From contig JASBSS010000001.1 in NCBI GenBank assembly GCA_030148805.1, positions 186,001 through 250,000 of the forward strand: a stretch of 64,000 bases of DNA. Direction: 5' to 3'. Position 1 is the stretch's first letter. Every line of letters starts with the position of its first letter. The notes under the pieces are model-generated. The model was given only the letters and a program-made list of their open reading frames with translations. It was not told the origin of the DNA and searched no databases. The translations under genes and the position numbers were made by a program. Below, piece by piece: positions 1-64,000 of the stretch. The DNA comes from Thiogranum sp. Its GTDB lineage: Bacteria; Pseudomonadota; Gammaproteobacteria; DSM-19610.

Positions 1-495
1 AAGCGCTTCATCATCGACACCCTGCAAGCCCGTCATCAGGGGGAAAAGGACGTCACGGTCGTGACCCAGGACGCGGTACTGGCCACCTTCGATCGCATCT
101 TCTCGGCGCTGACCTATGCCGTCGGTGGCATCGCCGCCATCAGCCTCATGGTCGCCGGCATTCTGATCATGAACGTGATGCTGGTGGCGGTCTCGCAGCG
201 TACCGCCGAAATCGGCCTGCTTAAGGCACTGGGGGCGGCACCGCGGCAGATCATCGTCCTGATCATCGCCGAGGCCTTCCTGCTCTCGTCCCTGGGCGCG
301 CTGCTGGGCTTGCTGCTGGGTCAGATTGCCAGCGCGGGAATCCGTCATGCCTTTCCGGTGTTGCCGGCGCAAGCGCCGTTGTGGGCCGCCGTCACGGCCG
401 TGCTGGTCGCGCTGATAACCGGTGTCCTGTTCAGTCTGCTGCCGGCGCGACGCGCGGCGCGGCTCGATCCGGTGCTGGCCTTGTCGCGCAGGTGA
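1..495 (+). CDS. ABC transporter permease, MacB/FtsX family (C-terminal part)
   Basis: The reading frame is open from the first base, so the start lies outside the window. The visible part carries the last three membrane segments of a MacB/FtsX permease and ends in the family's characteristic tail (LLPARRAARLDPVLALS). The cytoplasmic loop RTAEIGLLKALGAAPRQI is the usual coupling segment that contacts the ATPase. It ends three bases before the next permease, so the two are co-transcribed and probably form a heterodimeric exporter of the MacB/LolCE type with an ATPase gene upstream of the window. The substrate cannot be told from sequence; lipoprotein, antimicrobial peptide or macrolide export are family possibilities. 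Confidence 0.9.
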   Translation, partial: KRFIIDTLQARHQGEKDVTVVTQDAVLATFDRIFSALTYAVGGIAAISLMVAGILIMNVMLVAVSQRTAEIGLLKALGAAPRQIIVLIIAEAFLLSSLGALLGLLLGQIASAGIRHAFPVLPAQAPLWAAVTAVLVALITGVLFSLLPARRAARLDPVLALSRR

Positions 496-498
496 ATC

Positions 499-1698
499 GT
501 GTTCACGCGTGATTTCCTCCGTCTCACCGGTAGCGCCCTGATCGCTCACCGGCTGCGCAGCTTCCTCACCACCCTGGGGATCGCCGTGGGGATTGCGGCG
601 GTGATCCTGCTGACCTCCATCGGCGAGGGCATCCACCAGTTCGTGCTGGCCGAATTCACCCAGTTCGGCACCACCATCGTCGGCATCAACCCGGGCAAGA
701 CGAGCACCCACGGCGCTTCCACCGGCGTGTTCGGAACCGTGCGCCCCCTGACCCTCGAGGATGCCCAGGCGCTGCAGCGTCTCCCCTTCGCCCGGGCGGT
801 CGTGCCCCTGGTCCAAGGCAACGCCGAGGTGGAAGCCGGTAACCGCCGGCGACGCACCACGGTCTATGGCGTCGGCGCGCAAATGCCGCAGGCCTTCAGC
901 ATGCAGGTGAAATCGGGCCGATTTCTACCGGCCGACGACCCCAGCGCCCCGCGCGCCTTTGCCGTTCTCGGCAGCAAACTGCGGCACGAACTGTTCGCCA
1001 GCGAAAACCCTCTGGGACAGCGTCTGGGAATCGGCGGTAGCCGTTACCGGATTATCGGCGTGATGGAGGAAAAGGGCACCGTGCTGGGTTTCGATCTGGA
1101 CGACACGGTTTACATTCCCGCCGCGCGTGCCCTCGAATTGTTCAACCGCGACTCGCTGTTCGAGATCGACCTGATGTACGCCGCGGACGTCAGATCGGAG
1201 ACCGTGGTCAAGGGCATTCGCAACCTGTTGCTGGCGCGTCACGGCCGCGAGGACTTCACCATCACCACGCAGGAACAGATGCTGGACGTGCTCGGCTCCA
1301 TACTCAACATACTGACCTTCGCCGTCGGCGCCATCGGCGGGATTTCGCTGCTGGTGGGCGCAATCGGCATCGGCACCATCATGACCATAGCGGTCAACGA
1401 GCGCACCGCGGAAATCGGCGTTTTGCGCGCCCTGGGGGCCAGGCGCGCCCAGGTGCTGGGCCTGTTTCTCGGCGAGGCGATGGTGCTCGCCGCGCTGGGC
1501 GGCGTGGTCGGTCTGGTGGCCGGCATCGGCATCGCCCAACTCCTGCACTTGCTGTTGCCCGCGCTACCGGTGCACACCCCTTGGTTGTTCGTGATCCTGG
1601 CGGAAACCGTCGCGCTCCTGATCGGACTGGCCGCCGGTGTGCTGCCGGCGCGCCGCGCCGCGGGGCTGGATCCCGTTGAAGCTCTGCGCGGTGAATGA
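499..1698 (+). CDS. ABC transporter permease, MacB/FtsX family
   Basis: 399 residues beginning with GTG three bases after the preceding permease stop. An N-terminal membrane segment (about residues 20-45) is followed by a large periplasmic MacB_PCD domain (about 46-240) and three C-terminal membrane segments (about 275-390). The coupling loop NERTAEIGVLRALGARR and the terminal LPARRAAGLDPVEALRG match the family and mirror the upstream gene, which suggests the pair arose by duplication and works as a heterodimer. The periplasmic domain would engage a membrane-fusion or substrate-binding partner that is not in view. Confidence 0.92.
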   Translation: MFTRDFLRLTGSALIAHRLRSFLTTLGIAVGIAAVILLTSIGEGIHQFVLAEFTQFGTTIVGINPGKTSTHGASTGVFGTVRPLTLEDAQALQRLPFARAVVPLVQGNAEVEAGNRRRRTTVYGVGAQMPQAFSMQVKSGRFLPADDPSAPRAFAVLGSKLRHELFASENPLGQRLGIGGSRYRIIGVMEEKGTVLGFDLDDTVYIPAARALELFNRDSLFEIDLMYAADVRSETVVKGIRNLLLARHGREDFTITTQEQMLDVLGSILNILTFAVGAIGGISLLVGAIGIGTIMTIAVNERTAEIGVLRALGARRAQVLGLFLGEAMVLAALGGVVGLVAGIGIAQLLHLLLPALPVHTPWLFVILAETVALLIGLAAGVLPARRAAGLDPVEALRGE

Positions 1699-1848
1699 AA
1701 ATCGATCCGCTCTGCCTTGGGTGTCGGCGCCTGACCCGCACCCGCAAGCAGCACCGGGCGGCATCCGGCTGCTGTGGATTCCTACGCCGGAGGCCTCATT
1801 TCACCGATTCTAAAATCGCCCACCGGCGGTTAGAATGGAGCCTCGGAA

Positions 1849-2382
1849 ATGCCCGGCGTGACCGTGCGCGGGACACTAACGCCTAACCACACAGCGGCCA
1901 CTTTTTTCGTGACTCCATGGATCAGACATCGTCTTCCGGCCTTTGTCGTCGCGCTTGCCGTCCTGGGCGGGTACTCCCCCTGCTCGCAGGCATTCAATGT
2001 CAGAGACAAGTGGGAGAACCCGCTGGCACCCCAAGCGCCCGCGCATGGCGGACAGGTACGCACGGCCGGCCCGTTCAATCTGGAGTTGCTCATGGCCGAC
2101 GGGCAGCTCACCGTGTATGTGACCGACCACGCCGGCGCCAGCATCCCCACCCGCGGGTTCCAGGCCGAGGCCGTCGTTCTCAGCGGCTACGTCAAGCAGC
2201 GCCTGATACTCCACTCCGACGGTGACACCGCGCTGAAGGGCCACTACGCCGAGATCAAGCTCAGACCTGAGACCCTGGTAATCCTGATAGTGGAAGCCGA
2301 CGATAAAACGCTGCACCTGGCGCGGTTCCGGCCAGGTTGCTGCGCGCCCGCCGCTACCCAGCCATTGAAAGCCGGCCGATAG
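1849..2382 (+). CDS. Small exported protein of unknown function
   Basis: 177 residues. A GGAG element eight bases upstream supports the ATG. The hydrophobic stretch (RLPAFVVALAVLGG, about residues 30-44) followed by small residues looks like a signal peptide with an unusually long N-region; an in-frame GTG at 1909 would give a normal signal peptide but has no ribosome binding site. The mature part has an APAHGGQV segment, then a beta-rich domain with two short acidic patches. The HGG segment recalls periplasmic proteins seen beside metal-efflux genes, but I do not recognise the family firmly. It follows the ABC permeases on the same strand after 150 bases. Confidence 0.6.
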   Translation: MPGVTVRGTLTPNHTAATFFVTPWIRHRLPAFVVALAVLGGYSPCSQAFNVRDKWENPLAPQAPAHGGQVRTAGPFNLELLMADGQLTVYVTDHAGASIPTRGFQAEAVVLSGYVKQRLILHSDGDTALKGHYAEIKLRPETLVILIVEADDKTLHLARFRPGCCAPAATQPLKAGR

Positions 2383-2695
2383 GTGGCGAGCGCGTCGCGG
2401 TGGCTCGACCGCACGCCGCAGGAAGGTCAACCCGCGCTGAACGGGACCCGGCCACTACCGGTTCCAGTCAGTATTTCGGCGGCACGGGGAACGGCGCCAA
2501 ATTTCAAACGCCATTTCCTGCCCCGACCCCGAGTCCAGCCTCCGATCTCCCGTGAGTCCTACGGGCGATCTCCTATCACCGGAACCTCAACGCGCCCCGC
2601 AGAGCGGTTCCGACCCCCCGAGTCGACCCTGGAGGACTGGCCCGGAAATTGCGTGTGCAGTGCCACTCACAAAATAAGGACGAACGGACACCACT
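2383..2695. other. Intergenic stretch without a convincing gene
   Basis: About 310 bases between the small exported protein and the YbaK-HDOD gene. It is rich in arginine/proline-type codons in every open frame and shows no family resemblance. It should hold the promoter of the downstream gene, but no clear -35/-10 pair or operator is evident by eye. Confidence 0.5.
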
Positions 2696-4081
2696 ATGGA
2701 ATCCAGCACCCCCGCTGCGCTCCCCGGCACCGTAGAGCGCTTTCTAAAAGAACAACAGGTCCCCTTCAGCCTGGATTCCCGTCACGCGGACAACGCCGGG
2801 GATCAAGTGGTGGGACAGCCCCTTCGGGCGCGCGCCATAGCGCTGGGCGACAACGCGGGGATCGTGCTCGCGGTGTTGCCCGAGAACCGGATTCTCGATA
2901 TCACCAGCCTGGGCAAGCAACTGCGACGGGACCTGCAGCCGCTGGAAACAGCCCGATTCCTGGAGGTGTTTTCCGACTGCGACCTGGGGTGTTGTCCGCC
3001 GCTCGGACGCGCTTATGATGTACTGACAGCGGTTGACATCAAGCTCTATTCTTCGGTGGCCCTGACGTTCGACAGCGGGCACCGACAGACCCTGGTGACC
3101 GTCTCCACCCCGGATTTCCAACGCCTGGTGCAAACCGTCGTGCTGGGGCGCTTTTCGCTCAGTCCGCAAGAGCCTGTGCGCGCACAGGCAGAGGACGGCG
3201 TCCCTGACATGAGCCACCTTTTTCCCGCCCGGGCGAAACAAGCGGTGAAGCGGTGTGAAACGCTTCCGCCCCTGCCCGAGACCACCAGAGAGTTGCTCGA
3301 ACTGGCCACCGACCCGAACGCCGGCGCCCGTGAGCTGGCGGGCGCGATCGAGGCGGATGCCGCCGTCGCCGCCCGTATCCTGCGCTACGCGAATTCCTCG
3401 CTCTATGGGTTCAGCGGCCGGATCGCCGATCTTCAAAGCGCCATCGCGCGGGTGCTGGGTTTCGACGTCGCCATGGGCATCGCGGTGGGCATGTGCCTGG
3501 GCAAGGACGTGCGCATTCCGCCAATGGCCCCCCTGGGACTGGACAGCTATCGCCGGCACTCCTTTTATTGCGCCACCTTGGCGGCGCAACTGGCTCGCCA
3601 GGCGCCAACGCAGCTGTCGCTCAAACCCGGCAAGGCCTATCTGGCCGGCCTGCTGCACAATCTGGGGCTGCTGTTTCTCGGTCAGTTGTTCCCGGACCAG
3701 TACCGGCTGCTCGGCCGGACCCTGGTGGTCAATCCCCACGCCGCGATAACCGATGTCGAAATGGCGCTGCTCGAATCGACCCACGTGCAGTTGGGCCTGC
3801 AGCTGTTGCAGGAGTGGCATCTCCCCGATGAAATCATAGCGGCGGTCGCTCATTGTCAGGAGGAGGACTACCAGGGTGAGCACGCGGGCTATGCCCACCT
3901 GGTCGCCTTGGCGTTACGGCTGCTCGATGACAGCGAGCTGTTGGGCTATCGGGTGGCGACAGCACCGTCGGCAGTGCTGACTCAACGTCTGGGACTGGAC
4001 GAGGCGCAACTGCAATTCGCCTTGGCGACCGTATTCGACCACCATGAAGCGCTCGACCAGTTGATAGAAATCGCCGCCTAG
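2696..4081 (+). CDS. YbaK-type editing domain fused to HDOD domain
   Basis: 461 residues. The N-terminal half (about 1-155) has the YbaK/ProX fold seen in aminoacyl-tRNA deacylases (LEVFSDCDLGCCPPLG, then a DIKLY segment). The C-terminal half (about 185-455) is an HDOD domain: LPPLPETTRELLELATDP, the helix SSLYGFSGRIADLQSAIARV, and YLAGLLHNLGLL. HDOD domains derive from HD phosphohydrolases but usually lack the catalytic HD pair and serve in signalling or stress control. YbaK-HDOD fusions are known in gammaproteobacteria, yet their role is unsettled; linking tRNA editing or a deacylase-like sensor to a signalling output is an inference. It stands alone on its strand. Confidence 0.9.
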   Translation: MESSTPAALPGTVERFLKEQQVPFSLDSRHADNAGDQVVGQPLRARAIALGDNAGIVLAVLPENRILDITSLGKQLRRDLQPLETARFLEVFSDCDLGCCPPLGRAYDVLTAVDIKLYSSVALTFDSGHRQTLVTVSTPDFQRLVQTVVLGRFSLSPQEPVRAQAEDGVPDMSHLFPARAKQAVKRCETLPPLPETTRELLELATDPNAGARELAGAIEADAAVAARILRYANSSLYGFSGRIADLQSAIARVLGFDVAMGIAVGMCLGKDVRIPPMAPLGLDSYRRHSFYCATLAAQLARQAPTQLSLKPGKAYLAGLLHNLGLLFLGQLFPDQYRLLGRTLVVNPHAAITDVEMALLESTHVQLGLQLLQEWHLPDEIIAAVAHCQEEDYQGEHAGYAHLVALALRLLDDSELLGYRVATAPSAVLTQRLGLDEAQLQFALATVFDHHEALDQLIEIAA

Positions 4082-4087
4082 CCGCAA

Positions 4088-4123
4088 GGGCCAGACGGCA
4101 AACCATCCTTTACCGTCCGGCCC
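4088..4123. terminator. Imperfect hairpin between convergent genes
   Basis: GGGCCAGACGG (4088-4098) can pair with CCGTCCGGCCC (4113-4123) with one mismatch, just after the stop of the YbaK-HDOD gene and ahead of the convergent gene ending at 4263. There is no long T-tract on either strand, so it may be a weak or Rho-assisted terminator. Confidence 0.45.
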
Positions 4124-4262
4124 GTGAATCCGGTAAGGACCCTGTGGCGACAGTGCCCTGAACCGGATGCACGGGCTGGCGGCAAAGCCCCCCTTTCCTC
4201 CAACCCTGACAGGATTCCTCCTGTCTTCCCCAGCCCCGTGTAAACGGGAAAGCGATTCGGCG

Positions 4263-5168
4263 CTAATCCCTGCAAGCGCGCCCTGGCCGCTTCACGAGTC
4301 GGTTACCGGTAAGCATTACCATCAGCCCGGAGCCGAACAGCCAGGCGGCGGCCGGCAGCGGGACCGGCGATGCGTTCAGGCTGGCCTGCGAGTGCCCGAT
4401 CACCAGGTCGCCGTTCAACAGGCTGCCGCCGAAGACGAAGTCGGTGAACTCGACGACCAGCGCATCCACCGAGATACTGCAACTGGCGAACAGACAGTCG
4501 ACGATCTGTCGATTCAGGGTGACGGTGATACCCAGAGCGTCGAGTATGATCAGGTTCGGACTCGGATTGGCCACCAAGGCGCCGGTGGTGTCGTTCACAC
4601 CCAGACCCAGCAGACTCAGACCGGCGACGCTCAAGTAGGCATTTTCGAGCGAGGCCGAACCGCTGGCGACGAAACTGCCGGCCTCGCCACTGACGCTGGC
4701 GTTCGAACTGAGTGTGGCGGCACTGAGATCCACTACCGTGGCTGTCAGCACATTGAGTAGATTGAGCGTGCCGACGCCAAAGCCCAGATCGTTTACCAGT
4801 GCGCTGGCCTCGCTGTGCCGGGCCCCCGTTCCTCCGTCGACATCCGAGGCAGCCTCAGCGCTCAGGAGCCCTGTCGACAGACCCAGGGCATAGTTCGTCG
4901 GCGGCAACCCCGTCGAATGGCTATCCGAGACCTCCAGACCCAGCACCGAATCGGAGGCGCTCGCGGGCGGCGCGGAAGAAACCGACGCGCCATTGGGCGT
5001 GGGCGGCACGCTGATACCGAGATTGCCACCAAAAGCGCTGAGCTCGCTGCTGACGCCATAACCCTGGGCGCTACCGCTGACGACGCTGGCTTCAGCCCCA
5101 ACGCTGATCGCCAGGCCCAGTCCGAGTGCCGCGACAAGGGATCGATAAGAAGCATTGTATTGACGCAT
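4263..5168 (-). CDS. Exported protein with VPLPA/PEP-CTERM-like sorting tail
   Basis: 301 residues with an N-terminal signal peptide (cleavage near residue 27, after AEA), a long low-complexity Ser/Ala/Gly/Leu-rich body typical of choice-of-anchor surface proteins, and a tail VPLPAAAWLFGSGLMVML followed by a basic cluster (RLVKRPGR). That tripartite tail (motif, membrane helix, positive end) is the exosortase/rhombosortase sorting signal of the VPLPA/PEP-CTERM class. No exosortase gene is in view. It lies downstream of tadG on the same strand but is separated by about 320 AT-richer bases, so it probably has its own promoter. One Cys pair (LFASC) may form a disulfide. Confidence 0.8.
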   Translation of the reverse strand: MRQYNASYRSLVAALGLGLAISVGAEASVVSGSAQGYGVSSELSAFGGNLGISVPPTPNGASVSSAPPASASDSVLGLEVSDSHSTGLPPTNYALGLSTGLLSAEAASDVDGGTGARHSEASALVNDLGFGVGTLNLLNVLTATVVDLSAATLSSNASVSGEAGSFVASGSASLENAYLSVAGLSLLGLGVNDTTGALVANPSPNLIILDALGITVTLNRQIVDCLFASCSISVDALVVEFTDFVFGGSLLNGDLVIGHSQASLNASPVPLPAAAWLFGSGLMVMLTGNRLVKRPGRACRD

Positions 5169-5487
5169 GGCATCCTCCCAGCAATTATTGTCTTCAAATG
5201 TCTCAAAGACTGCTGGGCAAGAGTCACGCCAAAACGAAATAATATAAGAATTTCAAGCGAATGACATCCCTGACGGGAAATGCCGGAGAAAAGAATTGTT
5301 AATATTTTCGTCGGGAATTTTGTCGGAGAAATTGACCAAAGCGCTTGTCAGCCAAACACCGATAAAGCTTGAATTATTGTTCCAAATCAGTAGGTAGGTT
5401 GTAGTTACCGTGGCTACTAGGGGGCAATCGCTTACGTAAATTTTGTCGACAAGATTGAAGTTCGTCATGAGACGGTCAGCTGGGAGG
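5169..5487. other. AT-richer intergenic stretch upstream of the sorting-tail protein
   Basis: About 320 bases between tadG and the sorting-tail gene, clearly richer in A and T than the flanking genes. It holds the promoter of the minus-strand gene starting at 5168. A short open frame crosses it but has no family features and runs into tadG antisense, so it is not annotated. Confidence 0.5.
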
Positions 5488-7218
5488 CTACTGTCGTAGC
5501 TGCGGCTCGTTGCGTTCAACCGAATGCAGGGTGACTTCGACGGCACCGAAACGAATACCCAAACCCTGTAACAAGGGATCGAGCACCAGACCATCCAGCG
5601 CCAGGAGCAACGGCGAGAGCAATTCGTCGGTCAATCCGCTGGCAAGATCCGCGCTGCTGAGGCCGGCAACCGCCAGGGTAGCGTCGAGCCCGCTGCCTCC
5701 CTGTAGCGACGCCGAAAGACTTCCCGCCAGACCCCCGAGGGCCGAGGACAAGACCTGCCCCGGCGAAGTCTCCGACGACAGTGTCTGCGGCAGTGGCCGG
5801 GTTTTGCTCGCCACGAAGTCGAATTCGCGATCGGCCGCGGAGGCCGATTGTACGGCGGCCGCCACGTTGGTGTTCACGCTGATCAACCCCCCCGACACCT
5901 CGAGCTGGAGCGCGGCGGCGGGGATCTTGGCGCTGGCTGGATCGCCGATAGCGGCAAATTCCCCGACACCCAATGCCCCTCCGTCCATGCGCGCGCCAAT
6001 GGCGACCTGGTGAGCCACCGACGCGGCGTTGGCACACCGTATGGTTTCCAACCAGGCGTTGGTCGACAGCAGTTCCAGGTACAGGGGCACGCTTCCACTG
6101 ACCCTCACCACGCCCCCCAAAATCGGTGTGGCATCGAGCGGCACCCGCACCACCAGTTGCACCTGCGCGGTCCGCGTTTGCGTCATCCAGGCGCCGTCCG
6201 CGTCGATGCCGGGTGGACCGATGGCATATTCCGGGCCTTCCAGGATATGCAGGTCCACCGTGATGGTGCTCAGACCCAACGGCAGATTCACCGCCGCCGA
6301 GAAACTGACCGTCCCGCCTTTGTTGGCCAGCTGCGCCCCGCCGGTGACCAGGTCGAAGACATTCAGCGCGGCGGTGGCCGCCACTTGCGGGTTTTCACTG
6401 GTGACGGAAATAAGATCATCGAGGGCTATCGTCCCGGTATTGGCGCTAAGCGCGGCTAAAGCGCTGAGCGCTGCATAGGCCGGCGAACCGGTCGTGGCCG
6501 CCGCAGCCAGGATCAGCAGAAACTCCCGCGGGACCAGACTCGCCTGCAGAAAAGCGCTCACCTCTCCGGAACCAACACCGGCCGCGGCCGCAGCGCTCAC
6601 CAGCTCCTCCAGGGTGACCTCGGACGCGACCAATTGTTCGTAGTCGCCAGCGGTGAGACTCACCCCGCCCTCGAGTAGCGCCCCCAGCAGCGCATTAAGA
6701 ACCTGCACCGCGTCATTATCCACCGCGACCAGTTCGGTTGCCGCGGAAAACGCCCCCACAATTTCATCGTAGGCAACGGCCTGGCGCCGCAGGGAGGTAT
6801 CGCCGCCCAACCAGCCGCCCGCGACCAGGCTACTGGTCACGTCGCGGGCGACAGTGACTTTCACCGCATTGACGTAGCCGCCGGCCGCTGCGTTGAAAGC
6901 GTAGAGTCCATTATCAGCCTCAAGGGAACCCAACTGCGCCGCGACATCGGACGGGGCGCCGCCGAAACCGTTGCGCACCGCGCTGGCAACGGCGGCGGCA
7001 TTGACCGCCGCCGGATCGATGGTGGTCACGCCGGCGCACAGTCCGGCCTCGGACAAGGCATCGATGGCAGCCAGATCGGCGATATTCTGGAGACGCCGGG
7101 ACTCGAGCCCCAGACGACCCGTATCGACAGCGAGGGCGGCGAAAACGACCGCCAGCGACACGGCGAGAATCATCGTCAGGCTGGCGGCGCCCAGCTGCCG
7201 CCGCGGGGATGGATTCAT
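5488..7218 (-). CDS. tadG: TadG-like pilus assembly / pseudopilin protein
   Basis: 576 residues. The start is the ATG that overlaps the stop of the preceding DUF3613 gene as ATGA. The N-terminal hydrophobic segment (AASLTMILAVSLAVVFAALAVDTGRL, about 11-36) followed by ESRRLQNIADLAAIDAL is the classic TadG/TadE-like motif in which a single membrane helix leads into an envelope domain. The remaining 500 residues are Ala/Gly/Ser/Leu rich and would sit in the periplasm. TadG proteins are thought to anchor or organise the Flp pilus machine. It is the last gene of the tad operon. Confidence 0.85.
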   Translation of the reverse strand: MNPSPRRQLGAASLTMILAVSLAVVFAALAVDTGRLGLESRRLQNIADLAAIDALSEAGLCAGVTTIDPAAVNAAAVASAVRNGFGGAPSDVAAQLGSLEADNGLYAFNAAAGGYVNAVKVTVARDVTSSLVAGGWLGGDTSLRRQAVAYDEIVGAFSAATELVAVDNDAVQVLNALLGALLEGGVSLTAGDYEQLVASEVTLEELVSAAAAAGVGSGEVSAFLQASLVPREFLLILAAAATTGSPAYAALSALAALSANTGTIALDDLISVTSENPQVAATAALNVFDLVTGGAQLANKGGTVSFSAAVNLPLGLSTITVDLHILEGPEYAIGPPGIDADGAWMTQTRTAQVQLVVRVPLDATPILGGVVRVSGSVPLYLELLSTNAWLETIRCANAASVAHQVAIGARMDGGALGVGEFAAIGDPASAKIPAAALQLEVSGGLISVNTNVAAAVQSASAADREFDFVASKTRPLPQTLSSETSPGQVLSSALGGLAGSLSASLQGGSGLDATLAVAGLSSADLASGLTDELLSPLLLALDGLVLDPLLQGLGIRFGAVEVTLHSVERNEPQLRQ

Positions 7219-7496
7219 TTGCTGATGAAGCCGTGCTGGTTGGCGAAGTAACTTTCCGGCACGGGCCGCTCGAAAGACTTGAGATAGCGCTGATAAGCGC
7301 GTGAAGCCGCCTCGCCGGGCTGCCGCGGCGGCTGCGGATCGGATTGGGCACCACGGACCTGCAACTGCAGCCACTGTCGGGTTTCCGCCCCCGCCGCCGG
7401 CGCGCCCGAGGAAGCGCCATCGGCAGCGATCGACCTCGCGAACGGGGACAATACCAGTAGGGAACAGACCAGGATCGAGCTAGTAAGGCGTGTCAT
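7215..7496 (-). CDS. DUF3613-type small exported protein of the tad locus
   Basis: 93 residues, signal peptide (LTSSILVCSLLVLSPFARSIA) and a short mature part containing ETRQWLQLQVRG and the segment GEAASRAYQRYLKSFERPVPESYF. That conserved 'AxxYxRYLxSFxxPIPExF' pattern is the DUF3613 signature, a family found almost only in Tad pilus loci. The start was chosen at the ATG after an unrelated Arg-rich leader; it overlaps the end of tadD by 17 bases and its stop overlaps the tadG start. Its role in pilus assembly is unknown. Confidence 0.8.
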   Translation of the reverse strand: MTRLTSSILVCSLLVLSPFARSIAADGASSGAPAAGAETRQWLQLQVRGAQSDPQPPRQPGEAASRAYQRYLKSFERPVPESYFANQHGFISK

Positions 7497-8211
7497 TTGC
7501 GCGCTCCTTTTGTAACTGGGTTCGTAGAGTCGCCGCCCGCCGGCGCAGACGCTCGAGCTGGGCATCGCTCAGCGCGGCTTGGCGGGCGTAGGTTGAAGCC
7601 CTTGCCTCATCGCCTTCGACCAGAAGGGCGAGCACGAGATTTCCCGCCGCCGGCGATTTCCTGTCGCTAAGCTCGACCGCGGTTTCGAATTCGACCTTCG
7701 CCTGGGCGATACGGCCGGCAAGCAGTAATGCATAGCCGTAATCGTTGCGCACGCGCGGGTCGGCCGACAACAAGGCGCGCGCCTGTTCCAGATTGTGCAA
7801 GGCTCCGTCAAGATCGTGCCGCGCGGCGGCGATCAATCCCAAGCCACGATACGCGGCGCCCGCCAGGCACCCTGCACTGAGCGCCTGGTACAAGCCCTTC
7901 GCGTTGCCGTAATCGGCCACGGCCCTGAACGCCTCGGCCCGCAAATAGACCGCCTGCGGATCCTCCTTCAGACCCGTGGGCAAGGCGTCGAGATAGGCCA
8001 GCGCCGCCCGCGGCCGGTCGGCGTGCAATTCGTCCTCGACCAGGCTCAACCGCAACCGGGCCGCGCTGTCGAGCGCCTCGCATCCGGCCTCGCTCTGCAC
8101 GGACGGCAACTCGTCGTGCTGGTTCGCCGCCGAGGGACGCGTGGGCTGGGTGACACACCCGACCAGGCCGGCCAATAGGATCCCCGCAGACAGACCGCAC
8201 CAGCTCGTCAT
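7480..8211 (-). CDS. tadD: TadD-like TPR lipoprotein
   Basis: 243 residues. The start (ATG at 8211) gives a lipoprotein signal peptide with lipobox LVGC. After a linker come tetratricopeptide repeats (about residues 60-215): PRAALAYLDALP, FRAVADYGNAKGLYQAL, HDLDGALHNLEQARAL, GRIAQAKVEFETAVEL. TadD proteins are TPR lipoproteins required for Flp pilus biogenesis, probably as pilotin-like scaffolds for the RcpA secretin. Overlaps tadC by four bases (ATGA), indicating translational coupling. Confidence 0.85.
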   Translation of the reverse strand: MTSWCGLSAGILLAGLVGCVTQPTRPSAANQHDELPSVQSEAGCEALDSAARLRLSLVEDELHADRPRAALAYLDALPTGLKEDPQAVYLRAEAFRAVADYGNAKGLYQALSAGCLAGAAYRGLGLIAAARHDLDGALHNLEQARALLSADPRVRNDYGYALLLAGRIAQAKVEFETAVELSDRKSPAAGNLVLALLVEGDEARASTYARQAALSDAQLERLRRRAATLRTQLQKERANDTPY

Positions 8212-9128
8212 TGCAGCCCCCCGAGCGCGGCGGACAGCGACATCACCCCTGGCCCCGCCACGAAAATCATCAATGCCGGGAACAAGAACAGCACCATCAC
8301 CAAGGTCATCTTGCCCGACAGCTTTCCGACCTTCTCGCGCAGCTCGGTGCGGCTGCGGTCTTCCATCAATACGACCAGCTCGGCGAGGCTCCGGCGCAGA
8401 TTTCCACCCTGGGTGCTGACCTGGGCCAGCATCTCCACCAGATCGGAGACTTCGCGTAACCCTACGCCTCTTCCCCATTGTTCCAGAACCAAGACGCGGT
8501 CCATGCCGGCTTCGATTCGGGCGATCACCTTGTCCAGCTCGCCGCACATATGGGGCATCAGCGCTCTGGCCTGATCGCGCAAGGTACGCAGCGCCTGCTC
8601 GATGGACAGCCCGGCCTCGAACAGCATCTCCAGCAGATGAATCATCACCAGCGTCTCCTCGCACAGATGACGCTTGCGAACCCCCCCCAGGTAGCGCAGC
8701 GCATACCTGGGCGCGAAATAGCCGAACAACGCCCCAAAAGCCAGAGCCGATGCGCCCTGTTCGCGCAAGTCACCGGTTGCCAGCACGTAGAGCAGCAACA
8801 GCCCGGCGAAGGCGAACGGGCAGAGTGCGTAGACCCCATGGACCACGGCGCGCAGCTCCGGTCGATAGATCCCCGCCTGGTCCAGCAGGGTGCGCAGGGA
8901 CGCCCCGGTCAGCTTATGCAATCGATGCAGGCCCAGGCGGTTGCAACAGCGCTCCAACTTGTGCGCCGGGCTATCGTCCACAGCGTCCTTGTTGAGTTTC
9001 AGCACCGTGCTGAGCCTTTCCTGGGTAACCTGGTGAATACGGGCGGAAACGCGCAACGTCACCACCAGCAGCGCCGCGCTGATCAGCCCGAACAACACCG
9101 CCGCCAACAAGTAGATTTCCGCAGTCAT
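8208..9128 (-). CDS. tadC: Tad inner-membrane platform protein TadC
   Basis: 306 residues with membrane segments near the N-terminus (LLAAVLFGLISAALLVV), in the middle (ALCPFAFAGLLLLYVLA and a following helix) and at the C-terminus (MTLVMVLFLFPALMIFV), and the T2SSF/GspF domain pattern LFEAGLSIEQALRTL followed by LAQVSTQGGNLRRSLAEL. TadB and TadC together form the cytoplasmic-membrane platform on which the TadA ATPase acts. The start is the ATG at 9128, four bases after the tadB stop. Confidence 0.92.
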   Translation of the reverse strand: MTAEIYLLAAVLFGLISAALLVVTLRVSARIHQVTQERLSTVLKLNKDAVDDSPAHKLERCCNRLGLHRLHKLTGASLRTLLDQAGIYRPELRAVVHGVYALCPFAFAGLLLLYVLATGDLREQGASALAFGALFGYFAPRYALRYLGGVRKRHLCEETLVMIHLLEMLFEAGLSIEQALRTLRDQARALMPHMCGELDKVIARIEAGMDRVLVLEQWGRGVGLREVSDLVEMLAQVSTQGGNLRRSLAELVVLMEDRSRTELREKVGKLSGKMTLVMVLFLFPALMIFVAGPGVMSLSAALGGLQ

Positions 9129-9132
9129 AGCC

Positions 9133-10041
9133 TCAGATCGTCTTGACCATACGCCACAAGGTGAAACCGCCGGCGATTTGCAGCCCCAGCGCCGCATAGA
9201 GGGCCAGCCGCCCGTCGTCGCTGGCCAACATGCTCTGCAGGTACCCGGGATTGACCGCCGACATATAGGCGGCGACCAGCAGCGGCAGCACGCCCAGCAC
9301 CCAGGCGCTGAAGCGCGTCTCCCCGGTGAGTGCCGACAGCTCGCGCCGCGCCTGCTCACGCCGTTGAACCATCTGGGTGATGCTGTGCAGCAGCGCCTTG
9401 ATACTGCCGCCATAGCGTTGGTGAACATTCACTGCCAGCGCCAGCAGCTGAAACTCCCGGACCGCCATCGCGTTGGCGGCACTCTGCAGCTGCTCGCCGA
9501 GCTGACCGCCAAGCTCCACATTGTTCTTCACCCGCAACAACACGCTTTTCAACGGCTCCTGCGAGCGCTCGCTCGCGAGCACCAAAGCCGCCTGAAGGGA
9601 CCGCCCGGCGCCCAGCGAGCGGTCCAGGTTGTCGATAAAACGCGGCAGCTGATTCAACAAGGCTTCCGCTCGGCGCCGGTAGCGCAGCTGCAAAAGCACA
9701 TAGATGAGCAGCACCGTGACCCCTAACACCACCAACGCTTCTTCCAGCCCGTACACGACTGTGGTCAGCAGAATGGCAGCGATGAGTGCGGCGACGCTGA
9801 GTCGCAACCCCTTCGGCCCCAGTCTGATGCCCACACGCGTGGAAATATCGTCGATCCGGCGACACAGCCTCTGCCATACACTGAGTTCGGCACGCGGACG
9901 CAGGGGATCGAAATACAGCATCGAGAAGCGCTCCCGGATGCGCTTGCTCAAATCAACCGAGCGACTGGACAGGAACAGGGTCAGTGCCAGCAGGAGACAG
10001 AGCAACGCCGCGCCGATAAGAAGATAGCCTGCCATACTCAT
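9133..10041 (-). CDS. tadB: Tad inner-membrane platform protein TadB
   Basis: 302 residues. An N-terminal helix (GYLLIGAALLCLLLALTLFL), two central helices (ALIAAILLTTVVYGLEEALVVLG...), the T2SSF domain (RFIDNLDRSLGAGRSLQAAL, then HQRYGGSIKALLHSITQMV) and C-terminal membrane helices match TadB. It overlaps the end of tadA by four bases. A second in-frame Met lies two codons downstream and could be the true start. Confidence 0.92.
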   Translation of the reverse strand: MSMAGYLLIGAALLCLLLALTLFLSSRSVDLSKRIRERFSMLYFDPLRPRAELSVWQRLCRRIDDISTRVGIRLGPKGLRLSVAALIAAILLTTVVYGLEEALVVLGVTVLLIYVLLQLRYRRRAEALLNQLPRFIDNLDRSLGAGRSLQAALVLASERSQEPLKSVLLRVKNNVELGGQLGEQLQSAANAMAVREFQLLALAVNVHQRYGGSIKALLHSITQMVQRREQARRELSALTGETRFSAWVLGVLPLLVAAYMSAVNPGYLQSMLASDDGRLALYAALGLQIAGGFTLWRMVKTI

Positions 10042-11315
10042 CCGCTGTCACCGCTTGCCGGCCCCCTGGCATTACGCAGGAATTTCACGCATTGCAACTG
10101 CCGGCTGGTATTGACGAAGGTCTGATTCTGATCGTTGTAGCCAAACAGTTCGTGCAGCGAATAGTGGCCATCCTGAACCCCGACCACTTCGACGATCTGC
10201 GTGATCTTGCGACCGCCATCGGGCAACCGGGCGATATGTACGACCATGTCGACAGCCGAGGCGATCATTTCCTTGAGTGTCTGTTCGGCACCCGCAAAGC
10301 CCGCGAGCCCCGCCAGCATCGCCAGTCGCCTCAGGGCATCGCCGGCATTATTCGCGTGAATGGTGCACATGGAACCCTCGTGGCCGGTGTTCATGGCCTG
10401 AAGCATATCCAGAACCTCCACCCCGCGTATTTCGCCGAGAAGGATTCGATCCGGACGCATGCGCAGGACGTTGCGCACCAGGTCTCTGGCGGTTACCTCG
10501 CCCTCCCCCTCGATATTGGGAGGACGCGTTTCCAATCTGACCACGTGGGCGTGCCCCAGCCGCAGTTCCGCTGCGTCTTCAATCGTGACCAGACGCTGCC
10601 CTTCGTCGATGTATCGGCTGAGGACGTTTAACAGCGTGGTCTTACCCGAGCCGGTGGAGCCGCTTATCAGAATATTGCAACGCGCGGAAACCGCGGAGCA
10701 AAGCAATTCGAGCATTTCCTCATTCATGCTGTGATAGGCCAACAAATCACTGGCCCGTAGCGGCTCCGCGCGGAATTTTCGCACCGACAAACAAGGACCG
10801 TCGAGGGAAAGCGGCGGTATGATGGCGTTGACGCGGCTGCCATCGGGAAGACGGGCGTCGACCATCGGGTTGGCCTCATCGAGGCGCCTGCCCAGCGGCG
10901 CCAGAATTTTTTGAATAACCCGCAAGACATGGGCGTCGTCGATAAAACGCAGATTGGTGTATTGGAGTTTCCCGCCGCGCTCGACGTAGATGTTCTGGGC
11001 GCCGTTGACCAGGATGTCATTGACCTTGTCGTCGTTCAAGAGCGATTGCAGCGGCCCGTAACCGGTCAGCTCGTCGATCAATTCCTTGACCAGTGATTCA
11101 ATATCGTCGCGATTCACCGCCAGATGATGCTCGCTGATATAGCGGCTGGTACGACCATGGGCGTAGTTGGCCAGAACCTCCGGTTCCCATTCGCTCAGCG
11201 AAACCTGATCCTCTTCGATACACTCGATCAGGTAGTGGTGCAGGCGGGCTTTCAGTTCCTGATAACTGTCGCTTTGCCTGAGACTGAAATTACGCGTGAA
11301 GTCACTGATGTTCAT
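10038..11315 (-). CDS. tadA: Tad secretion ATPase TadA (CpaF family)
   Basis: 425 residues from the ATG at 11315, two bases after tadZ. A helical N-domain (about 10-90) is followed by the GspE-type ATPase core: Walker A GSTGSGKTT (about 219-227), Asp box LVTIEDAAEL, Walker B-like RILLGEIRG and a His box in SMCTIHANNAGDAL. Intact motifs indicate an active hexameric ATPase that powers Flp pilus extension and, in Tad systems, also retraction. It acts on the cytoplasmic face with TadB/TadC. Confidence 0.96.
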   Translation of the reverse strand: MNISDFTRNFSLRQSDSYQELKARLHHYLIECIEEDQVSLSEWEPEVLANYAHGRTSRYISEHHLAVNRDDIESLVKELIDELTGYGPLQSLLNDDKVNDILVNGAQNIYVERGGKLQYTNLRFIDDAHVLRVIQKILAPLGRRLDEANPMVDARLPDGSRVNAIIPPLSLDGPCLSVRKFRAEPLRASDLLAYHSMNEEMLELLCSAVSARCNILISGSTGSGKTTLLNVLSRYIDEGQRLVTIEDAAELRLGHAHVVRLETRPPNIEGEGEVTARDLVRNVLRMRPDRILLGEIRGVEVLDMLQAMNTGHEGSMCTIHANNAGDALRRLAMLAGLAGFAGAEQTLKEMIASAVDMVVHIARLPDGGRKITQIVEVVGVQDGHYSLHELFGYNDQNQTFVNTSRQLQCVKFLRNARGPASGDSG

Positions 11316-11317
11316 TG

Positions 11318-12538
11318 CTAGACCTCGTGGGCCAACAACAGCTTCAAACGTTGCCAATAGGCCATGAGGCCGGTGTCGGTCGCGGCGGCCGGATTATCCG
11401 CTTCTCCGAACAGGTGTTGGACCAGTTTCCTCACCCGCGCGCAATAGGGCTCGTTTGGCGCGGTTTCGAACATGCTGAGCCCCGAGTTGATCACGTTCAA
11501 CCGCGCGAGACCGCACGGCGGCAGCGTCGCTTCCAACGGGATCCCGAAGCCTTTCGCGATAACCTCGGCAGTCGGCACCAATTTATGGTAGTAGCGGTCG
11601 ACCACCAGGGTGGTCGGCCCCACGGTCAGCTTGTGCGCGCCGATGCGCTGAAGCAACGCCATGTTCTGCTGCACGCTGGGTACACTTTGCTCGGCGATCA
11701 GCAGTGTCTGATCGGCATGGCGCAGCAGGACGTCCAGAAACTCGGACTCCGGCAACCCCCCCAGGTTGACGATGATATTGGGGAAGTAGGTGCGCAGGGT
11801 ACCCAGCAGGACGAAGATGTCGGCGGAGGTGATTTCGTTCACGCCCGAAGCGTCCTTGCCCATATCCAGAATGCGCAATCCGCTGTAGTGCTCGGCGAAC
11901 GCACTTTCGATCAGCGTCTCGTCGAGCCTGCGCATGCTGCGCACCGCATCGACAAAGCTATAGGAGGATTTCACGCCAAGGTACAGGAGCGCGTCTCCCT
12001 GGGGAATGCCCAGGTCGAGCAACAACGTCTTGCGTTTTGGTTCCAGCTCGGTGGCTGCCAGCGCCATATGCAACGCCAGCATCACCGTGTCGCCGTCGGG
12101 ACGGGCGTTGGCCAGCGCGATCATCTTGCTGGGTTTTCGCCCCTGCTGCGCGCGCGGTGCGTCCTCGCCCAGTCGCCGCACCAGACTGGTCACCTGGCCC
12201 TTGTCTTCCCCCGGCATGATGAAATCGCGCGCGCCGGCGCGCATGACAGCCAACACCAGCTCCGAGTCATCGCTTTTCGACATCGCCACCACGGAGATCA
12301 GCGACTTAACCGTAAGCAGGCCCTCTATGATGGAGGTCTGCTGCGCCAACTGCTGGTGGTTGACGTCGACGAAGACGAGCGGCGAACCAGTGACGTCGAT
12401 GATCTGCAGGATACGCTCCAGTCCCTCCGTATCCGCAACCACGACATCGCCGAGATCGGCCAACGCGCTTTGCAGCCAGCGGATGTGGTCATCCCGGCTG
12501 CTGACTACGACAAAACTGTGCCTGGTGTTCATACTCAA
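11318..12538 (-). CDS. tadZ: TadZ/CpaE-like protein with degenerate P-loop
   Basis: 406 residues. The N-terminal third resembles a receiver domain (SSRDDHIRWLQSALADL, VFVDVNHQQ, AGARDFIMPGE); the rest is a MinD/ParA-like ATPase fold (TLLLDLGIPQGDALLYLGV, FPNIIVNLGG, TTLVVDRYYHKLVPTAEV). The expected KGGxGKT/S P-loop is replaced by NARPDGDTVM, lacking the catalytic Lys, so ATP hydrolysis is unlikely. TadZ proteins mark the polar or lateral site of the Tad machine. It overlaps rcpA by four bases and precedes tadA by two. Confidence 0.88.
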   Translation of the reverse strand: MSMNTRHSFVVVSSRDDHIRWLQSALADLGDVVVADTEGLERILQIIDVTGSPLVFVDVNHQQLAQQTSIIEGLLTVKSLISVVAMSKSDDSELVLAVMRAGARDFIMPGEDKGQVTSLVRRLGEDAPRAQQGRKPSKMIALANARPDGDTVMLALHMALAATELEPKRKTLLLDLGIPQGDALLYLGVKSSYSFVDAVRSMRRLDETLIESAFAEHYSGLRILDMGKDASGVNEITSADIFVLLGTLRTYFPNIIVNLGGLPESEFLDVLLRHADQTLLIAEQSVPSVQQNMALLQRIGAHKLTVGPTTLVVDRYYHKLVPTAEVIAKGFGIPLEATLPPCGLARLNVINSGLSMFETAPNEPYCARVRKLVQHLFGEADNPAAATDTGLMAYWQRLKLLLAHEV

Positions 12539-13893
12539 TCCGAAAACCCGTAGGTGGCGTCCCGTCCCTTGAACTCACCGCTCTCGAACAGCAGGAAATC
12601 CGCGGTGTCGGGATCATAGTTTCTGTACCGCTCACCCGGCAGGGGCGGCAATGTCGCGCTCGCGGAGAACGGCGTGACAAGATGAGGCGTGACGACCATG
12701 ACCAGCTCGCGGTCTTTCACATCCAATCGGGAGGAGCGAAAAAACGCCCCCAGCACCGGTATGTCGCCCAGTCCAGGCACCTTGTCCACATTGGCAACCG
12801 TCTCCTTGCTGACCAGCCCGCTGATCACGAAACTCTCCCCGCTGCCAAGCTCGATGCTGGTTTCGGTGCGCCGGATGCGTAGCGACGGCACCGACACCCC
12901 CCCGCTCTGGATACCGGCGGCGAAATCCAGTTCGCTGACTTCGGGCGCCACCCGCAGCATGATCTGGTCTTCCGACAACACGGTGGGCGTGAGAAACAGG
13001 CGAATGCCGAATTCCTTGAACTCCACGGTCACCGACGATTGGTCGCCGGAACCCTGGCGCACCGGGATGGGAAACTCCCCCCCCACCACGAAGCTCGCGT
13101 CCTGTCCGCTGAGCGTCACCAGCGAAGGTTCGGCCAGGGTGTAGGCGAACCCATTGCCTTCAAGCATACTCAGCACACTCAGAACACCGTCGGTTGCCCT
13201 GCCCAGCACAAAATTGAAGCTTTCGAAACTCGGCAGGAAGCCACTCTGGCTGCCCAACGAGAAACTTCCCTGCCCACCACCGATATCGGAAAGCACGCCG
13301 GGAGGAGAGATTCCGGCGGTTACCGAGCGGGTATTCTTGGCGAGAAAGAATCCGGCATCCTTGAGCTTGCTGTGACTGATTTCAACGATCTTGATATCTG
13401 TCTGCACCTGATGCCGGAAAGCCATACGGCTCTGATCGCTGACCTGCCTCCCTTTCTCGGTCGACTGCGCCGCGGTGGCGATCGCGTTCGCATGCCCCGG
13501 AAGCGAGTTCGGATCTCCCTGAAGCACCAAGGCGCCACCGGCGGCCTCCATGCGCATGCCTTCTGCATCCAGCGTAGAGCGCAATCCCTCCGGCGCCGCC
13601 ACTTTGACCAGGTATTCCCGCAGTGAAGGCGTGCCCCGGGACCAGACCTGCAGGCTAGTGGTCCCGAGCTTCTTGGCGGTGACTAGTACATCCTTGCGAC
13701 CGACCAACTTGACATCGGCCACGCTGGGATCACCGACGGCCAGGCGGGTCACCGAATTGACAAAAGCGAGGCTGCGTTGTTGCCCGGCAGGCACCTCGAG
13801 GACCTCGGTGTCGGCCCGGGCCGGGTACGACTGCAACAAGACAAGGCATCCGAGCAGCCAATACATCCCTGTTTTGATTCTCTTCAACATCAT
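12535..13893 (-). CDS. rcpA: Outer-membrane secretin RcpA/CpaC
   Basis: 452 residues from the ATG at 13893 (a TTG at 13917 overlapping the cpaB stop is the alternative). A signal peptide ends near SYPARA; a BON/N-domain (RSLAFVNSVTRLAVGDPSVADVK) precedes the secretin core with VEISHSKLKDAGFF, GFAYTLAEPSLVTLSG and the hallmark VPGLGDIPVLGAFFRS. It forms the multimeric outer-membrane channel for the Flp pilus. No separate rcpB/cpaD gene is visible beside it. Confidence 0.95.
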   Translation of the reverse strand: MMLKRIKTGMYWLLGCLVLLQSYPARADTEVLEVPAGQQRSLAFVNSVTRLAVGDPSVADVKLVGRKDVLVTAKKLGTTSLQVWSRGTPSLREYLVKVAAPEGLRSTLDAEGMRMEAAGGALVLQGDPNSLPGHANAIATAAQSTEKGRQVSDQSRMAFRHQVQTDIKIVEISHSKLKDAGFFLAKNTRSVTAGISPPGVLSDIGGGQGSFSLGSQSGFLPSFESFNFVLGRATDGVLSVLSMLEGNGFAYTLAEPSLVTLSGQDASFVVGGEFPIPVRQGSGDQSSVTVEFKEFGIRLFLTPTVLSEDQIMLRVAPEVSELDFAAGIQSGGVSVPSLRIRRTETSIELGSGESFVISGLVSKETVANVDKVPGLGDIPVLGAFFRSSRLDVKDRELVMVVTPHLVTPFSASATLPPLPGERYRNYDPDTADFLLFESGEFKGRDATYGFSD

Positions 13894-13913
13894 GTAATCC
13901 ACTGGGTAACCGT

Positions 13914-14762
13914 TCAACGCGACGCGGCCTCAAAGGTACGCTTGTCGCCGCGATACACCGGCACGCGGTATGCCTGAGGACGCGACTTTCTTACGGTCAT
14001 TTCACTCAATTCCACCGGCGAACTCTTATAGCCTTTGGTTGATTCCTGCGAGGCGATCTCCTTGCTCGACACCACGGAGAGGCGGATCACGCCGGCATTT
14101 TCACCCAACATGAGTCTTTCCACCTGATCCCTGGGCACGGCAAGCACCGCCGAATGGCTGGATGCCTCCGACTGCCCGGCATCGGCCGCGGCGCTGAGAA
14201 TGTTGCCGTCGCTTCCCACCGCCAGGGAGTCTCCGTAGGCCAGTACCGCCACCCGCTCGATCAACGTACGCGCGACGCTGCGTTTGACCTCGACCCCACC
14301 GCCACGCAGGTACAACAAGACGTCGACATAATCGCCGGGCTGGACGTAACCGCCACCCCCGATCACTTCATTGACTTTGATCGCCACCGCCCGCTGACCG
14401 GGCGCCAGCAGACGAGCCAGATGACTGCCAGCCTGGAAATGGCTTTCCATGAGGATCTCGCCCGCCGCGATCGGAACCATGGGTACCCGGCCGATGAGTT
14501 TGTCGACGGCATCGAACGCACCCGCGCGAATCACCGGAACCCGGATCGAAGTCAGTTCACCGGCTTCGAGCGCAGTGCCGGCTGGGATCTTTCTGCTGGA
14601 AATAATGACTGTGTGAGCCGGTTGCTCCGAGTCCGTGTTCGGCTGCTGCGCGACCACCGGCTGCGATTCGGGCGCGGCGCTCAAGCGCAGACCGAGATAA
14701 CCGAGCAAAATGGCGCCTGCGGCCAACGCGATGGAAAGCATACGCAGCACTTGGGTATTCAT
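13914..14762 (-). CDS. cpaB: Flp pilus assembly protein CpaB/RcpC
   Basis: 282 residues: an N-terminal membrane anchor (MLSIALAAGAILLGYLGLRL) then an SAF domain (VIISSRKIPAGTALEAGELTS...LIGRVPMVPIAAGEILMESHF) and the RcpC-type domain (GQRAVAIKVNEVIGGGGYVQPGDYVDVLLYL). SAF domains in this family are thought to contact peptidoglycan or the secretin. It lies between the TadE-like gene and rcpA in the usual order. Confidence 0.92.
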   Translation of the reverse strand: MNTQVLRMLSIALAAGAILLGYLGLRLSAAPESQPVVAQQPNTDSEQPAHTVIISSRKIPAGTALEAGELTSIRVPVIRAGAFDAVDKLIGRVPMVPIAAGEILMESHFQAGSHLARLLAPGQRAVAIKVNEVIGGGGYVQPGDYVDVLLYLRGGGVEVKRSVARTLIERVAVLAYGDSLAVGSDGNILSAAADAGQSEASSHSAVLAVPRDQVERLMLGENAGVIRLSVVSSKEIASQESTKGYKSSPVELSEMTVRKSRPQAYRVPVYRGDKRTFEAASR

Positions 14763-14808
14763 TCCTGTCCTCCATTGACCATATCTGCGTCCCTGACTTG
14801 TGGGTGAC

Positions 14809-15300
14809 CTATAGTCGTGCCGTGGCCGTCCCGACCAATCGCGCGGGCACTTTTGGCACCGCTCCGATGAAAGGAAGATTCAAGAAGGGAACGACCGGAT
14901 TGGCGGTGTAATCCTGATAGCCGACCACCACCGTTAAGACATTGGCATCGTAGCTCACCGCCACCTGCTGATTGCCCTCGCCCAGAACATGGCTCTTGAC
15001 CGCCGGTGGAAGCCAGTCCAATTGCCTGGCGACCTGCTGGCGCACCTGGACCGTTACCCCGTTGTTGATGTAATCGTCGCTGTCGGAGTACGCCGTCGGG
15101 TCCACCGCCAGGGCCGCCCGCGCGCCGCCCTCGGCCGCCGAGGAAAAAGTCTGCATCAACATGAACACGAAACCATAGCTCACGATCGCATAGAACAGGG
15201 CAAAAAACGGCAAAAACAGGAGCGCGTACTCGATCGCGGTGCTGCCGCTTTGTCGCCCGCGCAAGCTGGTGCCTGGGTCTGTTGGCGACGCAATCGGCAT
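14809..15300 (-). CDS. tadE: TadE-like minor pseudopilin
   Basis: 163 residues. The segment GSTAIEYALLFLPFFALFYA shows the prepilin-like cleavage region (G before S, then Glu at +5) and a hydrophobic helix, followed by QTFSSAAEGGARAA, the usual TadE continuation. The C-terminal domain is periplasmic. TadE is processed by the TadV/CpaA peptidase in other systems and acts as a minor pilin or assembly factor. It sits directly after cpaA, separated by 15 bases. Confidence 0.85.
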   Translation of the reverse strand: MPIASPTDPGTSLRGRQSGSTAIEYALLFLPFFALFYAIVSYGFVFMLMQTFSSAAEGGARAALAVDPTAYSDSDDYINNGVTVQVRQQVARQLDWLPPAVKSHVLGEGNQQVAVSYDANVLTVVVGYQDYTANPVVPFLNLPFIGAVPKVPARLVGTATARL

Positions 15301-15315
15301 GACTCACCTCTCAGC

Positions 15316-15816
15316 TCACCAGGAATGGCCCGCCAGGCGGACCAACATCACCACGCTCAGTGCACCGCCCATGGCCGCGCCCAAACGGATATTTCGCGGA
15401 TGCCGGGCGCCACCGGCCAGGCGCGGGTGAGTTCCAGTCGACAGGCCCGGCACCGCGTAGGGGACATAGTCCAGACATCGGCGGATAAGAAGACCCCCGA
15501 GACATAATACGGCGCTCAAAGCATAAACCGCTGCAAAGTCGTAGAGTCCGGTCAGCACGGCAATGGCCACGGCGAACTTCACGTCGCCGGCACCAAGCAG
15601 ACCGCAGACATAGGCCGGTAGCGTCAGAACCACGGCCAGCGCGACCGCCTGCAGGATCGAGCCCGGCGGCTGGCCCAACGGACTCACGCCCGTTATCGCC
15701 AGAATCACACCGCCAACAACCACGCCGCCCAATGTCAATGCATTGGGCAGGCGCCGCTGCTTCAAATCAAATACCGCAAGCACCAACGCCCACAAGCTAA
15801 GCGCGAGTTCAGCCAT
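15316..15816 (-). CDS. cpaA: Type IV prepilin peptidase of the Tad locus
   Basis: 166 residues, polytopic, matching the A24 aspartic peptidase family. The two catalytic aspartates are visible in FDLKQRRLPN (Asp about 17) and GAGDVK (Asp about 78), each at a membrane boundary. It lacks the N-methylase domain of PilD, as expected for TadV/CpaA. It should process the adjacent Flp pilin and TadE. The C-terminal tail contains a soluble-looking insert (GLSTGTHPRLAGG) before the last helix. Confidence 0.92.
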   Translation of the reverse strand: MAELALSLWALVLAVFDLKQRRLPNALTLGGVVVGGVILAITGVSPLGQPPGSILQAVALAVVLTLPAYVCGLLGAGDVKFAVAIAVLTGLYDFAAVYALSAVLCLGGLLIRRCLDYVPYAVPGLSTGTHPRLAGGARHPRNIRLGAAMGGALSVVMLVRLAGHSW

Positions 15817-15843
15817 GCAAACCGCTCCAGGTCCGGCGAGAAC

Positions 15844-16044
15844 CTAATTTCCCGAGCCGGTCGCCGAGGTCAGCGCAGTCTGGATACTGGTAAAGATTCC
15901 GGTGACCGCCGTGCGGATCGGTGTCACGAAGGTCACCAGCGCCACCGCCACCATGGCAGCGATAAGCACGTATTCGATGGCGCTCGCGCCCTCTTCGTCG
16001 CGGAAAAAGGCCGCGACCTTGTGTTTCAGCCCTTGAACAAACAT
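15844..16044 (-). CDS. flp: Flp/Fap major pilin
   Basis: 66 residues, small even for a pilin but normal for Flp. A basic leader ends at Gly19, cleavage would give ASAIEYVLIAAMVAVALV with Glu at +5 and Tyr at +6, the Flp signature. The Ser/Thr/Gly-rich C-terminus is typical. An AGGAG ribosome binding site lies just upstream. As first gene of the tad operon it is expected to be the most abundant product; the 85 bases upstream, containing an A/T-rich stretch at about 16110-16130, should hold the operon promoter. Confidence 0.95.
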   Translation of the reverse strand: MFVQGLKHKVAAFFRDEEGASAIEYVLIAAMVAVALVTFVTPIRTAVTGIFTSIQTALTSATGSGN

Positions 16045-16129
16045 TAGCTTCTCCTTATGCAGTGAACTCAGGCATTGTCCGGCCTCCCCAGATTTCGACC
16101 GTCACCTGTTATTCTTTAAGAATATATAT

Positions 16130-17287
16130 TCATGCTGGATTACTTATATTTTCCCCCTCGCCGACTTGCTCCAACCCTTGGGTCCCCACTATCGACTTCC
16201 ACCGAACCTGATCCCTTCCGTCCCGCTTGGCCTGATACAAGGCGTCGTCGGCCTGTTTAAGCAACATAGCGGGGGCTTGGCGAGGATCGGGGATACAGGT
16301 CGCGCCACCGATGCTGACGGTGACATAACCGTGACTACTACCTGCATGCTGCAGCTTCAGCTTCGAGACTGCGCGGCGCATGTGCTCGGCGTACTCCTTG
16401 GCTTCATTGCAGGCCATCTGCGGTAACACCACGGCGAATTCCTCGCCGCCGTAGCGTGCCACCAGATCGCCGCTGCGACGCAGACTGGCCGCCAACGCCC
16501 TCGCGACTTCATTCAAGCACAGGTCGCCTTCCTGATGACCGTAGATATCGTTGAAGGACTTGAAGTGGTCGATATCTATCATCATCACGGTCAGCGGCAA
16601 TCGCGAACGCGCCGCGCGTTTCCACTCTGTCGTCAGGCATTCATCCAGTGCACGACGATTGGCGAGCTGGGTCACCATGTCGACGGTGGCCATTTTCTGG
16701 TAACCAAAATACTTCTGCAGCGCATCCATCAAGCCGTGGTGCATGCTACGGGCCGTGATGGCGAGCGTCCCGGCAAAGATGAACAACATCAGCGCCATCA
16801 ATTGTTCCACCGCTTGCGCGCCAAGCGACAACACCAGAATCATCGGCGCCAGCACGCAGACCAAGTACACCAGGTATGCGTTGGGCAAGGCGATATACCA
16901 GGGCAAGGCGCTGGCACAGGTGATGGTCAACATGAAAATGAGAAAGACCTGATAAATCCCCTCGGGCGCGGGGTAGAGCAATACCGGCAACACCCCCCAC
17001 ACCACTCCATTGAGGGCGGCGAGCAACAGCACGGTGCCCGACTGTTGGGTCGATAACATCACGCGCTCGCTACGCCGGTGCTCGCGGGCGTTCATCAGCC
17101 GGGCGGAGGCGGCCACCATCACTGCCGCGAGCCAGGTCAGCAATTGGACGTCATCCACCTGCCCCCAAAAAAACGCGACAAAGATAAGGGCATTGGCCAG
17201 ACTCGACAGGCAGCCAATGCCGGCGAAACGATGGAGGTGCGCTAACTGTTGGGTGGATACGTGGTGGGGGTCGGTGGCGACAAACAT
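16130..17287 (-). CDS. Membrane-bound diguanylate cyclase (GGDEF)
   Basis: 385 residues. About five to six membrane helices fill residues 20-190, then a GGDEF domain (about 205-365) with DIDHFKSFNDIYGH, the active-site GGEEF and the c-di-GMP inhibitory RxxD site (RSGD five residues before GGEEF). It should make c-di-GMP under feedback control. The membrane part resembles that of the divergent histidine kinase. It lies directly behind the flp operon promoter region, and c-di-GMP commonly controls Flp-mediated attachment, so a functional link is likely. A PilZ protein is also encoded in the window at 57187. Confidence 0.92.
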   Translation of the reverse strand: MFVATDPHHVSTQQLAHLHRFAGIGCLSSLANALIFVAFFWGQVDDVQLLTWLAAVMVAASARLMNAREHRRSERVMLSTQQSGTVLLLAALNGVVWGVLPVLLYPAPEGIYQVFLIFMLTITCASALPWYIALPNAYLVYLVCVLAPMILVLSLGAQAVEQLMALMLFIFAGTLAITARSMHHGLMDALQKYFGYQKMATVDMVTQLANRRALDECLTTEWKRAARSRLPLTVMMIDIDHFKSFNDIYGHQEGDLCLNEVARALAASLRRSGDLVARYGGEEFAVVLPQMACNEAKEYAEHMRRAVSKLKLQHAGSSHGYVTVSIGGATCIPDPRQAPAMLLKQADDALYQAKRDGRDQVRWKSIVGTQGLEQVGEGENISNPA

Positions 17288-17731
17288 GATTTATCAGCTT
17301 CAAATTCGCTCAGCTTTCTCGGGCACCCTAAATTGTCCTTTCCATCCTATAGCGGCCCGCCGCCTCCATTTTTGACCGATTCCCCACATCACGCGCCGCG
17401 TTTTCCATCTCACTTAATCAAGGATTGATCAGAAATGTACCTTGTGTAAAGCTTAGATGTAGGACATTACCCTACAAATCATGAATTTATTTGCTTTGTC
17501 GACACTGAATGTGTGGGCTTTACCGAAGAAACGGGGACAATTTCCGACTTGCGCGGGCGATATCGACGAAAGGGCTGCGTTATCGGTGTTGTCAGCCGAT
17601 AACTGACTGTTCGTCTGCCGAAAACACATTACACTGACTTGTAAGACGGCATCGCAATCCTCGATAAGGATTTCAGGAGGGGGGTATAGGCACGGAATCT
17701 CGCAGATGGGTATCGGGAGCTAACGGTTGAT
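17288..17731. other. Divergent regulatory region, diguanylate cyclase / histidine kinase
   Basis: About 440 bases between two divergently transcribed genes, AT-richer than either. It contains the dyad annotated at 17458 and must hold promoters for both genes. A purine-rich GGAGGGG stretch near 17675 is too far from the kinase ATG to be its ribosome binding site. No open frame with coding character is visible. Confidence 0.6.
17458..17476. promoter_or_regulatory. Dyad TGTAGG-N7-CCTACA, candidate response-regulator site
   Basis: A perfect 6-bp inverted repeat with a 7-base spacer in the divergent promoter region. The geometry fits a dimeric NarL/LuxR-type regulator such as the one encoded at 20347. 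A similar TGTAG-N8-CTACA dyad occurs at 57575 upstream of the PilZ gene. The assignment to that regulator is inference. Confidence 0.4.
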
Positions 17732-20350
17732 ATGGAGGCGTTTATCACAAATAGCGATTCGCTATCGAAAGCCCATCTTCCGGCTGATCAGACTGGGGTC
17801 GATTTCGACACCGTCGACCCGAGTGGGCAGCTAAGGCAGAGCCAGGCCCGACTGCTCAACGACGGCAGCCGCCTGGCCGCCATACTGACGCTGCTGGCCG
17901 CGCCGCTGCTGGCCTACTTGCTCAAGGATTCGGTGCCCGCGGCCAACCTGATCATCTGGACCGGAGTCATCTCGGTGATCTCCGTGGTCCGCTTCATCAT
18001 GTTCACCCGTTACCATCGGCCGCTGGGGATGCGCAATCTTCACCATCTCAAACTGTCGCTGCTCTCCTGGAATTGCTTGAGTGGCCTGGCATGGGGGAGC
18101 ACGGCGTTGCTGATCTATCCGGTCGACGCCCTACCTCAACAAGTGCTTCTTCTGGTCGCCATGGCGGGCGTCGTCGCCATCGCCATCACCGTTCATTCGG
18201 GCATGCTCGCGGCTGTGTTGGCATTCACCCTGCCGGCGACCATGCCGATCATCATCCGGTTGATCAGCGAGAATACGCTCATCCACGATCAGCTGGCGAT
18301 GCTGGCCTCACTGTTCCTGACATTCGCCCTGGTGATCTCGGCGAAGTTGCACCGCCTGACCCTACGTGGCATCCAGGTGGGGGTGGACAACACCAACCTG
18401 ATCGACCATCTCGAACAACGCAAACGCGAAACCGACAAACTCAACGCCGAGCTGCGCCGCGAGGTCACGGTGCGACGCAATGCCGAAATCAGACTGCGCC
18501 AGGAACGCGACTTCATTTCGGGCATCCTGGACACGGAAAGCGCCATCGTGATCGTTCTGGACCGTGATGCGCGGATCCTTCGCTTCAACCGTGCGTGTGA
18601 GACCGCCACCGGCTTTTACGTTCACGAAGTGGTGGGCAAAACGCTATGGGAGGCGCTGCTGCCGGAGAATCAGGTCGAACGCTTCCGCGAGCATTTCAAC
18701 GCCGTCGTGAATGGATTTTTCCCCAACGAATGCGAGATTCAGTGGCGCAGCAAGGACAGCGGCATCCGGCTGGTGCAACTTTCCAATACCGCCATTCTCG
18801 GCAGTGACGGCAAATGCACGCACGTGGTCTCCACAGGAGTCGATGTCACCGAGCGGCGGCATACCGAGGCGGCACTGGCGCGCACGCAGGAAAACTTCGA
18901 GCTTCTGGTTGAAGGCGTGACCGACTACGCCATCTACATGCTCAAGCGCGACGGCACCATCATCAGCTGGAATACCGGGGCGGAACGCATCAGCGGGTAC
19001 TCGGCCGAAGAAGTCATAGGGGCCCATTACGGCGAATTCTTCTCGCCCTGCGACCAGGTGATCGGCCATCCGCAGGTCGAGCTGCGTATCGCTGCTAGCG
19101 ACGGACACTACAAACGCGCCGGGTGGCATCAGAAGCGCGACGGCAGCCGCTTTTGGGCGACCGTGACCATTCATTCGGTTCGCGATACGGAAAACGAGTT
19201 GCGCGGGTTTTCGATGATCATCAACGATATCTCCGCCCGCATCCTGGCCCAGCAGGCCCTCGAGGAGAGCGAAGCACGCATCAGCGCCATGACGGCGAAC
19301 ATACCGGGCATGGTGTATCAATATCTCGACGGCGACTCCCCGGACTCCGGTTTCATCTATGTCAGCAAAGGCGCCAAGGAGGTCGTCGGGCTCGAGGCGC
19401 AGACAATCCTGGATAAAAAGGTGGAACTTTCAAGCCTGATCCAGGAAGACGATCGGGACGACTTTGAAAGGAGCCGCCTGCAGGCGCGCGAGACGCTGTC
19501 GACCTGGCACTGGGAAGGCCGCATGTTCTCGCCGGAGGACGGGTCCCTGCATTGGATCGATCTTCGTTCCAGCCCGCGCCGACAGGAAGACGGCCAGGTA
19601 TTGTGGGACGGCATCATATTCGACATCACCCTGCGCAAGCAGGCCGAATTCGCTCTCGCTCGTTCGCGTGAATTGCTGCGCGCCCTGTCGGTGCATCTGC
19701 AGAATGTACGCGAGGAAGAAAAGGCCGGGCTCGCCCGCGAACTCCACGATGAGCTCGGCAGCATGCTTACCACCCTGAAAATCGAAGTCAGCTCGTTGAA
19801 AAATCAGCTGGCGCACAACCCCGAGGGGGTCCACGCGCATATCGACGACATCGTGGAGACCGTGCACGAAGCCATCGCCACCACCCGCCGTATCTCGACC
19901 AATTTGCGTCCGCCCATTCTCGACAACCTCGGCTTGCTACCGGCCATCGAATGGCAACTCGAACAATTCAAGCAACGCACCGGCATGAACATCGACCTGC
20001 ACGTCACCGGCGACTCGACGATCCTCGGCGACAACCACACCATCGCCATATTCCGCATCCTGCAGGAGGGCCTGACCAACATAGCCCGGCACGCAGAGGC
20101 AACCCGGGTCAGTGTGGCCGTTTCGGTCAACTCACAATCCATCGGTCTGGACATTATCGACGACGGCAAGGGCTTTACCGTGGACGAACACAAACCCGGA
20201 ACCTCCTACGGCTTGTACAGCATGCAGGAGCGGGCCGGTGCGCTTGGGGGTAGTGTCGAAGTCATCAGCCAACCCGGCGAAGGGACCCGACTTAAATTAC
20301 GTGTGCCAGTGACCACGCAGGGTACACGCTCATATGGAGTAAACAGATGA
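17732..20350 (+). CDS. Multi-PAS membrane histidine kinase, NarL/DegS type
   Basis: 872 residues. An N-terminal membrane domain of about six helices (residues 45-215), a short coiled coil (DHLEQRKRETDKLNAELRRE), three PAS domains (about 262-380, 388-505, 515-640), a HisKA_3 dimerisation domain with phospho-acceptor His in ARELHDELGSML (about 671), and an HATPase_c domain with the N-box EGLTNIARHAEA and the G-box DDGKGF. This is the kinase class that pairs with LuxR-type regulators. Its stop overlaps the start of the cognate regulator by four bases. The stimulus is unknown; no haem or flavin residues were identified with confidence. Confidence 0.95.
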   Translation: MEAFITNSDSLSKAHLPADQTGVDFDTVDPSGQLRQSQARLLNDGSRLAAILTLLAAPLLAYLLKDSVPAANLIIWTGVISVISVVRFIMFTRYHRPLGMRNLHHLKLSLLSWNCLSGLAWGSTALLIYPVDALPQQVLLLVAMAGVVAIAITVHSGMLAAVLAFTLPATMPIIIRLISENTLIHDQLAMLASLFLTFALVISAKLHRLTLRGIQVGVDNTNLIDHLEQRKRETDKLNAELRREVTVRRNAEIRLRQERDFISGILDTESAIVIVLDRDARILRFNRACETATGFYVHEVVGKTLWEALLPENQVERFREHFNAVVNGFFPNECEIQWRSKDSGIRLVQLSNTAILGSDGKCTHVVSTGVDVTERRHTEAALARTQENFELLVEGVTDYAIYMLKRDGTIISWNTGAERISGYSAEEVIGAHYGEFFSPCDQVIGHPQVELRIAASDGHYKRAGWHQKRDGSRFWATVTIHSVRDTENELRGFSMIINDISARILAQQALEESEARISAMTANIPGMVYQYLDGDSPDSGFIYVSKGAKEVVGLEAQTILDKKVELSSLIQEDDRDDFERSRLQARETLSTWHWEGRMFSPEDGSLHWIDLRSSPRRQEDGQVLWDGIIFDITLRKQAEFALARSRELLRALSVHLQNVREEEKAGLARELHDELGSMLTTLKIEVSSLKNQLAHNPEGVHAHIDDIVETVHEAIATTRRISTNLRPPILDNLGLLPAIEWQLEQFKQRTGMNIDLHVTGDSTILGDNHTIAIFRILQEGLTNIARHAEATRVSVAVSVNSQSIGLDIIDDGKGFTVDEHKPGTSYGLYSMQERAGALGGSVEVISQPGEGTRLKLRVPVTTQGTRSYGVNR

Positions 20351-20979
20351 TCCGAATCCTTATAGCAGATGATCATCCGGTCGTACGAGCCGGCATGCGT
20401 CAGATCATCGACAACGACCCCAATATCTGCGTGACCGCCGAGGCGGCCTCCGGAGAGGAAGTCCGCGAAGCGGTCACCCGATCCGAGTTCGACGTCTTGC
20501 TGCTCGACATTTCCATGCCCGAGCCCAGCGGCATCGACTTGTTGCAAAAACTCAAGGCGGCGCGGTGTTCGGCCGCGATCCTGTTCATGAGCATGTACCC
20601 CGAGGACCAGTTTGCGGTACGTTTGCTGAAGTCGGGTGCATCGGGCTACCTGACCAAGGAGAGCGCCCCGGATCAACTGATTTCCGCCATTCACAAGGTG
20701 GCCGAGGGCGGCCGTTATATCAGTCCGTCCCTGGCCGAGATCCTGGCTGACAATCTCACCGTCGCCAGCGGCCGGCCGGCGCACGAAACGCTGTCCAACC
20801 GTGAGTATCAGATCTTCTGCATGCTGGCCTCGGGCAAGAGCGTTTCGGAGACCGCCGTCGAGCTGTCGCTGAGCGTAAAGACCGTGAGTACCTACAGAAG
20901 CCGGATTCTCGACAAGATGAAAATGACAAAAAACGCCGAATTCACCTATTACGCCGTCAAAAAGGGCCTGATCGACTGA
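20347..20979 (+). CDS. NarL/FixJ-family response regulator
   Basis: 210 residues. Receiver domain at residues 1-120 with acidic pocket ADDH, phospho-acceptor Asp54 in LLLDISMP and Lys in YLTKESAP; LuxR-type HTH at about 145-205 (LSNREYQIFCMLASGKSVSE, VKTVSTYRSRIL). Translationally coupled to the upstream kinase. It probably binds dyads such as the one at 17458 and may control the divergent diguanylate cyclase, which would couple this sensor to c-di-GMP. Confidence 0.95.
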   Translation: MIRILIADDHPVVRAGMRQIIDNDPNICVTAEAASGEEVREAVTRSEFDVLLLDISMPEPSGIDLLQKLKAARCSAAILFMSMYPEDQFAVRLLKSGASGYLTKESAPDQLISAIHKVAEGGRYISPSLAEILADNLTVASGRPAHETLSNREYQIFCMLASGKSVSETAVELSLSVKTVSTYRSRILDKMKMTKNAEFTYYAVKKGLID

Positions 20980-20987
20980 CGCTCGGG

Positions 20988-22016
20988 CTAGAAGGATTCG
21001 GCCTCCATCTCCAGATAGATGCGATAAGCGTTCCCGCGGTTACTGGCCTCGAAAGCCGGAAGGTCGCGGTAAGCCGACCAGTCTGTGGACTCATACGCCT
21101 CGTCGAAAGGGACGAACTCCTGCACCGCCCTGCGCATGGCGGCGCGCACGAAGTCCAGATAACCGCGCGTGGCGGCGATCGCCTTGGCCATGTCCCGGGA
21201 GGCCGAGCCGTGTCCCGGAATGATGTAATCCGGCTGCGGATCGAGTTTCACCAGATAATCCAGGCCCTGCAACCATCGCTCGACGTCGGTCTCGGGACTG
21301 TCCAGGAAGGGCACCCTGCCCTTGTAGATGACGTCGCCACTGAACAAGACCCCATAGTCTTTCACCAAGAGGATACTGTCGCCAGGCGCGTGCGCCGGGC
21401 CAAGATGCGTGAGCTCGAAGCTGACGCCACCCAGGCTGAACTCGGCGTGATCGGCGAAGGTCTCATCCGGTGCGACGATACGGGTAGTTTCGTCGACCCA
21501 GGGGAACAGGGCCTCGCGGCGTTGTTGCAGGCGCCGCTCGGCATCCTCCCCCTGGGTGGCCCGGCTGCCCTCGGCGTAACCGGCCGCCAGTCGCTGGGCC
21601 CACACCGGGGGGTTACCCGCGTGATCCTTGAACGCCTGCAAACCATAGACATGGTCGGCGTGATAATGGCTGATCACCACCCGTTCGATCGGCTGATCGG
21701 TGACTTCGCGGATCCGCTGCAACAACCGGTAACCCAGCGCGGGTGTACCCAGCGCGTCGAATACCACCACGCCCTCGTCGGTCACCACAAAGCCGGCGTT
21801 GGACGTGTGGCCTTCATTGTCGGCGCCGGGAACGCCGGAAAGTCCTACCACATAGTAAACCGGCACACCCGGAATTTTATGCAGCTCGAACGGCAGGCTG
21901 ACCGCTCCATAGGGCGTGGATACGCCCTGCGCGCCGGACGGCGTATCGCCACTGGCCGCGCCCCATACCAGCGCCAGGAATACCACAAGCCATTTGCGAC
22001 TAGCGCATGTAAGCAT
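20988..22016 (-). CDS. SoxH-like metallo-beta-lactamase fold hydrolase
   Basis: 342 residues from the ATG at 22016, giving a signal peptide (RKWLVVFLALVWGAASG). MBL motifs: NAGFVVTDEGVVVFDALGT, the metal-binding HYHADH, the downstream His in HLGPAHAPGD, Asp in LFSGDVIYKG and the C-terminal GHGSAS. The architecture and export resemble SoxH and the 'quinoprotein relay system zinc metallohydrolase' group found near sulfur or PQQ-alcohol oxidation genes. The substrate is unknown. It overlaps the preceding DsrE gene by 17 bases, so the two are coupled. It converges on the response regulator with only eight bases between stops. Confidence 0.85.
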   Translation of the reverse strand: MLTCASRKWLVVFLALVWGAASGDTPSGAQGVSTPYGAVSLPFELHKIPGVPVYYVVGLSGVPGADNEGHTSNAGFVVTDEGVVVFDALGTPALGYRLLQRIREVTDQPIERVVISHYHADHVYGLQAFKDHAGNPPVWAQRLAAGYAEGSRATQGEDAERRLQQRREALFPWVDETTRIVAPDETFADHAEFSLGGVSFELTHLGPAHAPGDSILLVKDYGVLFSGDVIYKGRVPFLDSPETDVERWLQGLDYLVKLDPQPDYIIPGHGSASRDMAKAIAATRGYLDFVRAAMRRAVQEFVPFDEAYESTDWSAYRDLPAFEASNRGNAYRIYLEMEAESF

Positions 22017-22494
22017 AACCCTGCTCCTGCTGCAGGCGCACGATCTCGGCGTCCGCCATCGGCACCACTTTGACAAAACCATGGATGTCGCCTGGCTCCA
22101 ACCCATGTCCCCTGGCGGCGACGCGACACATTCGGAACTCCACCGGTCCGGCCTGGGTAAGGCTCTGCGCCCGCTGCATCAGCTCCCGATAACGCGGAAG
22201 ATTCTGGACACTGAACAAGGGTATTTCATTGCCGTGAAGCACCAGCACGATGGAAGCCTCGAAAGGATCCGCCTGGTAGAGGTTATTGAGGTAACTCACC
22301 CGATCGAGCACGCCCGAAAAAGCGCGTTCATCGTTGAGCGCCACGTCGTACACGACTTTCTGCGGCCGGTAATCGATGTCGGCGGCAGCCGCCCGCCCCC
22401 AGGGGGCCGGCGTCTCCTCGGCTCGCGCCGTCGGCGTCGGCGTCGCCAGAGAAATCAACAGTGCCATCAAGAAATTCAAGGCATATCCGGTCAT
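22000..22494 (-). CDS. Exported DsrE-family protein
   Basis: 164 residues from the ATG at 22494, with a signal peptide (FLMALLISLATPTPTARA). The mature domain has the DsrE/DsrF-like pattern: KVVYDVALND at strand one, SIVLVLHGNEIPLF, a RAQSL helix, and one Cys in EFRMCRVAARGHGL where sulfur-relay members carry the active Cys. Exported DsrE proteins occur beside SoxH/SoxYZ-type genes and may carry or bind sulfur, but cytoplasmic-type chemistry has not been shown for them. Upstream of and coupled to the SoxH-like hydrolase. Confidence 0.85.
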   Translation of the reverse strand: MTGYALNFLMALLISLATPTPTARAEETPAPWGRAAAADIDYRPQKVVYDVALNDERAFSGVLDRVSYLNNLYQADPFEASIVLVLHGNEIPLFSVQNLPRYRELMQRAQSLTQAGPVEFRMCRVAARGHGLEPGDIHGFVKVVPMADAEIVRLQQEQGYAYMR

Positions 22495-22661
22495 CGCCTG
22501 TCTCCTGGAATCCGCGCCTGTCAAGCGGACGAGAGGCTCTCGCCCCATGACCCCCGGCGGCTGGCTTTATGCCAACTCGAACATTATCAAATGTGAATGA
22601 CGCCTGTCAGCTTCCTATCAAAACTTAGGCGAATTTTCGGCAATCCAGCCGTGCTTTTTTC

Positions 22662-23645
22662 GTGGTAGGAACATCGATGCACTTTGACCGGCACCCCGGC
22701 CCCCCGTCGGCCCACCAACCAGGCCCCCTACTGGCCTGCTTCCTCCTGACGCTCGCGGCGCTGCTGCCGGCGGCTGTCGGCGCGGTATGCCCAGGCCCGG
22801 TCAGCTTGCAGGTATTGGGGTCCGGCGGCCCGATCGCCAACAGCTCGCGAGCCAGCTCGGGCTATCTGCTCTGGGTGAACGACAAGGCCCGTTTGTTGGT
22901 CGATGCCGGCGGCGGCACCTTTGCCCGTTTCGGTAACGCCCAGGCCCATATGGAGGATCTGGAAGCCATCGTCCTGACTCATCTGCACGCCGACCACGCC
23001 GTGGAGTTACCCGCGTATCTCAAAAGCGCCTGGTTCGGCGAGCGCAAGGAGGCGTTGCCGCTGATCGGCCCGTCAGGAAATCTGGAATTCCCCGGCTTGA
23101 CCGAATTCGTTCAGCAGCTGATTGGTCCCGGGCAGGGCGCATTCCGTTACCTGTCCGGCTACATGGCAGGCACCTCCGGATACTTCAAGACCACGCTCTA
23201 CGAAAGCGACGCCGACAGCCGCAAACCCGAAACCGTGCTCACCACCGCGAACATGACCCTGACCACGGTCGGGGTCACCCATGGCTCGGTGCCCGCGCTC
23301 GGGCTGCTGGTCGAAGTCGACGGCAGACGTATCGCCTTCAGCGGCGATCAGAACGGCGACAACCCTCAGTTTGGAAAGATGGTCGCCGACGCGGATCTCC
23401 TGGTGATGGACCACGCGGTACCTGAAGACGCCGACAAGACCGCCGCCAGTCTGCACGCCCGTCCGGATGAGATCGGAAAACTCGCCGCGCAGGCGAAGGT
23501 CAAGCACCTGCTGCTGAGCCACATCATGCCGCGCAGCGAGGCCGCGCTGACGGACAGCCAGAAGACCATCAAAGAAGCTTATACGGGAAAACTGTCGGTC
23601 GCCGAGGATCTGCTGTGCGTCGACCTGCCGGCAAAGGATCGCTGA
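22662..23645 (+). CDS. Exported MBL-fold hydrolase (RNase Z-like branch)
   Basis: 327 residues. Signal peptide (LLACFLLTLAALLPAAVGAVC; the Cys could be a lipobox or disulfide residue). MBL core: VLGSGGPIANSSRASSGYLL, VDAGGGTFARFG, metal site THLHADHAVELPA, AFSGDQNGDN, MDHAVPED, LLSHIMPR. The order is that of the RNase Z/arylsulfatase-like branch, but export argues against tRNA processing. Motif by motif it matches the protein at 51065, so the two are paralogues or share a function. Divergent from the DsrE-SoxH pair, with about 170 bases between them. Confidence 0.88.
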   Translation: MVGTSMHFDRHPGPPSAHQPGPLLACFLLTLAALLPAAVGAVCPGPVSLQVLGSGGPIANSSRASSGYLLWVNDKARLLVDAGGGTFARFGNAQAHMEDLEAIVLTHLHADHAVELPAYLKSAWFGERKEALPLIGPSGNLEFPGLTEFVQQLIGPGQGAFRYLSGYMAGTSGYFKTTLYESDADSRKPETVLTTANMTLTTVGVTHGSVPALGLLVEVDGRRIAFSGDQNGDNPQFGKMVADADLLVMDHAVPEDADKTAASLHARPDEIGKLAAQAKVKHLLLSHIMPRSEAALTDSQKTIKEAYTGKLSVAEDLLCVDLPAKDR

Positions 23646-23654
23646 TCAGCCCTC

Positions 23655-24086
23655 TCAGCGCAAGGCCTTCAGGCTGGCAAGCACCGCGCCACGGTAAGCA
23701 TCGATAGCCTCGTCAATGGCCTGCACACCGTCCGGCGAGCTCCCCAGCGTATGCCATTGCCGCTGCCATACTCGCAGCAGTTTTTCCGCGGCGGCCGGCA
23801 CCGGCGGGGGCATCAACTGACTCAGGTCCTGAATCGTCAGGACATGTGACCAGCCGAGCCGGGGATTGCCCAGCTCAGGATCGGCGTCATAGTGGCTGAG
23901 AAAGACCACCCGTTGCAACTCACCGACCTTCACCAGGATTTCGAAACCGGCCGTGCGCACGTTACTGTTGAGTTCGGACTTTTCGTTGCGCCAGGTATTG
24001 TAGGCCAGTCCGGATAGCGCCACCGACAGGCTGATGATCGCCACCAGATTTCGCCGGAATTGCTCGCGGAGGCTGTCACCAGGCAT
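23655..24086 (-). CDS. Membrane-anchored protein of unknown function
   Basis: 143 residues with one N-terminal membrane helix (NLVAIISLSVALSGLAYN) and a helical extracytoplasmic domain containing conserved-looking LGWSHVLTIQDLS and a QRQWHTLG segment. No family recognised. It follows the anti-sigma gene by about 40 bases on the same strand, so it may be the third gene of the ECF sigma operon. It converges on the MBL gene. Confidence 0.65.
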   Translation of the reverse strand: MPGDSLREQFRRNLVAIISLSVALSGLAYNTWRNEKSELNSNVRTAGFEILVKVGELQRVVFLSHYDADPELGNPRLGWSHVLTIQDLSQLMPPPVPAAAEKLLRVWQRQWHTLGSSPDGVQAIDEAIDAYRGAVLASLKALR

Positions 24087-24125
24087 GGCCCGGCGCCCTC
24101 CAGGGCGCGGCCAGACACCTGGTCG

Positions 24126-24836
24126 TTAAAGCTGGATAAGCGTCCAACCCTCGGTGAGGCGCTGCACCAGATGATCGGCGGCCGGTCCGTCGGATTCCAC
24201 CCCGGCGATCACCCGCGCATCCTCGCCCCTGTCGCGCAAACGCTTCAACCCCTTGCTGCAGGCGATGAAGCGCACATTCGGATAATGGGCGATCATCTGC
24301 TTGATGTCTTCCACATGTCGCGAGGCGGCGGCGCGCATCAGATCGAGCCCGCCGGCATTGGCGACGACCTCCACCTGGATGCCCTGGGCACTGTATTGAT
24401 CGAGAATGCGTTCGGCTTTCTTCAATACCGTAGTGAACAGGGTTTCGTCGGACTCGCCGATATGCAGGATGACATGCTTCGAGGCCGGCGCCGGATCGGT
24501 TTGCAGCGACGCTTGATGGCTGTGGTCCCCCTTCAGGCTGTGGCCGTACCAGCCGGCGCCGAAGGCACACACCAGCACCAAAATGGACGCGGCGACGCGG
24601 ATGACCCCCATGAAGCGGGAAACATCATGCGCCGCGGGCAGTTCGCGCGTCGGTGCACGCACGTCCTCGAAGGAGAACTGCACCCATTCCTTGGTACGCT
24701 GCAAGTCGCAGACGCGCTGTCGACATTGCGGATCCGACTCGAAGCGCGAGAGCATGGACTGCTTCTCCCCGGTGGTCAGTTCGCCGTCGACGTAGGCATG
24801 CAACATGCGGTCAGAACAATGTTTCGATTCGTTCAC
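24126..24836 (-). CDS. Anti-sigma factor with C-terminal DsrE-like domain
   Basis: 236 residues. The N-terminal cytoplasmic part (1-75) has the anti-sigma helix pattern LHAYVDGELTTGEKQ and a Cys pair (DPQCRQRVC), followed by a single membrane helix (VIRVAASILVLVCAFGAGWYG, about 82-102). The periplasmic part (about 120-236) resembles DsrE: HVILHIGESDE, QGIQVEVVANAGGLDLM, and VRFIACSKGLKRL with one Cys where DsrE-like proteins carry theirs. Its start overlaps the sigma gene by four bases. I infer a transmembrane anti-sigma factor whose sensor is a DsrE-like domain, possibly responding to reduced sulfur or redox; the exported DsrE/SoxH-like genes nearby fit as targets. Confidence 0.8.
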   Translation of the reverse strand: MNESKHCSDRMLHAYVDGELTTGEKQSMLSRFESDPQCRQRVCDLQRTKEWVQFSFEDVRAPTRELPAAHDVSRFMGVIRVAASILVLVCAFGAGWYGHSLKGDHSHQASLQTDPAPASKHVILHIGESDETLFTTVLKKAERILDQYSAQGIQVEVVANAGGLDLMRAAASRHVEDIKQMIAHYPNVRFIACSKGLKRLRDRGEDARVIAGVESDGPAADHLVQRLTEGWTLIQL

Positions 24837-25396
24837 TTCACTCTCCGAAGATACGTGGGATGAGCGGACGGCTTAGCGGCATGGATACTGACGAGCGCTT
24901 TTTGCAAACTGTGACGGGCCGTGTGCAGGCGGCTCATCACCGTGCCAATCGGTATATCCATTACCCCGGCGACCTCCGCGTAGGAAAAGCCCGCCAAATC
25001 CACCAATGTCAACACCTGCCGCTGTCCCACCGGCAGTTTGAGTATTGCCCCTCTGACGCTCTCGACAATCTCCTGCTCACTGCAGCTTGCCACCACGTCA
25101 TTATCGCTGACGACCCCGACTTCGTCGATATCGATACTGGGACGCAGACAGCGCAGATGCTTCTTCCAGCAGTTGCCCAGGATGACGTGCATCCAGGCGT
25201 TCAACGCCTCGGCGTCACGCAATTGCCCGGCGCGCTGCAGGGAGATCATCAACGTCTCCTGGACCAGGTCGTCGGCGACCACCGGGTCGCCGCACCAAGC
25301 CAGTGCCACCCGGTAGAGGCGGTCGCGGTTCTCGGCTATCCGCTTGCGCAGATCCCGGCTTATCAACAGGCGGCGTATCAGTCCCATGTCATTCAA
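24833..25396 (-). CDS. ECF-type RNA polymerase sigma factor
   Basis: 187 residues (a second Met at 25387 is an alternative start). Sigma-2 region: DRLYRVALAWCGDPVVADDLVQETL and NAWMHVILGNCWKKHLR; sigma-4 region: LPVGQRQVLTLVDLAGFSYAEVAGVMDIPIGTVMSRLHTARHSL. Group resembles RpoE-like low-GC ECFs paired with membrane anti-sigmas. Translationally coupled with the anti-sigma factor. Several Cys residues are present but no obvious zinc site. Confidence 0.95.
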   Translation of the reverse strand: MNDMGLIRRLLISRDLRKRIAENRDRLYRVALAWCGDPVVADDLVQETLMISLQRAGQLRDAEALNAWMHVILGNCWKKHLRCLRPSIDIDEVGVVSDNDVVASCSEQEIVESVRGAILKLPVGQRQVLTLVDLAGFSYAEVAGVMDIPIGTVMSRLHTARHSLQKALVSIHAAKPSAHPTYLRRVK

Positions 25397-25707
25397 GATA
25401 CGTCAGCGCCTCGGTTTATTCGCTTTTTGTTGCCATATATTCCATCCCATGGCGAGCGGGGCCGCTCGGGAGCCTTGGACAGAGCACCCGGCTGAGCCGT
25501 TTAGATTCATTCAACACCGGCAGGCTGTAAGCACCGCGGGCAATCGGACGCCGGATTTGGGGGAAGCACCACCGCCGGCGGCCCGCTAACATTTGATAAT
25601 GCGTCCTCAGGGGGCGTTTCCTAAGCTGGGTTCACTGAACCGGCACCGCGGTCGCGCTCTGCCGTGCCATCCACCTTGAGCTGCGTCGGCAGCGGGAGAT
25701 ACGCGTC
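25397..25707. other. Intergenic stretch upstream of ECF sigma and the 113-aa protein
   Basis: About 310 bases separating divergently oriented genes. The side near 25400-25445 should contain the (auto)promoter of the sigma operon, but I see no obvious repeated -35/-10 element shared with the DsrE or MBL promoters. No coding frame is supported. Confidence 0.45.
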
Positions 25708-26049
25708 ATGAAAAAGGAACCCGTCGTGCACCTTCAGTGGAACGGCCGCGAAACCGTTCCCCTGGTCAGCCAGATGCTCGAGCAAACCGACCTGATCGAA
25801 ATCCAGCTGGCGCCGGAATACAACCACGCGCTGTTCGAGAAACTGCACCCGGAGGCGCCCCGCGCCGTGGTCGAAACGGTGAACAAATCCGGCGATGCGG
25901 AACTGCTCAACACCGTTTCCCAGATCAACGGGCTGGAGGATTTCGCCCTCCTGGTGGACGTGCTGCGCACCGAAGAGGCGGCACTGCATATCGTCAGCCC
26001 GCCGACGGTCATCATCGAAATGCCCGGCGGCGCGCCCGCGGCGGCCTGA
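25708..26049 (+). CDS. Small cytoplasmic protein of unknown function
   Basis: 113 residues, start supported by a GGGAG element about ten bases upstream. Predicted alternating strands and helices (VVHLQWNG, TDLIEIQLAPEYNHALFEKL, GLEDFALLVDVLRTEEAALHI), no membrane segment or signal peptide, and a Pro/Gly/Ala tail. I do not recognise the family. It is followed within about 45 bases by the PGPGW-type membrane protein and then the patatin gene, so the three may be one transcript. Confidence 0.6.
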   Translation: MKKEPVVHLQWNGRETVPLVSQMLEQTDLIEIQLAPEYNHALFEKLHPEAPRAVVETVNKSGDAELLNTVSQINGLEDFALLVDVLRTEEAALHIVSPPTVIIEMPGGAPAAA

Positions 26050-26092
26050 CAGGCTCTCCCGGCTCTACCCACACGCCGCTGATCCAGACCCT

Positions 26093-26407
26093 TTGCGCAA
26101 ACTTCGCAGAAGTTTCCACGAAATCAACAAAGCCCCGGCGGGCGAGCGGTTTCGTCGCTACCACTATCGCCGCCGCGGACGACACCATCCCTGGCTGCGG
26201 CCGCTGATTCTGATCGCCGGCATCCTGTTGGTGGTTCTCGGTTTCCTCCTCTCGCTACCGCCCCTGGTACCCGGGTTTCTACTCTGGGTCCCGGGCCTGG
26301 CGCTGATCGCCTCCCAGTCGATCCTCACCGCTTCGTTCCTGGACTCAAGCGAACGCTGGTTGCGCCGCTGGTATCGACGCCTGAGCGGCAACGGCAATAA
26401 CAGCTGA
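26093..26407 (+). CDS. Small PGPGW-type membrane protein
   Basis: About 104 residues if read from a TTG at 26093; there is no ATG in the frame near this point and no strong ribosome binding site, so the start is uncertain. A basic N-terminus rich in Arg/His precedes a hydrophobic hairpin (LRPLILIAGILLVVLGFLL and PGFLLWVPGLALIASQS). The PPLVPGFLLWVPGLAL centre matches the PGPGW family of short membrane proteins of unknown function. The Arg-rich C-terminus would be cytoplasmic. Confidence 0.65.
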   Translation: MRKLRRSFHEINKAPAGERFRRYHYRRRGRHHPWLRPLILIAGILLVVLGFLLSLPPLVPGFLLWVPGLALIASQSILTASFLDSSERWLRRWYRRLSGNGNNS

Positions 26408-26500
26408 CCCCCGTGGTCACCGCGCGGCCGTCCGCGCCACCCCCGGATGGGCTATACTGCCCGCTTCGACCGCCAGACCACAGCGAAAACGGACGCTCAG

Positions 26501-27424
26501 ATGAAAATCGGCATTGCCCTGGGGAGCGGCGCCGCCCGCGGTTGGGCGCACATCGGGATCCTGCGGGCGCTGGAAGAACGCGGTATCCGGCCCGAGATCG
26601 TCGCCGGCAGCTCGGTCGGCGCACTGGTCGGCGCCGCCTATGCCAGCGGCCACCTGGATCAACTGGAGCAGTGGGTACTCAAGCTCGACAGCGGTCGCAT
26701 TCTCAGCTTTCTGGACGTCAGCTGGACCGGCGCAGGACTGATCCAGGGCGACAAGCTGGCCGCCTATTTCGAGCAGACGCTGCAGTCGATGAACATCGAA
26801 GACCTGCCCAAGCGCTTCGCCGCCGTGGCCACCGAGCTGTCGACCGGGCGTGAAATCTGGTTCCGCGACGGCAGCCTCAGCAAGGCGCTGCGCGCTTCCA
26901 TCGCCCTGCCCGGGCTGTTCACGCCGGCGTTGCTCGACACGCGCTATTACATCGATGGCGGCCTGGTCAATCCGGTGCCGGTGTCCCTGTGTCGCGCCAT
27001 GGGGGCCGAAATCGTCATCGCCGTCAATCTCAACGGCAACCTCGCCGGGCGTCACCTGAAGCAATTGCTGCCTGCCGACACCCACAGCGGCGAACCCGGA
27101 TCACAATACAAAAGCGACTTCTGGAACCAGGCACTCGCCCGCGTCGGCCAGTCGATCAACCGCAACGCGGCCTTGGCCGGCATGTTCAAACCGCGCCGGA
27201 AATCCCCCGGCATGTTTGAAGTCATCGCCAGCGCGATCAACATCATGCAGGATCGAATCACCCGCAGCCGCATGGCCGGGGAGCCGCCCGATATCGTGCT
27301 GTCGCCGCGACTGGCTCATCTCGGCCTCATGGACTTCGACCAGGCGCAGGCCGCCTTCAAGGAAGGCCGGGCGTGCGTGGAACGCTCACGCACCGCGCTG
27401 GCCGATTATTTCGACATGACCTGA
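26501..27424 (+). CDS. rssA: Patatin-like phospholipase, RssA type
   Basis: 307 residues from the ATG at 26501. Patatin core: oxyanion loop GSGAARGWAHIG, nucleophile elbow GSSVGALVG (Ser about 44) and catalytic Asp in DGGLVNPVP. Length and order match RssA/YchK rather than larger patatins. The C-terminal portion has a QSINRNAAL helix and an ending typical of RssA. Likely a cytoplasmic or membrane-associated lipid acyl hydrolase; the natural substrate in bacteria is not settled. Confidence 0.92.
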   Translation: MKIGIALGSGAARGWAHIGILRALEERGIRPEIVAGSSVGALVGAAYASGHLDQLEQWVLKLDSGRILSFLDVSWTGAGLIQGDKLAAYFEQTLQSMNIEDLPKRFAAVATELSTGREIWFRDGSLSKALRASIALPGLFTPALLDTRYYIDGGLVNPVPVSLCRAMGAEIVIAVNLNGNLAGRHLKQLLPADTHSGEPGSQYKSDFWNQALARVGQSINRNAALAGMFKPRRKSPGMFEVIASAINIMQDRITRSRMAGEPPDIVLSPRLAHLGLMDFDQAQAAFKEGRACVERSRTALADYFDMT

Positions 27425-27470
27425 CGCCTTGGGATTACGCCGACGTCGATCGGCGCCCAGGCTGAGACCG

Positions 27471-27555
27471 CCGCGGCCCTTGTGCGCGCGCGGCACAGGT
27501 TCTCGGCTATATGGAGCCCGGAGACGTTCCCGCGGCCCTCGTGTGCGCGCGGCAC
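27471..27555. repeat. Pair of 26-bp direct repeats, 59-bp period
   Basis: A GC-rich 26-base segment at 27471-27496 recurs at 27530-27555 with two substitutions. Both copies lie in the noncoding gap between the patatin gene and the DUF255 gene. Each copy contains the alternating GTGCGCGCGCGG-type stretch. Function unknown. Confidence 0.7.
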
Positions 27556-27652
27556 GGCCCGAGGGGGCCCGCCCGGCGGCTACTGGACGGGTCGGAAGGC
27601 GTCGCGTTATGCTGCCAAGGCTCCCCCGACGGATCCGACAAGGCCAGTATCC

Positions 27653-29668
27653 ATGCAAGTCCGCATCCCGACCGACCCGTCCACCGCGGCGGCCCAATCG
27701 TTATTGAGAAGGCTGCGGCTCTGCGCGCTGGCCCTGATAGGCGCGCTCCTGGCTCAGGCGGCGTTGGCGGCCGCGGCGCCGGCGCACACGGGAGGCTGGC
27801 GTCTGGCCGAAGCCTCCAGCCCCTATCTGCGCATGCACGCGGACAATCCGGTCGAATGGTTCCCCTGGGGAGACGAGGCCTTTGAAAAAGCCAAGCGCGA
27901 ACACAAGCCGCTGTTCATTTCCATCGGCTATTTCACCTGTCATTGGTGCCACGTCATGGCACGCGAGTCGTTCCAGAATCCGCGCATCGCCGAGCTGCTC
28001 AACCAATACTTCGTCTCGATCAAGATCGACCGGGAGCAACGCCCCGATATCGACGCCGCCTATATGGCTTTTGTCACCCTCACCCGCGGCGCGGGCGGTT
28101 GGCCGATGACGGTTTTCGCCACCCCGCAAGGCTATCCGTTCACCGGCGGCGTCTACTTCCCGCCGGAGACCCGCGACGGGCACATTGGTTTGCGCGAACT
28201 GGTGACGCGGGTGCACGCGCTCTGGCAGGAAGACCCGACGCAGATCCAGGCCGCCGCCGCTGCCGCGGTGGCACAGATCCGAAAGCTGCGCCAGACCAGC
28301 GCCGTGCCCACCGGCTTGGATCCCAAGCTGCCAGAGAAGGCGCGCAGCGAGTTCCGCCACAGTTATGACCCCCTGGCGGGCGGCTTCGGCGAAGCGCCAA
28401 AGTTCCCGCAAGTGCCGCAACTCCTGTTCCTGCTGCAAAGCCCCTCGGAACCGGACCGCGACATGGCGTTGCACACCCTCGAGGCGATGGCCGACGGCGG
28501 GATTCGCGACCAACTGGGCGGCGGTTTTCATCGCTATGCCACGGACCCGCTGTGGCGCGTCCCCCATTTCGAGAAAATGCTTTACGACCAGGCATTGAAT
28601 GCGCGCGCCTATTTGCGCGCCTGGCGCGTCGGCAAGCGCCGGCGCTATGCCGACGTGGCGCGTGAAACGCTCGACTTCGTGCTGGCGAACATGCGCGCCG
28701 GGGACGGCAGTTTCTACGCCGCCTACGCCGCCGACAGCCTGCCGCCGGGCGCCGGCGCGGCGGCACATCCGCAGGAAGGCGCTTTCTACGTCTGGGACTG
28801 GGCCCAGTGGCAGCGCGCCCTGGCGCAGGAGTCGCTACGCGAGCTGGCCGCGGCCTATTACGGGGTGCGCGAGAACGGCAACGTCGAGGCGACCGGGGAG
28901 GCGACCCTGGCAGGCAGCAACGTGCTCTACCAGGCCAGTTCGCCGCTTTCGCTGGCCATGCAAGGCAACCGCACCGTGGGCGAGATCGAGGCCGAGCTGG
29001 GCCGGGCCAAAGCTCTGTTGCGGCGCGCCCGTGAACAGCGCCCCTCGGTGCCGCTGGACACGAAGGTCGTGGCCGCGTGGAACGGCTATATGATCACCGC
29101 CCTGGCCGAAGCCGGAATACAACTGCAGGCACCGCACTACCTCGCCGCGGCCACCCGCGCGGCCGAGGCACTGGTACAGCGGCTCTACGAGGCCAAGACC
29201 CGGCGCCTGTACCGCGACTACAGCGACGGGCGCAGGGGATCGCAGGCCTTCGCCATCGACTACGCTGCGCTTTGCGAGGCGATGTTGACCTTGTATTCGG
29301 CCGACCCGAACCCGCGCTGGCTGGATCTGGCCCGGCGGTTGAACGCCACCCAGCTCGAGCTGTTCTGGGACGCCGGTAGCGGCGGATTCTTCAACAACCA
29401 GGCCGGGTCCGCCGTCTGGCTGCGTGACAAGGAGAGCGAGGACGGTGTCGAACCCGGGGTGAACGCCATCAGCATCGGCAACCTCATCGCACTGGCCCGG
29501 TACGACGATTCGCCCCAGCTGCTGCGCCGGGCACGGCGCACGGCGGTGTGGCTGGCCACCCATCTGGCGGCCGTCCCCAGCGCCATGCCCTACGCGCTGA
29601 TGCAATGGCCGGCGCTGATCGAAGCCGACAACCGCGCCTCCGCGCCCGCTCAGTCGCGCCGACAGTGA
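27653..29668 (+). CDS. DUF255 / YyaL-type thioredoxin-domain protein, exported
   Basis: 671 residues from the ATG at 27653; an upstream in-frame extension is Arg/Pro rich and looks untranslated. The N-terminus is hydrophobic ([19 protein letters not shown]), suggesting export. A thioredoxin-like DUF255 domain (about 50-210) contains [19 protein letters not shown] and [14 protein letters not shown] with a CxxC. The remaining 450 residues form a six-hairpin glycosidase-like alpha/alpha barrel ([22 protein letters not shown]). The family includes YyaL and mammalian spermatogenesis-associated protein 20; the activity is not established. Its 3' end overlaps the convergent cytochrome b561 gene by 19 bases. 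Confidence 0.92.
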
Positions 29669-30237
29669 AACATCGCCTGGATGGCGCGCTGCCCGTGCCA
29701 GCTGTGCCACAAGGCCATCAGTGCGTGCCCGATCAGATAAGCCCAGGCCAATGGCGCGAACAGTTCATGGATTTCCTTAACGGTCTCGCCGATCCCATCG
29801 ACCGCCACCGCCTCATAGGTCAGCCACCAGAGCAAACCGGTAACCGTCATCGCGCTGATCGCCAGCAGGCCCAGCCCGTGGATGGCGCTGGCCAGCGGTC
29901 CGCCGGGCTCGTATTCGGGCGCATGGCGCGTGCGTAAGACGTCCCATTGCATCTGCAGGTCGCGCCATAAGGCGCCCATGCCCGCCGCCGAGAACCAGGG
30001 CAGCAGGCTCGCCATCGAGGTCTCCGAGCGACGCAACCAGGCCCAAAGCCAATACGCCAGGACCACGGCAAAGCTGGCCAAACCGACCGTCTCGTGAAAC
30101 TCGAACAAGCCACCGCCCAACCCCGCCGCCTCGCGCCCCTCCTCCGGCGCCTTCATCACCAGGCTCACCAGTAACTGGTGGACCACCGCCAGGGCGAGCA
30201 AAGCGTGCAGACAACGGGTGAGACGGGAACGATTCAT
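29650..30237 (-). CDS. Cytochrome b561-family membrane protein
   Basis: 195 residues with four membrane helices. Candidate haem ligands are His in [63 protein letters not shown]. This pattern matches bacterial b561/b-type cytochromes that pass electrons between quinones and periplasmic acceptors. The start is the ATG at 30237 with an AGGAG-type site just upstream. Last gene of the cluster starting at 35083. Confidence 0.88.
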
Positions 30238-30281
30238 GTCAACTCTCCTTGAACCTGCTAACGACAGAAAAACAATCTCGG

Positions 30282-30650
30282 CTAGCCAAAGCCGCGCATG
30301 AGGTAGACGATCAGCATCACGCCGAGCACCGCGACCAGGCTGTTGGCTAGCGTCCCCTGCCACTGCATATAGCCGGCGGGAATCTCGGCGGCCGAGAGCT
30401 GTTTGAGAAAACGGCGGAACTGCACCAGCGACAACACACTGATCAACGACGCGAACCCGATCAGGGCAAGGCCGATGACGAAGGACATCTGGCGCTGGCC
30501 GCTGGCGTCGGAAAAATGCATCGCTTCGATAAACAGGCCGAAGCGTTCGATGACAAATCCCAGCGTGATCAGCGACACCGCGGTGCGGTTCCAGGCCAGC
30601 AGCGTACGCTCGGCGGCAAAAAGGACTCGTGGGTCGTCTAGGTAGGACAT
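30282..30650 (-). CDS. DUF202/YidH-family membrane protein
   Basis: 122 residues, three membrane helices, and the N-terminal DUF202 signature DPRVLFAAERTLLAWNRTAVSLITLGF. YidH-like proteins have no proven function; they often accompany transport or stress genes. It follows emrB by ten bases on the same strand, implying co-transcription. Confidence 0.9.
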   Translation of the reverse strand: MSYLDDPRVLFAAERTLLAWNRTAVSLITLGFVIERFGLFIEAMHFSDASGQRQMSFVIGLALIGFASLISVLSLVQFRRFLKQLSAAEIPAGYMQWQGTLANSLVAVLGVMLIVYLMRGFG

Positions 30651-30660
30651 GGTACTCCCG

Positions 30661-32232
30661 TCAGTCAGTGCGTTTGAAACTCAATGATCGCCCGCCCTCA
30701 CCCTTGGCACAAGCCTGGCGTCGAAACAGCAGCAGCAACGGCAACAGCAGGATGAAACTCAGCGTGACAAAGCGAAACGCATCGACAAAACCCAACATGC
30801 TCGCCTGGCGACCGAGTTCCTGAGCCAATAATTGCGCGCTCAACGGATCGTCCAGTTGCAACTGCCGCGCCCCCAACCACTGGGCCAGTGCCGGATTGTA
30901 GGGGTTGATGTGGCCTCCGAGCTGATTCCAGTTGACCTGAGTCATGCGCGTGAGCACCGTTGCCGCGATGGAGATGCCCACGGCGATACCCAGGGTACGC
31001 GCCAGATTGAAAATCGCCGAACCCTGATCGGTGGCCCCGCCGGGCAGGGTTTCATACACCAGGGTGGACAAAGAGACGAACACCATGCCGATGCCCACGC
31101 CCTGCAACACCCCGGGCCAGACAAACCAGGCGATCGAGGTGGATAAATTATAGCCGGTCATCAGCGAGGTGCCGCCGGCGGCGCACAGCAGGCCAACAAA
31201 CACCAGTCGCGGGGCGCCCAGCCTGCCGATCAAGCGCGATACCAGAAACATTCCCAGGGCAGAGGCCACCCCGCGGGGCGCCATCACCAGCCCGGCGGTC
31301 TGGGCCGGATAGTCGAACAACCGCTCGAGCATCAACGGCTGCAGCGCGATGGTGCCGAACAACCCCATGCCGAACACCGCCATCATCAGCGACGCCAGCG
31401 CCAGATTGCGGTCCTTGAGCAGCCGCAACTGGAGCACGCTGTCGGGCCGCGAGCGGCTGCGCAGGACGAACGCCGTCAAGCCGAGGACGCTGATCACGGC
31501 CAGCGTCAGGATGAAATGCGACTGCAACCAGTTCTCCTGATTACCCCGGTCCAGCAACGTCTGCAGACTGCCGATCCCCGCGGCCAGCAACAACGCCCCG
31601 ACAAGATCGAAACGCACCGGCTGGGACGCCTGCGGCCTGACCAGCCGCGAAATCAGCACATAGTTCAGGATGCCGACCGGCACGTTGATGTAAAACACCC
31701 AGCGCCACTCCAGCTGCTGGGTGATGAAGCCACCCAGGGTGGGACCGAGAATGGGACCGAGCATGACGCCCACCCCCCAAAGGGCCATGGCTTTGCCGCG
31801 TTCCTCGCCGGGAAAGCTCTCGACCATGATCGACTGCGACAAGGGGATCACCGCGGCGCCGAAACCGCCCTGGAACAGGCGAAATACCACCATCTCCGCC
31901 AGCGTATCGGCCTGGCCACACAGGGCCGAGGACGCCACGAAGCCGGCGATGCTGAGCAGCATCAGGCGCCGCCGTCCCAGCCAGGCGGCCAGGAATCCGC
32001 TCATGGGGATGAAGATCGCCTCCATGACGATATAGGCGGTCAGTACCCAGGTGACCTGATCGGCGGTGGCGCCCAGCGAGCCCATCATGTGTGGCAGCGC
32101 CACATTGACGATGGTCATATCCAGAATGACCATCACCGTGGTCAACATGACCGCGACACTCAACAGCCAGCGCGGCGGCGCGGGCTTGTTAGCGGGATCC
32201 GGAATGGGTTCGACCTTCGCCACGGGTTTCAA
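30661..32232 (-). CDS. emrB: DHA2-family MFS multidrug exporter, EmrB type
   Basis: 523 residues, 14 predicted membrane helices. Motifs: LDMTIVNVALPHMMGSLGA (helix 1, motif D1), WLGRRR (motif A loop), and motif C GVGVMLGPILGPTLGG. The DHA2 family uses the proton gradient to export drugs, dyes or fatty-acid-like compounds with an EmrA adaptor. The start overlaps emrA by four bases. No TolC gene is nearby, so a housekeeping TolC is presumed. Confidence 0.95.
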   Translation of the reverse strand: MKPVAKVEPIPDPANKPAPPRWLLSVAVMLTTVMVILDMTIVNVALPHMMGSLGATADQVTWVLTAYIVMEAIFIPMSGFLAAWLGRRRLMLLSIAGFVASSALCGQADTLAEMVVFRLFQGGFGAAVIPLSQSIMVESFPGEERGKAMALWGVGVMLGPILGPTLGGFITQQLEWRWVFYINVPVGILNYVLISRLVRPQASQPVRFDLVGALLLAAGIGSLQTLLDRGNQENWLQSHFILTLAVISVLGLTAFVLRSRSRPDSVLQLRLLKDRNLALASLMMAVFGMGLFGTIALQPLMLERLFDYPAQTAGLVMAPRGVASALGMFLVSRLIGRLGAPRLVFVGLLCAAGGTSLMTGYNLSTSIAWFVWPGVLQGVGIGMVFVSLSTLVYETLPGGATDQGSAIFNLARTLGIAVGISIAATVLTRMTQVNWNQLGGHINPYNPALAQWLGARQLQLDDPLSAQLLAQELGRQASMLGFVDAFRFVTLSFILLLPLLLLFRRQACAKGEGGRSLSFKRTD

Positions 32233-33245
32233 CGGGCCCCATGGGGCGACGTTGTCGGGGCCTCTCGCTGCGTCCCGGTGGTATCGATGGTCACCGCACA
32301 GCTGCTGCCGACGCGCAACGGCGGCGCGCCGTCCTCGCGCAGCACGCGCACGCGCACGGGAAACCGCTGCGTGACTTTCACCCAGTTACCGGTGGCGTTT
32401 TCGGGCGGCAACAGGGAGAAGGCCACCCCGCTGGCGGGACTCACGGATTCGACCACTCCCCGGAAGGTTTTGTCTGGATACATGTCGATCGCGATACGGG
32501 CGGATTGGCCGGGTCGGATACGGGATAGATCGCTTTCCTTGTAATTGGCCTCCACCCAGACGACCTGGTCCTCGATCAGGGGGAACAAGGCCTGACCCGG
32601 CTGGAGAATATCCCCGGGCCGAATGGCGATTTCCCCCAACGTGCCGCTGGCCGGGGCGACGATGGAGGTGTAGGAGAGCTCGAGCCTGGCTTTGGCGAGC
32701 GCCGCCGCGGCCACGCCGATACGGGCCGCGGCCTCGCCGCGGGTACGCTGCGCCTGAATCCGGCCGGCCTGCTGCGCCGCGACCGCCGCCTGCATTTCGT
32801 GCAGGCGGTCGCGGTCGCCGTCCACCTGCGCCTGGGAAACGGCGTGTTTGGCCAACAGCCGTCGATCCCGCTGATAGGTGCGGCGGGCGTTGTCGAGCTG
32901 CGCCTGCTGTTGCTCGATCGCCGCCTCGGCGGCCGTCAACGCCGCCTCGGCGGCAAGCTGGTGCTGCTGGGCCAGCTTCAATTCCGCCTGCGCCTGTTGC
33001 AGCGCAATCCGATAGGGCCGCTCGTCGATCGTCACCAGCAGCTGGCCCTGGGTCACCTGCTGGTGGTCGCGTACCGGCAGCCGCACCACCTGGCCGCCGA
33101 CCCTGGGCTCGATGCGCACCACATGGGCGCCGAGATAGGCATCCGCCGTGTGCGGATACAGCCGCTGGTGACGCCACAGGAGATACCCGCCGGCACTCGC
33201 GATCACCAGGACGAGCAGCAGCAGCGCCCAGGTACGCTTGCTCAT
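32229..33245 (-). CDS. emrA: EmrA/HlyD-type membrane fusion protein
   Basis: 338 residues from the ATG at 33245. One N-terminal membrane helix (WALLLLVLVIASAGGYLLW), a lipoyl half-motif (PRVGGQVVRLPVRDHQQVTQG), a long coiled-coil hairpin rich in Ala/Gln (about 90-190), the second lipoyl half (SYTSIVAPASGTLGEIAIRPG) and a beta-barrel (VWVEANYKESDLSRIRPGQSA). It bridges EmrB to an outer-membrane channel. Confidence 0.95.
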   Translation of the reverse strand: MSKRTWALLLLVLVIASAGGYLLWRHQRLYPHTADAYLGAHVVRIEPRVGGQVVRLPVRDHQQVTQGQLLVTIDERPYRIALQQAQAELKLAQQHQLAAEAALTAAEAAIEQQQAQLDNARRTYQRDRRLLAKHAVSQAQVDGDRDRLHEMQAAVAAQQAGRIQAQRTRGEAAARIGVAAAALAKARLELSYTSIVAPASGTLGEIAIRPGDILQPGQALFPLIEDQVVWVEANYKESDLSRIRPGQSARIAIDMYPDKTFRGVVESVSPASGVAFSLLPPENATGNWVKVTQRFPVRVRVLREDGAPPLRVGSSCAVTIDTTGTQREAPTTSPHGAR

Positions 33246-33359
33246 AGAGAATTCCTTCGTTAGCTGGTCAGGCCGAAATTTTCCGCATTTTTTCAGCGGC
33301 ATGCTGTCAGCTTGGACCGATATTGACGCCATCGGTTCAGCCCGGGGGAGGTCTCCTCG

Positions 33360-33956
33360 TCAACAGTCGCAGCGTCCCGGATGGGGGCGGTAATCCAGGA
33401 TCGCGCCGCGTTCGCTCAGCTCGATCTCACAGCAACGCAACAAGGCCGCTTTCAACTGCGCCCGCCCGCGCTGAACCCGCGACTTCATCGCCGACAGGGA
33501 AATGCCCAGTTGGCGAGCCGCCGTCGCCTGGGTGGCCCCGTCGATTTCGGTCAGCTGCAACGCCTGCGCGTAAATGGGCGTCAGGCGACGCATCAAAGGC
33601 CGCAAACAGGCCGTCAATTCGCGCCTGGCGGGGGGGGCACGCGGCTCCTGGACGGTCACGACCCCGGGCTCTTCCCGGAGAACCCCCTGGTAGCGTCTTT
33701 GCGTATCGCGGCGGCGATGGTGGTCAGCAACGGCGTTGGCGGCCACGCGATACATCCAGGCCGAGGGATTGCGCGCGTTCGCCAGCTGCTGCTGGTGCTG
33801 GATCAGACGCAACAGGATATCACCGGTGACATCGTCCACTGCTGCGGGGGCGACCCGGCCGCGGACGTAGGCGCGCAGCTTCCCCATCACCGCCCGCCAG
33901 TCGGATACACTAACCGATGCCGAAGAGACTGGCCTCGGCCGCGCTGCGGCTTTCAT
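33360..33956 (-). CDS. sigZ: SigZ-type ECF sigma factor with Cys-rich tail
   Basis: 198 residues from the ATG at 33956, whose ATGA overlaps the stop of the CadI-like gene. Sigma-2 (DWRAVMGKLRAYVRGRVAPAAVDDVTGDIL, NPSAWMYRVAANAVADHHRRR) and sigma-4 (IYAQALQLTEIDGATQATAARQLGISLSAMKSRVQRGRAQL) are clear. The C-terminus LLRCCEIELSERGAIL followed by DYRPHPGRCDC is the distinctive SigZ ending with four Cys residues. No anti-sigma gene is adjacent, so the Cys tail may itself sense metal or redox state. It sits between a CadI/ArsI-like gene and emrAB. Confidence 0.88.
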   Translation of the reverse strand: MKAAARPRPVSSASVSVSDWRAVMGKLRAYVRGRVAPAAVDDVTGDILLRLIQHQQQLANARNPSAWMYRVAANAVADHHRRRDTQRRYQGVLREEPGVVTVQEPRAPPARRELTACLRPLMRRLTPIYAQALQLTEIDGATQATAARQLGISLSAMKSRVQRGRAQLKAALLRCCEIELSERGAILDYRPHPGRCDC

Positions 33957-34447
33957 TTTTTCGTTCCCTCGCAGGTCGACCCCTCTCCTGCCTCTCCTGC
34001 CTCTCCTGCCTCGTACCACGGAGCCACGCCGCCCGAGACCGGCGGCGCACAGCAGCACTCGCCGCCGGCGGCGAAGGCCTCGTTCGGGTCGTCGTCGGTG
34101 ACACGGTACCACTCCCAACCCAGGCCCTGCGGTTCGCGGGCCCAGAGCTTATCCTGGGTGGCGTGACAGCAGGTCTCTCCCTGGCTGGCGAATTCCAGCA
34201 GACCGACGCCGACCAGATGCTCGCGGGCCACCTCGAGCTGACGCGGCGCGAAGACTTCGACCCCCAGATGGTTGAGCCGCTGCGTGGCGTCGGGATTCTC
34301 GAACAACACCAGTTTCAATGGCGGCGTCTGCAGCGAGAAGTTGGCGTAGCCGGGTCGGCGCTTGTGCACCTCGGCGCCGAACAGGGCAGCGTAGAAGGCG
34401 ATCGCCTCGTCCAGATCGCGTACGTTCAAAGCCAATTGGATGCGCAT
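33953..34447 (-). CDS. CadI/ArsI-family vicinal oxygen chelate protein
   Basis: 164 residues from the ATG at 34447. The sequence follows the CadI/ArsI pattern closely: RIQLALNVRDLDEAIAFYAAL, RRPGYANFSL, LKLVLFEN, the metal-ligand region LNHLGVEV, the Cys pair in ETCCHATQDKLWA, and WEWYRV. The Cys pair binds organoarsenicals in ArsI, which cleaves C-As bonds; CadI is cadmium inducible in mycobacteria. A C-terminal extension adds GGECCCAPP. Which substrate applies here is undecided. It is translationally coupled to the SigZ-type sigma factor. Confidence 0.88.
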   Translation of the reverse strand: MRIQLALNVRDLDEAIAFYAALFGAEVHKRRPGYANFSLQTPPLKLVLFENPDATQRLNHLGVEVFAPRQLEVAREHLVGVGLLEFASQGETCCHATQDKLWAREPQGLGWEWYRVTDDDPNEAFAAGGECCCAPPVSGGVAPWYEAGEAGEAGEGSTCEGTKK

Positions 34448-34507
34448 CCTGTCTCTCCGATGAATGAACCCAGCCGCTAAGACGGCCGTCGCCGGAAAAG
34501 GATGCAA

Positions 34508-35083
34508 CTAGTCTCCGGTCGGGTCGTTTCGACCCAGGTTTTTTTCCACGATCCCTGTCGGCTCCCCGTCGAGACTCCACTGGTTGCGCGTCTCCCAATA
34601 TTGCTCGATCCCGGCCTTCCCCTTGGACTCCGCCCAGGTGAGCAACTGGTCGCGGTCGCCGACATAGTCGTAAAGCGGCACCCCCATGCCGCAGGAGGTC
34701 GCCACCAGGTCGACGCTCAGCTCGAAAATCTGACGCGCGCCCGCAAGGCGGGGAAACAGCCCGAGGTATTCGGCCCAGTCCGTATCCGTCTGGTGCACCA
34801 CCCTGGCTTCGCCATAGACGCGCAGGATCGTCGGCGGGCCGGAGAAGGCACAGAACATCAAGGTCATGCGCGGGTCGATCTGCAGGTGCGCCGAAGTCTC
34901 GTTGCCGCTGCCGGTGAGGTTCAACCAGACGACGCGTCGGGGCGAGAGCACCCGGAGCGAATCCATTCCCTTGGGCGACAGGTTCACCCGACCGGTCGCC
35001 GCCGCGGTGGCGACGAAAAACAGCCGCTGCGCGGCGATGAACGACTGTAGTTTCGGCGGAATCTCGCGGTAGTGCTTACCCAT
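34508..35083 (-). CDS. Pyridoxamine 5'-phosphate oxidase-family protein
   Basis: 191 residues with a flavin-binding split-barrel pattern: LQSFIAAQRLFFVATAAATG, VNLSPKGMDSLRVL, VWLNLTGSGNETSAHL, MTLMFCAFSGPPTILRVYG. This subgroup of the PPOX-like superfamily is common and usually annotated only at superfamily level. First gene of the minus-strand cluster running to 29650. Confidence 0.85.
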   Translation of the reverse strand: MGKHYREIPPKLQSFIAAQRLFFVATAAATGRVNLSPKGMDSLRVLSPRRVVWLNLTGSGNETSAHLQIDPRMTLMFCAFSGPPTILRVYGEARVVHQTDTDWAEYLGLFPRLAGARQIFELSVDLVATSCGMGVPLYDYVGDRDQLLTWAESKGKAGIEQYWETRNQWSLDGEPTGIVEKNLGRNDPTGD

Positions 35084-35247
35084 GGGATCACCCTCGCCTG
35101 CGTTGACCTTTTGTTGGTGCGACTTATAGCAAAGATAAACCGTCTCGGTAAAATCAGTGCCCCCGCACCCGCTCTCAGCGGAATAAAACGCCCCATCGTT
35201 TGTTCACCTGGAAGAGTGCCGGCAGAACCGCATAGCGGCTAAAAAAC

Positions 35248-35263
35248 TGTGCCTTTTCTCACA
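35248..35263. promoter_or_regulatory. CRP/FNR-like dyad between divergent genes
   Basis: TGTGC-N6-TCACA differs at one position from the CRP core TGTGA-N6-TCACA, and is flanked so that AACTGTG pairs with CACAGTT. It lies about 120 bases upstream of the CHRD-like gene and about 165 bases upstream of the PPOX gene, within an intergenic gap of about 300 bases otherwise lacking features. Confidence 0.4.
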
Positions 35264-35382
35264 GTTGCTGTCGTTCAGCCGCGCCGTTTACTCAATAAGG
35301 AAGAGCCTGGCTGTGCCTTGAAACCCTCGGGCCGGGAGACCCGGCCCTGGACGCAAGCATTCACTCAACGGAGACCACCATC

Positions 35383-35913
35383 ATGAACCCTTCATCGAAG
35401 CTACTCGCCCTGCCGCTGCTGGTGGGCATTTTCCCCTGCGTCACGCTGGCAGACGACGAGGAGGACGGACAGAAGTATGTCGCCGAAATGATCCAACTGA
35501 ACAGCTCCGGCGTCTACGCGGAAATCGAGCTGACGTTACTCTCAGGCAACCGGTTGAAAGTCGAAATCGAGGCCTCTGGGATGGAACCCGGAAAACCCCA
35601 CCCTCAACATATCCATGGCAAGGACAATCCGAAAACCAACGCCTCCTGCCCCGGCCCCGAGGCTGACCGCGACGGCGACGGCCTGGTCTCGGTAGGTGAG
35701 GGCCTGCCCGCCTATGGCCCCATTATCCTGCCGCTGGTGCCATTCGACCTGGTCGACGCAGGCGGCAACCTGGACTATGAAGCGACTTTCACCGTCAATC
35801 CGCAAGCCTTGCAGCCCTTGCACAAGCGCGCCATCGTTCTCCATGGCATGACAGTCAACGGCGCCTATGTACCGAGCCTGCCGATTGCCTGCGGTGAGAT
35901 TGTCGCCGACTGA
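35383..35913 (+). CDS. CHRD-like exported protein
   Basis: 176 residues, start preceded by a GGAG element. Signal peptide (LALPLLVGIFPCVTLA) then an acidic patch (DDEEDG). The mature domain has NSSGVYAEIELTLLSGNRL, a His cluster in GKPHPQHIHG, and a late HGMTVNG segment, consistent with a CHRD-like beta-sandwich. Two Cys residues in the mature part may form a disulfide. A piece of its own sequence is repeated just downstream (35918-35978). Confidence 0.7.
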   Translation: MNPSSKLLALPLLVGIFPCVTLADDEEDGQKYVAEMIQLNSSGVYAEIELTLLSGNRLKVEIEASGMEPGKPHPQHIHGKDNPKTNASCPGPEADRDGDGLVSVGEGLPAYGPIILPLVPFDLVDAGGNLDYEATFTVNPQALQPLHKRAIVLHGMTVNGAYVPSLPIACGEIVAD

Positions 35914-35917
35914 GACC

Positions 35918-35978
35918 CAACTGAACAGCTCCGGCGTGTTCGCGCAAATCGAGCTGACGCTGTTCCGAGACAATCAGT
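35918..35978 (+). pseudogene. Relic of a second CHRD-like copy
   Basis: About 60 bases closely matching the segment 35493-35553 of the gene just upstream, encoding QLNSSGVFAQIELTLF against QLNSSGVYAEIELTLL. The match begins a few bases after the stop codon and fades into unrelated sequence. The offset of 425 bases is not a multiple of three. It has no start codon or signal peptide and is best read as a fragment of a tandem duplicate. Confidence 0.75.
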
Positions 35979-36018
35979 CGCGCCACCGAGTCACCTGGCC
36001 GCGGGCGGACCGACGTGA

Positions 36019-37062
36019 TCAAGGTCCGCCCGCGTTTCCGGCCGCCTCCGAGCCACTCTCGCCATGGCCGGCACCGACCTTGCCGCGAAATACCAGATAC
36101 TGATAACCGTTGTAGATGATCATCACCGGTAACAGCATGCCGATACCCGCCAGCATGAACACCAACGTTTTTGACGACGACGCCGCTGCGACAATCGTCA
36201 GCTCGGGCGGTAGCAGGTACGGATACAGGCTGATGGCCAGGCCGGCGAAGGAGCAGACGAAAATCAGCAAGCTGTAAACAAAAGGGGCCGTTTCATAACG
36301 CCGCCGCAGCGACCGCAGCAGCAAGGCGAATGCCACCAGCGCGGTCAAGGGCAAGAACGCGATCCAGGCCATGGCCGGCCAGTTAAACCACTTGTCCGCC
36401 ACACCGGGGTGCATCAGTGGCGTGAACAGGGTGACCAGGGCACCGGCGGCAAAGGTGATCAGAGCACTCCAGCCGGCCCGGCGATAGCTACGCCGCTGGA
36501 TTTCGCCCCGGGTCTTCAAGATCAGATAGGTCGAGCCCAACAAGGCGTAACCGAACACCACCCCCACGGCCACCAGGCCGGCGAACGGACTCAGCCAATG
36601 CCAGACCGAGCCGCTGAAGCGCTCGCCCTCCATCGGCAGGCCGGCGATGACCGCGCCCAGCATGGCGCCCTGAGACAGCGCCGCGAGCAGGCTGCCGCCA
36701 CCGAACGCCAACCCCCACGGTCGTTTGTTGACGGCGTTTTCGTGGAACTCGAAGGCCACCCCGCGGAACACCAGACCCAGAATCATCAACGACGTAGGAA
36801 TGTAGAGGGCATGAAAAACCGTGGCGTAAAATAGCGGAAAGGCGCCGAACAACGCGCCCCCCAACAGCACCAGCCAGGTCTCGTTGGCGTCCCACACCGT
36901 GCCGAGGCTGGCCATCATCACACCGCGGCGGTCTTCGTCGCAGGCGAACAGCGACAGCACGCCCACCCCTAGGTCGAAACCGTCGAGCACCACATAGAAC
37001 ACCAACATCAGCCCGATCAGGACAAACCAGATATTGGCCAGGAACAGTTGCACTTCATCCAT
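36019..37062 (-). CDS. cydB: Cytochrome bd quinol oxidase subunit II
   Basis: 347 residues, eight membrane helices expected. The N-terminal pattern IWFVLIGLMLVFYVVLDGFDLGVG and GTVWDANETWLVLLGG is characteristic of CydB. It overlaps cydA by eight bases. The short length and sequence style fit the CioB (cyanide-insensitive) branch. It ends in a Gly/Glu-rich tail. Confidence 0.95.
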   Translation of the reverse strand: MDEVQLFLANIWFVLIGLMLVFYVVLDGFDLGVGVLSLFACDEDRRGVMMASLGTVWDANETWLVLLGGALFGAFPLFYATVFHALYIPTSLMILGLVFRGVAFEFHENAVNKRPWGLAFGGGSLLAALSQGAMLGAVIAGLPMEGERFSGSVWHWLSPFAGLVAVGVVFGYALLGSTYLILKTRGEIQRRSYRRAGWSALITFAAGALVTLFTPLMHPGVADKWFNWPAMAWIAFLPLTALVAFALLLRSLRRRYETAPFVYSLLIFVCSFAGLAISLYPYLLPPELTIVAAASSSKTLVFMLAGIGMLLPVMIIYNGYQYLVFRGKVGAGHGESGSEAAGNAGGP

Positions 37063-38449
37063 AAGCCGTTCCCGCGTCCTGACCGCTGTTCTCGCCCGGC
37101 AACGGCTCTTGCAGATTCGGCCCTTTGAGAATCAGGCGCCGAGCGAAGACCAGAAACACCACCGCCAGCAACCCATAGACCAGCACATAGACGGCCAGCG
37201 TGGTCGCCACACTCGCTGGCGGCAGCGCCGAGGCGCCCTCCGAGGTGCGCATCAGACCATAGATCACCCACGGTTGACGGCCGACCTCGCGCGTGATCCA
37301 ACCCATCTCGACGGCGACGTAGCCGAGCGGAAGCGCCAGGAGCCAGCTGCGCAGCAGCCAGCGTCGCCGACCGATACGCTCGGGCCGGAGATCGCCGCGC
37401 CAGAAACACCACAATGACCACCAGGCCAGCGCGATCAGCCCCACGCCGATCAGCACCATCAGCCTGAAGCTGTAGAATGTCAGCCCCACCGGCGGGCGTT
37501 CATCCACGGGAAAATCCTTCAGACCCTGCACCCGGCCGCTGCGGCTGTGGGTGATCAGCAGGCTCAGCGCGTCGGGGATCTCCAGCGCCCAGCGGTTGTC
37601 CTGGGCGGCGACATCCGGCCAGGCGAGCACCGCCCAGGGCGCGCCCTGTCCCGGCCGGTTGGTCTCCCAGTGCGCCTCGATCGCCGCCAGCTTGGCCGGC
37701 TGATGCTCGGCCAGCACGCGTCCGGCTTCGTCGCCGATCAGCAGCTGCAACGGCATCACCACCGCCGCGACGATCACCACCAGCCGGAACGACTTCAGAA
37801 AAAAAGCGCTCTCGCGCCCACGCAGAAGATACCAGGCACTGACTCCGCCGATCACCAGCAGGCTGGTCTCCAGGCAGGCGATCCACATGTGCGCCACGCT
37901 GCTCGGCATCGCCGGATTGAAAATGGCCGCGGCGTAGCTCTGGACGATGAACTCGCCATCGCGCTCGAGCACACCGGCCGGTGTCTGCATCCAGGCATTG
38001 GCCACCATGATCCACACCGCCGAGAGCGAGGCCCCCAGCGCCACCATGCAGGTGGCGAGAAAATGCACGGCGCGCGGAACCTTGTGCCAGCCGAACACGG
38101 CGATGCCGAGGAACCCCGCCTCCAGCATGAAGGCCATGGCGGCCTCGAAACCGAGAATGTTGCCAAAGAAATCGCCCGTGGCGGTGGCAAACGGCGCCCA
38201 GTTCATGCCGAAGGCGAATTCCAGCGGGATCCCGCTGACGACACCCACGCCGAAATTCAACAGCAGCAATTTCCACCAGAAGCGGGCATGACGATAGTAA
38301 TCGTGATCGCCGGTCTTGATCCACAGCGCCTCGAGCAATACCAGAAACAGACTCAGACCGATGGTCAACACCGGCCAGAGGATATGGAACATCGCGGTGA
38401 AGGCGAACTGCAAACGCGAGAGAAATACCGTATCCGAGAGCCATTCCAT
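37055..38449 (-). CDS. cydA: Cytochrome bd quinol oxidase subunit I (CioA-like)
   Basis: 464 residues. LSRLQFAFTAMFHILWPVLTIGLS contains the distal haem ligand region, and GWHKVPRAVHFLATCMVALG plus VANAWMQTPAGV are invariant in the family. The Q-loop between helices 6 and 7 is short, which places it with CioA-type oxidases, often insensitive to cyanide. With CydB it reduces oxygen to water without proton pumping, allowing respiration at low oxygen or in the presence of sulfide. No CydX-like peptide was found. Confidence 0.95.
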   Translation of the reverse strand: MEWLSDTVFLSRLQFAFTAMFHILWPVLTIGLSLFLVLLEALWIKTGDHDYYRHARFWWKLLLLNFGVGVVSGIPLEFAFGMNWAPFATATGDFFGNILGFEAAMAFMLEAGFLGIAVFGWHKVPRAVHFLATCMVALGASLSAVWIMVANAWMQTPAGVLERDGEFIVQSYAAAIFNPAMPSSVAHMWIACLETSLLVIGGVSAWYLLRGRESAFFLKSFRLVVIVAAVVMPLQLLIGDEAGRVLAEHQPAKLAAIEAHWETNRPGQGAPWAVLAWPDVAAQDNRWALEIPDALSLLITHSRSGRVQGLKDFPVDERPPVGLTFYSFRLMVLIGVGLIALAWWSLWCFWRGDLRPERIGRRRWLLRSWLLALPLGYVAVEMGWITREVGRQPWVIYGLMRTSEGASALPPASVATTLAVYVLVYGLLAVVFLVFARRLILKGPNLQEPLPGENSGQDAGTAYG

Positions 38450-38464
38450 CCGCCCACTCTCCTT

Positions 38465-39874
38465 TTACAACTGAAAGGCCACCACCAGCGCGAGGCCTTC
38501 GAGGGTTTCGCGCACCACCCCGGAGGTCGCGGGCTGCCAACGTTGCGCGCGCTGACGGATGGTGTCGATCCAGACCGTCAGCGCCAAGATGTCCTGGGCA
38601 TCGTAGAACAGGCTCATCTGCTCGAAATTCAGATACAGACTGCGCAGATCGAAATTCGCCGAGCCGGCAAGCGCGTAACATTGATCGATCACCAGCGCCT
38701 TGGCGTGCAGCATCTCCTCGGGCAGGCACCAGATGCGCACCCCCGCCTCGTTCAACTGACGCAGAAAACGGGTGCGGGCGATATCGGCGATACGATGATT
38801 CGAACGTTTCGGCAACAGGATATCGACGGAAGTTCCGGCCCGCGCGGCCACGCACAACAGCGTCTGCAGCACCTCGTCGGGAACGAAATAAGGCGTGACC
38901 AGCACAATCCGGTTTTCCGCCTGGGTGATCAGCAAGGCCAGCGTGTCGCGCAGCACGTCTTCGGCCATATCCGGCCCCGAGGGCACCAGTTGGGTCAGAC
39001 GCCCGCCGGTCTGCTCGGCGAGTTTTTCCCGGGGCCGGACCGGCGAGCGCAGCGGCTCGCGACAGGCGAAGGCCCAGTCGGCGTTGAACAGCGCGGCGTA
39101 ATCGGCCACCGCCGAACCCTCCAGATCGAAACTCAGATCGATCCAGCGGGTGGACTTCTCGGGCAGCAGATATTCCTCCGCGATGTTGCGCCCGCCGGTC
39201 CATACCCGCTCCTGATCGACAATCACCAGTTTTCGGTGGTTACGCAGATTGGTACGACCGCGTAACGGCACGTGCAGCACCGGGACGAACCTGGCGACCT
39301 CGGCGCCTGCCCGTATCAATGGCCGCAACGATCGGTTCTTCAACGGAAACGAGCCGACCCCATCGAGCAACAGCCGCACCCGTACCCCGGCCTCGGCCTT
39401 GCGTTCCAGCAGTGCGAGAACCTTGTTGCCGACCGCGTCCGCGGCAAGTATGAAAATGCTGATATCGATGCTCGCGCGCGCCGCGTCCAACATGGCGAAT
39501 AGCGTTTGGCAGGCGTCCTCCGAGTCCTTATGGAACCGGATGTCCGCGGCATAACGTGACGGGGGCACCTCCAGGGTATGCAACAGACGCTGGAATGGTG
39601 TCGGCAGCTCCTGGTCGTGTTGCGCCCGGTTGCTGAACAGCCGTTGTTTACGCCGGGTGAGATCGGTCAGTTTGCGCGTGCCGAAAAAGAGATACAGGGG
39701 CACGGCGACGTAGGGCAACAACAACATAAACAGCAGCCAGGCCGCGGAGGCCGCGGGATTGCGCCTTTGGCGCAGCATCCCGGACAACAGCAACAACATG
39801 ATCAGGGCACCGAAGATCAGGGCCAGGTGTTCGGCGAGCAGCCAGCGTAACAGGTCATCCCAGCTTTCGCTCAA
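38465..39874 (-). CDS. cls: Cardiolipin synthase (phospholipase D family)
   Basis: 469 residues starting at TTG (39874); an AGGAGG element seven to eight bases upstream fixes this start over an in-frame GTG at 39985. Two membrane helices (LALIFGALIMLLLL and ASAAWLLFMLLLPYVAV), then two HKD motifs: RNHRKLVIVDQERVWTGGRN and LHAKALVIDQCYALAGSANFD. The arrangement is that of ClsA-type synthases joining two phosphatidylglycerols. It lies 15 bases upstream of cydA, so cls-cydAB are probably one transcript. Confidence 0.93.
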   Translation of the reverse strand: MSESWDDLLRWLLAEHLALIFGALIMLLLLSGMLRQRRNPAASAAWLLFMLLLPYVAVPLYLFFGTRKLTDLTRRKQRLFSNRAQHDQELPTPFQRLLHTLEVPPSRYAADIRFHKDSEDACQTLFAMLDAARASIDISIFILAADAVGNKVLALLERKAEAGVRVRLLLDGVGSFPLKNRSLRPLIRAGAEVARFVPVLHVPLRGRTNLRNHRKLVIVDQERVWTGGRNIAEEYLLPEKSTRWIDLSFDLEGSAVADYAALFNADWAFACREPLRSPVRPREKLAEQTGGRLTQLVPSGPDMAEDVLRDTLALLITQAENRIVLVTPYFVPDEVLQTLLCVAARAGTSVDILLPKRSNHRIADIARTRFLRQLNEAGVRIWCLPEEMLHAKALVIDQCYALAGSANFDLRSLYLNFEQMSLFYDAQDILALTVWIDTIRQRAQRWQPATSGVVRETLEGLALVVAFQL

Positions 39875-40160
39875 ATCCGCTTCCTCCTGCCCGGGTTGTT
39901 CCGTCGCCACGCGCGCAGCCGTGCCCAGCGCCGCAACGCGCGGTTTTGTTGTTAAGAAGGCGTCAAGTGGAAAACACCCTACCACCTCCGCGTAAGCACC
40001 TCATTATCCAAAGATGCACCCGGTGTGACGTGGCGAACGCCGGGGTAGCCGTCATTGCGCCAGCCAACGGGCCAAGGAGGGCTGGCACTCAGCGCGTAGG
40101 GATCAGCCTACATCCGAGCGGATGGAATCAGGAGGAGACCCGGTGCACGAACAAGAAAAA

Positions 40161-40189
40161 GGCGTATCTCCCAGGCTGGGAGATACGCC
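40161..40189 (-). terminator. Rho-independent terminator of the PQQ-propeller operon
   Basis: Perfect 13-bp stem (GGCGTATCTCCCA with its complement) and a 3-base loop, followed on the minus strand by TTTTTCTTG. It lies about 45 bases after the stop of the propeller gene. A second GC-rich dyad at 40197-40222 sits between. It would end transcription from the cluster beginning at 47057 or from the propeller gene alone. Confidence 0.85.
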
Positions 40190-40231
40190 TCGAAAGGCCG
40201 GACGTCCGCGGGCGGATGTCCGGTTTAGCGC

Positions 40232-43200
40232 TTAATTGCCGATCAACTCAGCCAGTGGCATGGCCAGCACCCATCCCCAGGAGTTGCCGATATAGACCGT
40301 CTCCCCGGCGACAGTGGGGTGGTTGTAGACGAACGCGCCGCCCACGTGGCGGGTGTTCAGCAACGTGCCGTCGGCGGCATCCAGTGTCAGCAGGTTTTCA
40401 CCGACAGGCTGGATGAGCTTGCCGTCCACCACCACGCCCGGGCCCCAACTGAACTTGCCCTGCGCCGTCGCGGTCACCGTCTCCCACAGCGGCGCGCCGC
40501 TGGTGAGCTCCAGCGCGGCGACGCTCTGCTTGAGCGGGTTGTTGAAATACACCCGCTCGGCATCGAGCATCGGCGTGATCCCCGCGAAGCCGCTAGGGAT
40601 GACACCGGTGGCCAGATAGCGGGTCCAGACAATCTCACCGCTGCTCGCATCCAGGGCATAAGCCAGTACGTTGGCGCTGTCGGCACTGGTATCGGCACCT
40701 GTCAGCACAGTCCCCACGACCAGGCCTTGATCCTGACTGACCGCCGGTGAGACCGCCGCGAAGCCGGTGCTGTAGGTCGTCTCACCGGTGCTCGCCAGAT
40801 CCTGGGTCCAGACCGTCGCCGCGGTATCCAGGTCGATCGCCAGCATCCGGTTAGGCATGGCCAGACCCACCACCATCAGATCGGAACCGGTGGCGGTGCG
40901 GTAGATATTGGCGGAGGAAATGGCGTTGAAGCCCGGCAGGGTCACCACCGGCTGGCCCTCGGCGTTCATGAACGGCGCGACCGGAGCGCCGGTCTCGGCA
41001 TTCACCGCCCAGACCTTGCCCTGGCCGTTGACCCAATAGAGATTGCCGTTGCGATACAGCGGCGTCATGGCGCTGGTGCCGGTGCCGGTATAGACCGTCC
41101 ATTTTTCCACGCCGCTGTCACGGTCGTAGGCGCGCAACAAGGCCCAGTTGTCGCCGATCGAGGTGGCCGGCGATTTCTGTTTGAACTGACCGGTCTTGCC
41201 GAGATTCAGCCAGGGATCGCCGGAGGCCACGATCACCGCCTTCGGAGTCACCAGTGGCTGACCGAAGTTGGCGTTCTGGGAGCGCACGCGCCACAGCAGT
41301 TTACCGGTAGTGGCGTTGATCGCGTCCACGCTGTAGCGGCCGCTGCCCGCGTACACCACGCCCGCCGCGGGCGAGACGCCGCTGCTGGCGCCATAGGCGA
41401 CCTGCATCATCTGGGTGGCGACTTCCTTGCCATACAGGGCTTCGTCCTTGGCCTTCGCCGTCAGCGGCGCGGCGTCCTTCAGCGGCGCCTGCCAGGAGAC
41501 CCCGCTCGGACCGTTGCTGCTGACGCTGTTGTGCGAGGGACCGCCGGCGTAAGCCAGTACGCTGTTGTCGAACAGCGCCGCGTCTTTGGACTTAGGCTTG
41601 GCGCTGGCATCGTAGTACACCGGCTGCGCGGGGGGCGCGACCTCGACCGGAACGATGCCCGCGTCACCCTCGATACCTGAGTTGGTGGTGATGAAGTCCA
41701 CCGGCACGCCGAACACCCAACCCGAGATGGAACTCATCACCGCCAGGTTGCCGATGATCACCGGCTGGTTGACGCCCCAGATGCCGAAAAACCCGGGGTT
41801 CTGGAAGCGGTTGAGGCGCACGCCGGTGGCGGGATCGAGGGTGTGCACGAAACGACCCTCGACGACGATCAGCTTGCCCTGGTGCAGCACCGACGCGGCG
41901 CGCGGACGGTGGGTGGCATCGGCCGGTTCCTCCGGGGAGGACAGATCGCTGGTCCAGAGGTGTTCGCCCGTGGCCGCCTTGTAGGCCTGGTAGGTCCCGT
42001 TGAGCGTGTTTCCGGTGTAGACCACCCCATCTTTCACCATGGGGATGCTGCCCTTGTAGCCGGGCGGACTGTCGCCCTCGCCCATCAGCTGGCTCCATAC
42101 CGGCTGACCGCTGGCGACGTCGATGGCGATCAGGTTGAGATCGTAGACCGGCGCCGATCCGGTACCGGTATTGCTGAACACGGTGGTGAAGGCCAGACCC
42201 AGCTCGGGATCGATGGCCATGGACGTATCGCCCGGCGCGTTGGCCGTGGCGCCCGGCGGGGTATAACTCCAGGCCAGCGACGGCGCACTGGCATCGGTCA
42301 CGTCGACCGCGAAAATACGCCCGGGGCGGATGGTGCCATAGACCAGCAGCGTGCGACCGTCGGCGGTTTTCATCCAGTTGGCCGCCGCCAGGCCGCTGTA
42401 GCCGTTGGTCGGGTTGCTGAAACTGCCAAGCTCGGCGCCCGTGGCGGCATCCAGGACGGCGGTCTTGGCGCTGTTGGTGGTGACGTACAACTTGCCGTCG
42501 AGGAAAACCGGCGTGGGGCGCTCGGAACCCTGCGTCGCGTAGCGCCACAGTGGCTTGCCCGTCAACGCGTCGAATACCTGCAGGCCGGCGAAGTTGGCGC
42601 CGCGATAGTGTGGTTTACCGTTAGCGAAATCGATGGCGTTCTGCACCGTGAAGGCGGCATCGCCGACCGGCACGAAGACCATCAGTTTGCCGTTGACCTT
42701 CTGTACCAGCGCCTGTCCCATGCCGGCGGAACTGGTCACTTCCTGGTGCCAGATCGCGCGACCAGTGGCGGTGTCGATCGCCCAGATTTCGCGCCGGCCG
42801 TTCTGCACGAACGTAATGCCCTGAACCACGGAGACACCGACGACGTTGCCCAGATACTGCGAGGTCGCCGAACCCCAGGCTTCGCCATTGTTGCCGACCG
42901 AGGGCAGCGCCCGCTTCAGATCCTGGAAGTCCAGGCCGGTCAGGGGCGCGGCCCAGAAGGTGCCGTCGGTGAGATAAGCCGGGGCATTGCCGGGCACCTC
43001 GAACACCGGGTCGTGACGCTGGTCGTAACCCAGCTGGGACCACGACGGTGGGAAATACTGACGTTGCGATTTGTACGCCGTCGCCCCGCCGGTGACCACC
43101 GGTGGGACGCTGGTGTAGCCTTCGCAGTGGAACATGGCCGGGGTGCCGACGGTATTCGGGTTGCAAGACGCGGACGAGGCCGCGTGGCTGTTTTGCAAAG

Positions 43201-43258
43201 CGAGAAACGTCGCACTCAAGGCGAACGGCGCCACCAAGGCTTTTGCTAATGCTTTCAT
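40232..43258 (-). CDS. Giant exported PQQ-type beta-propeller protein
   Basis: 1008 residues with a signal peptide (about 1-26). More than a dozen tryptophan-docking style repeats are visible across the length, such as AIDTATGRAIWHQEV, VFDALTGKPLWRYA, QAYKAATGEHLWTSDL, DAINATTGKLLWRVRS, YALDASSGEIVWTRYL and ALELTSGAPLWETV, consistent with two tandem propellers. There is no CxxCH haem site. Cys32 and Cys45 near the mature N-terminus may pair. PQQ-dependent dehydrogenases are near 600 residues with one propeller, so this is an unusual relative and cofactor binding is unproven. Last gene of the cluster under the 47286 operator, though a 230-base gap may hold its own promoter. Confidence 0.85.
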   Translation of the reverse strand: MKALAKALVAPFALSATFLALQNSHAASSASCNPNTVGTPAMFHCEGYTSVPPVVTGGATAYKSQRQYFPPSWSQLGYDQRHDPVFEVPGNAPAYLTDGTFWAAPLTGLDFQDLKRALPSVGNNGEAWGSATSQYLGNVVGVSVVQGITFVQNGRREIWAIDTATGRAIWHQEVTSSAGMGQALVQKVNGKLMVFVPVGDAAFTVQNAIDFANGKPHYRGANFAGLQVFDALTGKPLWRYATQGSERPTPVFLDGKLYVTTNSAKTAVLDAATGAELGSFSNPTNGYSGLAAANWMKTADGRTLLVYGTIRPGRIFAVDVTDASAPSLAWSYTPPGATANAPGDTSMAIDPELGLAFTTVFSNTGTGSAPVYDLNLIAIDVASGQPVWSQLMGEGDSPPGYKGSIPMVKDGVVYTGNTLNGTYQAYKAATGEHLWTSDLSSPEEPADATHRPRAASVLHQGKLIVVEGRFVHTLDPATGVRLNRFQNPGFFGIWGVNQPVIIGNLAVMSSISGWVFGVPVDFITTNSGIEGDAGIVPVEVAPPAQPVYYDASAKPKSKDAALFDNSVLAYAGGPSHNSVSSNGPSGVSWQAPLKDAAPLTAKAKDEALYGKEVATQMMQVAYGASSGVSPAAGVVYAGSGRYSVDAINATTGKLLWRVRSQNANFGQPLVTPKAVIVASGDPWLNLGKTGQFKQKSPATSIGDNWALLRAYDRDSGVEKWTVYTGTGTSAMTPLYRNGNLYWVNGQGKVWAVNAETGAPVAPFMNAEGQPVVTLPGFNAISSANIYRTATGSDLMVVGLAMPNRMLAIDLDTAATVWTQDLASTGETTYSTGFAAVSPAVSQDQGLVVGTVLTGADTSADSANVLAYALDASSGEIVWTRYLATGVIPSGFAGITPMLDAERVYFNNPLKQSVAALELTSGAPLWETVTATAQGKFSWGPGVVVDGKLIQPVGENLLTLDAADGTLLNTRHVGGAFVYNHPTVAGETVYIGNSWGWVLAMPLAELIGN

Positions 43259-43489
43259 TTACTGACTCCTTGTCGACGACGATGGGGTCGTCGAACTGTT
43301 GGTATTGCTATGGTCAACTTGCGATCCCGCCGGTCTGCCATCCAGACTGCGCGGACCCTTTGGGGAGCTGCACCGCTCCCGTTTCGCTACCTCCCTGTAA
43401 GCCCCTGCGACACCCTGCACCGCGACTGCTGGCGGGCCGGCGTCTCCCTGGCGATCCAATCCGCTGTGCCGCGCAAGCGGCAGGCGGCT

Positions 43490-44206
43490 TCAGTCGTACA
43501 TATTGAGCTCCCAGACTTTGTGTCGCGCCCGTAGCTCCTTGGCGACAAACTCGATCTGCGGACCATTGGCACGCAAGCCGGAAACCGACCGGCCGTCGCG
43601 CGTCAGACGGAAATCGACGGCATACAGGCGCAGCGGCACCTGGCCTTGCTTACGCAGCACCCAGTAGCGCACCCAATGGATGCCGTTCGAGTCTTCGAAG
43701 CGCGCGTCGTAGTTTCCAAAGGTCGAGATCAGCCACCGCAGCGGCTGCGGCTTGCGCCAGTCGGCGTCGACGCTGACGACCAGGTGTGACTGATACGGGT
43801 CACTGGGTATGTCATAAGTGGTTTTCTGGGGCTTGCGCCGCACGGTCACCTGGCCGACGCCGCCCTTGGCGTGCAGGATCAGACGGCTGAAGGCGGACAA
43901 ACGCGTTGCCGCGTACGAGGCCGGCGGCTGGCGCTGATCACCGGCCCCGGGCGTATAGATAAGCACCCAATCGCCAGTGGCCCAGTCAGAACCACCGCTG
44001 CCCGCGCCACCGACCTGCAACGCCGTCGGCTCGCCGTAGGTCGTCACCACCTGCTGGGCGCGCTGCTCCAACATATCCAGGCCGGGAAAACTCCGCATTT
44101 GCTCGAGTTCCATGGCCGTAAGAAAAGGCGGGAACGAGGCCAGCAACCACACCAGCGCCGTGGCGTGCAGCCGGCCTGGTCTGCGCTTTACGCGGCGCCA
44201 GCGCAT
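43490..44206 (-). CDS. Exported protein of unknown function
   Basis: 238 residues. The start ATG overlaps the stop of the HupE-like gene (TGATG). A hydrophobic stretch (LHATALVWLLASFPPFLTA) serves as signal peptide. The mature part has LDMLEQRAQQVVTTYGEPTA, a YAATRLSAFSRLILHAKGG segment, and DWRKPQPLRWLISTFG followed by a Trp/Tyr-rich region. No Cys in the mature part and no family recognised. Tight coupling with the HupE-like gene suggests a joint function. Confidence 0.7.
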   Translation of the reverse strand: MRWRRVKRRPGRLHATALVWLLASFPPFLTAMELEQMRSFPGLDMLEQRAQQVVTTYGEPTALQVGGAGSGGSDWATGDWVLIYTPGAGDQRQPPASYAATRLSAFSRLILHAKGGVGQVTVRRKPQKTTYDIPSDPYQSHLVVSVDADWRKPQPLRWLISTFGNYDARFEDSNGIHWVRYWVLRKQGQVPLRLYAVDFRLTRDGRSVSGLRANGPQIEFVAKELRARHKVWELNMYD

Positions 44207-45300
44207 CAGACAGCGTCCCGCACGACGCCGAACACCGCCTGCATCGGCACCCGTTCGAGCAACCACACAAGACCGGCGACACCGGTGGCGATCGAACCGT
44301 AGCGGATCAGCCGCGGCTGCCAGGAACGCTCGCGCCACAGCAACAAAAGCGCTACCAGGGGAACCACGATCAGCAACTGCCCCAGCTCGATGCCCAGATT
44401 GAAGGCCAGCAAGGCACTGAGCAATGCGCCCTTGCTGAAGGTGATCTCCTGCAGGACGCCCACGAAGCCCAGGCCGTGGATCAAACCGAAACCGAAGATC
44501 AGCAGCCAGCGCAGGCGGTGGCGACGCAGCCAGAGATTCTCAATGGCGACATAGACGATGGTCAGCGCGATCAGCGGTTCCACGATCGCCGCGGGCAGGG
44601 AAACCACGCCAAAGAACCCCAGGCCGAGCGTGATACTGTGGGCCAGGGTGAAGGCGGTGACCACCTTGACGGCCTCGCGGATACCCACGGTGCCGAGAAT
44701 CACCGCCACGATGAACAGAACATGGTCGTAGCCGGTCAATATGTGTTCCACGCCCAGCGCGAGAAAACGCTTGATGCGCGAGAGCAACAAGGGCGCTTCG
44801 GCGGAGGAAAGATCGATCTGCGCGCTACGGTGCTTTAGGTCCAGAACCGCCTCGCCCAGCACCTGCTTGAGGTCATCCGCAGGCACGACCCGCACGGTCT
44901 GCACGTGTTTGTCGTCGAGATCCAGCAGGCTCTCGCTGGCAATCGCCAGGCTGGAAACGGGGCCCGCGCACTGATAGCGCAGGTGTACGATCTGGTTGCC
45001 GGATTTCAGCGTTGAAAAGGGCGACATCGCCGCCAAAGAACAGCCCTGCCCCTCATTGCTCAGCAACAAGGTGCGGCGGAAATAATCCTGGTAATACGCG
45101 GTTTCCGTGGTCGCGAACATCAAGCGGTTCAACGCCTGCGGAACCGTCAGGTAATAATTGACCGTCTTGCCGTCCACCACCGCCAGCGCATGACTGACAG
45201 TGCCGATGGATTCGTGCGCCTGCACCGCGGGCACTGCGAGCAACAAAACGAACAGCGATGCCGCACGGTAGCGCAATAGCTTGTAAAGTCGGTTGATCAT
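44206..45300 (-). CDS. HupE/UreJ-family membrane protein with N-terminal periplasmic domain
   Basis: 364 residues from the ATG at 45300. A signal-peptide-like helix is followed by a periplasmic domain (about 28-180; HESIGTVSHALAVVDGKTVN at its start). The C-terminal half is the HupE/UreJ_2 membrane domain with GVEHILTGYDHVLFIVAVIL, TLAHSITLGLGFF, EPLIALTIVYVAIENL and FGLIHGLGFVGVLQE. Conserved His and Asp in helix 1 are thought to bind divalent metal in HupE relatives linked to hydrogenase or urease. Here the neighbour is a metal-dependent phosphoesterase-fold protein, so metal delivery is an attractive but untested role. Confidence 0.88.
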   Translation of the reverse strand: MINRLYKLLRYRAASLFVLLLAVPAVQAHESIGTVSHALAVVDGKTVNYYLTVPQALNRLMFATTETAYYQDYFRRTLLLSNEGQGCSLAAMSPFSTLKSGNQIVHLRYQCAGPVSSLAIASESLLDLDDKHVQTVRVVPADDLKQVLGEAVLDLKHRSAQIDLSSAEAPLLLSRIKRFLALGVEHILTGYDHVLFIVAVILGTVGIREAVKVVTAFTLAHSITLGLGFFGVVSLPAAIVEPLIALTIVYVAIENLWLRRHRLRWLLIFGFGLIHGLGFVGVLQEITFSKGALLSALLAFNLGIELGQLLIVVPLVALLLLWRERSWQPRLIRYGSIATGVAGLVWLLERVPMQAVFGVVRDAV

Positions 45301-45327
45301 GACACTCACCACAAGACCTTGAAGGAA

Positions 45328-45362
45328 GGCACCCCGCGGCTCGGCAAGAGCCACGGGGTGCC
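45328..45362. terminator. Strong intercistronic hairpin
   Basis: A 15-base arm (GGCACCCCGCGGCTC) pairs with GAGCCACGGGGTGCC with one mismatch around a 5-base loop, in the 98-base gap between the first phosphoesterase gene and the HupE-like gene. No T-tract follows on the minus strand. It may lower read-through or protect the upstream message rather than terminate fully. Confidence 0.55.
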
Positions 45363-45398
45363 GGCTGGTGCCGCCTCGGCGGCGATCCGGCGCTTCCT

Positions 45399-47057
45399 TT
45401 ACTTGCCTTTCTTGATTTCGACCGTACGCCCGTCGAGCGTCGGCGAGATGGTCTGCCGGCTCTCGATGTAGTGGATGATTTCATCCACAGCCGTGGTGTC
45501 GGCGACCGGCGTTCCAGACTCCGGCACCGGCGGCACCGGCGTGGTCGCGGCGTAGGTGTAGATCTTTTCCATGTTGGCTGAATCGATCACGCCGTTTTTC
45601 ACCAGGTAATCCTTGCCGATCTTCAGGGTGACCAGGTGTTCGTTGTCAGCGGCGTTTCTCACGTACTTGTAAGTGACGTTGCCATTCCAGCGCATCACAT
45701 CGCCCCCAGGCCAGCGATACGGATCGGGGCCGAATTGCTGATTGAGAAGGTTGTTGATGATGTTGTAGACCACCTTCCCTTTCACCGCGCCGGTGAACAC
45801 CTGGTTATCGCCCCAGTTGGGCGAGACCATGTTCCAGACATCGCCGATGGTCAGCGGTCCCGGTGGAATGGTGGCGCCGTAGCGAATACCACGGAAGTGG
45901 CACAGATCCGCGCCGAAGGTCTCGGCATAGGCGTCACAGAGGAAGTTGGCCATGTTCGACTGGGTGTCGCCGCGACGGAAAATGGTCTTGGCGGTATAGC
46001 CGATCTGGGTTTCCAGATAGGCCTTGAACGGCGCATAAGCCTGTTCGGCCAGGGTCAGGACTTCCGGATCCGGCGTCACGTCCTTGCTGACGATGCGTTC
46101 GACCTTGTAGTCGGCCACGGTGATTTCCCCGTTGGCCTCGACCTTCACGTCCAGCATCCCGAGGTAGGCGCCGTGCGAACCGGCCTGCACCACGATCACG
46201 TTGCGGCCGTCCTTGCCCTGCAGGATGCTGGGATCGACGAAGACGTCGTGGGAATGACCGCCGAGAATGACATCGATGCCGCTTTGCTCGGTGGCGAATT
46301 TCAGATCCTGCAACTTGCCGAAATGAGACATGGCCACGACCAGATCGGGTTGCTCACTGGCACGCAGCCGGGCCACCAGGGCGCTGACCTCGTCGGCGAC
46401 GGCGAAGCCCTCGGGCGAGCCGCTGGGCGCCAGTTGTTCGCCCAGGGCGAAGCCGTCGGTCACCAGCGGGTGCACCAGACCAAGCAACAGCACCTTCTTG
46501 TTGGCCAGTTGCATGATCTTGTAGGGCTGGAACACCAGCTCGCCGGTCTCGGCATCGCGCAAGGTGGTGCCGACCGTGGGGAAGGTGATCATGTCGGTGA
46601 CGCGCAGGAAATCCTCTTTGCCGAAGGCGAAATCGCGGTTACCCGGCACCCAGGCGTCATAGCCCATGGCGTTGAAGATGGGGATGACGGCTTCGCCGCG
46701 CGTCATCTGCGCCACCGGAGAGCCGTCGAAGGTATCGCCGGAATCCAGGAACAACGCGTTGGCGCGCTGCGGTTTGTAGCGTTTGACCAGGGTCACGATC
46801 TGGGCATAACCGCCGAGCTTGCCCTCGGTGGCGGCCAGACCGGCATACTGGTCCACATTCTCCGGTTCGGCGTGGAAGACCGGCATGAAGAAGCCGTGGG
46901 TGTCATTGGTCCACAGCAGTCTGACTTCGTCGGCGTGCGGGTCGGCAGTGGCGCGGGCGGGACCGGCGCCAATCAAAGAAACGCCCAGCAGCGAGCCGGC
47001 CACCAGCGTGCTGGCCACCAGCCTGCCGAGCAGGCCGCGGGGGGAAATCGATCGCAT
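45399..47057 (-). CDS. Exported 5'-nucleotidase/SoxB-superfamily protein, altered active site (GNRD)
   Basis: 552 residues with a signal peptide (cleavage near residue 36). Calcineurin-type metal motifs are present: NDTH (Asp52, His54), SGDTF (Asp108), MSHFG, GGHSH; the C-terminal nucleotidase domain has RGDTQSNMANFLCDAY and RGIRYGATIPPGPLTIGDV. In UshA the GNHEFD motif supplies Asn for metal and a His-Asp pair for catalysis; here it reads GNRDFA, so both catalytic residues are changed while the Asn stays. It is therefore unlikely to be an ordinary 5'-nucleotidase; a SoxB-like thiosulfohydrolase or other phosphoester/sulfur hydrolase is possible. First gene of the operon under the BlaI-type palindrome at 47286. 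Confidence 0.85.
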   Translation of the reverse strand: MRSISPRGLLGRLVASTLVAGSLLGVSLIGAGPARATADPHADEVRLLWTNDTHGFFMPVFHAEPENVDQYAGLAATEGKLGGYAQIVTLVKRYKPQRANALFLDSGDTFDGSPVAQMTRGEAVIPIFNAMGYDAWVPGNRDFAFGKEDFLRVTDMITFPTVGTTLRDAETGELVFQPYKIMQLANKKVLLLGLVHPLVTDGFALGEQLAPSGSPEGFAVADEVSALVARLRASEQPDLVVAMSHFGKLQDLKFATEQSGIDVILGGHSHDVFVDPSILQGKDGRNVIVVQAGSHGAYLGMLDVKVEANGEITVADYKVERIVSKDVTPDPEVLTLAEQAYAPFKAYLETQIGYTAKTIFRRGDTQSNMANFLCDAYAETFGADLCHFRGIRYGATIPPGPLTIGDVWNMVSPNWGDNQVFTGAVKGKVVYNIINNLLNQQFGPDPYRWPGGDVMRWNGNVTYKYVRNAADNEHLVTLKIGKDYLVKNGVIDSANMEKIYTYAATTPVPPVPESGTPVADTTAVDEIIHYIESRQTISPTLDGRTVEIKKGK

Positions 47058-47285
47058 GAATTACTCCTCAAAATGTTTTTGGTTCCTACCCGGGGTTTGG
47101 CGCGATGGCATGACCCAGGGCATTGCTCCGGCGATATTCGCCGGCGCGCTTCTATGTCCCTTAGGTACTGCTCCATCACGACCCTTGGGCGGCATGCCAC
47201 GAGGAGGTCGCGTTCAACCATGGGTCTAACTCGTCACCAGTCCAGCTCCGCGTGAACACCGAAATCTAGGCGTTTATCACAGTAG

Positions 47286-47301
47286 TACTACATATGTAGT
47301 A
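47286..47301. promoter_or_regulatory. BlaI-type operator, perfect 16-bp palindrome
   Basis: TACTACATATGTAGTA, a perfect palindrome matching the BlaI/MecI operator type (TACTACA...TGTAGTA). It lies about 230 bases upstream of the phosphoesterase gene starting at 47057. It is centred inside a larger dyad, since TCACAG (47277-47282) and CTGTGA (47305-47310) are placed symmetrically around it. Two related palindromes precede the second phosphoesterase gene and blaI. Confidence 0.85.
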
Positions 47302-47425
47302 TTTCTGTGATACCGGAAAAACTCCACAAGGTCATGATTCGACAGCTTTATTGAGATTTCGCGAGACTTGAGTAAGCCCAATAGATCTTTATTATATTAC
47401 CGTTTTCTAATATTTAAAAGTTTTA

Positions 47426-47441
47426 TGTGAGTTCCGTCACA
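47426..47441. promoter_or_regulatory. CRP/FNR-family binding site
   Basis: TGTGA-N6-TCACA, an exact match to the core of the CRP consensus. It lies just past the terminator of the preceding gene and about 125 bases from the BlaI-type operator, in the promoter region of the minus-strand gene starting at 47057. Regulation by a CRP-like activator is inferred. Confidence 0.6.
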
Positions 47442-47495
47442 AAAAAAGGCGTTCGTCCTGCCCACTACCCTTGCGGGGTGGACCGGCCGAACGCC
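47441..47495 (-). terminator. Rho-independent terminator after the second phosphoesterase gene
   Basis: GGCGTTCG and CGAACGCC close a long hairpin with an inner stem (CCAC...GTGG around the CCC/GGG pair). On the minus strand it is followed by seven T residues. It sits about 40 bases after the stop of the 47534-49519 gene and isolates it from the next operon. Confidence 0.8.
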
Positions 47496-47533
47496 GTAGG
47501 GGCCGTCCTGGCAGCTAAAAGGTTATTGCATGC

Positions 47534-49519
47534 TTAGTTGTTGATACAGTTCCACTTGAAGTAACCGCAAGGATCCTTTGGATCCGCGGCGATGAAGTAA
47601 TCGCCTACGCCTTCCGGCGGCTGGATGAAATCCGCCTCCGGCCAGCGCGCGGTCCGACTGCTGTCGGTGACATTCATCCCGCGGTCGACGCGCAACGCAT
47701 AGGAACGATCCTGCAGCATGTTGGTGAAGACATCGACCAGCGACCACGGCAGACCGGTCTGCGGATTGCGCACCTGGGTGACATTGTCGAAACCGCCGAT
47801 GCCGCACAGGACCCCCTCGAAATCGATCGGCAGGCGGCGACAACCGGTGACGGTCAGCACATCGGTGTCGTTCACGGGGCTACCGTCGTCGCTGCGGCGC
47901 AGATCGACCAGCCGGCGCGAATCGCCCGCCCCCAGATCGACGCTGATGTCCAGCCCCGCGTAGCCATAGTTCCAGCCACCGCGCGTGTTCCAGCTGTCCG
48001 AGGAATAGGTGGTCTGCAAAATCCCTTCGATCACCTCTTTCATATGCGCCCCCGTGGTGGTGCCGGTGGCCAGTCCGTAGTACATGGGGAAGAACCGGTA
48101 GGCGTCCTCGAGGGTGATATTGCCATCGGCCACCGCGCCGTTTTCCAGGACGTAACCGGCCTCGGGGACGGTCGCGTCCATGCGGAATCCCGGCGTGAAG
48201 GCGATCTCGGTGCCGGTGACATCGCGCATCATCTGCGACAAGCCGACGTTGAAGCTGCTCACCAGCGAGTCGCGGCGACTGAGCACACCCGAGAGCGCCG
48301 TCTCCTGGTTCATGATGCTGCCCGGCGGCAGATGGCCGATGACGGTGTCGATCGGCTGGGTCAGGCGCTGACCGAGGAACGGCACGGCGCGGAAGCTGAC
48401 GTCCTGGTCGAGAAATGGCGCGCGCGCGGCCTGCACCAATGCCTTGACCGTCGGATCCTCCGGGATGCTCTCGTCGATGGGGATCAGCTCCCAGGCCATG
48501 CCCTGATTCGACCAATGCTGCTCGGTACGGGTATTGCGCAGGCGACCCTCGGTGGTCGAGCCTTCATAGCGCAGCGTCACGTCCATGCGACCGAGATACC
48601 CGTCGTTGCCGGCCTCCACCACCGGCGCGTACAAAGCGCTTCCGTCAGCCGCCGCGGTGATCGGCGTGCGGGTCGCCTCGTGGGTGTGGGCCGAGAAGAA
48701 CACGTCGATCAGCCCGTCTGCCAGGCTGCCGTCACGCACCCGGGCGGCCAGGGTCTTGGAAAGATCCATGTCCTTGGGCATGCCCAACTCGCTCATGACG
48801 GCCACGATGTCCGCGCCGGCATCGCGCAGCTGCTGGGCATAGCGCACCAGCAGCCGGGCGTGTTCTTCCCGGCCCCAGGCGAAGTCCATGCCTTCGGCCA
48901 GCATGGGTTGCATCATTTCCACGATATCCGAGGTGAAGCCGATGAACCCGACCTTGATCCCGTCGAATTCGAACATATGGGTCGCCGGCAGAAAATCCTC
49001 CGGCATCGGATCGGTGATGTCGCGCACGTTGGCGCCCAGGTTGGGGAAGTTCGGCCGCTTTATCGGGAACGGATCGGCCAGCCCGGGGAAACTCACCTGC
49101 ACGATCTCTTCGTCCACCCGCCCGTAGCGGGCCCGCGTGACCGCCGGCGTATAGTAGTAATCCCAGTTGCCGGGCACACCGATATCTATCCCCATGGCGT
49201 TCAACGGGTCGGCCACCGCATTGCCCAGGGAATAGAACGCTTCCACGCCCCCATGGAACGTGTCGCCGATGTTCATCACCAGCGTATCGCTGTTTTGCGC
49301 GCGGATCCGGTCGATGACCGTTTTCATGCGGGCCATGCCGCCGCGAATCGCGACCTTGGTGCTGCCGTCGGCTTCGCGCACCAGATCCTTGTGCCCGACC
49401 AGGTTGGCGTGCAGGTCGTTGAGTTCGACAAAGGATATGGTTCGTTCCACGGCCGTGGCGGTACCGAAAACTGCGAGCAGTGCCGACGCTAATAAGGCTC
49501 GTCTTTTAATATGTTTCAT
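47534..49519 (-). CDS. Exported 5'-nucleotidase/SoxB-superfamily protein, altered active site (GNWD)
   Basis: 661 residues with a signal peptide (LLASALLAVFGTATA). Metal motifs: NDLH (Asp35, His37), IGDTF (Asp86), SAHTH (His278, His280). Two family residues are replaced: the catalytic His of GNHE is Trp119 (GNWDYYY), and the metal-binding His of SHLG is Glu244 (SELGMPKD). The C-terminal domain carries extra sequence ending with three Cys residues (PCGYFKWNC and a GCRRLP). From memory, SoxB also has a Trp in the GNHE region, which would favour sulfur chemistry over nucleotide hydrolysis. Monocistronic, with a BlaI-type site (49584) upstream. Confidence 0.85.
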   Translation of the reverse strand: MKHIKRRALLASALLAVFGTATAVERTISFVELNDLHANLVGHKDLVREADGSTKVAIRGGMARMKTVIDRIRAQNSDTLVMNIGDTFHGGVEAFYSLGNAVADPLNAMGIDIGVPGNWDYYYTPAVTRARYGRVDEEIVQVSFPGLADPFPIKRPNFPNLGANVRDITDPMPEDFLPATHMFEFDGIKVGFIGFTSDIVEMMQPMLAEGMDFAWGREEHARLLVRYAQQLRDAGADIVAVMSELGMPKDMDLSKTLAARVRDGSLADGLIDVFFSAHTHEATRTPITAAADGSALYAPVVEAGNDGYLGRMDVTLRYEGSTTEGRLRNTRTEQHWSNQGMAWELIPIDESIPEDPTVKALVQAARAPFLDQDVSFRAVPFLGQRLTQPIDTVIGHLPPGSIMNQETALSGVLSRRDSLVSSFNVGLSQMMRDVTGTEIAFTPGFRMDATVPEAGYVLENGAVADGNITLEDAYRFFPMYYGLATGTTTGAHMKEVIEGILQTTYSSDSWNTRGGWNYGYAGLDISVDLGAGDSRRLVDLRRSDDGSPVNDTDVLTVTGCRRLPIDFEGVLCGIGGFDNVTQVRNPQTGLPWSLVDVFTNMLQDRSYALRVDRGMNVTDSSRTARWPEADFIQPPEGVGDYFIAADPKDPCGYFKWNCINN

Positions 49520-49583
49520 CGTTATCTCCTATGGTCTGGTCCCTCTGGGGGGAAGCCGTCGTAGTCATTGAACGGCTCTTGCG

Positions 49584-49599
49584 TACTATCGTTGTAGTT
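49584..49599. promoter_or_regulatory. Degenerate BlaI-type operator upstream of second phosphoesterase
   Basis: TACTATCGTTGTAGTT keeps the half-sites TACTA and TGTAGT of the perfect palindrome at 47286 (11 of 16 positions identical). It lies 65 bases upstream of the 49519 start codon, in the gap after the M56 protease gene. Weaker symmetry predicts lower affinity. Confidence 0.6.
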
Positions 49600-49634
49600 A
49601 TTAGGAAGGCACAAAAAACCGGTGGGTGCGCTGA

Positions 49635-50534
49635 TCATGGCGCCTGATCGAGCAGCGGCAACACGAATTCGGCCGGCTTGGAACAAACCAGCCAGTACAC
49701 GGAAAAGATCAGCAGGGTCTTGAACAGATTGGGCCACTCGAAGACATAACTGCCGCGGGTTCCCAGGTATTCTAGGCGGGCGCGCAAACCGAGATCGGCG
49801 CGCGGAATCACTTGCAGGAGGCGTTTTTCGTCGACCGCCTGAACCTCGCCCAGCTGTTGAATCTTGCACAAAGTCTTGGCCAGCGTGCCGGGTTTCCCGG
49901 TGAGACGGCAGGCGACCCGATCGCAGGCGAATTCTATTTCCAACGACAACCAGCGATAGGGCCAGGCGGCCACCGGATTCCAGAACGCCAGCCGGCGCAA
50001 GAACAACAACGCCCACTTCAACAGAATGTCGCGCCGATAGACGTGGGCCAACTCGTGGGCCAGCAATACCCGCAGTTCATCGTCATTGAGCTGTTCGCCG
50101 GTCCAGGACGGAAACACAATGGTCGGACGCGTCACCCCCAGCACCATCGGACCGGTGGCCAGATCCGGCGACAGACAAACCCGGGGCACGGGCACCTCCA
50201 ATGCCGCCGCCAGAGGCAGGCAAAGTTCCTCGGCGCGGGCATACCGCCGTCCGCTCTCGATGACCTGGCGGCGATAGGCCAGATAACGGCGCAGATCCCG
50301 CAAACTCAAGGCCGCCGCCACGCCGAGCGAAACCGAGACAATCCCCACCCGACTGTCGGGTGCCAGCCGCAGCAGCGCGAAAAAGGCCGTCAACAACGGC
50401 GCCAGATAGACGAACACCCGCGCGACCGGCGAGTTGAGCTTCAGTACCCGCACCAGGCTCCAGGCGATCCCCACCCAGAGCAGCGACAACAGTGACGCCG
50501 TTAGCGCGAACGTGATCAGGGACAGCGGCGTCAT
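49635..50534 (-). CDS. M56 (BlaR1/MecR1-like) membrane metalloprotease without a sensor domain
   Basis: 299 residues from the ATG at 50534, overlapping blaI as ATGA. Two or three N-terminal membrane helices, a cytoplasmic-facing protease domain with zinc motif HELAH (about 160-164) and the distal EIEFACDR ligand/helix motif, and one C-terminal helix (LLIFSVYWLVCS). BlaR1 itself has about 600 residues with a penicillin-binding sensor after the last helix; here nothing follows that helix but a short tail. Pairing with BlaI implies signal-induced repressor cleavage, but the signal must be sensed by the membrane domain or a partner. Confidence 0.88.
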   Translation of the reverse strand: MTPLSLITFALTASLLSLLWVGIAWSLVRVLKLNSPVARVFVYLAPLLTAFFALLRLAPDSRVGIVSVSLGVAAALSLRDLRRYLAYRRQVIESGRRYARAEELCLPLAAALEVPVPRVCLSPDLATGPMVLGVTRPTIVFPSWTGEQLNDDELRVLLAHELAHVYRRDILLKWALLFLRRLAFWNPVAAWPYRWLSLEIEFACDRVACRLTGKPGTLAKTLCKIQQLGEVQAVDEKRLLQVIPRADLGLRARLEYLGTRGSYVFEWPNLFKTLLIFSVYWLVCSKPAEFVLPLLDQAP

Positions 50535-50920
50535 GGTTTTTTGTCTTCTATCCCGTCGGCCAGATTCTGCAAAAACTCCCGTTCCTGGGGGGTCAACTTC
50601 TCGTCCTTGCCCAGCAGGTGTGGAATCAGCTCGACCATATCCCCGCCGGTGAGAACATCGGCGAAACGCGACCACATCCGCTGCAACACACTGGCGCGGG
50701 TCAAACGCGGTTGATAGCGATAGGCGCGACCGACGCGGTCCTGGTGCAGGTAACCCTTTTCGTACAGTCGCGACAAGGTCGTCATCACCGTGGTGTAGGC
50801 GCGCTGGTGTCCCAGTGCCGTCACCACCTGGTTGACTTGCAGGGGCTCGCCGGCTTTCCACAGAACATCCATGATCACCAGTTCCAGATCGCCCAATTGG
50901 CCTTTGATTTCATCCATCAT
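50531..50920 (-). CDS. blaI: BlaI/MecI-family transcriptional repressor
   Basis: 129 residues from tandem ATGs at 50920/50917. Winged-helix pattern: GDLELVIMDVLWKAGEPLQV, VTALGHQRAYTTVMTTLSRL (recognition helix), YEKGYLHQDRVGRAYRYQP, then the C-terminal dimerisation helices. Repressors of this family bind TACTACA/TGTAGTA palindromes as dimers and are cleaved by their M56 partner. A matching palindrome lies 34 bases upstream of its own start, indicating autoregulation. Confidence 0.93.
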   Translation of the reverse strand: MMDEIKGQLGDLELVIMDVLWKAGEPLQVNQVVTALGHQRAYTTVMTTLSRLYEKGYLHQDRVGRAYRYQPRLTRASVLQRMWSRFADVLTGGDMVELIPHLLGKDEKLTPQEREFLQNLADGIEDKKP

Positions 50921-50953
50921 CTTGAATCGCTTGCGCTCGTCTTGAAAAAATAG

Positions 50954-50969
50954 TACTACCTGTGTAGTA
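50954..50969. promoter_or_regulatory. BlaI-type operator in the blaI / MBL divergent region
   Basis: TACTACCTGTGTAGTA, 14 of 16 positions identical to the site at 47286, with 7-bp half-sites (GTACTAC and GTAGTAC) in perfect symmetry. It lies 34 bases upstream of blaI and about 95 bases upstream of the divergent MBL gene, so one repressor could control both. Confidence 0.85.
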
Positions 50970-51064
50970 CCTGTCAACTTTATTCGTATATCATAATACG
51001 CTGTATATGTAATTCATGCGCTACACTTTTTCACTCCCTTAAGCCAAAACCTAGGAAGTTATCC

Positions 51065-52243
51065 ATGTCAGCCGCCCTTTTACCCGCTTCGCTTGCGCCG
51101 ATTCCGGCACGCTTATCCACCCACCCGGTTTCCGCAGCCGGCGTGGGTCTTTACCTGTTGCTCTGTCTCCTGTTGCCGACAGCTGGCGTGGCGGCGCAGG
51201 AGCGATCGTTCATGGAGCGCATGCAGGCGATGGGTGAGGCGATGCCCGACAAGCGCTCGCGCCCGGCGGGTCTGGCGGTGACGATACTCGGCAGCGGCGG
51301 CCCGATGGCGATGACCCAGCGCGCCTCGGCCGGCTACGTCGTCTATCGCGACCGGGTGCCGCGGATTCTCGTCGACGGCGGCGGTGGCACCTTCGAACGT
51401 CTCGGCGAGGGCCGGATCTTCGATCTGGTGCGCATGGACACCTGGTTGTTCACCCATTTGCATATCGATCATTCCGCCGAATTTCCCGCCATCGTGAAAT
51501 CGATGTACTTTCTGCGTCGCGGCTACAACAAGATGTCGCCACTCACGGTGATCGGTCCCGACGCCTGGGGCGACTTTCCCAGCACCAGCGAATTTGTCGA
51601 CGCTTATTTCAATAAAGAGCACGGCATCTACCGTTATTTCCATCACTTCATGGAAACGATCAAGGCCGGCGATCTCAGTTTCGACACCAAGGATCTGGCC
51701 TACGATTACGACCAGGTCAAAAGCCCGGAGAAAATCCTGACTCGCGACGGCATGAGCATCAGTTACATCCCCGTCATGCACGGCCCTCGCGCGAGCAAGA
51801 CACCGGCGGTGGCCTACCGCGTCGATTACGCCGGACAGTCGATCACCTTCAGCGGCGATCTGAACTCGAAAAGCGGCAATCTCGTCAGGCTGGCGAAAGG
51901 CAGCGACATACTGATCTACGACGCCGCTCTGGGGCCGGCGCAGGATTTCGATCCGCCTGAGGTCTTCCACACACCGCCCGCGGACATTGGCCGCGCGGCG
52001 AAAGAAGCCGGGGTGAAAACCCTGGTCCTGTCGCATTTCATGCCACCTTATGTGCCGATGAAAATCGAGCGTATCCTGGCCGCGGTCAAGGACGAGTTCG
52101 ACGGCGAGGTCATTCTCGCGGAGGATCTGATGACATTGTCGGCCCAGCGTGGTGCCTCCTCTTCGTCCAGCGGCGATACCCAGGAGGAATCCCCGCGCAA
52201 AGGGCCCATGCAACGCTTTCGCGAGCGCCTGCAATCCCAGTAG
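51065..52243 (+). CDS. Exported MBL-fold hydrolase (RNase Z-like branch)
   Basis: 392 residues with a long N-terminus before the hydrophobic signal segment (GLYLLLCLLLPTAGVAA). MBL core: TILGSGGPMAMTQRASAGYV, VDGGGGTFERLG, metal site THLHIDHSAEFPA, TFSGDLNSKSG, YDAALGP and LSHFMPPYVP. The C-terminal 35 residues are Ser/Glu/Arg rich and look disordered. It shares each motif with the protein at 22662. It is divergent from blaI across the operator at 50954, so it is probably the plus-strand arm of the BlaI regulon. Confidence 0.88.
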   Translation: MSAALLPASLAPIPARLSTHPVSAAGVGLYLLLCLLLPTAGVAAQERSFMERMQAMGEAMPDKRSRPAGLAVTILGSGGPMAMTQRASAGYVVYRDRVPRILVDGGGGTFERLGEGRIFDLVRMDTWLFTHLHIDHSAEFPAIVKSMYFLRRGYNKMSPLTVIGPDAWGDFPSTSEFVDAYFNKEHGIYRYFHHFMETIKAGDLSFDTKDLAYDYDQVKSPEKILTRDGMSISYIPVMHGPRASKTPAVAYRVDYAGQSITFSGDLNSKSGNLVRLAKGSDILIYDAALGPAQDFDPPEVFHTPPADIGRAAKEAGVKTLVLSHFMPPYVPMKIERILAAVKDEFDGEVILAEDLMTLSAQRGASSSSSGDTQEESPRKGPMQRFRERLQSQ

Positions 52244-52244
52244 A

Positions 52245-52288
52245 GGCCCTGCGCGCCTGATGAACATGAACCTTGAGCGCGCAGGGCC
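52245..52288. terminator. Hairpin between convergent genes
   Basis: Perfect 12-bp arms GGCCCTGCGCGC (52245-52256) and GCGCGCAGGGCC (52277-52288) with a 20-base loop, directly after the stop of the MBL gene and before the end of the convergent Gln-rich gene. No T-tract, so termination is only probable. Confidence 0.55.
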
Positions 52289-52297
52289 GCGGTGCCA

Positions 52298-52768
52298 TCA
52301 CCGCTGGCGTCCGCCCCAGCCGCTGACACCGTAGCCGGAACGCTGCTGCATCCGGTCTTGCATCTGCTGCTGTCGGTATAGCAGATTGTCCTGCACGTTC
52401 TGCTTGCCGTTGTCGATCACCTGCTGATGTTCCTCGGTGCTCATCTGCGACCAGGTCTGCTTGCGCTGGGCCGCGGCGTTGGCTTTCGTCTGTGCCTGGC
52501 TACGCGCCTGTTCGGCACTTTGCTGGTAGGACTGATGGCGCTGGTCGGGCGTCTCGCCGCGCCAGGTCTGGGCCCGTTGTTGCGCCTGCTGGGCGCGCTG
52601 CTGATACTGCTGCTGGCGCTGTTCGGGCGTCGACTGCAACACGGTGCTGTGGCGTTGCGACGGCGTGGTGACAGACCCCGTGTCGTCGGCGCGCGCCAGG
52701 CCATAGGGAAGAGTCGCGACCAATGCGGCCGCCAGACCGACTGTGAACCTTTTCGTGTGACGCTTCAT
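52298..52768 (-). CDS. Exported Gln-rich repeat protein
   Basis: 156 residues; AAGGAGAT precedes the ATG at 52768. Signal peptide ends near YGLARA. The mature part is a helical, Gln/Ala/Arg-rich array of degenerate repeats: a T/S-P-E/D-Q-R motif, a long Q-rich helix and a closing QTW (RAQTWRG, RKQTWSQ), then MSTEEHQQ and a Gln/Met-rich tail with QQRSGYG. The pattern loosely recalls CpxP/Spy-type periplasmic stress proteins but the LTxxQ motif is not clear. It is divergent from the OmpR-type regulator, 137 bases away, and is a natural candidate target. Confidence 0.7.
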   Translation of the reverse strand: MKRHTKRFTVGLAAALVATLPYGLARADDTGSVTTPSQRHSTVLQSTPEQRQQQYQQRAQQAQQRAQTWRGETPDQRHQSYQQSAEQARSQAQTKANAAAQRKQTWSQMSTEEHQQVIDNGKQNVQDNLLYRQQQMQDRMQQRSGYGVSGWGGRQR

Positions 52769-52905
52769 AACATCTCCTTCATAATAGTCCGCTAGTACCA
52801 CACCGGAACTCCGGCTTGGGAAGAATACTGGCACAGTCAGGTAACGGATGAATGTCGCGGTCGTTACTTTGTGTTACAGAATATTTCACATCTGGGTAGG
52901 GAAAT

Positions 52906-53616
52906 TTGCCAAAAACCACAGCACACATATTGGTGGTGGACGACGACGAAGGCCTGAGACGGCTTACCGGGGAATACCTGGAAAACTCCGGGTTCGTAGT
53001 CACCGGTGTCGGCAACGGTGCCCAGATGCATCGCGCGCTCGAAGCCGGCCGTTTCGATCTGATCATTCTCGACATCATGTTGCCGGACACCGACGGCCTG
53101 ACACTGGCCCGCGAAATCCGCGCCGACGTCGACTGCCCGATCATCATGCTCTCAGCGCGCGGAGAAGACGTCGACCGCATCATCGGGCTGGAGGTCGGCG
53201 CCGACGACTACCTCGCCAAACCGTTTAACCCGCGCGAGCTGCTGGCGCGGATCCGCGCGGTCCTGCGGCGTAAAGACAGCGCCAATGCCGGCTCCCCGAG
53301 CGACGTCTATGCCTTCGGGCCTTACCGGCTCAACTACAGCAATCAGACGTTGAAACGCGAGGGCTCGGAGATCAGCCTGACGACAGGGGAATTCAACCTG
53401 TTGCGCTTTTTCAGCCACAATGCCAATCGGGTACTCACCCGCGATTCCATCTTGCAGGAACTCAAGGGCTACGAGCATAACCCGATGGACCGCAGCGTGG
53501 ACGTACAGATAACCCGCCTGCGGCGCAAGATCGAAGCCGACCCGAGCCGACCGGTCTACATCCGCACCGTGCGCGGTTCCGGTTATCTCTTTTCGCCCGA
53601 GGGTGGGGACGCGTGA
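52906..53616 (+). CDS. OmpR-family response regulator
   Basis: 236 residues from TTG at 52906 (no ATG precedes the receiver core VVDDDEGLRRL). Phospho-acceptor Asp56 in LIILDIMLPDTDG, Lys in DDYLAKPFNPREL, and a C-terminal winged helix (LTTGEFNLLRFFSHNANRVL, VDVQITRLRRKIEADPSRP). Its stop overlaps the kinase start by four bases. It probably controls its own promoter and the divergent Gln-rich gene. Confidence 0.95.
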   Translation: MPKTTAHILVVDDDEGLRRLTGEYLENSGFVVTGVGNGAQMHRALEAGRFDLIILDIMLPDTDGLTLAREIRADVDCPIIMLSARGEDVDRIIGLEVGADDYLAKPFNPRELLARIRAVLRRKDSANAGSPSDVYAFGPYRLNYSNQTLKREGSEISLTTGEFNLLRFFSHNANRVLTRDSILQELKGYEHNPMDRSVDVQITRLRRKIEADPSRPVYIRTVRGSGYLFSPEGGDA

Positions 53617-54941
53617 GCAAGCGCTTCCCCGCCTCCGCCGGCATGTACTGGCAGACGGCACGCCTGTTTCTGATCACGCTGTTGCTGGTTCAGGTCGCCA
53701 CCCTCGCGGTCACCGGCTATCTGGTCTTTCTTCCCGTGCTGCGCAGCTCGGTCAACGATCTGGCGGCGCTGATGGTCCTGTCCGCCAAGACCTACGTGGA
53801 ATTGCCGCCGGGCACACGCCCTGATTTCGTGCGGGAACTCAAGGATCGCCAGAATCTGACACTCCAGGTCAGCGACGGCCCGCGCACGGGCAAAGCCAGC
53901 TATCTTCCCTATGTCCTCAAGCTCGAGGATGCGCTCGGTGACTATCTGCAACACGACACCCGGATCCAGTCCGATGGTGAAAACCCGCCGACCTATTGGG
54001 TGGACCTGAATTTCGCCGGCGAATGGCTGCGGCTGAGCTTTTCCCGCCAGCGCATCGGCACGCATCCGCCACTCACCCTGTTGCTGCTGACGCTTTCGGC
54101 GCTGGTGATCACCGTGGTCACGACCATCCTGGTCTCGCGCCGCCTGACCGCCCCCCTGGTGGCCATGGCGCGGGCCACCCGTCAGGTGAGTCACGGCGCC
54201 CTCCCCGCTCCGCTACCGGAAGCCGGCCCGCGTGAGCTGGCCACCCTGGCGCGCAGTTTCAATCGCATGGCGATTCGGGTTCGCGACCTGCTCGACAGCC
54301 GCATCACCTTGTTGGCGGGCATATCGCACGACCTACGGACTCCCATGGCACGCATCCGGCTGCAACTCGAACTGATGCGCGGCAAGGCCGATGAGCAGCG
54401 ATTGAACGACATCGAGCAGGATCTGGAGGAGATGCAAGCGCTCATTTCGCAGTTGCTGGACATCGCCCGGGAAGTCAGCAATGAGAAAGTGGAGATGACG
54501 GCGCTGAAACCGGCGGTCATCGCGGTCGTCGAGCGCTTTCGCCGCAGCGGCTACGCCGTGAATGCCGCAGCGGTGCAGCCCTGTTCCCACCCGGTCAACG
54601 CGCTGGCGTTCAAACGCATCTTGACCAACTTTCTAGACAATGCCTTCGCCCACGGCAGTCCGCCGGTCGAGGTTCGCCTGCAGGCGGATGAAACACAGAT
54701 TAGGTTGGAAGTCCTTGATCAGGGAAATGCGCTCGAGTCCGGTGACGTCACCCACCTGTTCGAACCCTTTGTGCGCGCCCGGCGCTCCGCCGGAAGTGGC
54801 CTCGGGCTGGCGATCGTTCGCGGTATCGCACAGACCTATCAGTGGCAGGTGAGACTCGAGCCGAATCCAGGCGGCGGAACCACCGCCCGACTCGTTCTAC
54901 CGGTCCAGGCCGGCGACCGCGCTCCGGCCGCTGCTGGCTAG
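53613..54941 (+). CDS. EnvZ-type sensor histidine kinase
   Basis: 442 residues from GTG at 53613. Two membrane helices (about 17-45 and 150-172) flank a periplasmic domain of about 105 residues. HAMP (SRRLTAPLVAMARATRQVS...), phospho-acceptor His in GISHDLRTPMARIRL (about 238), N-box FKRILTNFLDNAFAHG and G-box GSGLGLAIVRG are intact. The DLRTPMARIRL segment is typical of the EnvZ group. The sensed signal is not evident. Confidence 0.95.
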   Translation: MSKRFPASAGMYWQTARLFLITLLLVQVATLAVTGYLVFLPVLRSSVNDLAALMVLSAKTYVELPPGTRPDFVRELKDRQNLTLQVSDGPRTGKASYLPYVLKLEDALGDYLQHDTRIQSDGENPPTYWVDLNFAGEWLRLSFSRQRIGTHPPLTLLLLTLSALVITVVTTILVSRRLTAPLVAMARATRQVSHGALPAPLPEAGPRELATLARSFNRMAIRVRDLLDSRITLLAGISHDLRTPMARIRLQLELMRGKADEQRLNDIEQDLEEMQALISQLLDIAREVSNEKVEMTALKPAVIAVVERFRRSGYAVNAAAVQPCSHPVNALAFKRILTNFLDNAFAHGSPPVEVRLQADETQIRLEVLDQGNALESGDVTHLFEPFVRARRSAGSGLGLAIVRGIAQTYQWQVRLEPNPGGGTTARLVLPVQAGDRAPAAAG

Positions 54942-54965
54942 GCGCTGCGCCCGTTCCTGGCTAAA

Positions 54966-54993
54966 CCCGCCGTCACCCGAGTGTGACGGCGGG
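54966..54993. terminator. Bidirectional-looking hairpin between kinase and MCP genes
   Basis: Perfect 11-bp stem CCCGCCGTCAC / GTGACGGCGGG with a 6-base loop, 25 bases after the kinase stop and 40 bases before the convergent MCP stop. There is no strong T-tract on either side. Confidence 0.65.
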
Positions 54994-55032
54994 AGCCAAC
55001 ACCCCCCCTTCACTGCATAAGTTGCCGCCTGC

Positions 55033-56700
55033 CTAACGGTTGAACTGACTCACAATCCCTTGCAGCTCCGTCGCCATGCGCGCCAGGTCCTGACTGGCCA
55101 CCGAGGTCTGCTCCGCGCCGCTGGCGGTCTCGGTCGCCATTTCGTTGATCTTGACGATGTTGCGATTGATTTCCTCGGAGACCGCGCTCTGCTCCTCGGA
55201 GGCGCTCGCGATCTGGGTGCTCATATCGTCGATCTTGGCCACCGCTTCGGCGATGGTGGAAAGCGCATGCCCCGATTCGGCCGCGTTGCTGACCACCGAG
55301 CGGGCTTTCTCCCGGCTCTGCTCCATCACCTGGACCGCGCGCTGCGATCCGGACTGCAGCTTCTCGATCATCAGGTTGATCTCCTCGGTGGATTCCTGGG
55401 TACGTCCGGCCAGGGTGCGCACCTCGTCGGCGACGACCGCGAATCCGCGTCCCTGTTCACCGGCGCGCGCCGCCTCGATGGCCGCGTTGAGCGCGAGCAG
55501 ATTCGTCTGCTCGGCGATGCTCTTGATGACGTCCAGCACGGCGTTGATGCCCTCACTCTGTTGCTCGAGCTCGTGCACCGTGACCGAAGCCTGCTCGATC
55601 TGCTCGGCCAGCTGATTGATTTCGGCCACGGACTTGTCCACCACGCGCCGACCGTTCAGCGCATGTTCGTTGGCTTCGCTGGCGGCACTGGCGGTATGGT
55701 TGATATTCTGGGTCACCTCCTGCACCGTCGCGGTCATCTCGTTCATGGCGGTGGCGACCTGTTCGGTCTCCGAGCGCTGCTGCTCGATGATGCGCCCGGT
55801 TTGCGCGGTGACCGCCGACATCTCCTCGGAGGCGGCCGACAGCTGTTCTGTCGTTCCGCTGATCTTCTCCAGCATGCCGAGCAGCTTCAGCCGCATGCCG
55901 TTCATCGCGGTGAGCAGTTCGCCAATCTCGTCCTGGCTGTCCACCTCGATGGCCTGGGTCAGATCGCCGGAGGCCGTCACCGTGGCCTTGCGAATGGCGC
56001 TGACGATGAAATTGGCGATGACGATGCTCAGCGAGAGCCCGACAATGAGGCTGATCAAGGCGACGACACTCAAGGTCTTGGCCACGGCCAGTTCGTGCGT
56101 CTCCGCGTCCTCGGCCGCCGTCCTGGTGAAATGCTCGATCTCCAGCAACAAGGTTTCCATCTCTTTATCCAGCTTCGCCTCTTCCTTTTCGATCCGCTCC
56201 ACTTCCTCATAGTCGATGTCGAAGTTGCGCTGGGCGATACGCGCCAGTATCTGTTCGGCGTGTTTGACGTAGCTCAGGTGTTCAGTGGAGATCGCCTTCA
56301 CGGAGCGCGCCACCTTGGCGAATTTCGCCTCTTGCTCGGCGCCGCCGTCAGAGACCGCCAAAGCGCCGGCTTCGTGCAGCCGGTCCTCGACATATCGGGT
56401 CTTGCCATCGAACGCCGCCCGCGATTCCTTGAAATATTCGTCAGCCGCGGGGTCATGCTGCATCTGCATGCCGTAGCGCAGCGCGCGCTCGAACAGAATC
56501 GCCTGCTCCAGCTGCCCGATGGTGGCCGCGGTAAGTTTCTCGGTAATCGGCATGTTCTTTTCGGCGATCGCAGCGATTTCCCTGCCGATGCTGCTAATGG
56601 ACTGATAAGCGTAAAACGAGCAAGCGCCCATCAACACCAACAGGATTCCCGAACACCCCATGATTTTCGCTTTTACCGACATGCGCTTATATATGTTCAC
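55033..56700 (-). CDS. Methyl-accepting chemotaxis protein
   Basis: 555 residues. Two membrane helices (about 12-31 and 210-235) flank a helical four-helix-bundle-type sensor domain ([21 protein letters not shown] at its start). HAMP follows, then the signalling hairpin with the conserved tip [20 protein letters not shown] and [15 protein letters not shown]. Gln/Glu pairs in the flanking helices are methylation candidates. No C-terminal CheR-binding pentapeptide is present. No che genes are nearby. Confidence 0.95.
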
Positions 56701-57186
56701 GATCCGCTCCTAAGTGATCCGGTCATTGCGTCAATGACATCTATCCCACCCCAGCCAGCGCACGGCGCCGACACCATTAGGACGACCAAGTCGTTCACGA
56801 GCGGCCCGGCCACTCGCTCACGTGGCGATCGGTTCGCGTTGCTTGGTCGCCAATTCGGGGAAAAGAGAAGTACTGGCAGGAGAACCGGACCAGCCGCTGG
56901 CAACCGTTGCCCGAAGCTGGAAAGCTGTGAAAAGTCTTGTACGTTATTGTGGAGAGACATCGGTCCTATCCCTTCCTTTCCTTTTCCTAAAGCCGTAAAA
57001 AAATAGGATTATTCCTACATTCTCGGCTTGAAAGGGGTAACGCCCGAAGTTAAGATTTCTTTAAATCTTTATATATATAATTGATTTTAATTATTTTTTT
57101 ATGTCCTACGTGGTTCTGCGGATTTTAGGGCTTGTTCTTCGCTTGCGGCAGGGCAGAGATAGATCGCTTGGACGAGGGATGACCCG
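56701..57186. other. Intergenic stretch with very AT-rich core
   Basis: About 485 bases upstream of the MCP gene and downstream of the PilZ gene (both minus strand). The part 57000-57110 is strikingly A/T rich (runs of A and T, TATATATA near 57070) in an otherwise GC-rich window. No coding frame is supported. It likely contains the MCP promoter and perhaps a PilZ terminator. Confidence 0.5.
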
Positions 57187-57471
57187 TCAATACAGCGCGG
57201 CTTCCGACTTCGACATGTACATCACGCCGATACCGTTGTTGAGCACGTGGACGACGAAGGCCCGCAATGCTACCACGCGGGAGGTTTTCCTATCGCTGAC
57301 CACGTATTCGAAATCCACCCGCGCGGAGCGTTCGAAATTGTGCCCCTCCAATTCAAGGTAAGCACCGTCTTCACTGACATCGCGTATGGTGACTGGCATC
57401 ACTTGCCCGTAGGCATCCTTTAAAAAAGCGGTAATGGCGACCTTTCGTCTTCTTCGAAGTCTATGCTCCAT
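57187..57471 (-). CDS. Single-domain PilZ protein
   Basis: 94 residues from the ATG at 57471. PilZ hallmarks: the Arg cluster EHRLRRRRKV (RxxxR) and DVSEDGAYLEL (DxSxxG), followed by the beta-barrel RVDFEYVVSDRKTSRVVALRAFVVH. These bind c-di-GMP. It may act as a c-di-GMP adaptor, for instance on motility or the Flp pilus, given the diguanylate cyclase at 16130 and the neighbouring MCP. Confidence 0.9.
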   Translation of the reverse strand: MEHRLRRRRKVAITAFLKDAYGQVMPVTIRDVSEDGAYLELEGHNFERSARVDFEYVVSDRKTSRVVALRAFVVHVLNNGIGVMYMSKSEAALY

Positions 57472-57574
57472 CGCGTAAGTCTCCTGTAAATCAACTCGGT
57501 GAAAACTGAATTTTTCCAGTGATAAGTTTAGCTTAGGAAAAATGACCGACAACATGGGAGGATGCCGACAGGGG

Positions 57575-57592
57575 TGTAGTCTTGCGCCTACA
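57575..57592. promoter_or_regulatory. Dyad TGTAG-N8-CTACA upstream of the PilZ gene
   Basis: An inverted repeat resembling the dyad at 17458 (TGTAG-N9-CTACA there when read with the same arms). It lies about 105 bases upstream of the PilZ start. It may be a binding site for the same NarL-type regulator; the spacer differs by one base, which weakens this. Confidence 0.35.
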
Positions 57593-57635
57593 ACCCTGAG
57601 TCATGAACGGTTTCCAAGTCATGCCGAGTACTTAA

Positions 57636-57713
57636 ATTTGCTGGGTAGACTTGCTGGGTAGACTTGCTGAGTAGACTTGCTGAGTAGATTTACTGAGTAG
57701 ATTTGCTGACGAG
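57636..57713. repeat. 13-bp tandem repeat, six copies
   Basis: Six consecutive 13-base units close to ACTTGCTGAGTAG. Units two to five differ by one or two bases from this form; the first and last are more divergent. The period is not a multiple of three and no gene covers it. It lies between the PilZ gene and the phosphate porin promoter. Confidence 0.9.
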
Positions 57714-58122
57714 AACCTGCTCTCACTCCGGGTGCAAGCGCTGCGTTCGCTCTGCAAAGCCGGGCACTCAGCGGGCACCTACCGCCTCTTGCCTCACCCG
57801 CAGAGTCAGCTCCAAGGTCGATTTCAGAACACCCCAACAAGCCTTCGACCCGCTCCGAGCTCACGGCGATAACCCTTCGGGGTGTAGCGGGCAGGGGCAA
57901 AGTGCCACGCCATCGAAGCTACGCACACGCCTGATGCCCCCACGAAATCCTCATGTTTCTTTCATATAAAACAATGACATTCAAGTATTCGTTTAGTCAT
58001 AAGATTGTCATACAACACTTGTAATCTCCCCGCGTTCGCCGCCAGCGGATCGCTGCACCGGCAAGAACAAAACGCCAGGCCCCGCCTGGTTCATCCCCTC
58101 TTCAAGACACGAGGAACCAGTA
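57714..58122. other. Intergenic stretch before the phosphate cluster
   Basis: About 400 bases. The first 250 are GC-rich and have the look of untranslated or structured sequence but match nothing I recognise; the last 150 become AT rich and contain the Pho box at 57994. A structured RNA in 57714-57900 cannot be excluded. Confidence 0.4.
57994..58011 (+). promoter_or_regulatory. Pho box (PhoB site)
   Basis: TAGTCATAAGATTGTCAT matches 13 of 18 positions of the PhoB consensus CTGTCATAAATCTGTCAT, with both GTCAT repeats spaced by 11 bases. It lies about 110 bases upstream of the porin start, in an AT-rich promoter region. Predicts induction of porin-pst genes under phosphate limitation. Confidence 0.7.
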
Positions 58123-59214
58123 ATGCGTATTACCTTTCGCGGAACGGCACTTATGGCCTCATTGGGTTTGATAGCCATCAACGCCCAGGCCAATACCGAC
58201 ACGCTGTCGAGCTGGGCCGACCACACCAAGGTCGGCGGCAAGACCTATATCGACCTCAGCAATATCAACCAGGAAACCGACAACAGCAAAACCGATCCCA
58301 GCGGCATCGGTGTCGACGTCAAACGCTTCTATCTGGGTATCGATCACAGCTTCAACGACCTCTGGTCGGCCAACCTGACGACGGATTTCAACTACAAGGC
58401 CAATGACGGCGAAACCCAGCTGTTTGTCAAAAAGGCGTTTCTGCAGGCCAAGCTGTCCGACGCGGCGGTCCTGCGGGCCGGTTCGGCCGACCTTCCCTGG
58501 GTGCCCTACGTGGAACATCTGTACGGCTATCGCTATGTGGAGAACACCCTGATCGACCGACTCAAGTTCGGCACCTCCGCCGACTGGGGCATCCACGCGG
58601 GCGGCAAGCTGCTCGATGGCATGCTCAGCTATTCCGCCTCGGCGATAAACGGCAACGGCTATAAGAACCCCTCGCGCTCGAAGAGCCTGGACTTCACCGG
58701 TCGTATCGGGATCGAACCGATCGAGGGATTGCATCTGGCGGGAGATTACTACAGCGGCAAACTCGGACAGGACACCCAGACCGGTCCGTCGACCCGCAGC
58801 GTCAGCCGCTGGGATGCGCTCGTCGCCTATGTGAACCCGGGTTGGCGCATCGGCGCGGAATACTTCACTGCCGACAACTGGAAGACCTCGGCCAACAACG
58901 CGGTTCTCAGCGCCAACCCCAGTGACAAAGCCGACGGCTACTCGATCTGGGGCTCGGTCTCCCCGATGGCCAAGGTCTCGCTGTTTGCGCGTTACGACCA
59001 CGCCAAACCCAACAAGGACACCAACCCCGACCTGCAAGACGATTATTACGATGCCGGCATTTCCTACGCCGCCTACAAGAACGTGGATATCGCGCTGGTA
59101 TACAAGCATGAAAAGGTGGAAAACGGCACCATCAGCACGAGCAACGGGACCATCGGCGGCGTCAATGACGGCACCTATGACGAAATCGGTCTGTGGTCGC
59201 AGATGAAGTTCTGA
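58123..59214 (+). CDS. OprP/OprO-like phosphate-selective porin
   Basis: 363 residues with a signal peptide (ALMASLGLIAINAQA). The mature protein is a chain of alternating amphipathic strands with Gly/Tyr turns (LGIDHSFNDLWSANLTTDF, LHLAGDYYSGKLG, DYYDAGISYAAYKNVDIALV) and ends in a C-terminal Phe (LWSQMKF), as outer-membrane barrels do. Placement between a Pho box and pstS strongly suggests phosphate or polyphosphate uptake. Shorter than Pseudomonas OprP, so the barrel assignment is by pattern. Confidence 0.88.
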   Translation: MRITFRGTALMASLGLIAINAQANTDTLSSWADHTKVGGKTYIDLSNINQETDNSKTDPSGIGVDVKRFYLGIDHSFNDLWSANLTTDFNYKANDGETQLFVKKAFLQAKLSDAAVLRAGSADLPWVPYVEHLYGYRYVENTLIDRLKFGTSADWGIHAGGKLLDGMLSYSASAINGNGYKNPSRSKSLDFTGRIGIEPIEGLHLAGDYYSGKLGQDTQTGPSTRSVSRWDALVAYVNPGWRIGAEYFTADNWKTSANNAVLSANPSDKADGYSIWGSVSPMAKVSLFARYDHAKPNKDTNPDLQDDYYDAGISYAAYKNVDIALVYKHEKVENGTISTSNGTIGGVNDGTYDEIGLWSQMKF

Positions 59215-59241
59215 CCCCCGCGCGCGTTCACGGACGGTCGA

Positions 59242-59271
59242 TCGGAACTTAAACCGAATCCGGTGTTCCGA
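59242..59271 (+). terminator. Hairpin between porin and pstS
   Basis: TCGGAAC pairs with GTTCCGA and an inner ACCG/CGGT stem extends it, in the 137-base gap. No T-tract follows, so it is more likely an attenuator or mRNA-stabilising element than a full terminator. Confidence 0.45.
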
Positions 59272-59351
59272 CTAGACGCGCCGAAATGCGGAACGCGGTA
59301 GCAGGGATTTCGTAGTACAACCGGTACACAGTTCACCGAGAGGAAGCAAAG

Positions 59352-60428
59352 ATGAAGATATTCTCAAGTAGTGGCAACTATGCGCGCAAACTCGCCATCG
59401 GCCTGTCGCTGATCGGTCTTCTCCAAGGGGGCGGCGCGCTCGCCGCGACCAAGGAGATTTCGGGGGCGGGCGCGACTTTCCCCTACCCCGTATACGCCAA
59501 GTGGGCCCAGGCCTACGCCGGCCACACCGGCGTCAAACTCAACTATCAGTCCATCGGCTCGGGAGGTGGAATCAAACAGATAGAAGCCAACACGGTCGAC
59601 TTCGGCGCCTCCGACGCGCCGCTGAAACCCGAGGAGCTGAAGAAACACCAGCTGATGCAGTTCCCGACCGTCATGGGCGGCGTGGTTCCGGTGGTCAATG
59701 TTCCCGGCATCAAAGCCGGTGAACTCAAACTCACCCCCGAGTTGCTCGCCGATATCTATTTGGGCAAAATCACCCAATGGAACGATCCAGCCATCACCGC
59801 GCTGAACCCCGGTATCACGCTGCCGGCGAAGGCGATTACCGTGGTGCACCGCTCGGACGGCTCCGGAACCACCTGGATCTACACCAACTATCTCTCCAAG
59901 GTCAGCCCCACCTGGCGCCAGAAGGTGGGCAACAACAAATCGGTCGCCTGGCCGGTGGGTATCGGCGGCAAGGGCAACGAGGGCGTGGCGTCCTATGTCG
60001 GCCGTATCAAGGGTGCGATCGGCTATGTCGAATACGCCTACGCGTTGCAGAACAAAATGGCGCACGCCAAGTTGAAGAACGCCGCCGGTGAATTTGTCGA
60101 CCCGAACAGTGAGTCGTTCCAAGCCGCGGCGGCCAACGCCGACTGGGCGCACGCACCGGGTTTCTACATGGTGCTGACCGACCAACCCGGGGCGAAAAGC
60201 TGGCCGATCACGGGCGCGACCTTTATTCTACTGCACACCAAGCAGAAGAAACCCGCCGTCGGCAAGCAAGTCCTGGCTTTCTTCGACTGGGCCTATAAAA
60301 ACGGCGGCGACATGGCCAGCAAACTGGACTATGTGCCCATGCCCGCCAACGTGGTCAAGCTCGTCGAACAGACCTGGCACAGCCAGATCAAAGGTCCGGA
60401 CGGCAAGCCCCTGAGCCGCCCGATGTAA
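59352..60428 (+). CDS. pstS: Phosphate-binding protein PstS
   Basis: 358 residues, GAGAGGAAG ribosome binding site just upstream. Signal peptide ends near GGALAA. Phosphate-binding motifs: ISGAGATFPYPVYAKW, YQSIGSGGGIKQI, DFGASDAPL and VVHRSDGSGTTWIYTNYLS. Length and order match E. coli PstS. It delivers phosphate to PstCA in the inner membrane. Confidence 0.97.
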   Translation: MKIFSSSGNYARKLAIGLSLIGLLQGGGALAATKEISGAGATFPYPVYAKWAQAYAGHTGVKLNYQSIGSGGGIKQIEANTVDFGASDAPLKPEELKKHQLMQFPTVMGGVVPVVNVPGIKAGELKLTPELLADIYLGKITQWNDPAITALNPGITLPAKAITVVHRSDGSGTTWIYTNYLSKVSPTWRQKVGNNKSVAWPVGIGGKGNEGVASYVGRIKGAIGYVEYAYALQNKMAHAKLKNAAGEFVDPNSESFQAAAANADWAHAPGFYMVLTDQPGAKSWPITGATFILLHTKQKKPAVGKQVLAFFDWAYKNGGDMASKLDYVPMPANVVKLVEQTWHSQIKGPDGKPLSRPM

Positions 60429-60465
60429 TGCGCGCGATCGGAGCGAGAGAGCGGCCATTGCCAAG

Positions 60466-61458
60466 ATGTTGATATCGAGCGCGCGCGTCGATCCCGATCC
60501 GTCGCAGACCGAAGGCCTCACCACCACGTCGCCTGGCAAAGGCGACGTGGTGCGTGACCGTCTGTTCCGTGGCGCGACCCTGTGCTCCAGCGCCGCGGTA
60601 TTCACGCTGGTATTGGCAATCATCGTTTCGCTGGCCGTCGGCGCGAGCCTGGCATTGCAGAAGTTCGGCCTTGGCTTTGTCGGCAGCACCCAATGGAATC
60701 CGGTCACCGAGACCTTCGGCGCCGCCGCCCCGATCTACGGCACGTTGGTGACCGCGCTTATCGCCATGCTGCTCGGCATCCCGCTCAGCTTCGGCGTGGC
60801 GCTGTTCATCACCGAGGTGGCACCGGTCTGGCTGAAGCGCCCCATCGGCACCGCGGTGGAATTGCTGGCCGCTGTGCCCAGCATTATCTATGGCATGTGG
60901 GGTCTGTTCGTCTTCGCCCCCTGGTTCGCCGATCATCTGCAACCCTGGATGCAGGCCTACCTGGGCCCCTTGCCCTACGTCGGCGCCCTGTTCCAGGGTC
61001 CGCCCATGGGTATCGGAATGCTTTCCGCCGGCCTGATTCTGGCTGTGATGGTGATCCCTTTCATCACGGCGGTGATGCGCGACGTCTTCGCCACGGTGCC
61101 GACCGAACTGCGGGAATCTGCCTATGGCCTCGGCGCCACCACCTGGGAAGTCGTGCGCCACGTGATCGTGCCCTACACCCGGGTTGGCGCACTCGGCGGG
61201 ATTATGCTCGGCCTGGGGCGGGCGTTGGGAGAGACCATGGCGGTAACCTTCGTCATCGGCAACGCACAGCGGATCAGCACGTCACTGTTCATGCCGGGAA
61301 ACACGATTTCCTCGGCGCTTGCCAATGAATTCAACGAGGCGGTCGGCGACACTTACACCTCATCGTTATTGGCATTGGGATTAATTCTGTTCACCATCAC
61401 CTTCATCGTTCTGGCCGGTGCCCGCTTGTTGCTCGGTAGGATCGGCGGGCGGGTCTGA
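60466..61458 (+). CDS. pstC: Phosphate ABC transporter permease PstC
   Basis: 330 residues as read from the ATG at 60466; six membrane helices. The conserved EAA-type loop ([21 protein letters not shown]) and the helix starting [17 protein letters not shown] are clear. The first 27 residues ([19 protein letters not shown] region) are not typical, and in-frame GTG codons at 60547 and 60550, inside a perfect hairpin, are alternative starts close to the usual N-terminus [10 protein letters not shown]. Confidence 0.93.
60522..60552 (+). promoter_or_regulatory. Perfect 12-bp hairpin at the 5' end of pstC
   Basis: CACCACGTCGCC and GGCGACGTGGTG flank a 7-base loop. It starts 56 bases after the annotated pstC ATG and ends at two in-frame GTG codons. 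It may reduce pstC translation relative to pstS or mark an intercistronic boundary. Confidence 0.55.
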
Positions 61459-61468
61459 AAGCCAACAC

Positions 61469-62311
61469 ATGACTCTCTACCAACGACGACGTCTCACCAA
61501 CCTCTTCGCCCTGAGCCTGTCGGTGGCGGCCACCGGACTGGCGCTGTCGTTTCTTCTCTGGATACTCTGGACGCTGATCGTCAACGGGTTGCCCTATCTC
61601 GAACTGCACACATTCACCGCAAACACGCCTCCGCCCGGGGCCCGGGGGGGGCTGGCGAACGCCATTGTCGGCAGCCTGATTCTCACCGCCGGGGGCGTGC
61701 TGATCGGCGCCCCGCTCGGCATCCTGGCCGGCACCTATCTGTCGGAATTCGGACGAAACTCCAGGCTTGCCGCGCTGGTGCGCTTTGTCAACGACGTGCT
61801 GCTAAGCGCGCCATCCATCGTCATCGGGGTGTTCGTCTACGAGATTCTGGTAAGACGCGCGGGCCACTTCTCCGCCTATGCAGGCTCTGTGGCGCTGGCT
61901 TTGATCGTGATTCCGATCGTGGTCCGCACCAGCGAGGACATGCTGCGGCTGGTCTCCGACACCATGCGCGAGGCGGCCGCCGCGCTCGGCGCGCCACAGT
62001 GGAAAGTCACCACCCATATCGTCTATCGGGCGGCCAGACCGGGCATTCTCACCGGCATTCTGCTGGCGATCGCGCGCGTCAGTGGCGAGACGGCACCGCT
62101 TTTGTTTACCGCGCTGAACAACCAGTTCTGGAGCACGCGCCTGGACCAGCCGATCGCGAATCTGCCGGTCGTCATCTTTCAATTCGCGATGAGCCCCTAC
62201 GATGATTGGCAGCACCTCGCATGGGCCGGCGCGCTGATCATCACCTTCAGCATTCTGATCCTCAATATCGTGGCCCGCAGTTTTCTGCGCGCGCGCGTAC
62301 CCCGTTACTGA
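61469..62311 (+). CDS. pstA: Phosphate ABC transporter permease PstA
   Basis: 280 residues from the ATG at 61469, ten bases after pstC. Six membrane helices; conserved segments [39 protein letters not shown] (EAA loop) and [20 protein letters not shown]. Forms the channel with PstC. Confidence 0.96.
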
Positions 62312-62319
62312 GAGCGATT

Positions 62320-63165
62320 ATGGACACCCTATACCGCCCGATGACAGACCCGCAACAGTACTCGTCACCGACCGACCTGAGCGCGACCAGGACCAGGGCC
62401 GCGGACAGACCTGCCGGCAAGGTCATTGTCCGCAACCTTGAATTCTTCTACGGACGCTTCCAGGCTTTGCACGACATCAGTCTGGAGATACCCGCGAATC
62501 GGGTTACCGCCTTCATCGGCCCTTCCGGTTGTGGAAAATCCACGCTGCTGCGTACCTTCAACCGGATCTACGAGTTGTACCCCGACCAGACGGCGCGCGG
62601 GGAAGTCTGGCTCGACGGGGAGAACATCCTGGAGCGTCGCTACAATCTCAACCGGTTGCGGGCCAAGATCGGCATGGTGTTCCAGAAGCCGACCCCCTTT
62701 CCCATGTCCATCTACGACAATATCGCCTTTGGCGTGTCTCTCTACGAGAAACTGCCCCGCCGCAGAATGGATGAACGGGTGGAGTGGGCCCTGGACAAAG
62801 CCGGGCTCTGGGGCGAGGTCAAAGACAAACTGCGCCAGGAGGGGACCCGGCTGTCCGGCGGGCAGCAACAGCGTCTGTGCATCGCGCGGGCGGTGGCGGT
62901 GAAACCGGAGGTCCTGCTGCTCGATGAGCCCGCCTCCGCCCTGGACCCGATTTCCACCGCCATGATCGAGGAACTCATCGACGAACTCAAAGCCGATTAC
63001 ACCATCGCGATCGTGACCCACAACATGCAACAGGCCGCGCGCGTGTCCGACTTCACCGCGTTCCTCTATCTGGGCAAGCTGATCGAATTCGACACCAGCG
63101 AGAACATCTTCACCAAACCCCGGGAAACGGCCACCGAGGAATACATTACCGGGCGTTACGGCTGA
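62320..63165 (+). CDS. pstB: Phosphate ABC transporter ATPase PstB
   Basis: 281 residues from the ATG at 62320, eight bases after pstA. Walker [11 protein letters not shown]-loop [17 protein letters not shown], signature [14 protein letters not shown], Walker [13 protein letters not shown] and H-loop IVTHNMQQA are all intact. A short N-terminal extension precedes [16 protein letters not shown]. No phoU follows; the next gene is on the opposite strand. Confidence 0.97.
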
Positions 63166-63292
63166 GAGCGATCCCGCCGACGAATCTCCACGCCGATGCC
63201 GCCGGCATTGCCACGCACGCACGGGCGGAAAGCCGCAACGCCGATTGCGCTCGCCGGGCGGTGCCGAGGCAGCCGAACAGGACAGACAAAGC

Positions 63293-64000
63293 TCAGGCGT
63301 CGCGCAACTGAAGCAACAGGCTGTTGAGTTGCGCTATGTCCAGCGGCTTGACGAAATGATGGTCGAATCCCGCGCGCTTGGACTTGCGGCGGTCTTCGCC
63401 CTGCCCCCAGCCACTGAGCGCAATCAGCAACAGCGTGTCCCCGTCGGGCAACTGCCGTATGCGTTGCGCGGCCTCGTGTCCGTTGATCCCAGGCAGACCG
63501 ATGTCCAGTATCACCACCCGCGGCCCCCAGCGCTGCGCCATGCGCACGGCCTCCAATCCATCGTTGGCCACCGCGGTCTCGTAACCCAGCAGCCGCAGCA
63601 CTTGCGCAAGACTGTCGGCGCTGTCGAGATTGTCGTCGACCACCAGCACCCGCGAGCCGTTGGCGCTCTCGCGTTGCATCAGCGGTACCTGGGAATCGGC
63701 CGCCGCGGATCGCTCCCGGCTGGCCACGTGCGGCAGCCGCACAGTGAAGCGACAGCCCCGGCCTTGACCGTCGCTATGGGCCTCCACCCGGCCACCGTGC
63801 ATCTCCACCAGACGTTTAACCAACGCCAGGCCGATCCCCAGGCCGCCCTGGGAACGATCCAGATTTCGATCCACCTGGGCGAACATGTCGAAAACGCGCG
63901 GCAGCATTTTCGGTGGAATGCCGATCCCCGAATCCTGCACGGAAATCACAGCGTCGTTCTCGTCGGCAACCGCCGTGATATCGATACTGCCTCCATCGGT
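63293..64000 (-). CDS. Hybrid sensor histidine kinase (C-terminal part)
   Basis: The frame is open to the window edge, so the N-terminus is missing. The visible 235 residues are the end of an HATPase_c domain (GIGIPPKMLPRVFDMFAQVD, GGLGIGLALVKRLVEMHGG, FTVRLP) and a complete C-terminal receiver (VLVVDDNLDSADSLAQVL, phospho-acceptor Asp in VVILDIGLPGING, Lys in HHFVKPLDI). This arrangement is common in CheB/CheR-type or PAS-type hybrid kinases. It is convergent with pstB; a role in phosphate sensing is possible but unsupported. Confidence 0.93.
   Translation of the reverse strand, partial: TDGGSIDITAVADENDAVISVQDSGIGIPPKMLPRVFDMFAQVDRNLDRSQGGLGIGLALVKRLVEMHGGRVEAHSDGQGRGCRFTVRLPHVASRERSAAADSQVPLMQRESANGSRVLVVDDNLDSADSLAQVLRLLGYETAVANDGLEAVRMAQRWGPRVVILDIGLPGINGHEAAQRIRQLPDGDTLLLIALSGWGQGEDRRKSKRAGFDHHFVKPLDIAQLNSLLLQLRDA

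What the first reader, a model, noticed from the sequence alone, without database searches (positions are those of the whole stretch)
40232..52243. Candidate new BlaI/M56-controlled periplasmic system with two SoxB-superfamily proteins
A BlaI repressor and an M56 protease are normally the switch for beta-lactamase or PBP2a. Here no beta-lactam gene is adjacent. Instead three BlaI-type palindromes lie upstream of blaI-M56 and the divergent MBL hydrolase (50954), a phosphoesterase-fold gene (49584), and another phosphoesterase-HupE-unknown-propeller operon (47286). All predicted products except blaI are exported or membrane proteins, which suggests one inducible periplasmic pathway. Known: BlaI family binding geometry and cleavage by M56 partners. 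Inferred: that all these genes form one regulon and one pathway, possibly in phosphoester or inorganic sulfur metabolism.
Basis: partly seen in the sequence, partly recalled or inferred. Interest (0 to 1): 0.88.

Follow-up and report, generated by a model that had tools for sequence, protein, structure and literature searches.

The report
Penicillinase-type switch beside sulfur enzymes
In bacteria close to the sulfur oxidiser Thiogranum, a repressor-protease pair of the kind that normally turns on penicillin resistance sits with, and probably controls, exported enzymes that resemble tetrathionate- and thiosulfate-splitting enzymes, so a drug-resistance type of switch seems to have been reused for sulfur metabolism.

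Summary
A BlaI-family repressor and an M56 protease stand with three BlaI-type palindromes: between blaI-M56 and a divergent MBL gene, before MPE661, and before MPE552-hupE. The perfect form occurs twice in the genome, both here. All three recur in place in a second species; at MPE552 the flanks have diverged but the half-sites remain. The blaI operator lies inside a TTGACA-16-TACTAT promoter.

The enzymes point to sulfur. The 'unknown propeller' is a tandem tetrathionate-hydrolase (TetH) homologue: catalytic Asp kept in the first half, Ala in the second. Both 'phosphoesterases' are SoxB relatives lacking the catalytic His of 5'-nucleotidases. Relatives lie beside SoxA/TsdA-type cytochromes, and a fourth candidate operator precedes a second TetH/SoxB-like cluster.

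Most likely: an M56-released BlaI regulon for polythionate hydrolysis; inducer unknown, as this M56 has no beta-lactam-sensor domain. The M56 is in 2 of 20 family genomes, and relatives of the enzyme genes also occur without it. New variant of known kinds.

The parts
50531..50920 (-). blaI: BlaI/MecI/CopY-family repressor, 129 aa, no cysteine
   Evidence: Pfam Penicillinase_R 90.5 bits over cut-off 22.6; best NCBIfam CopY 37.8 bits, below cut-off; no Cys
49635..50534 (-). M56 membrane protease, 299 aa, HELAH; overlaps the blaI stop; no C-terminal beta-lactam-sensor domain
   Evidence: Pfam Peptidase_M56 65.4 bits, cut-off 31; only residues 122-208 match blaR1_generic, a 585-position profile; motif
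50954..50969 (.). operator 1 TACTACCTGTGTAGTA, between blaI and MBL, inside the blaI promoter
   Evidence: perfect; genome-wide count; promoter 50977-50950; identical in G380
50950..50977 (-). blaI promoter TTGACA-16-TACTAT
   Evidence: same in G380
49584..49599 (.). operator 2 TACTATCGTTGTAGTT, 65-80 nt upstream of MPE661
   Evidence: in G380 TACTATTATTATAGTT (3 mismatches)
47286..47301 (.). operator 3 TACTACATATGTAGTA, 229-244 nt upstream of MPE552
   Evidence: in G380 TACTACTATGATAGTA within diverged flanks
47391..47418 (-). candidate MPE552 promoter TTTAAA-16-TATAAT, about 90 bp before operator 3
   Evidence: like site at about the same distance in G380; consensus match only
51065..52243 (+). 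exported MBL-fold hydrolase, HLHIDH, RNase Z / phosphodiesterase-like
   Evidence: Pfam Lactamase_B_2; NCBIfam, all below cut-offs; weak PDB hits to ELAC, an arylsulfatase and PNGM-1; motif
47534..49519 (-). MPE661: exported SoxB/5'-nucleotidase-superfamily enzyme
   Evidence: model pLDDT 84.1, SoxB first in fold comparison
45399..47057 (-). MPE552: exported SoxB-like enzyme
   Evidence: TIGR04486 253.4 bits against cut-off 550
44206..45354 (-). HupE/UreJ_2-family membrane protein; the domain covers residues 197-343, the N-terminal part looks extracytoplasmic by eye
   Evidence: PF13795 156 bits
43490..44338 (-). conserved unknown protein; a relative follows the hupE relative on C25 and in G380
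   Evidence: no family; relatives
40232..43258 (-). tandem TetH-like double propeller, 1008 aa; D344 at the catalytic Asp position, A835 in the second half
   Evidence: phmmer to 6l8a 5.9e-43 over residues 70-523; half comparison

Best explanation
A BlaI dimer binds ACTAY-N4-RTAGT operators and represses (a) itself, its M56 partner and the divergent MBL hydrolase, (b) the SoxB-like enzyme MPE661 and (c) the operon MPE552-hupE-unknown, probably with the TetH-like double propeller. When an envelope signal activates the M56 protease, BlaI is cleaved and the set is expressed. The products hydrolyse polythionates in the periplasm: the propeller opens tetrathionate (its first half carries the catalytic Asp, its second half acts as the fixed partner of a pseudo-dimer), the SoxB-like enzymes remove sulfonate groups as sulfate, and HupE supplies metal. 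Shown here: genes, homologies, operators, their conservation, the promoter overlap at blaI and the residues. Inferred: binding, repression, cleavage, inducer, substrates and the order of steps.
For: Perfect operators: 2 in the assembly, both here. Three sites conserved in G380; at MPE552 the 40-base flanks (compared without gaps) are 14/40 and 11/40 identical while 11 of 12 site positions agree. blaI operator within -35/-10 in both species. Propeller to tetrathionate hydrolase 5.9e-43, Asp325 equivalent kept (role of Asp325 from PMC10859504, passage). MPE552 and MPE661 score best on SoxB among NCBIfam models and lack the GNH(D/E) His. A SoxB-like + double-propeller pair of the same genome lies near a SoxA/TsdA-domain cytochrome on C6. 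In G205 the MPE661 relative lies in a cluster with a SoxA-like cytochrome (below cut-off) and a SulP-like transporter. In G381 an MPE552 relative adjoins a TetH-like propeller, cut by the contig end. Named relatives of MPE661 include Hydrogenophilales, Chromatiaceae, Thiogranum and Sulfurimonas records, groups known for sulfur oxidation (recalled). A SoxB acting on tetrathionate is reported for Erythrobacter (PMC7608252, section 18).
Against: No binding or expression data. Operator 2 is imperfect; its G380 counterpart (3 mismatches) is matched by 145 of 2000 shuffles. Operator 3 lies about 90 bp downstream of the consensus promoter found there, so simple promoter overlap is shown for blaI alone. 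The 231-bp gap before the propeller. Among solved structures, MPE661 hits only nucleotidases by sequence (19 hits, SoxB not among them), and MPE552 hits a 5'-nucleotidase slightly better than SoxB. Purified TetHs work at acid pH (PMC10859504) and Thiogranum is neutrophilic (recalled). The M56 has no evident sensor, and BlaI has no Asn-Phe pair like the S. aureus cleavage site (by eye). Of 20 family genomes, 3 have the double propeller and 2 the close M56, so it is not core metabolism. Remote M56-BlaI pairs in the class lie beside metal efflux genes at some loci.
Confidence: 0.6

Rival explanations
1. Metal-responsive regulon: the short M56 senses metal or envelope stress, BlaI is released, and the set maintains metal supply (HupE) for exported dinuclear metallo-hydrolases.
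For: Short M56-BlaI pairs elsewhere in the class lie near heavy-metal efflux genes at 4 of the 14 loci fetched, the 4 that I scanned: L184 (CzcA/CusA model over its cut-off), L176 and L189 (CzcA-like, genes cut by the end of the stretch, below cut-off), L180 (a fragment weakly like a divalent-metal exporter subunit). HupE family present; a Zip-like gene, below the Pfam cut-off, is near the C25 copy.
Against: No efflux gene in this cluster; those M56s are remote (28-41% over stretches of 80-155 aa); BlaI has no cysteine, unlike CopY metal sensors (recalled). Does not explain the TetH homologue.
Confidence: 0.2
2. Phosphate or nucleotide scavenging: MPE552 and MPE661 are 5'-nucleotidase/UshA-like phosphoesterases.
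For: Pfam Metallophos and 5_nucleotid_C; 5'-nucleotidase 2z1a is the top PDB sequence hit for MPE552 (3.6e-27; SoxB 2e-24); MPE661 hits nucleotidases only; nucleotidases score only about 1-2 Z below SoxB for the MPE661 model.
Against: The GNH(D/E) His is Arg in MPE552 and Trp in MPE661, as Trp in SoxB; SoxB is the best NCBIfam model for both; TetH homologue in the set.
Confidence: 0.08
3. A true beta-lactam switch: the divergent exported MBL is a lactamase and the downstream genes are passengers.
For: BlaI-M56 ancestry; MBL fold; weak PDB similarity to PNGM-1 (8.3e-6).
Against: No beta-lactamase model among the NCBIfam hits at E 0.001; M56 lacks the penicillin-binding sensor; two further operators precede SoxB-like genes.
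Confidence: 0.05
4. BlaI controls only its own promoter (and MBL); the other palindromes are not functional.
For: Only operator 1 is both perfect and inside a consensus promoter in both species.
Against: Operator 3 is perfect and kept in diverged flanks in G380; operator 2 is in the same place in both.
Confidence: 0.12

Closest known systems
BlaI-BlaR1 / MecI-MecR1 of Staphylococcus aureus
   Same: Repressor plus adjacent M56 protease; palindromic operator at its own promoter
   Different: No penicillin-binding sensor domain on the M56; neighbours are SoxB/TetH-like exported enzymes; no lactamase or PBP model hit among the genes scanned
Tetrathionate hydrolase (Af-Tth 6l8a; Ac-TetH)
   Same: First half homologous over 454 residues; catalytic Asp conserved; N-terminus looks exported
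   Different: Tandem of two propellers, the second with Ala at the catalytic place; Af-Tth is a homodimer of single propellers (PMC10859504, passage). Ac-tetH is regulated by the RsrS-RsrR two-component system (same review), not BlaI
SoxB thiosulfohydrolase
   Same: Superfamily; fold (MPE661 model); Trp in place of the nucleotidase His (MPE661); SHxG His kept in MPE552
   Different: Far below the SoxB equivalog cut-off; separate clades; the genome has its own true SoxB (887 bits); MPE661 has Glu where SoxB has the SHxG His
TsdA-SoxB thiosulfate oxidation of Erythrobacter flavus 21-3
   Same: Idea of a SoxB-type enzyme hydrolysing tetrathionate (PMC7608252)
   Different: That SoxB was identified by proteomics and mutants; here divergent relatives, with a TetH homologue and probable BlaI control

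Membership tests
BlaI/MecI/CopY repressor | Penicillinase_R domain over gathering score | tested here: met
   90.5 against 22.6 bits
BlaI/MecI/CopY repressor | inverted-repeat operator at its own promoter | tested here: met
   50954, inside TTGACA-16-TACTAT
BlaI/MecI/CopY repressor | binds and represses, relieved by cleavage | not testable with these tools
   needs bench work
BlaR1/MecR1 beta-lactam sensor | M56 domain with HExxH | tested here: met
   65.4 bits; HELAH
BlaR1/MecR1 beta-lactam sensor | C-terminal penicillin-binding sensor domain | tested here: not met
   protein ends at 299 aa; blaR1_generic matched only at profile positions 164-250 of 585; Pfam lists only M56 and M48
Tetrathionate hydrolase | sequence homology to a proven enzyme | tested here: met
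   6l8a, 5.9e-43, residues 70-523
Tetrathionate hydrolase | catalytic Asp (Asp325 in Af-Tth) | tested here: met
   D344 in the first half; the second half has Ala
Tetrathionate hydrolase | single propeller forming a homodimer | tested here: not met
   two homologous halves in one 1008-aa chain; model too poor to confirm blades (pLDDT 55.7)
Tetrathionate hydrolase | hydrolysis of tetrathionate | not testable with these tools
   assay needed
SoxB (TIGR04486) | score over equivalog cut-off 550 bits | tested here: not met
   MPE552 253.4, MPE661 113.8; true SoxB on C6 887
SoxB (TIGR04486) | fold | tested here: met
   MPE661 model to 2wdc Z 33.4, rmsd 2.2, 480 aligned; shared with nucleotidases at Z about 31-32. 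MPE552 was not folded
5'-nucleotidase / UshA | GNH(D/E) catalytic His | tested here: not met
   NRD in MPE552, NWD in MPE661; 2z1a has GNHE; that this His is catalytic is recalled
Metallo-beta-lactamase | match to a beta-lactamase family model | tested here: not met
   none among the 9 NCBIfam models listed at E 0.001; best are cyclic-nucleotide phosphodiesterase and RNase Z, below cut-off

The most novel reading that the evidence does not exclude
A beta-lactam-type proteolytic switch (BlaI with a sensor-less M56) has been captured as the induction system of a neutrophilic polythionate pathway. It controls, on at least two contigs, fused TetH pseudo-dimers with one live and one dead active site together with SoxB-like sulfonate hydrolases, and is triggered by a sulfur species or by metal need at the membrane.
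Probability: 0.35. Interest if true: 0.78.

Novelty: new variant of a known kind. Interest (0 to 1): 0.62.

Why it matters
If true, BlaI-M56 is a general envelope-to-gene proteolytic relay and beta-lactam sensing only its best-known use; a probably neutral-pH organism would have a candidate tetrathionate hydrolase (a 2024 review says TTHs have been purified and characterised only from acidophiles, PMC10859504 passage); and several SoxB-superfamily proteins that family scans'-nucleotidase-like would become testable polythionate enzymes. The fused propeller with one mutated half gives a direct test of whether TetH needs two active sites.

Tried and rejected
Structure of the propeller: the AlphaFold model was poor (mean pLDDT 55.7, 5 rows); not used, and no fold search was run on it. 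Fold search for MPE661 put SoxB first, but nucleotidases score nearly as high, so it does not settle the substrate.

Mobile origin: no match for M56 in the plasmid collection and only remote propellers there, 11 records, all under 60% identity; GC over 34-57 kb runs 0.57-0.66 without a sharp step.

Tree of 30 SoxB-superfamily rows: MPE552, MPE661 and true SoxB form separate clades, but several long branches meet. One row (SoxB_L140) was a wrong reading frame picked by my script; I rely on the tree only for the separateness of clades.

Site statistics: the six 3-mismatch places were set aside. The relaxed motif was written after I had already seen the C6 site, so its discovery is not independent. 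In one search one of five double propellers (prop2 of G380) was not split by my string search and aligned whole; its residues were read from that row by eye.

Gene prediction in fetched loci used a home-made codon score trained on this GC-rich window; it failed in AT-rich loci (in L122 and L124 it even missed the known MPE552 relative), so absence of blaI there is not established.

Search depth: in the class and phylum searches only the best 2 (propeller), 3 (MPE661, MPE552) or 6 (M56) first-look candidates per genome were scored, and the genomes are samples (369 and 398).

Papers: listings only, except those opened: passages of PMC10859504, PMC9834060, PMC7593790, PMC6397845, PMC12565901, PMC7735108 and PMC6543871; abstract and section 18 of PMC7608252. 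The only two papers holding words beginning 'BlaI' and 'tetrathionate hydrolase' match through the name Blair. So no paper in this library links the two by that search; most subscription journals are not in it.
Full report
1. What is there. The window is G000:C38:186001-250000. The nearest named relative found is Thiogranum sp. BWSM_146 (L040, JASBST010000109.1), where cydA-cls-propeller-unknown-hupE-MPE552-MPE661-M56-blaI<>MBL-p178-RR runs in the same order; the eight proteins from propeller to MBL are 69-93% identical. Family scans give BlaI, M56, MBL fold, two SoxB/5'-nucleotidase-superfamily proteins, HupE/UreJ_2 and a PQQ-type propeller; one gene has no family.

2. Operators. TACTACNNNNGTAGTA: perfect at 47286 and 50954, 2 mismatches at 49584. 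Genome-wide, 12 places have up to 2 mismatches, and the 2 perfect ones are these. Shuffling each intergenic region 2000 times gives an equally good site 0 (47286), 8 (49584) and 0 (50954) times; for the G380 counterparts 3, 145 and 0. In G380 the 47286 counterpart stands where the 40 bases on either side, compared without gaps, are only 14/40 and 11/40 identical, while 11 of the 12 fixed site positions agree. The 49584 counterpart is weaker (3 mismatches) but keeps its place and symmetry. The blaI operator lies inside TTGACA-16-TACTAT in both species: classical steric repression, by inference. Before MPE552 the best promoter-like site (TTTAAA-16-TATAAT, 47418-47391) is also found in G380 and lies 86-90 bp upstream of operator 3 in both, so repression there would be by road-block, or another promoter is used. 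These promoters are consensus matches only (3 found in the region, 1.5 expected).

3. A fourth candidate. The relaxed form ACTAY-N4-RTAGT, which covers the three window sites and their G380 counterparts, was counted in 234.5 kb of own-genome DNA in hand: 4 matches, 0.25 expected: the three window sites and C6:86256. That last site lies upstream of a LuxR-type gene, followed on the same strand by a SoxB-like gene and a second double propeller (52% identical). In 332 kb of relatives' DNA (partly overlapping loci) it matches only the same four places in G380 plus one in a Sulfurimonas locus (L043:20175). G380 has the C6 site in a stretch that is conserved anyway, so conservation adds little; I had seen the site before writing the relaxed motif; and the own-genome loci were mostly chosen because they hold SoxB- or TetH-like genes. 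It is a lead, not a finding. Two 2-mismatch places on C27 lie near another SoxB-superfamily gene but do not fit the relaxed form.

4. The propeller is a tandem tetrathionate-hydrolase homologue. Residues 70-523 match Af-Tth (6l8a) at 5.9e-43. In the printed alignment, D344 pairs with chain residue 296; the sole Cys, Cys301 in the review, is chain residue 272, so the offset is 29 and this is Asp325, the residue whose D325N change abolishes activity (PMC10859504, passage). D344 is invariant in all 5 double propellers aligned, and an Asp stands there in the 4 single-propeller relatives. The second half is homologous to the first (29% over 394 residues, 7e-35) but has Ala (A835) at that place in all 5. 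Af-Tth is a homodimer, so a fused dimer with one live site is the natural reading; it is inferred. No other double propeller was found in the 368 other genomes of the class sample (single-propeller relatives at E <= 1e-20 in 4 of them), and no match at E <= 1e-40 in the 397 other genomes of the phylum sample; in the family 3 of 20 genomes have it.

5. The two 'phosphoesterases'. Among NCBIfam models both score best on SoxB but far below its cut-off of 550 (253.4 and 113.8 bits); the genome has a true SoxB on C6 at 887 bits, and the SoxB model matches 17 stretches in ten genes. In the alignment, MPE552 keeps DxH, GD, SHxG and GHxH, but the nucleotidase GNH(D/E) is GNRD; MPE661 has GNWD (SoxB: HWE), Glu instead of His in SHxG, and AHTH. 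Against this, sequence search of solved structures ranks a 5'-nucleotidase just above SoxB for MPE552 and lists no SoxB for MPE661. The MPE661 model (pLDDT 84.1) aligns best with SoxB (Z 33.4) and nearly as well with CD73/UshA types (Z about 31-32). They are SoxB relatives, not SoxB, and in my reading unlikely to be ordinary nucleotidases.

6. Neighbourhoods of relatives. C25 of the same genome carries MPE552-like (67%), HupE (59%) and unknown (47%) without blaI or propeller, beside a cytochrome c; G380 has a similar three-gene set on C50. C6 carries SoxB-like plus double propeller near a cytochrome with a SoxA-TsdA domain (Pfam 36.8 bits, cut-off 27) and a PdsA-like dihaem cytochrome (below the NCBIfam cut-off). 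In G205 the MPE661 relative lies in a cluster with SulP-like, SoxA-like and PdsA-like genes (all below NCBIfam cut-offs), an MMPL transporter and another SoxB-like gene; G080 looks alike by eye (its genes were not scanned). None of 8 loci with MPE661 relatives in other genomes (L046-L048, L050-L054) shows a blaI or M56 match, nor do 8 loci with MPE552 relatives (L122-L129), though gene prediction failed in two of the latter. In G381 an MPE552 relative (79%) directly follows a TetH-like propeller that the contig end cuts. MPE661 relatives in named records are from Hydrogenophilales, Chromatiaceae, Thiogranum and Sulfurimonas, plus one unplaced gammaproteobacterium. Together this says sulfur, and more than once tetrathionate chemistry.

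7. Distribution of the switch. Close M56 homologues: 2 of 20 family genomes, G000 and G380; BlaI itself was not searched across genomes. In the class sample (369), 11 others have only remote M56s (28-41% over 80-155 aa). Of 14 such loci fetched, I scanned four for families; they lie by heavy-metal efflux genes, one over its model's cut-off (L184), the others partial or weak (L176, L189, L180). G381 (99% complete) has the propeller (85%) and unknown gene but no M56 or MPE661 hit at the limits used; its contig ends just upstream, so the separation there is likely, not proven.

8. Mechanism. BlaR1 cleaves BlaI directly and senses beta-lactams through its C-terminal domain (PMC9834060, passages). 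This M56 ends at 299 aa, and BlaI has no cysteine, so direct thiol or CopY-type sensing is unlikely and a membrane signal to M56 is the simplest path. What that signal is remains open: a sulfur species, or metal shortage or stress. The enzyme steps are inferred from homology: TetH (PMC10859504) and a SoxB acting on tetrathionate (PMC7608252, section 18).

9. Verdict. Confirmed observation; regulon likely (about 0.8); sulfur, probably polythionate, function likely (about 0.7); the two together about 0.6. New variant of known kinds.

Noticed in passing
G000:C6:86255-86270 (L063:18256, L161:2256): Fourth BlaI-like palindrome TACTACTAGGATAGTC, upstream of a LuxR-type gene, a SoxB-like gene and a second TetH-like double propeller, near a TsdA/SoxA-type cytochrome; also present in G380 (L158:13929).
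   Followed up: partly
G000 contigs C6, C14, C25, C27, C30, C38: Unusual expansion: besides a true SoxB, nine further SoxB-superfamily genes in one genome (the two of this cluster included), four of them in open frames of 730-930 aa.
   Followed up: partly
L176, L180, L184, L189: Short M56-BlaI pairs lie next to heavy-metal efflux genes (some only partial or weak matches) in other genomes of the class.
   Followed up: partly
window 43490-44338; L087:7247-7942; L159:6998-7648; L155:7483-8133: Conserved protein of unknown family; follows hupE in the window, on C25 and in G380 (twice); in G381 the upstream part is cut off by the contig end.
   Followed up: no
window 52298-52834: Gln/Arg-rich, apparently exported 178-aa protein without a family, kept between MBL and a response regulator in both species.
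   Followed up: no
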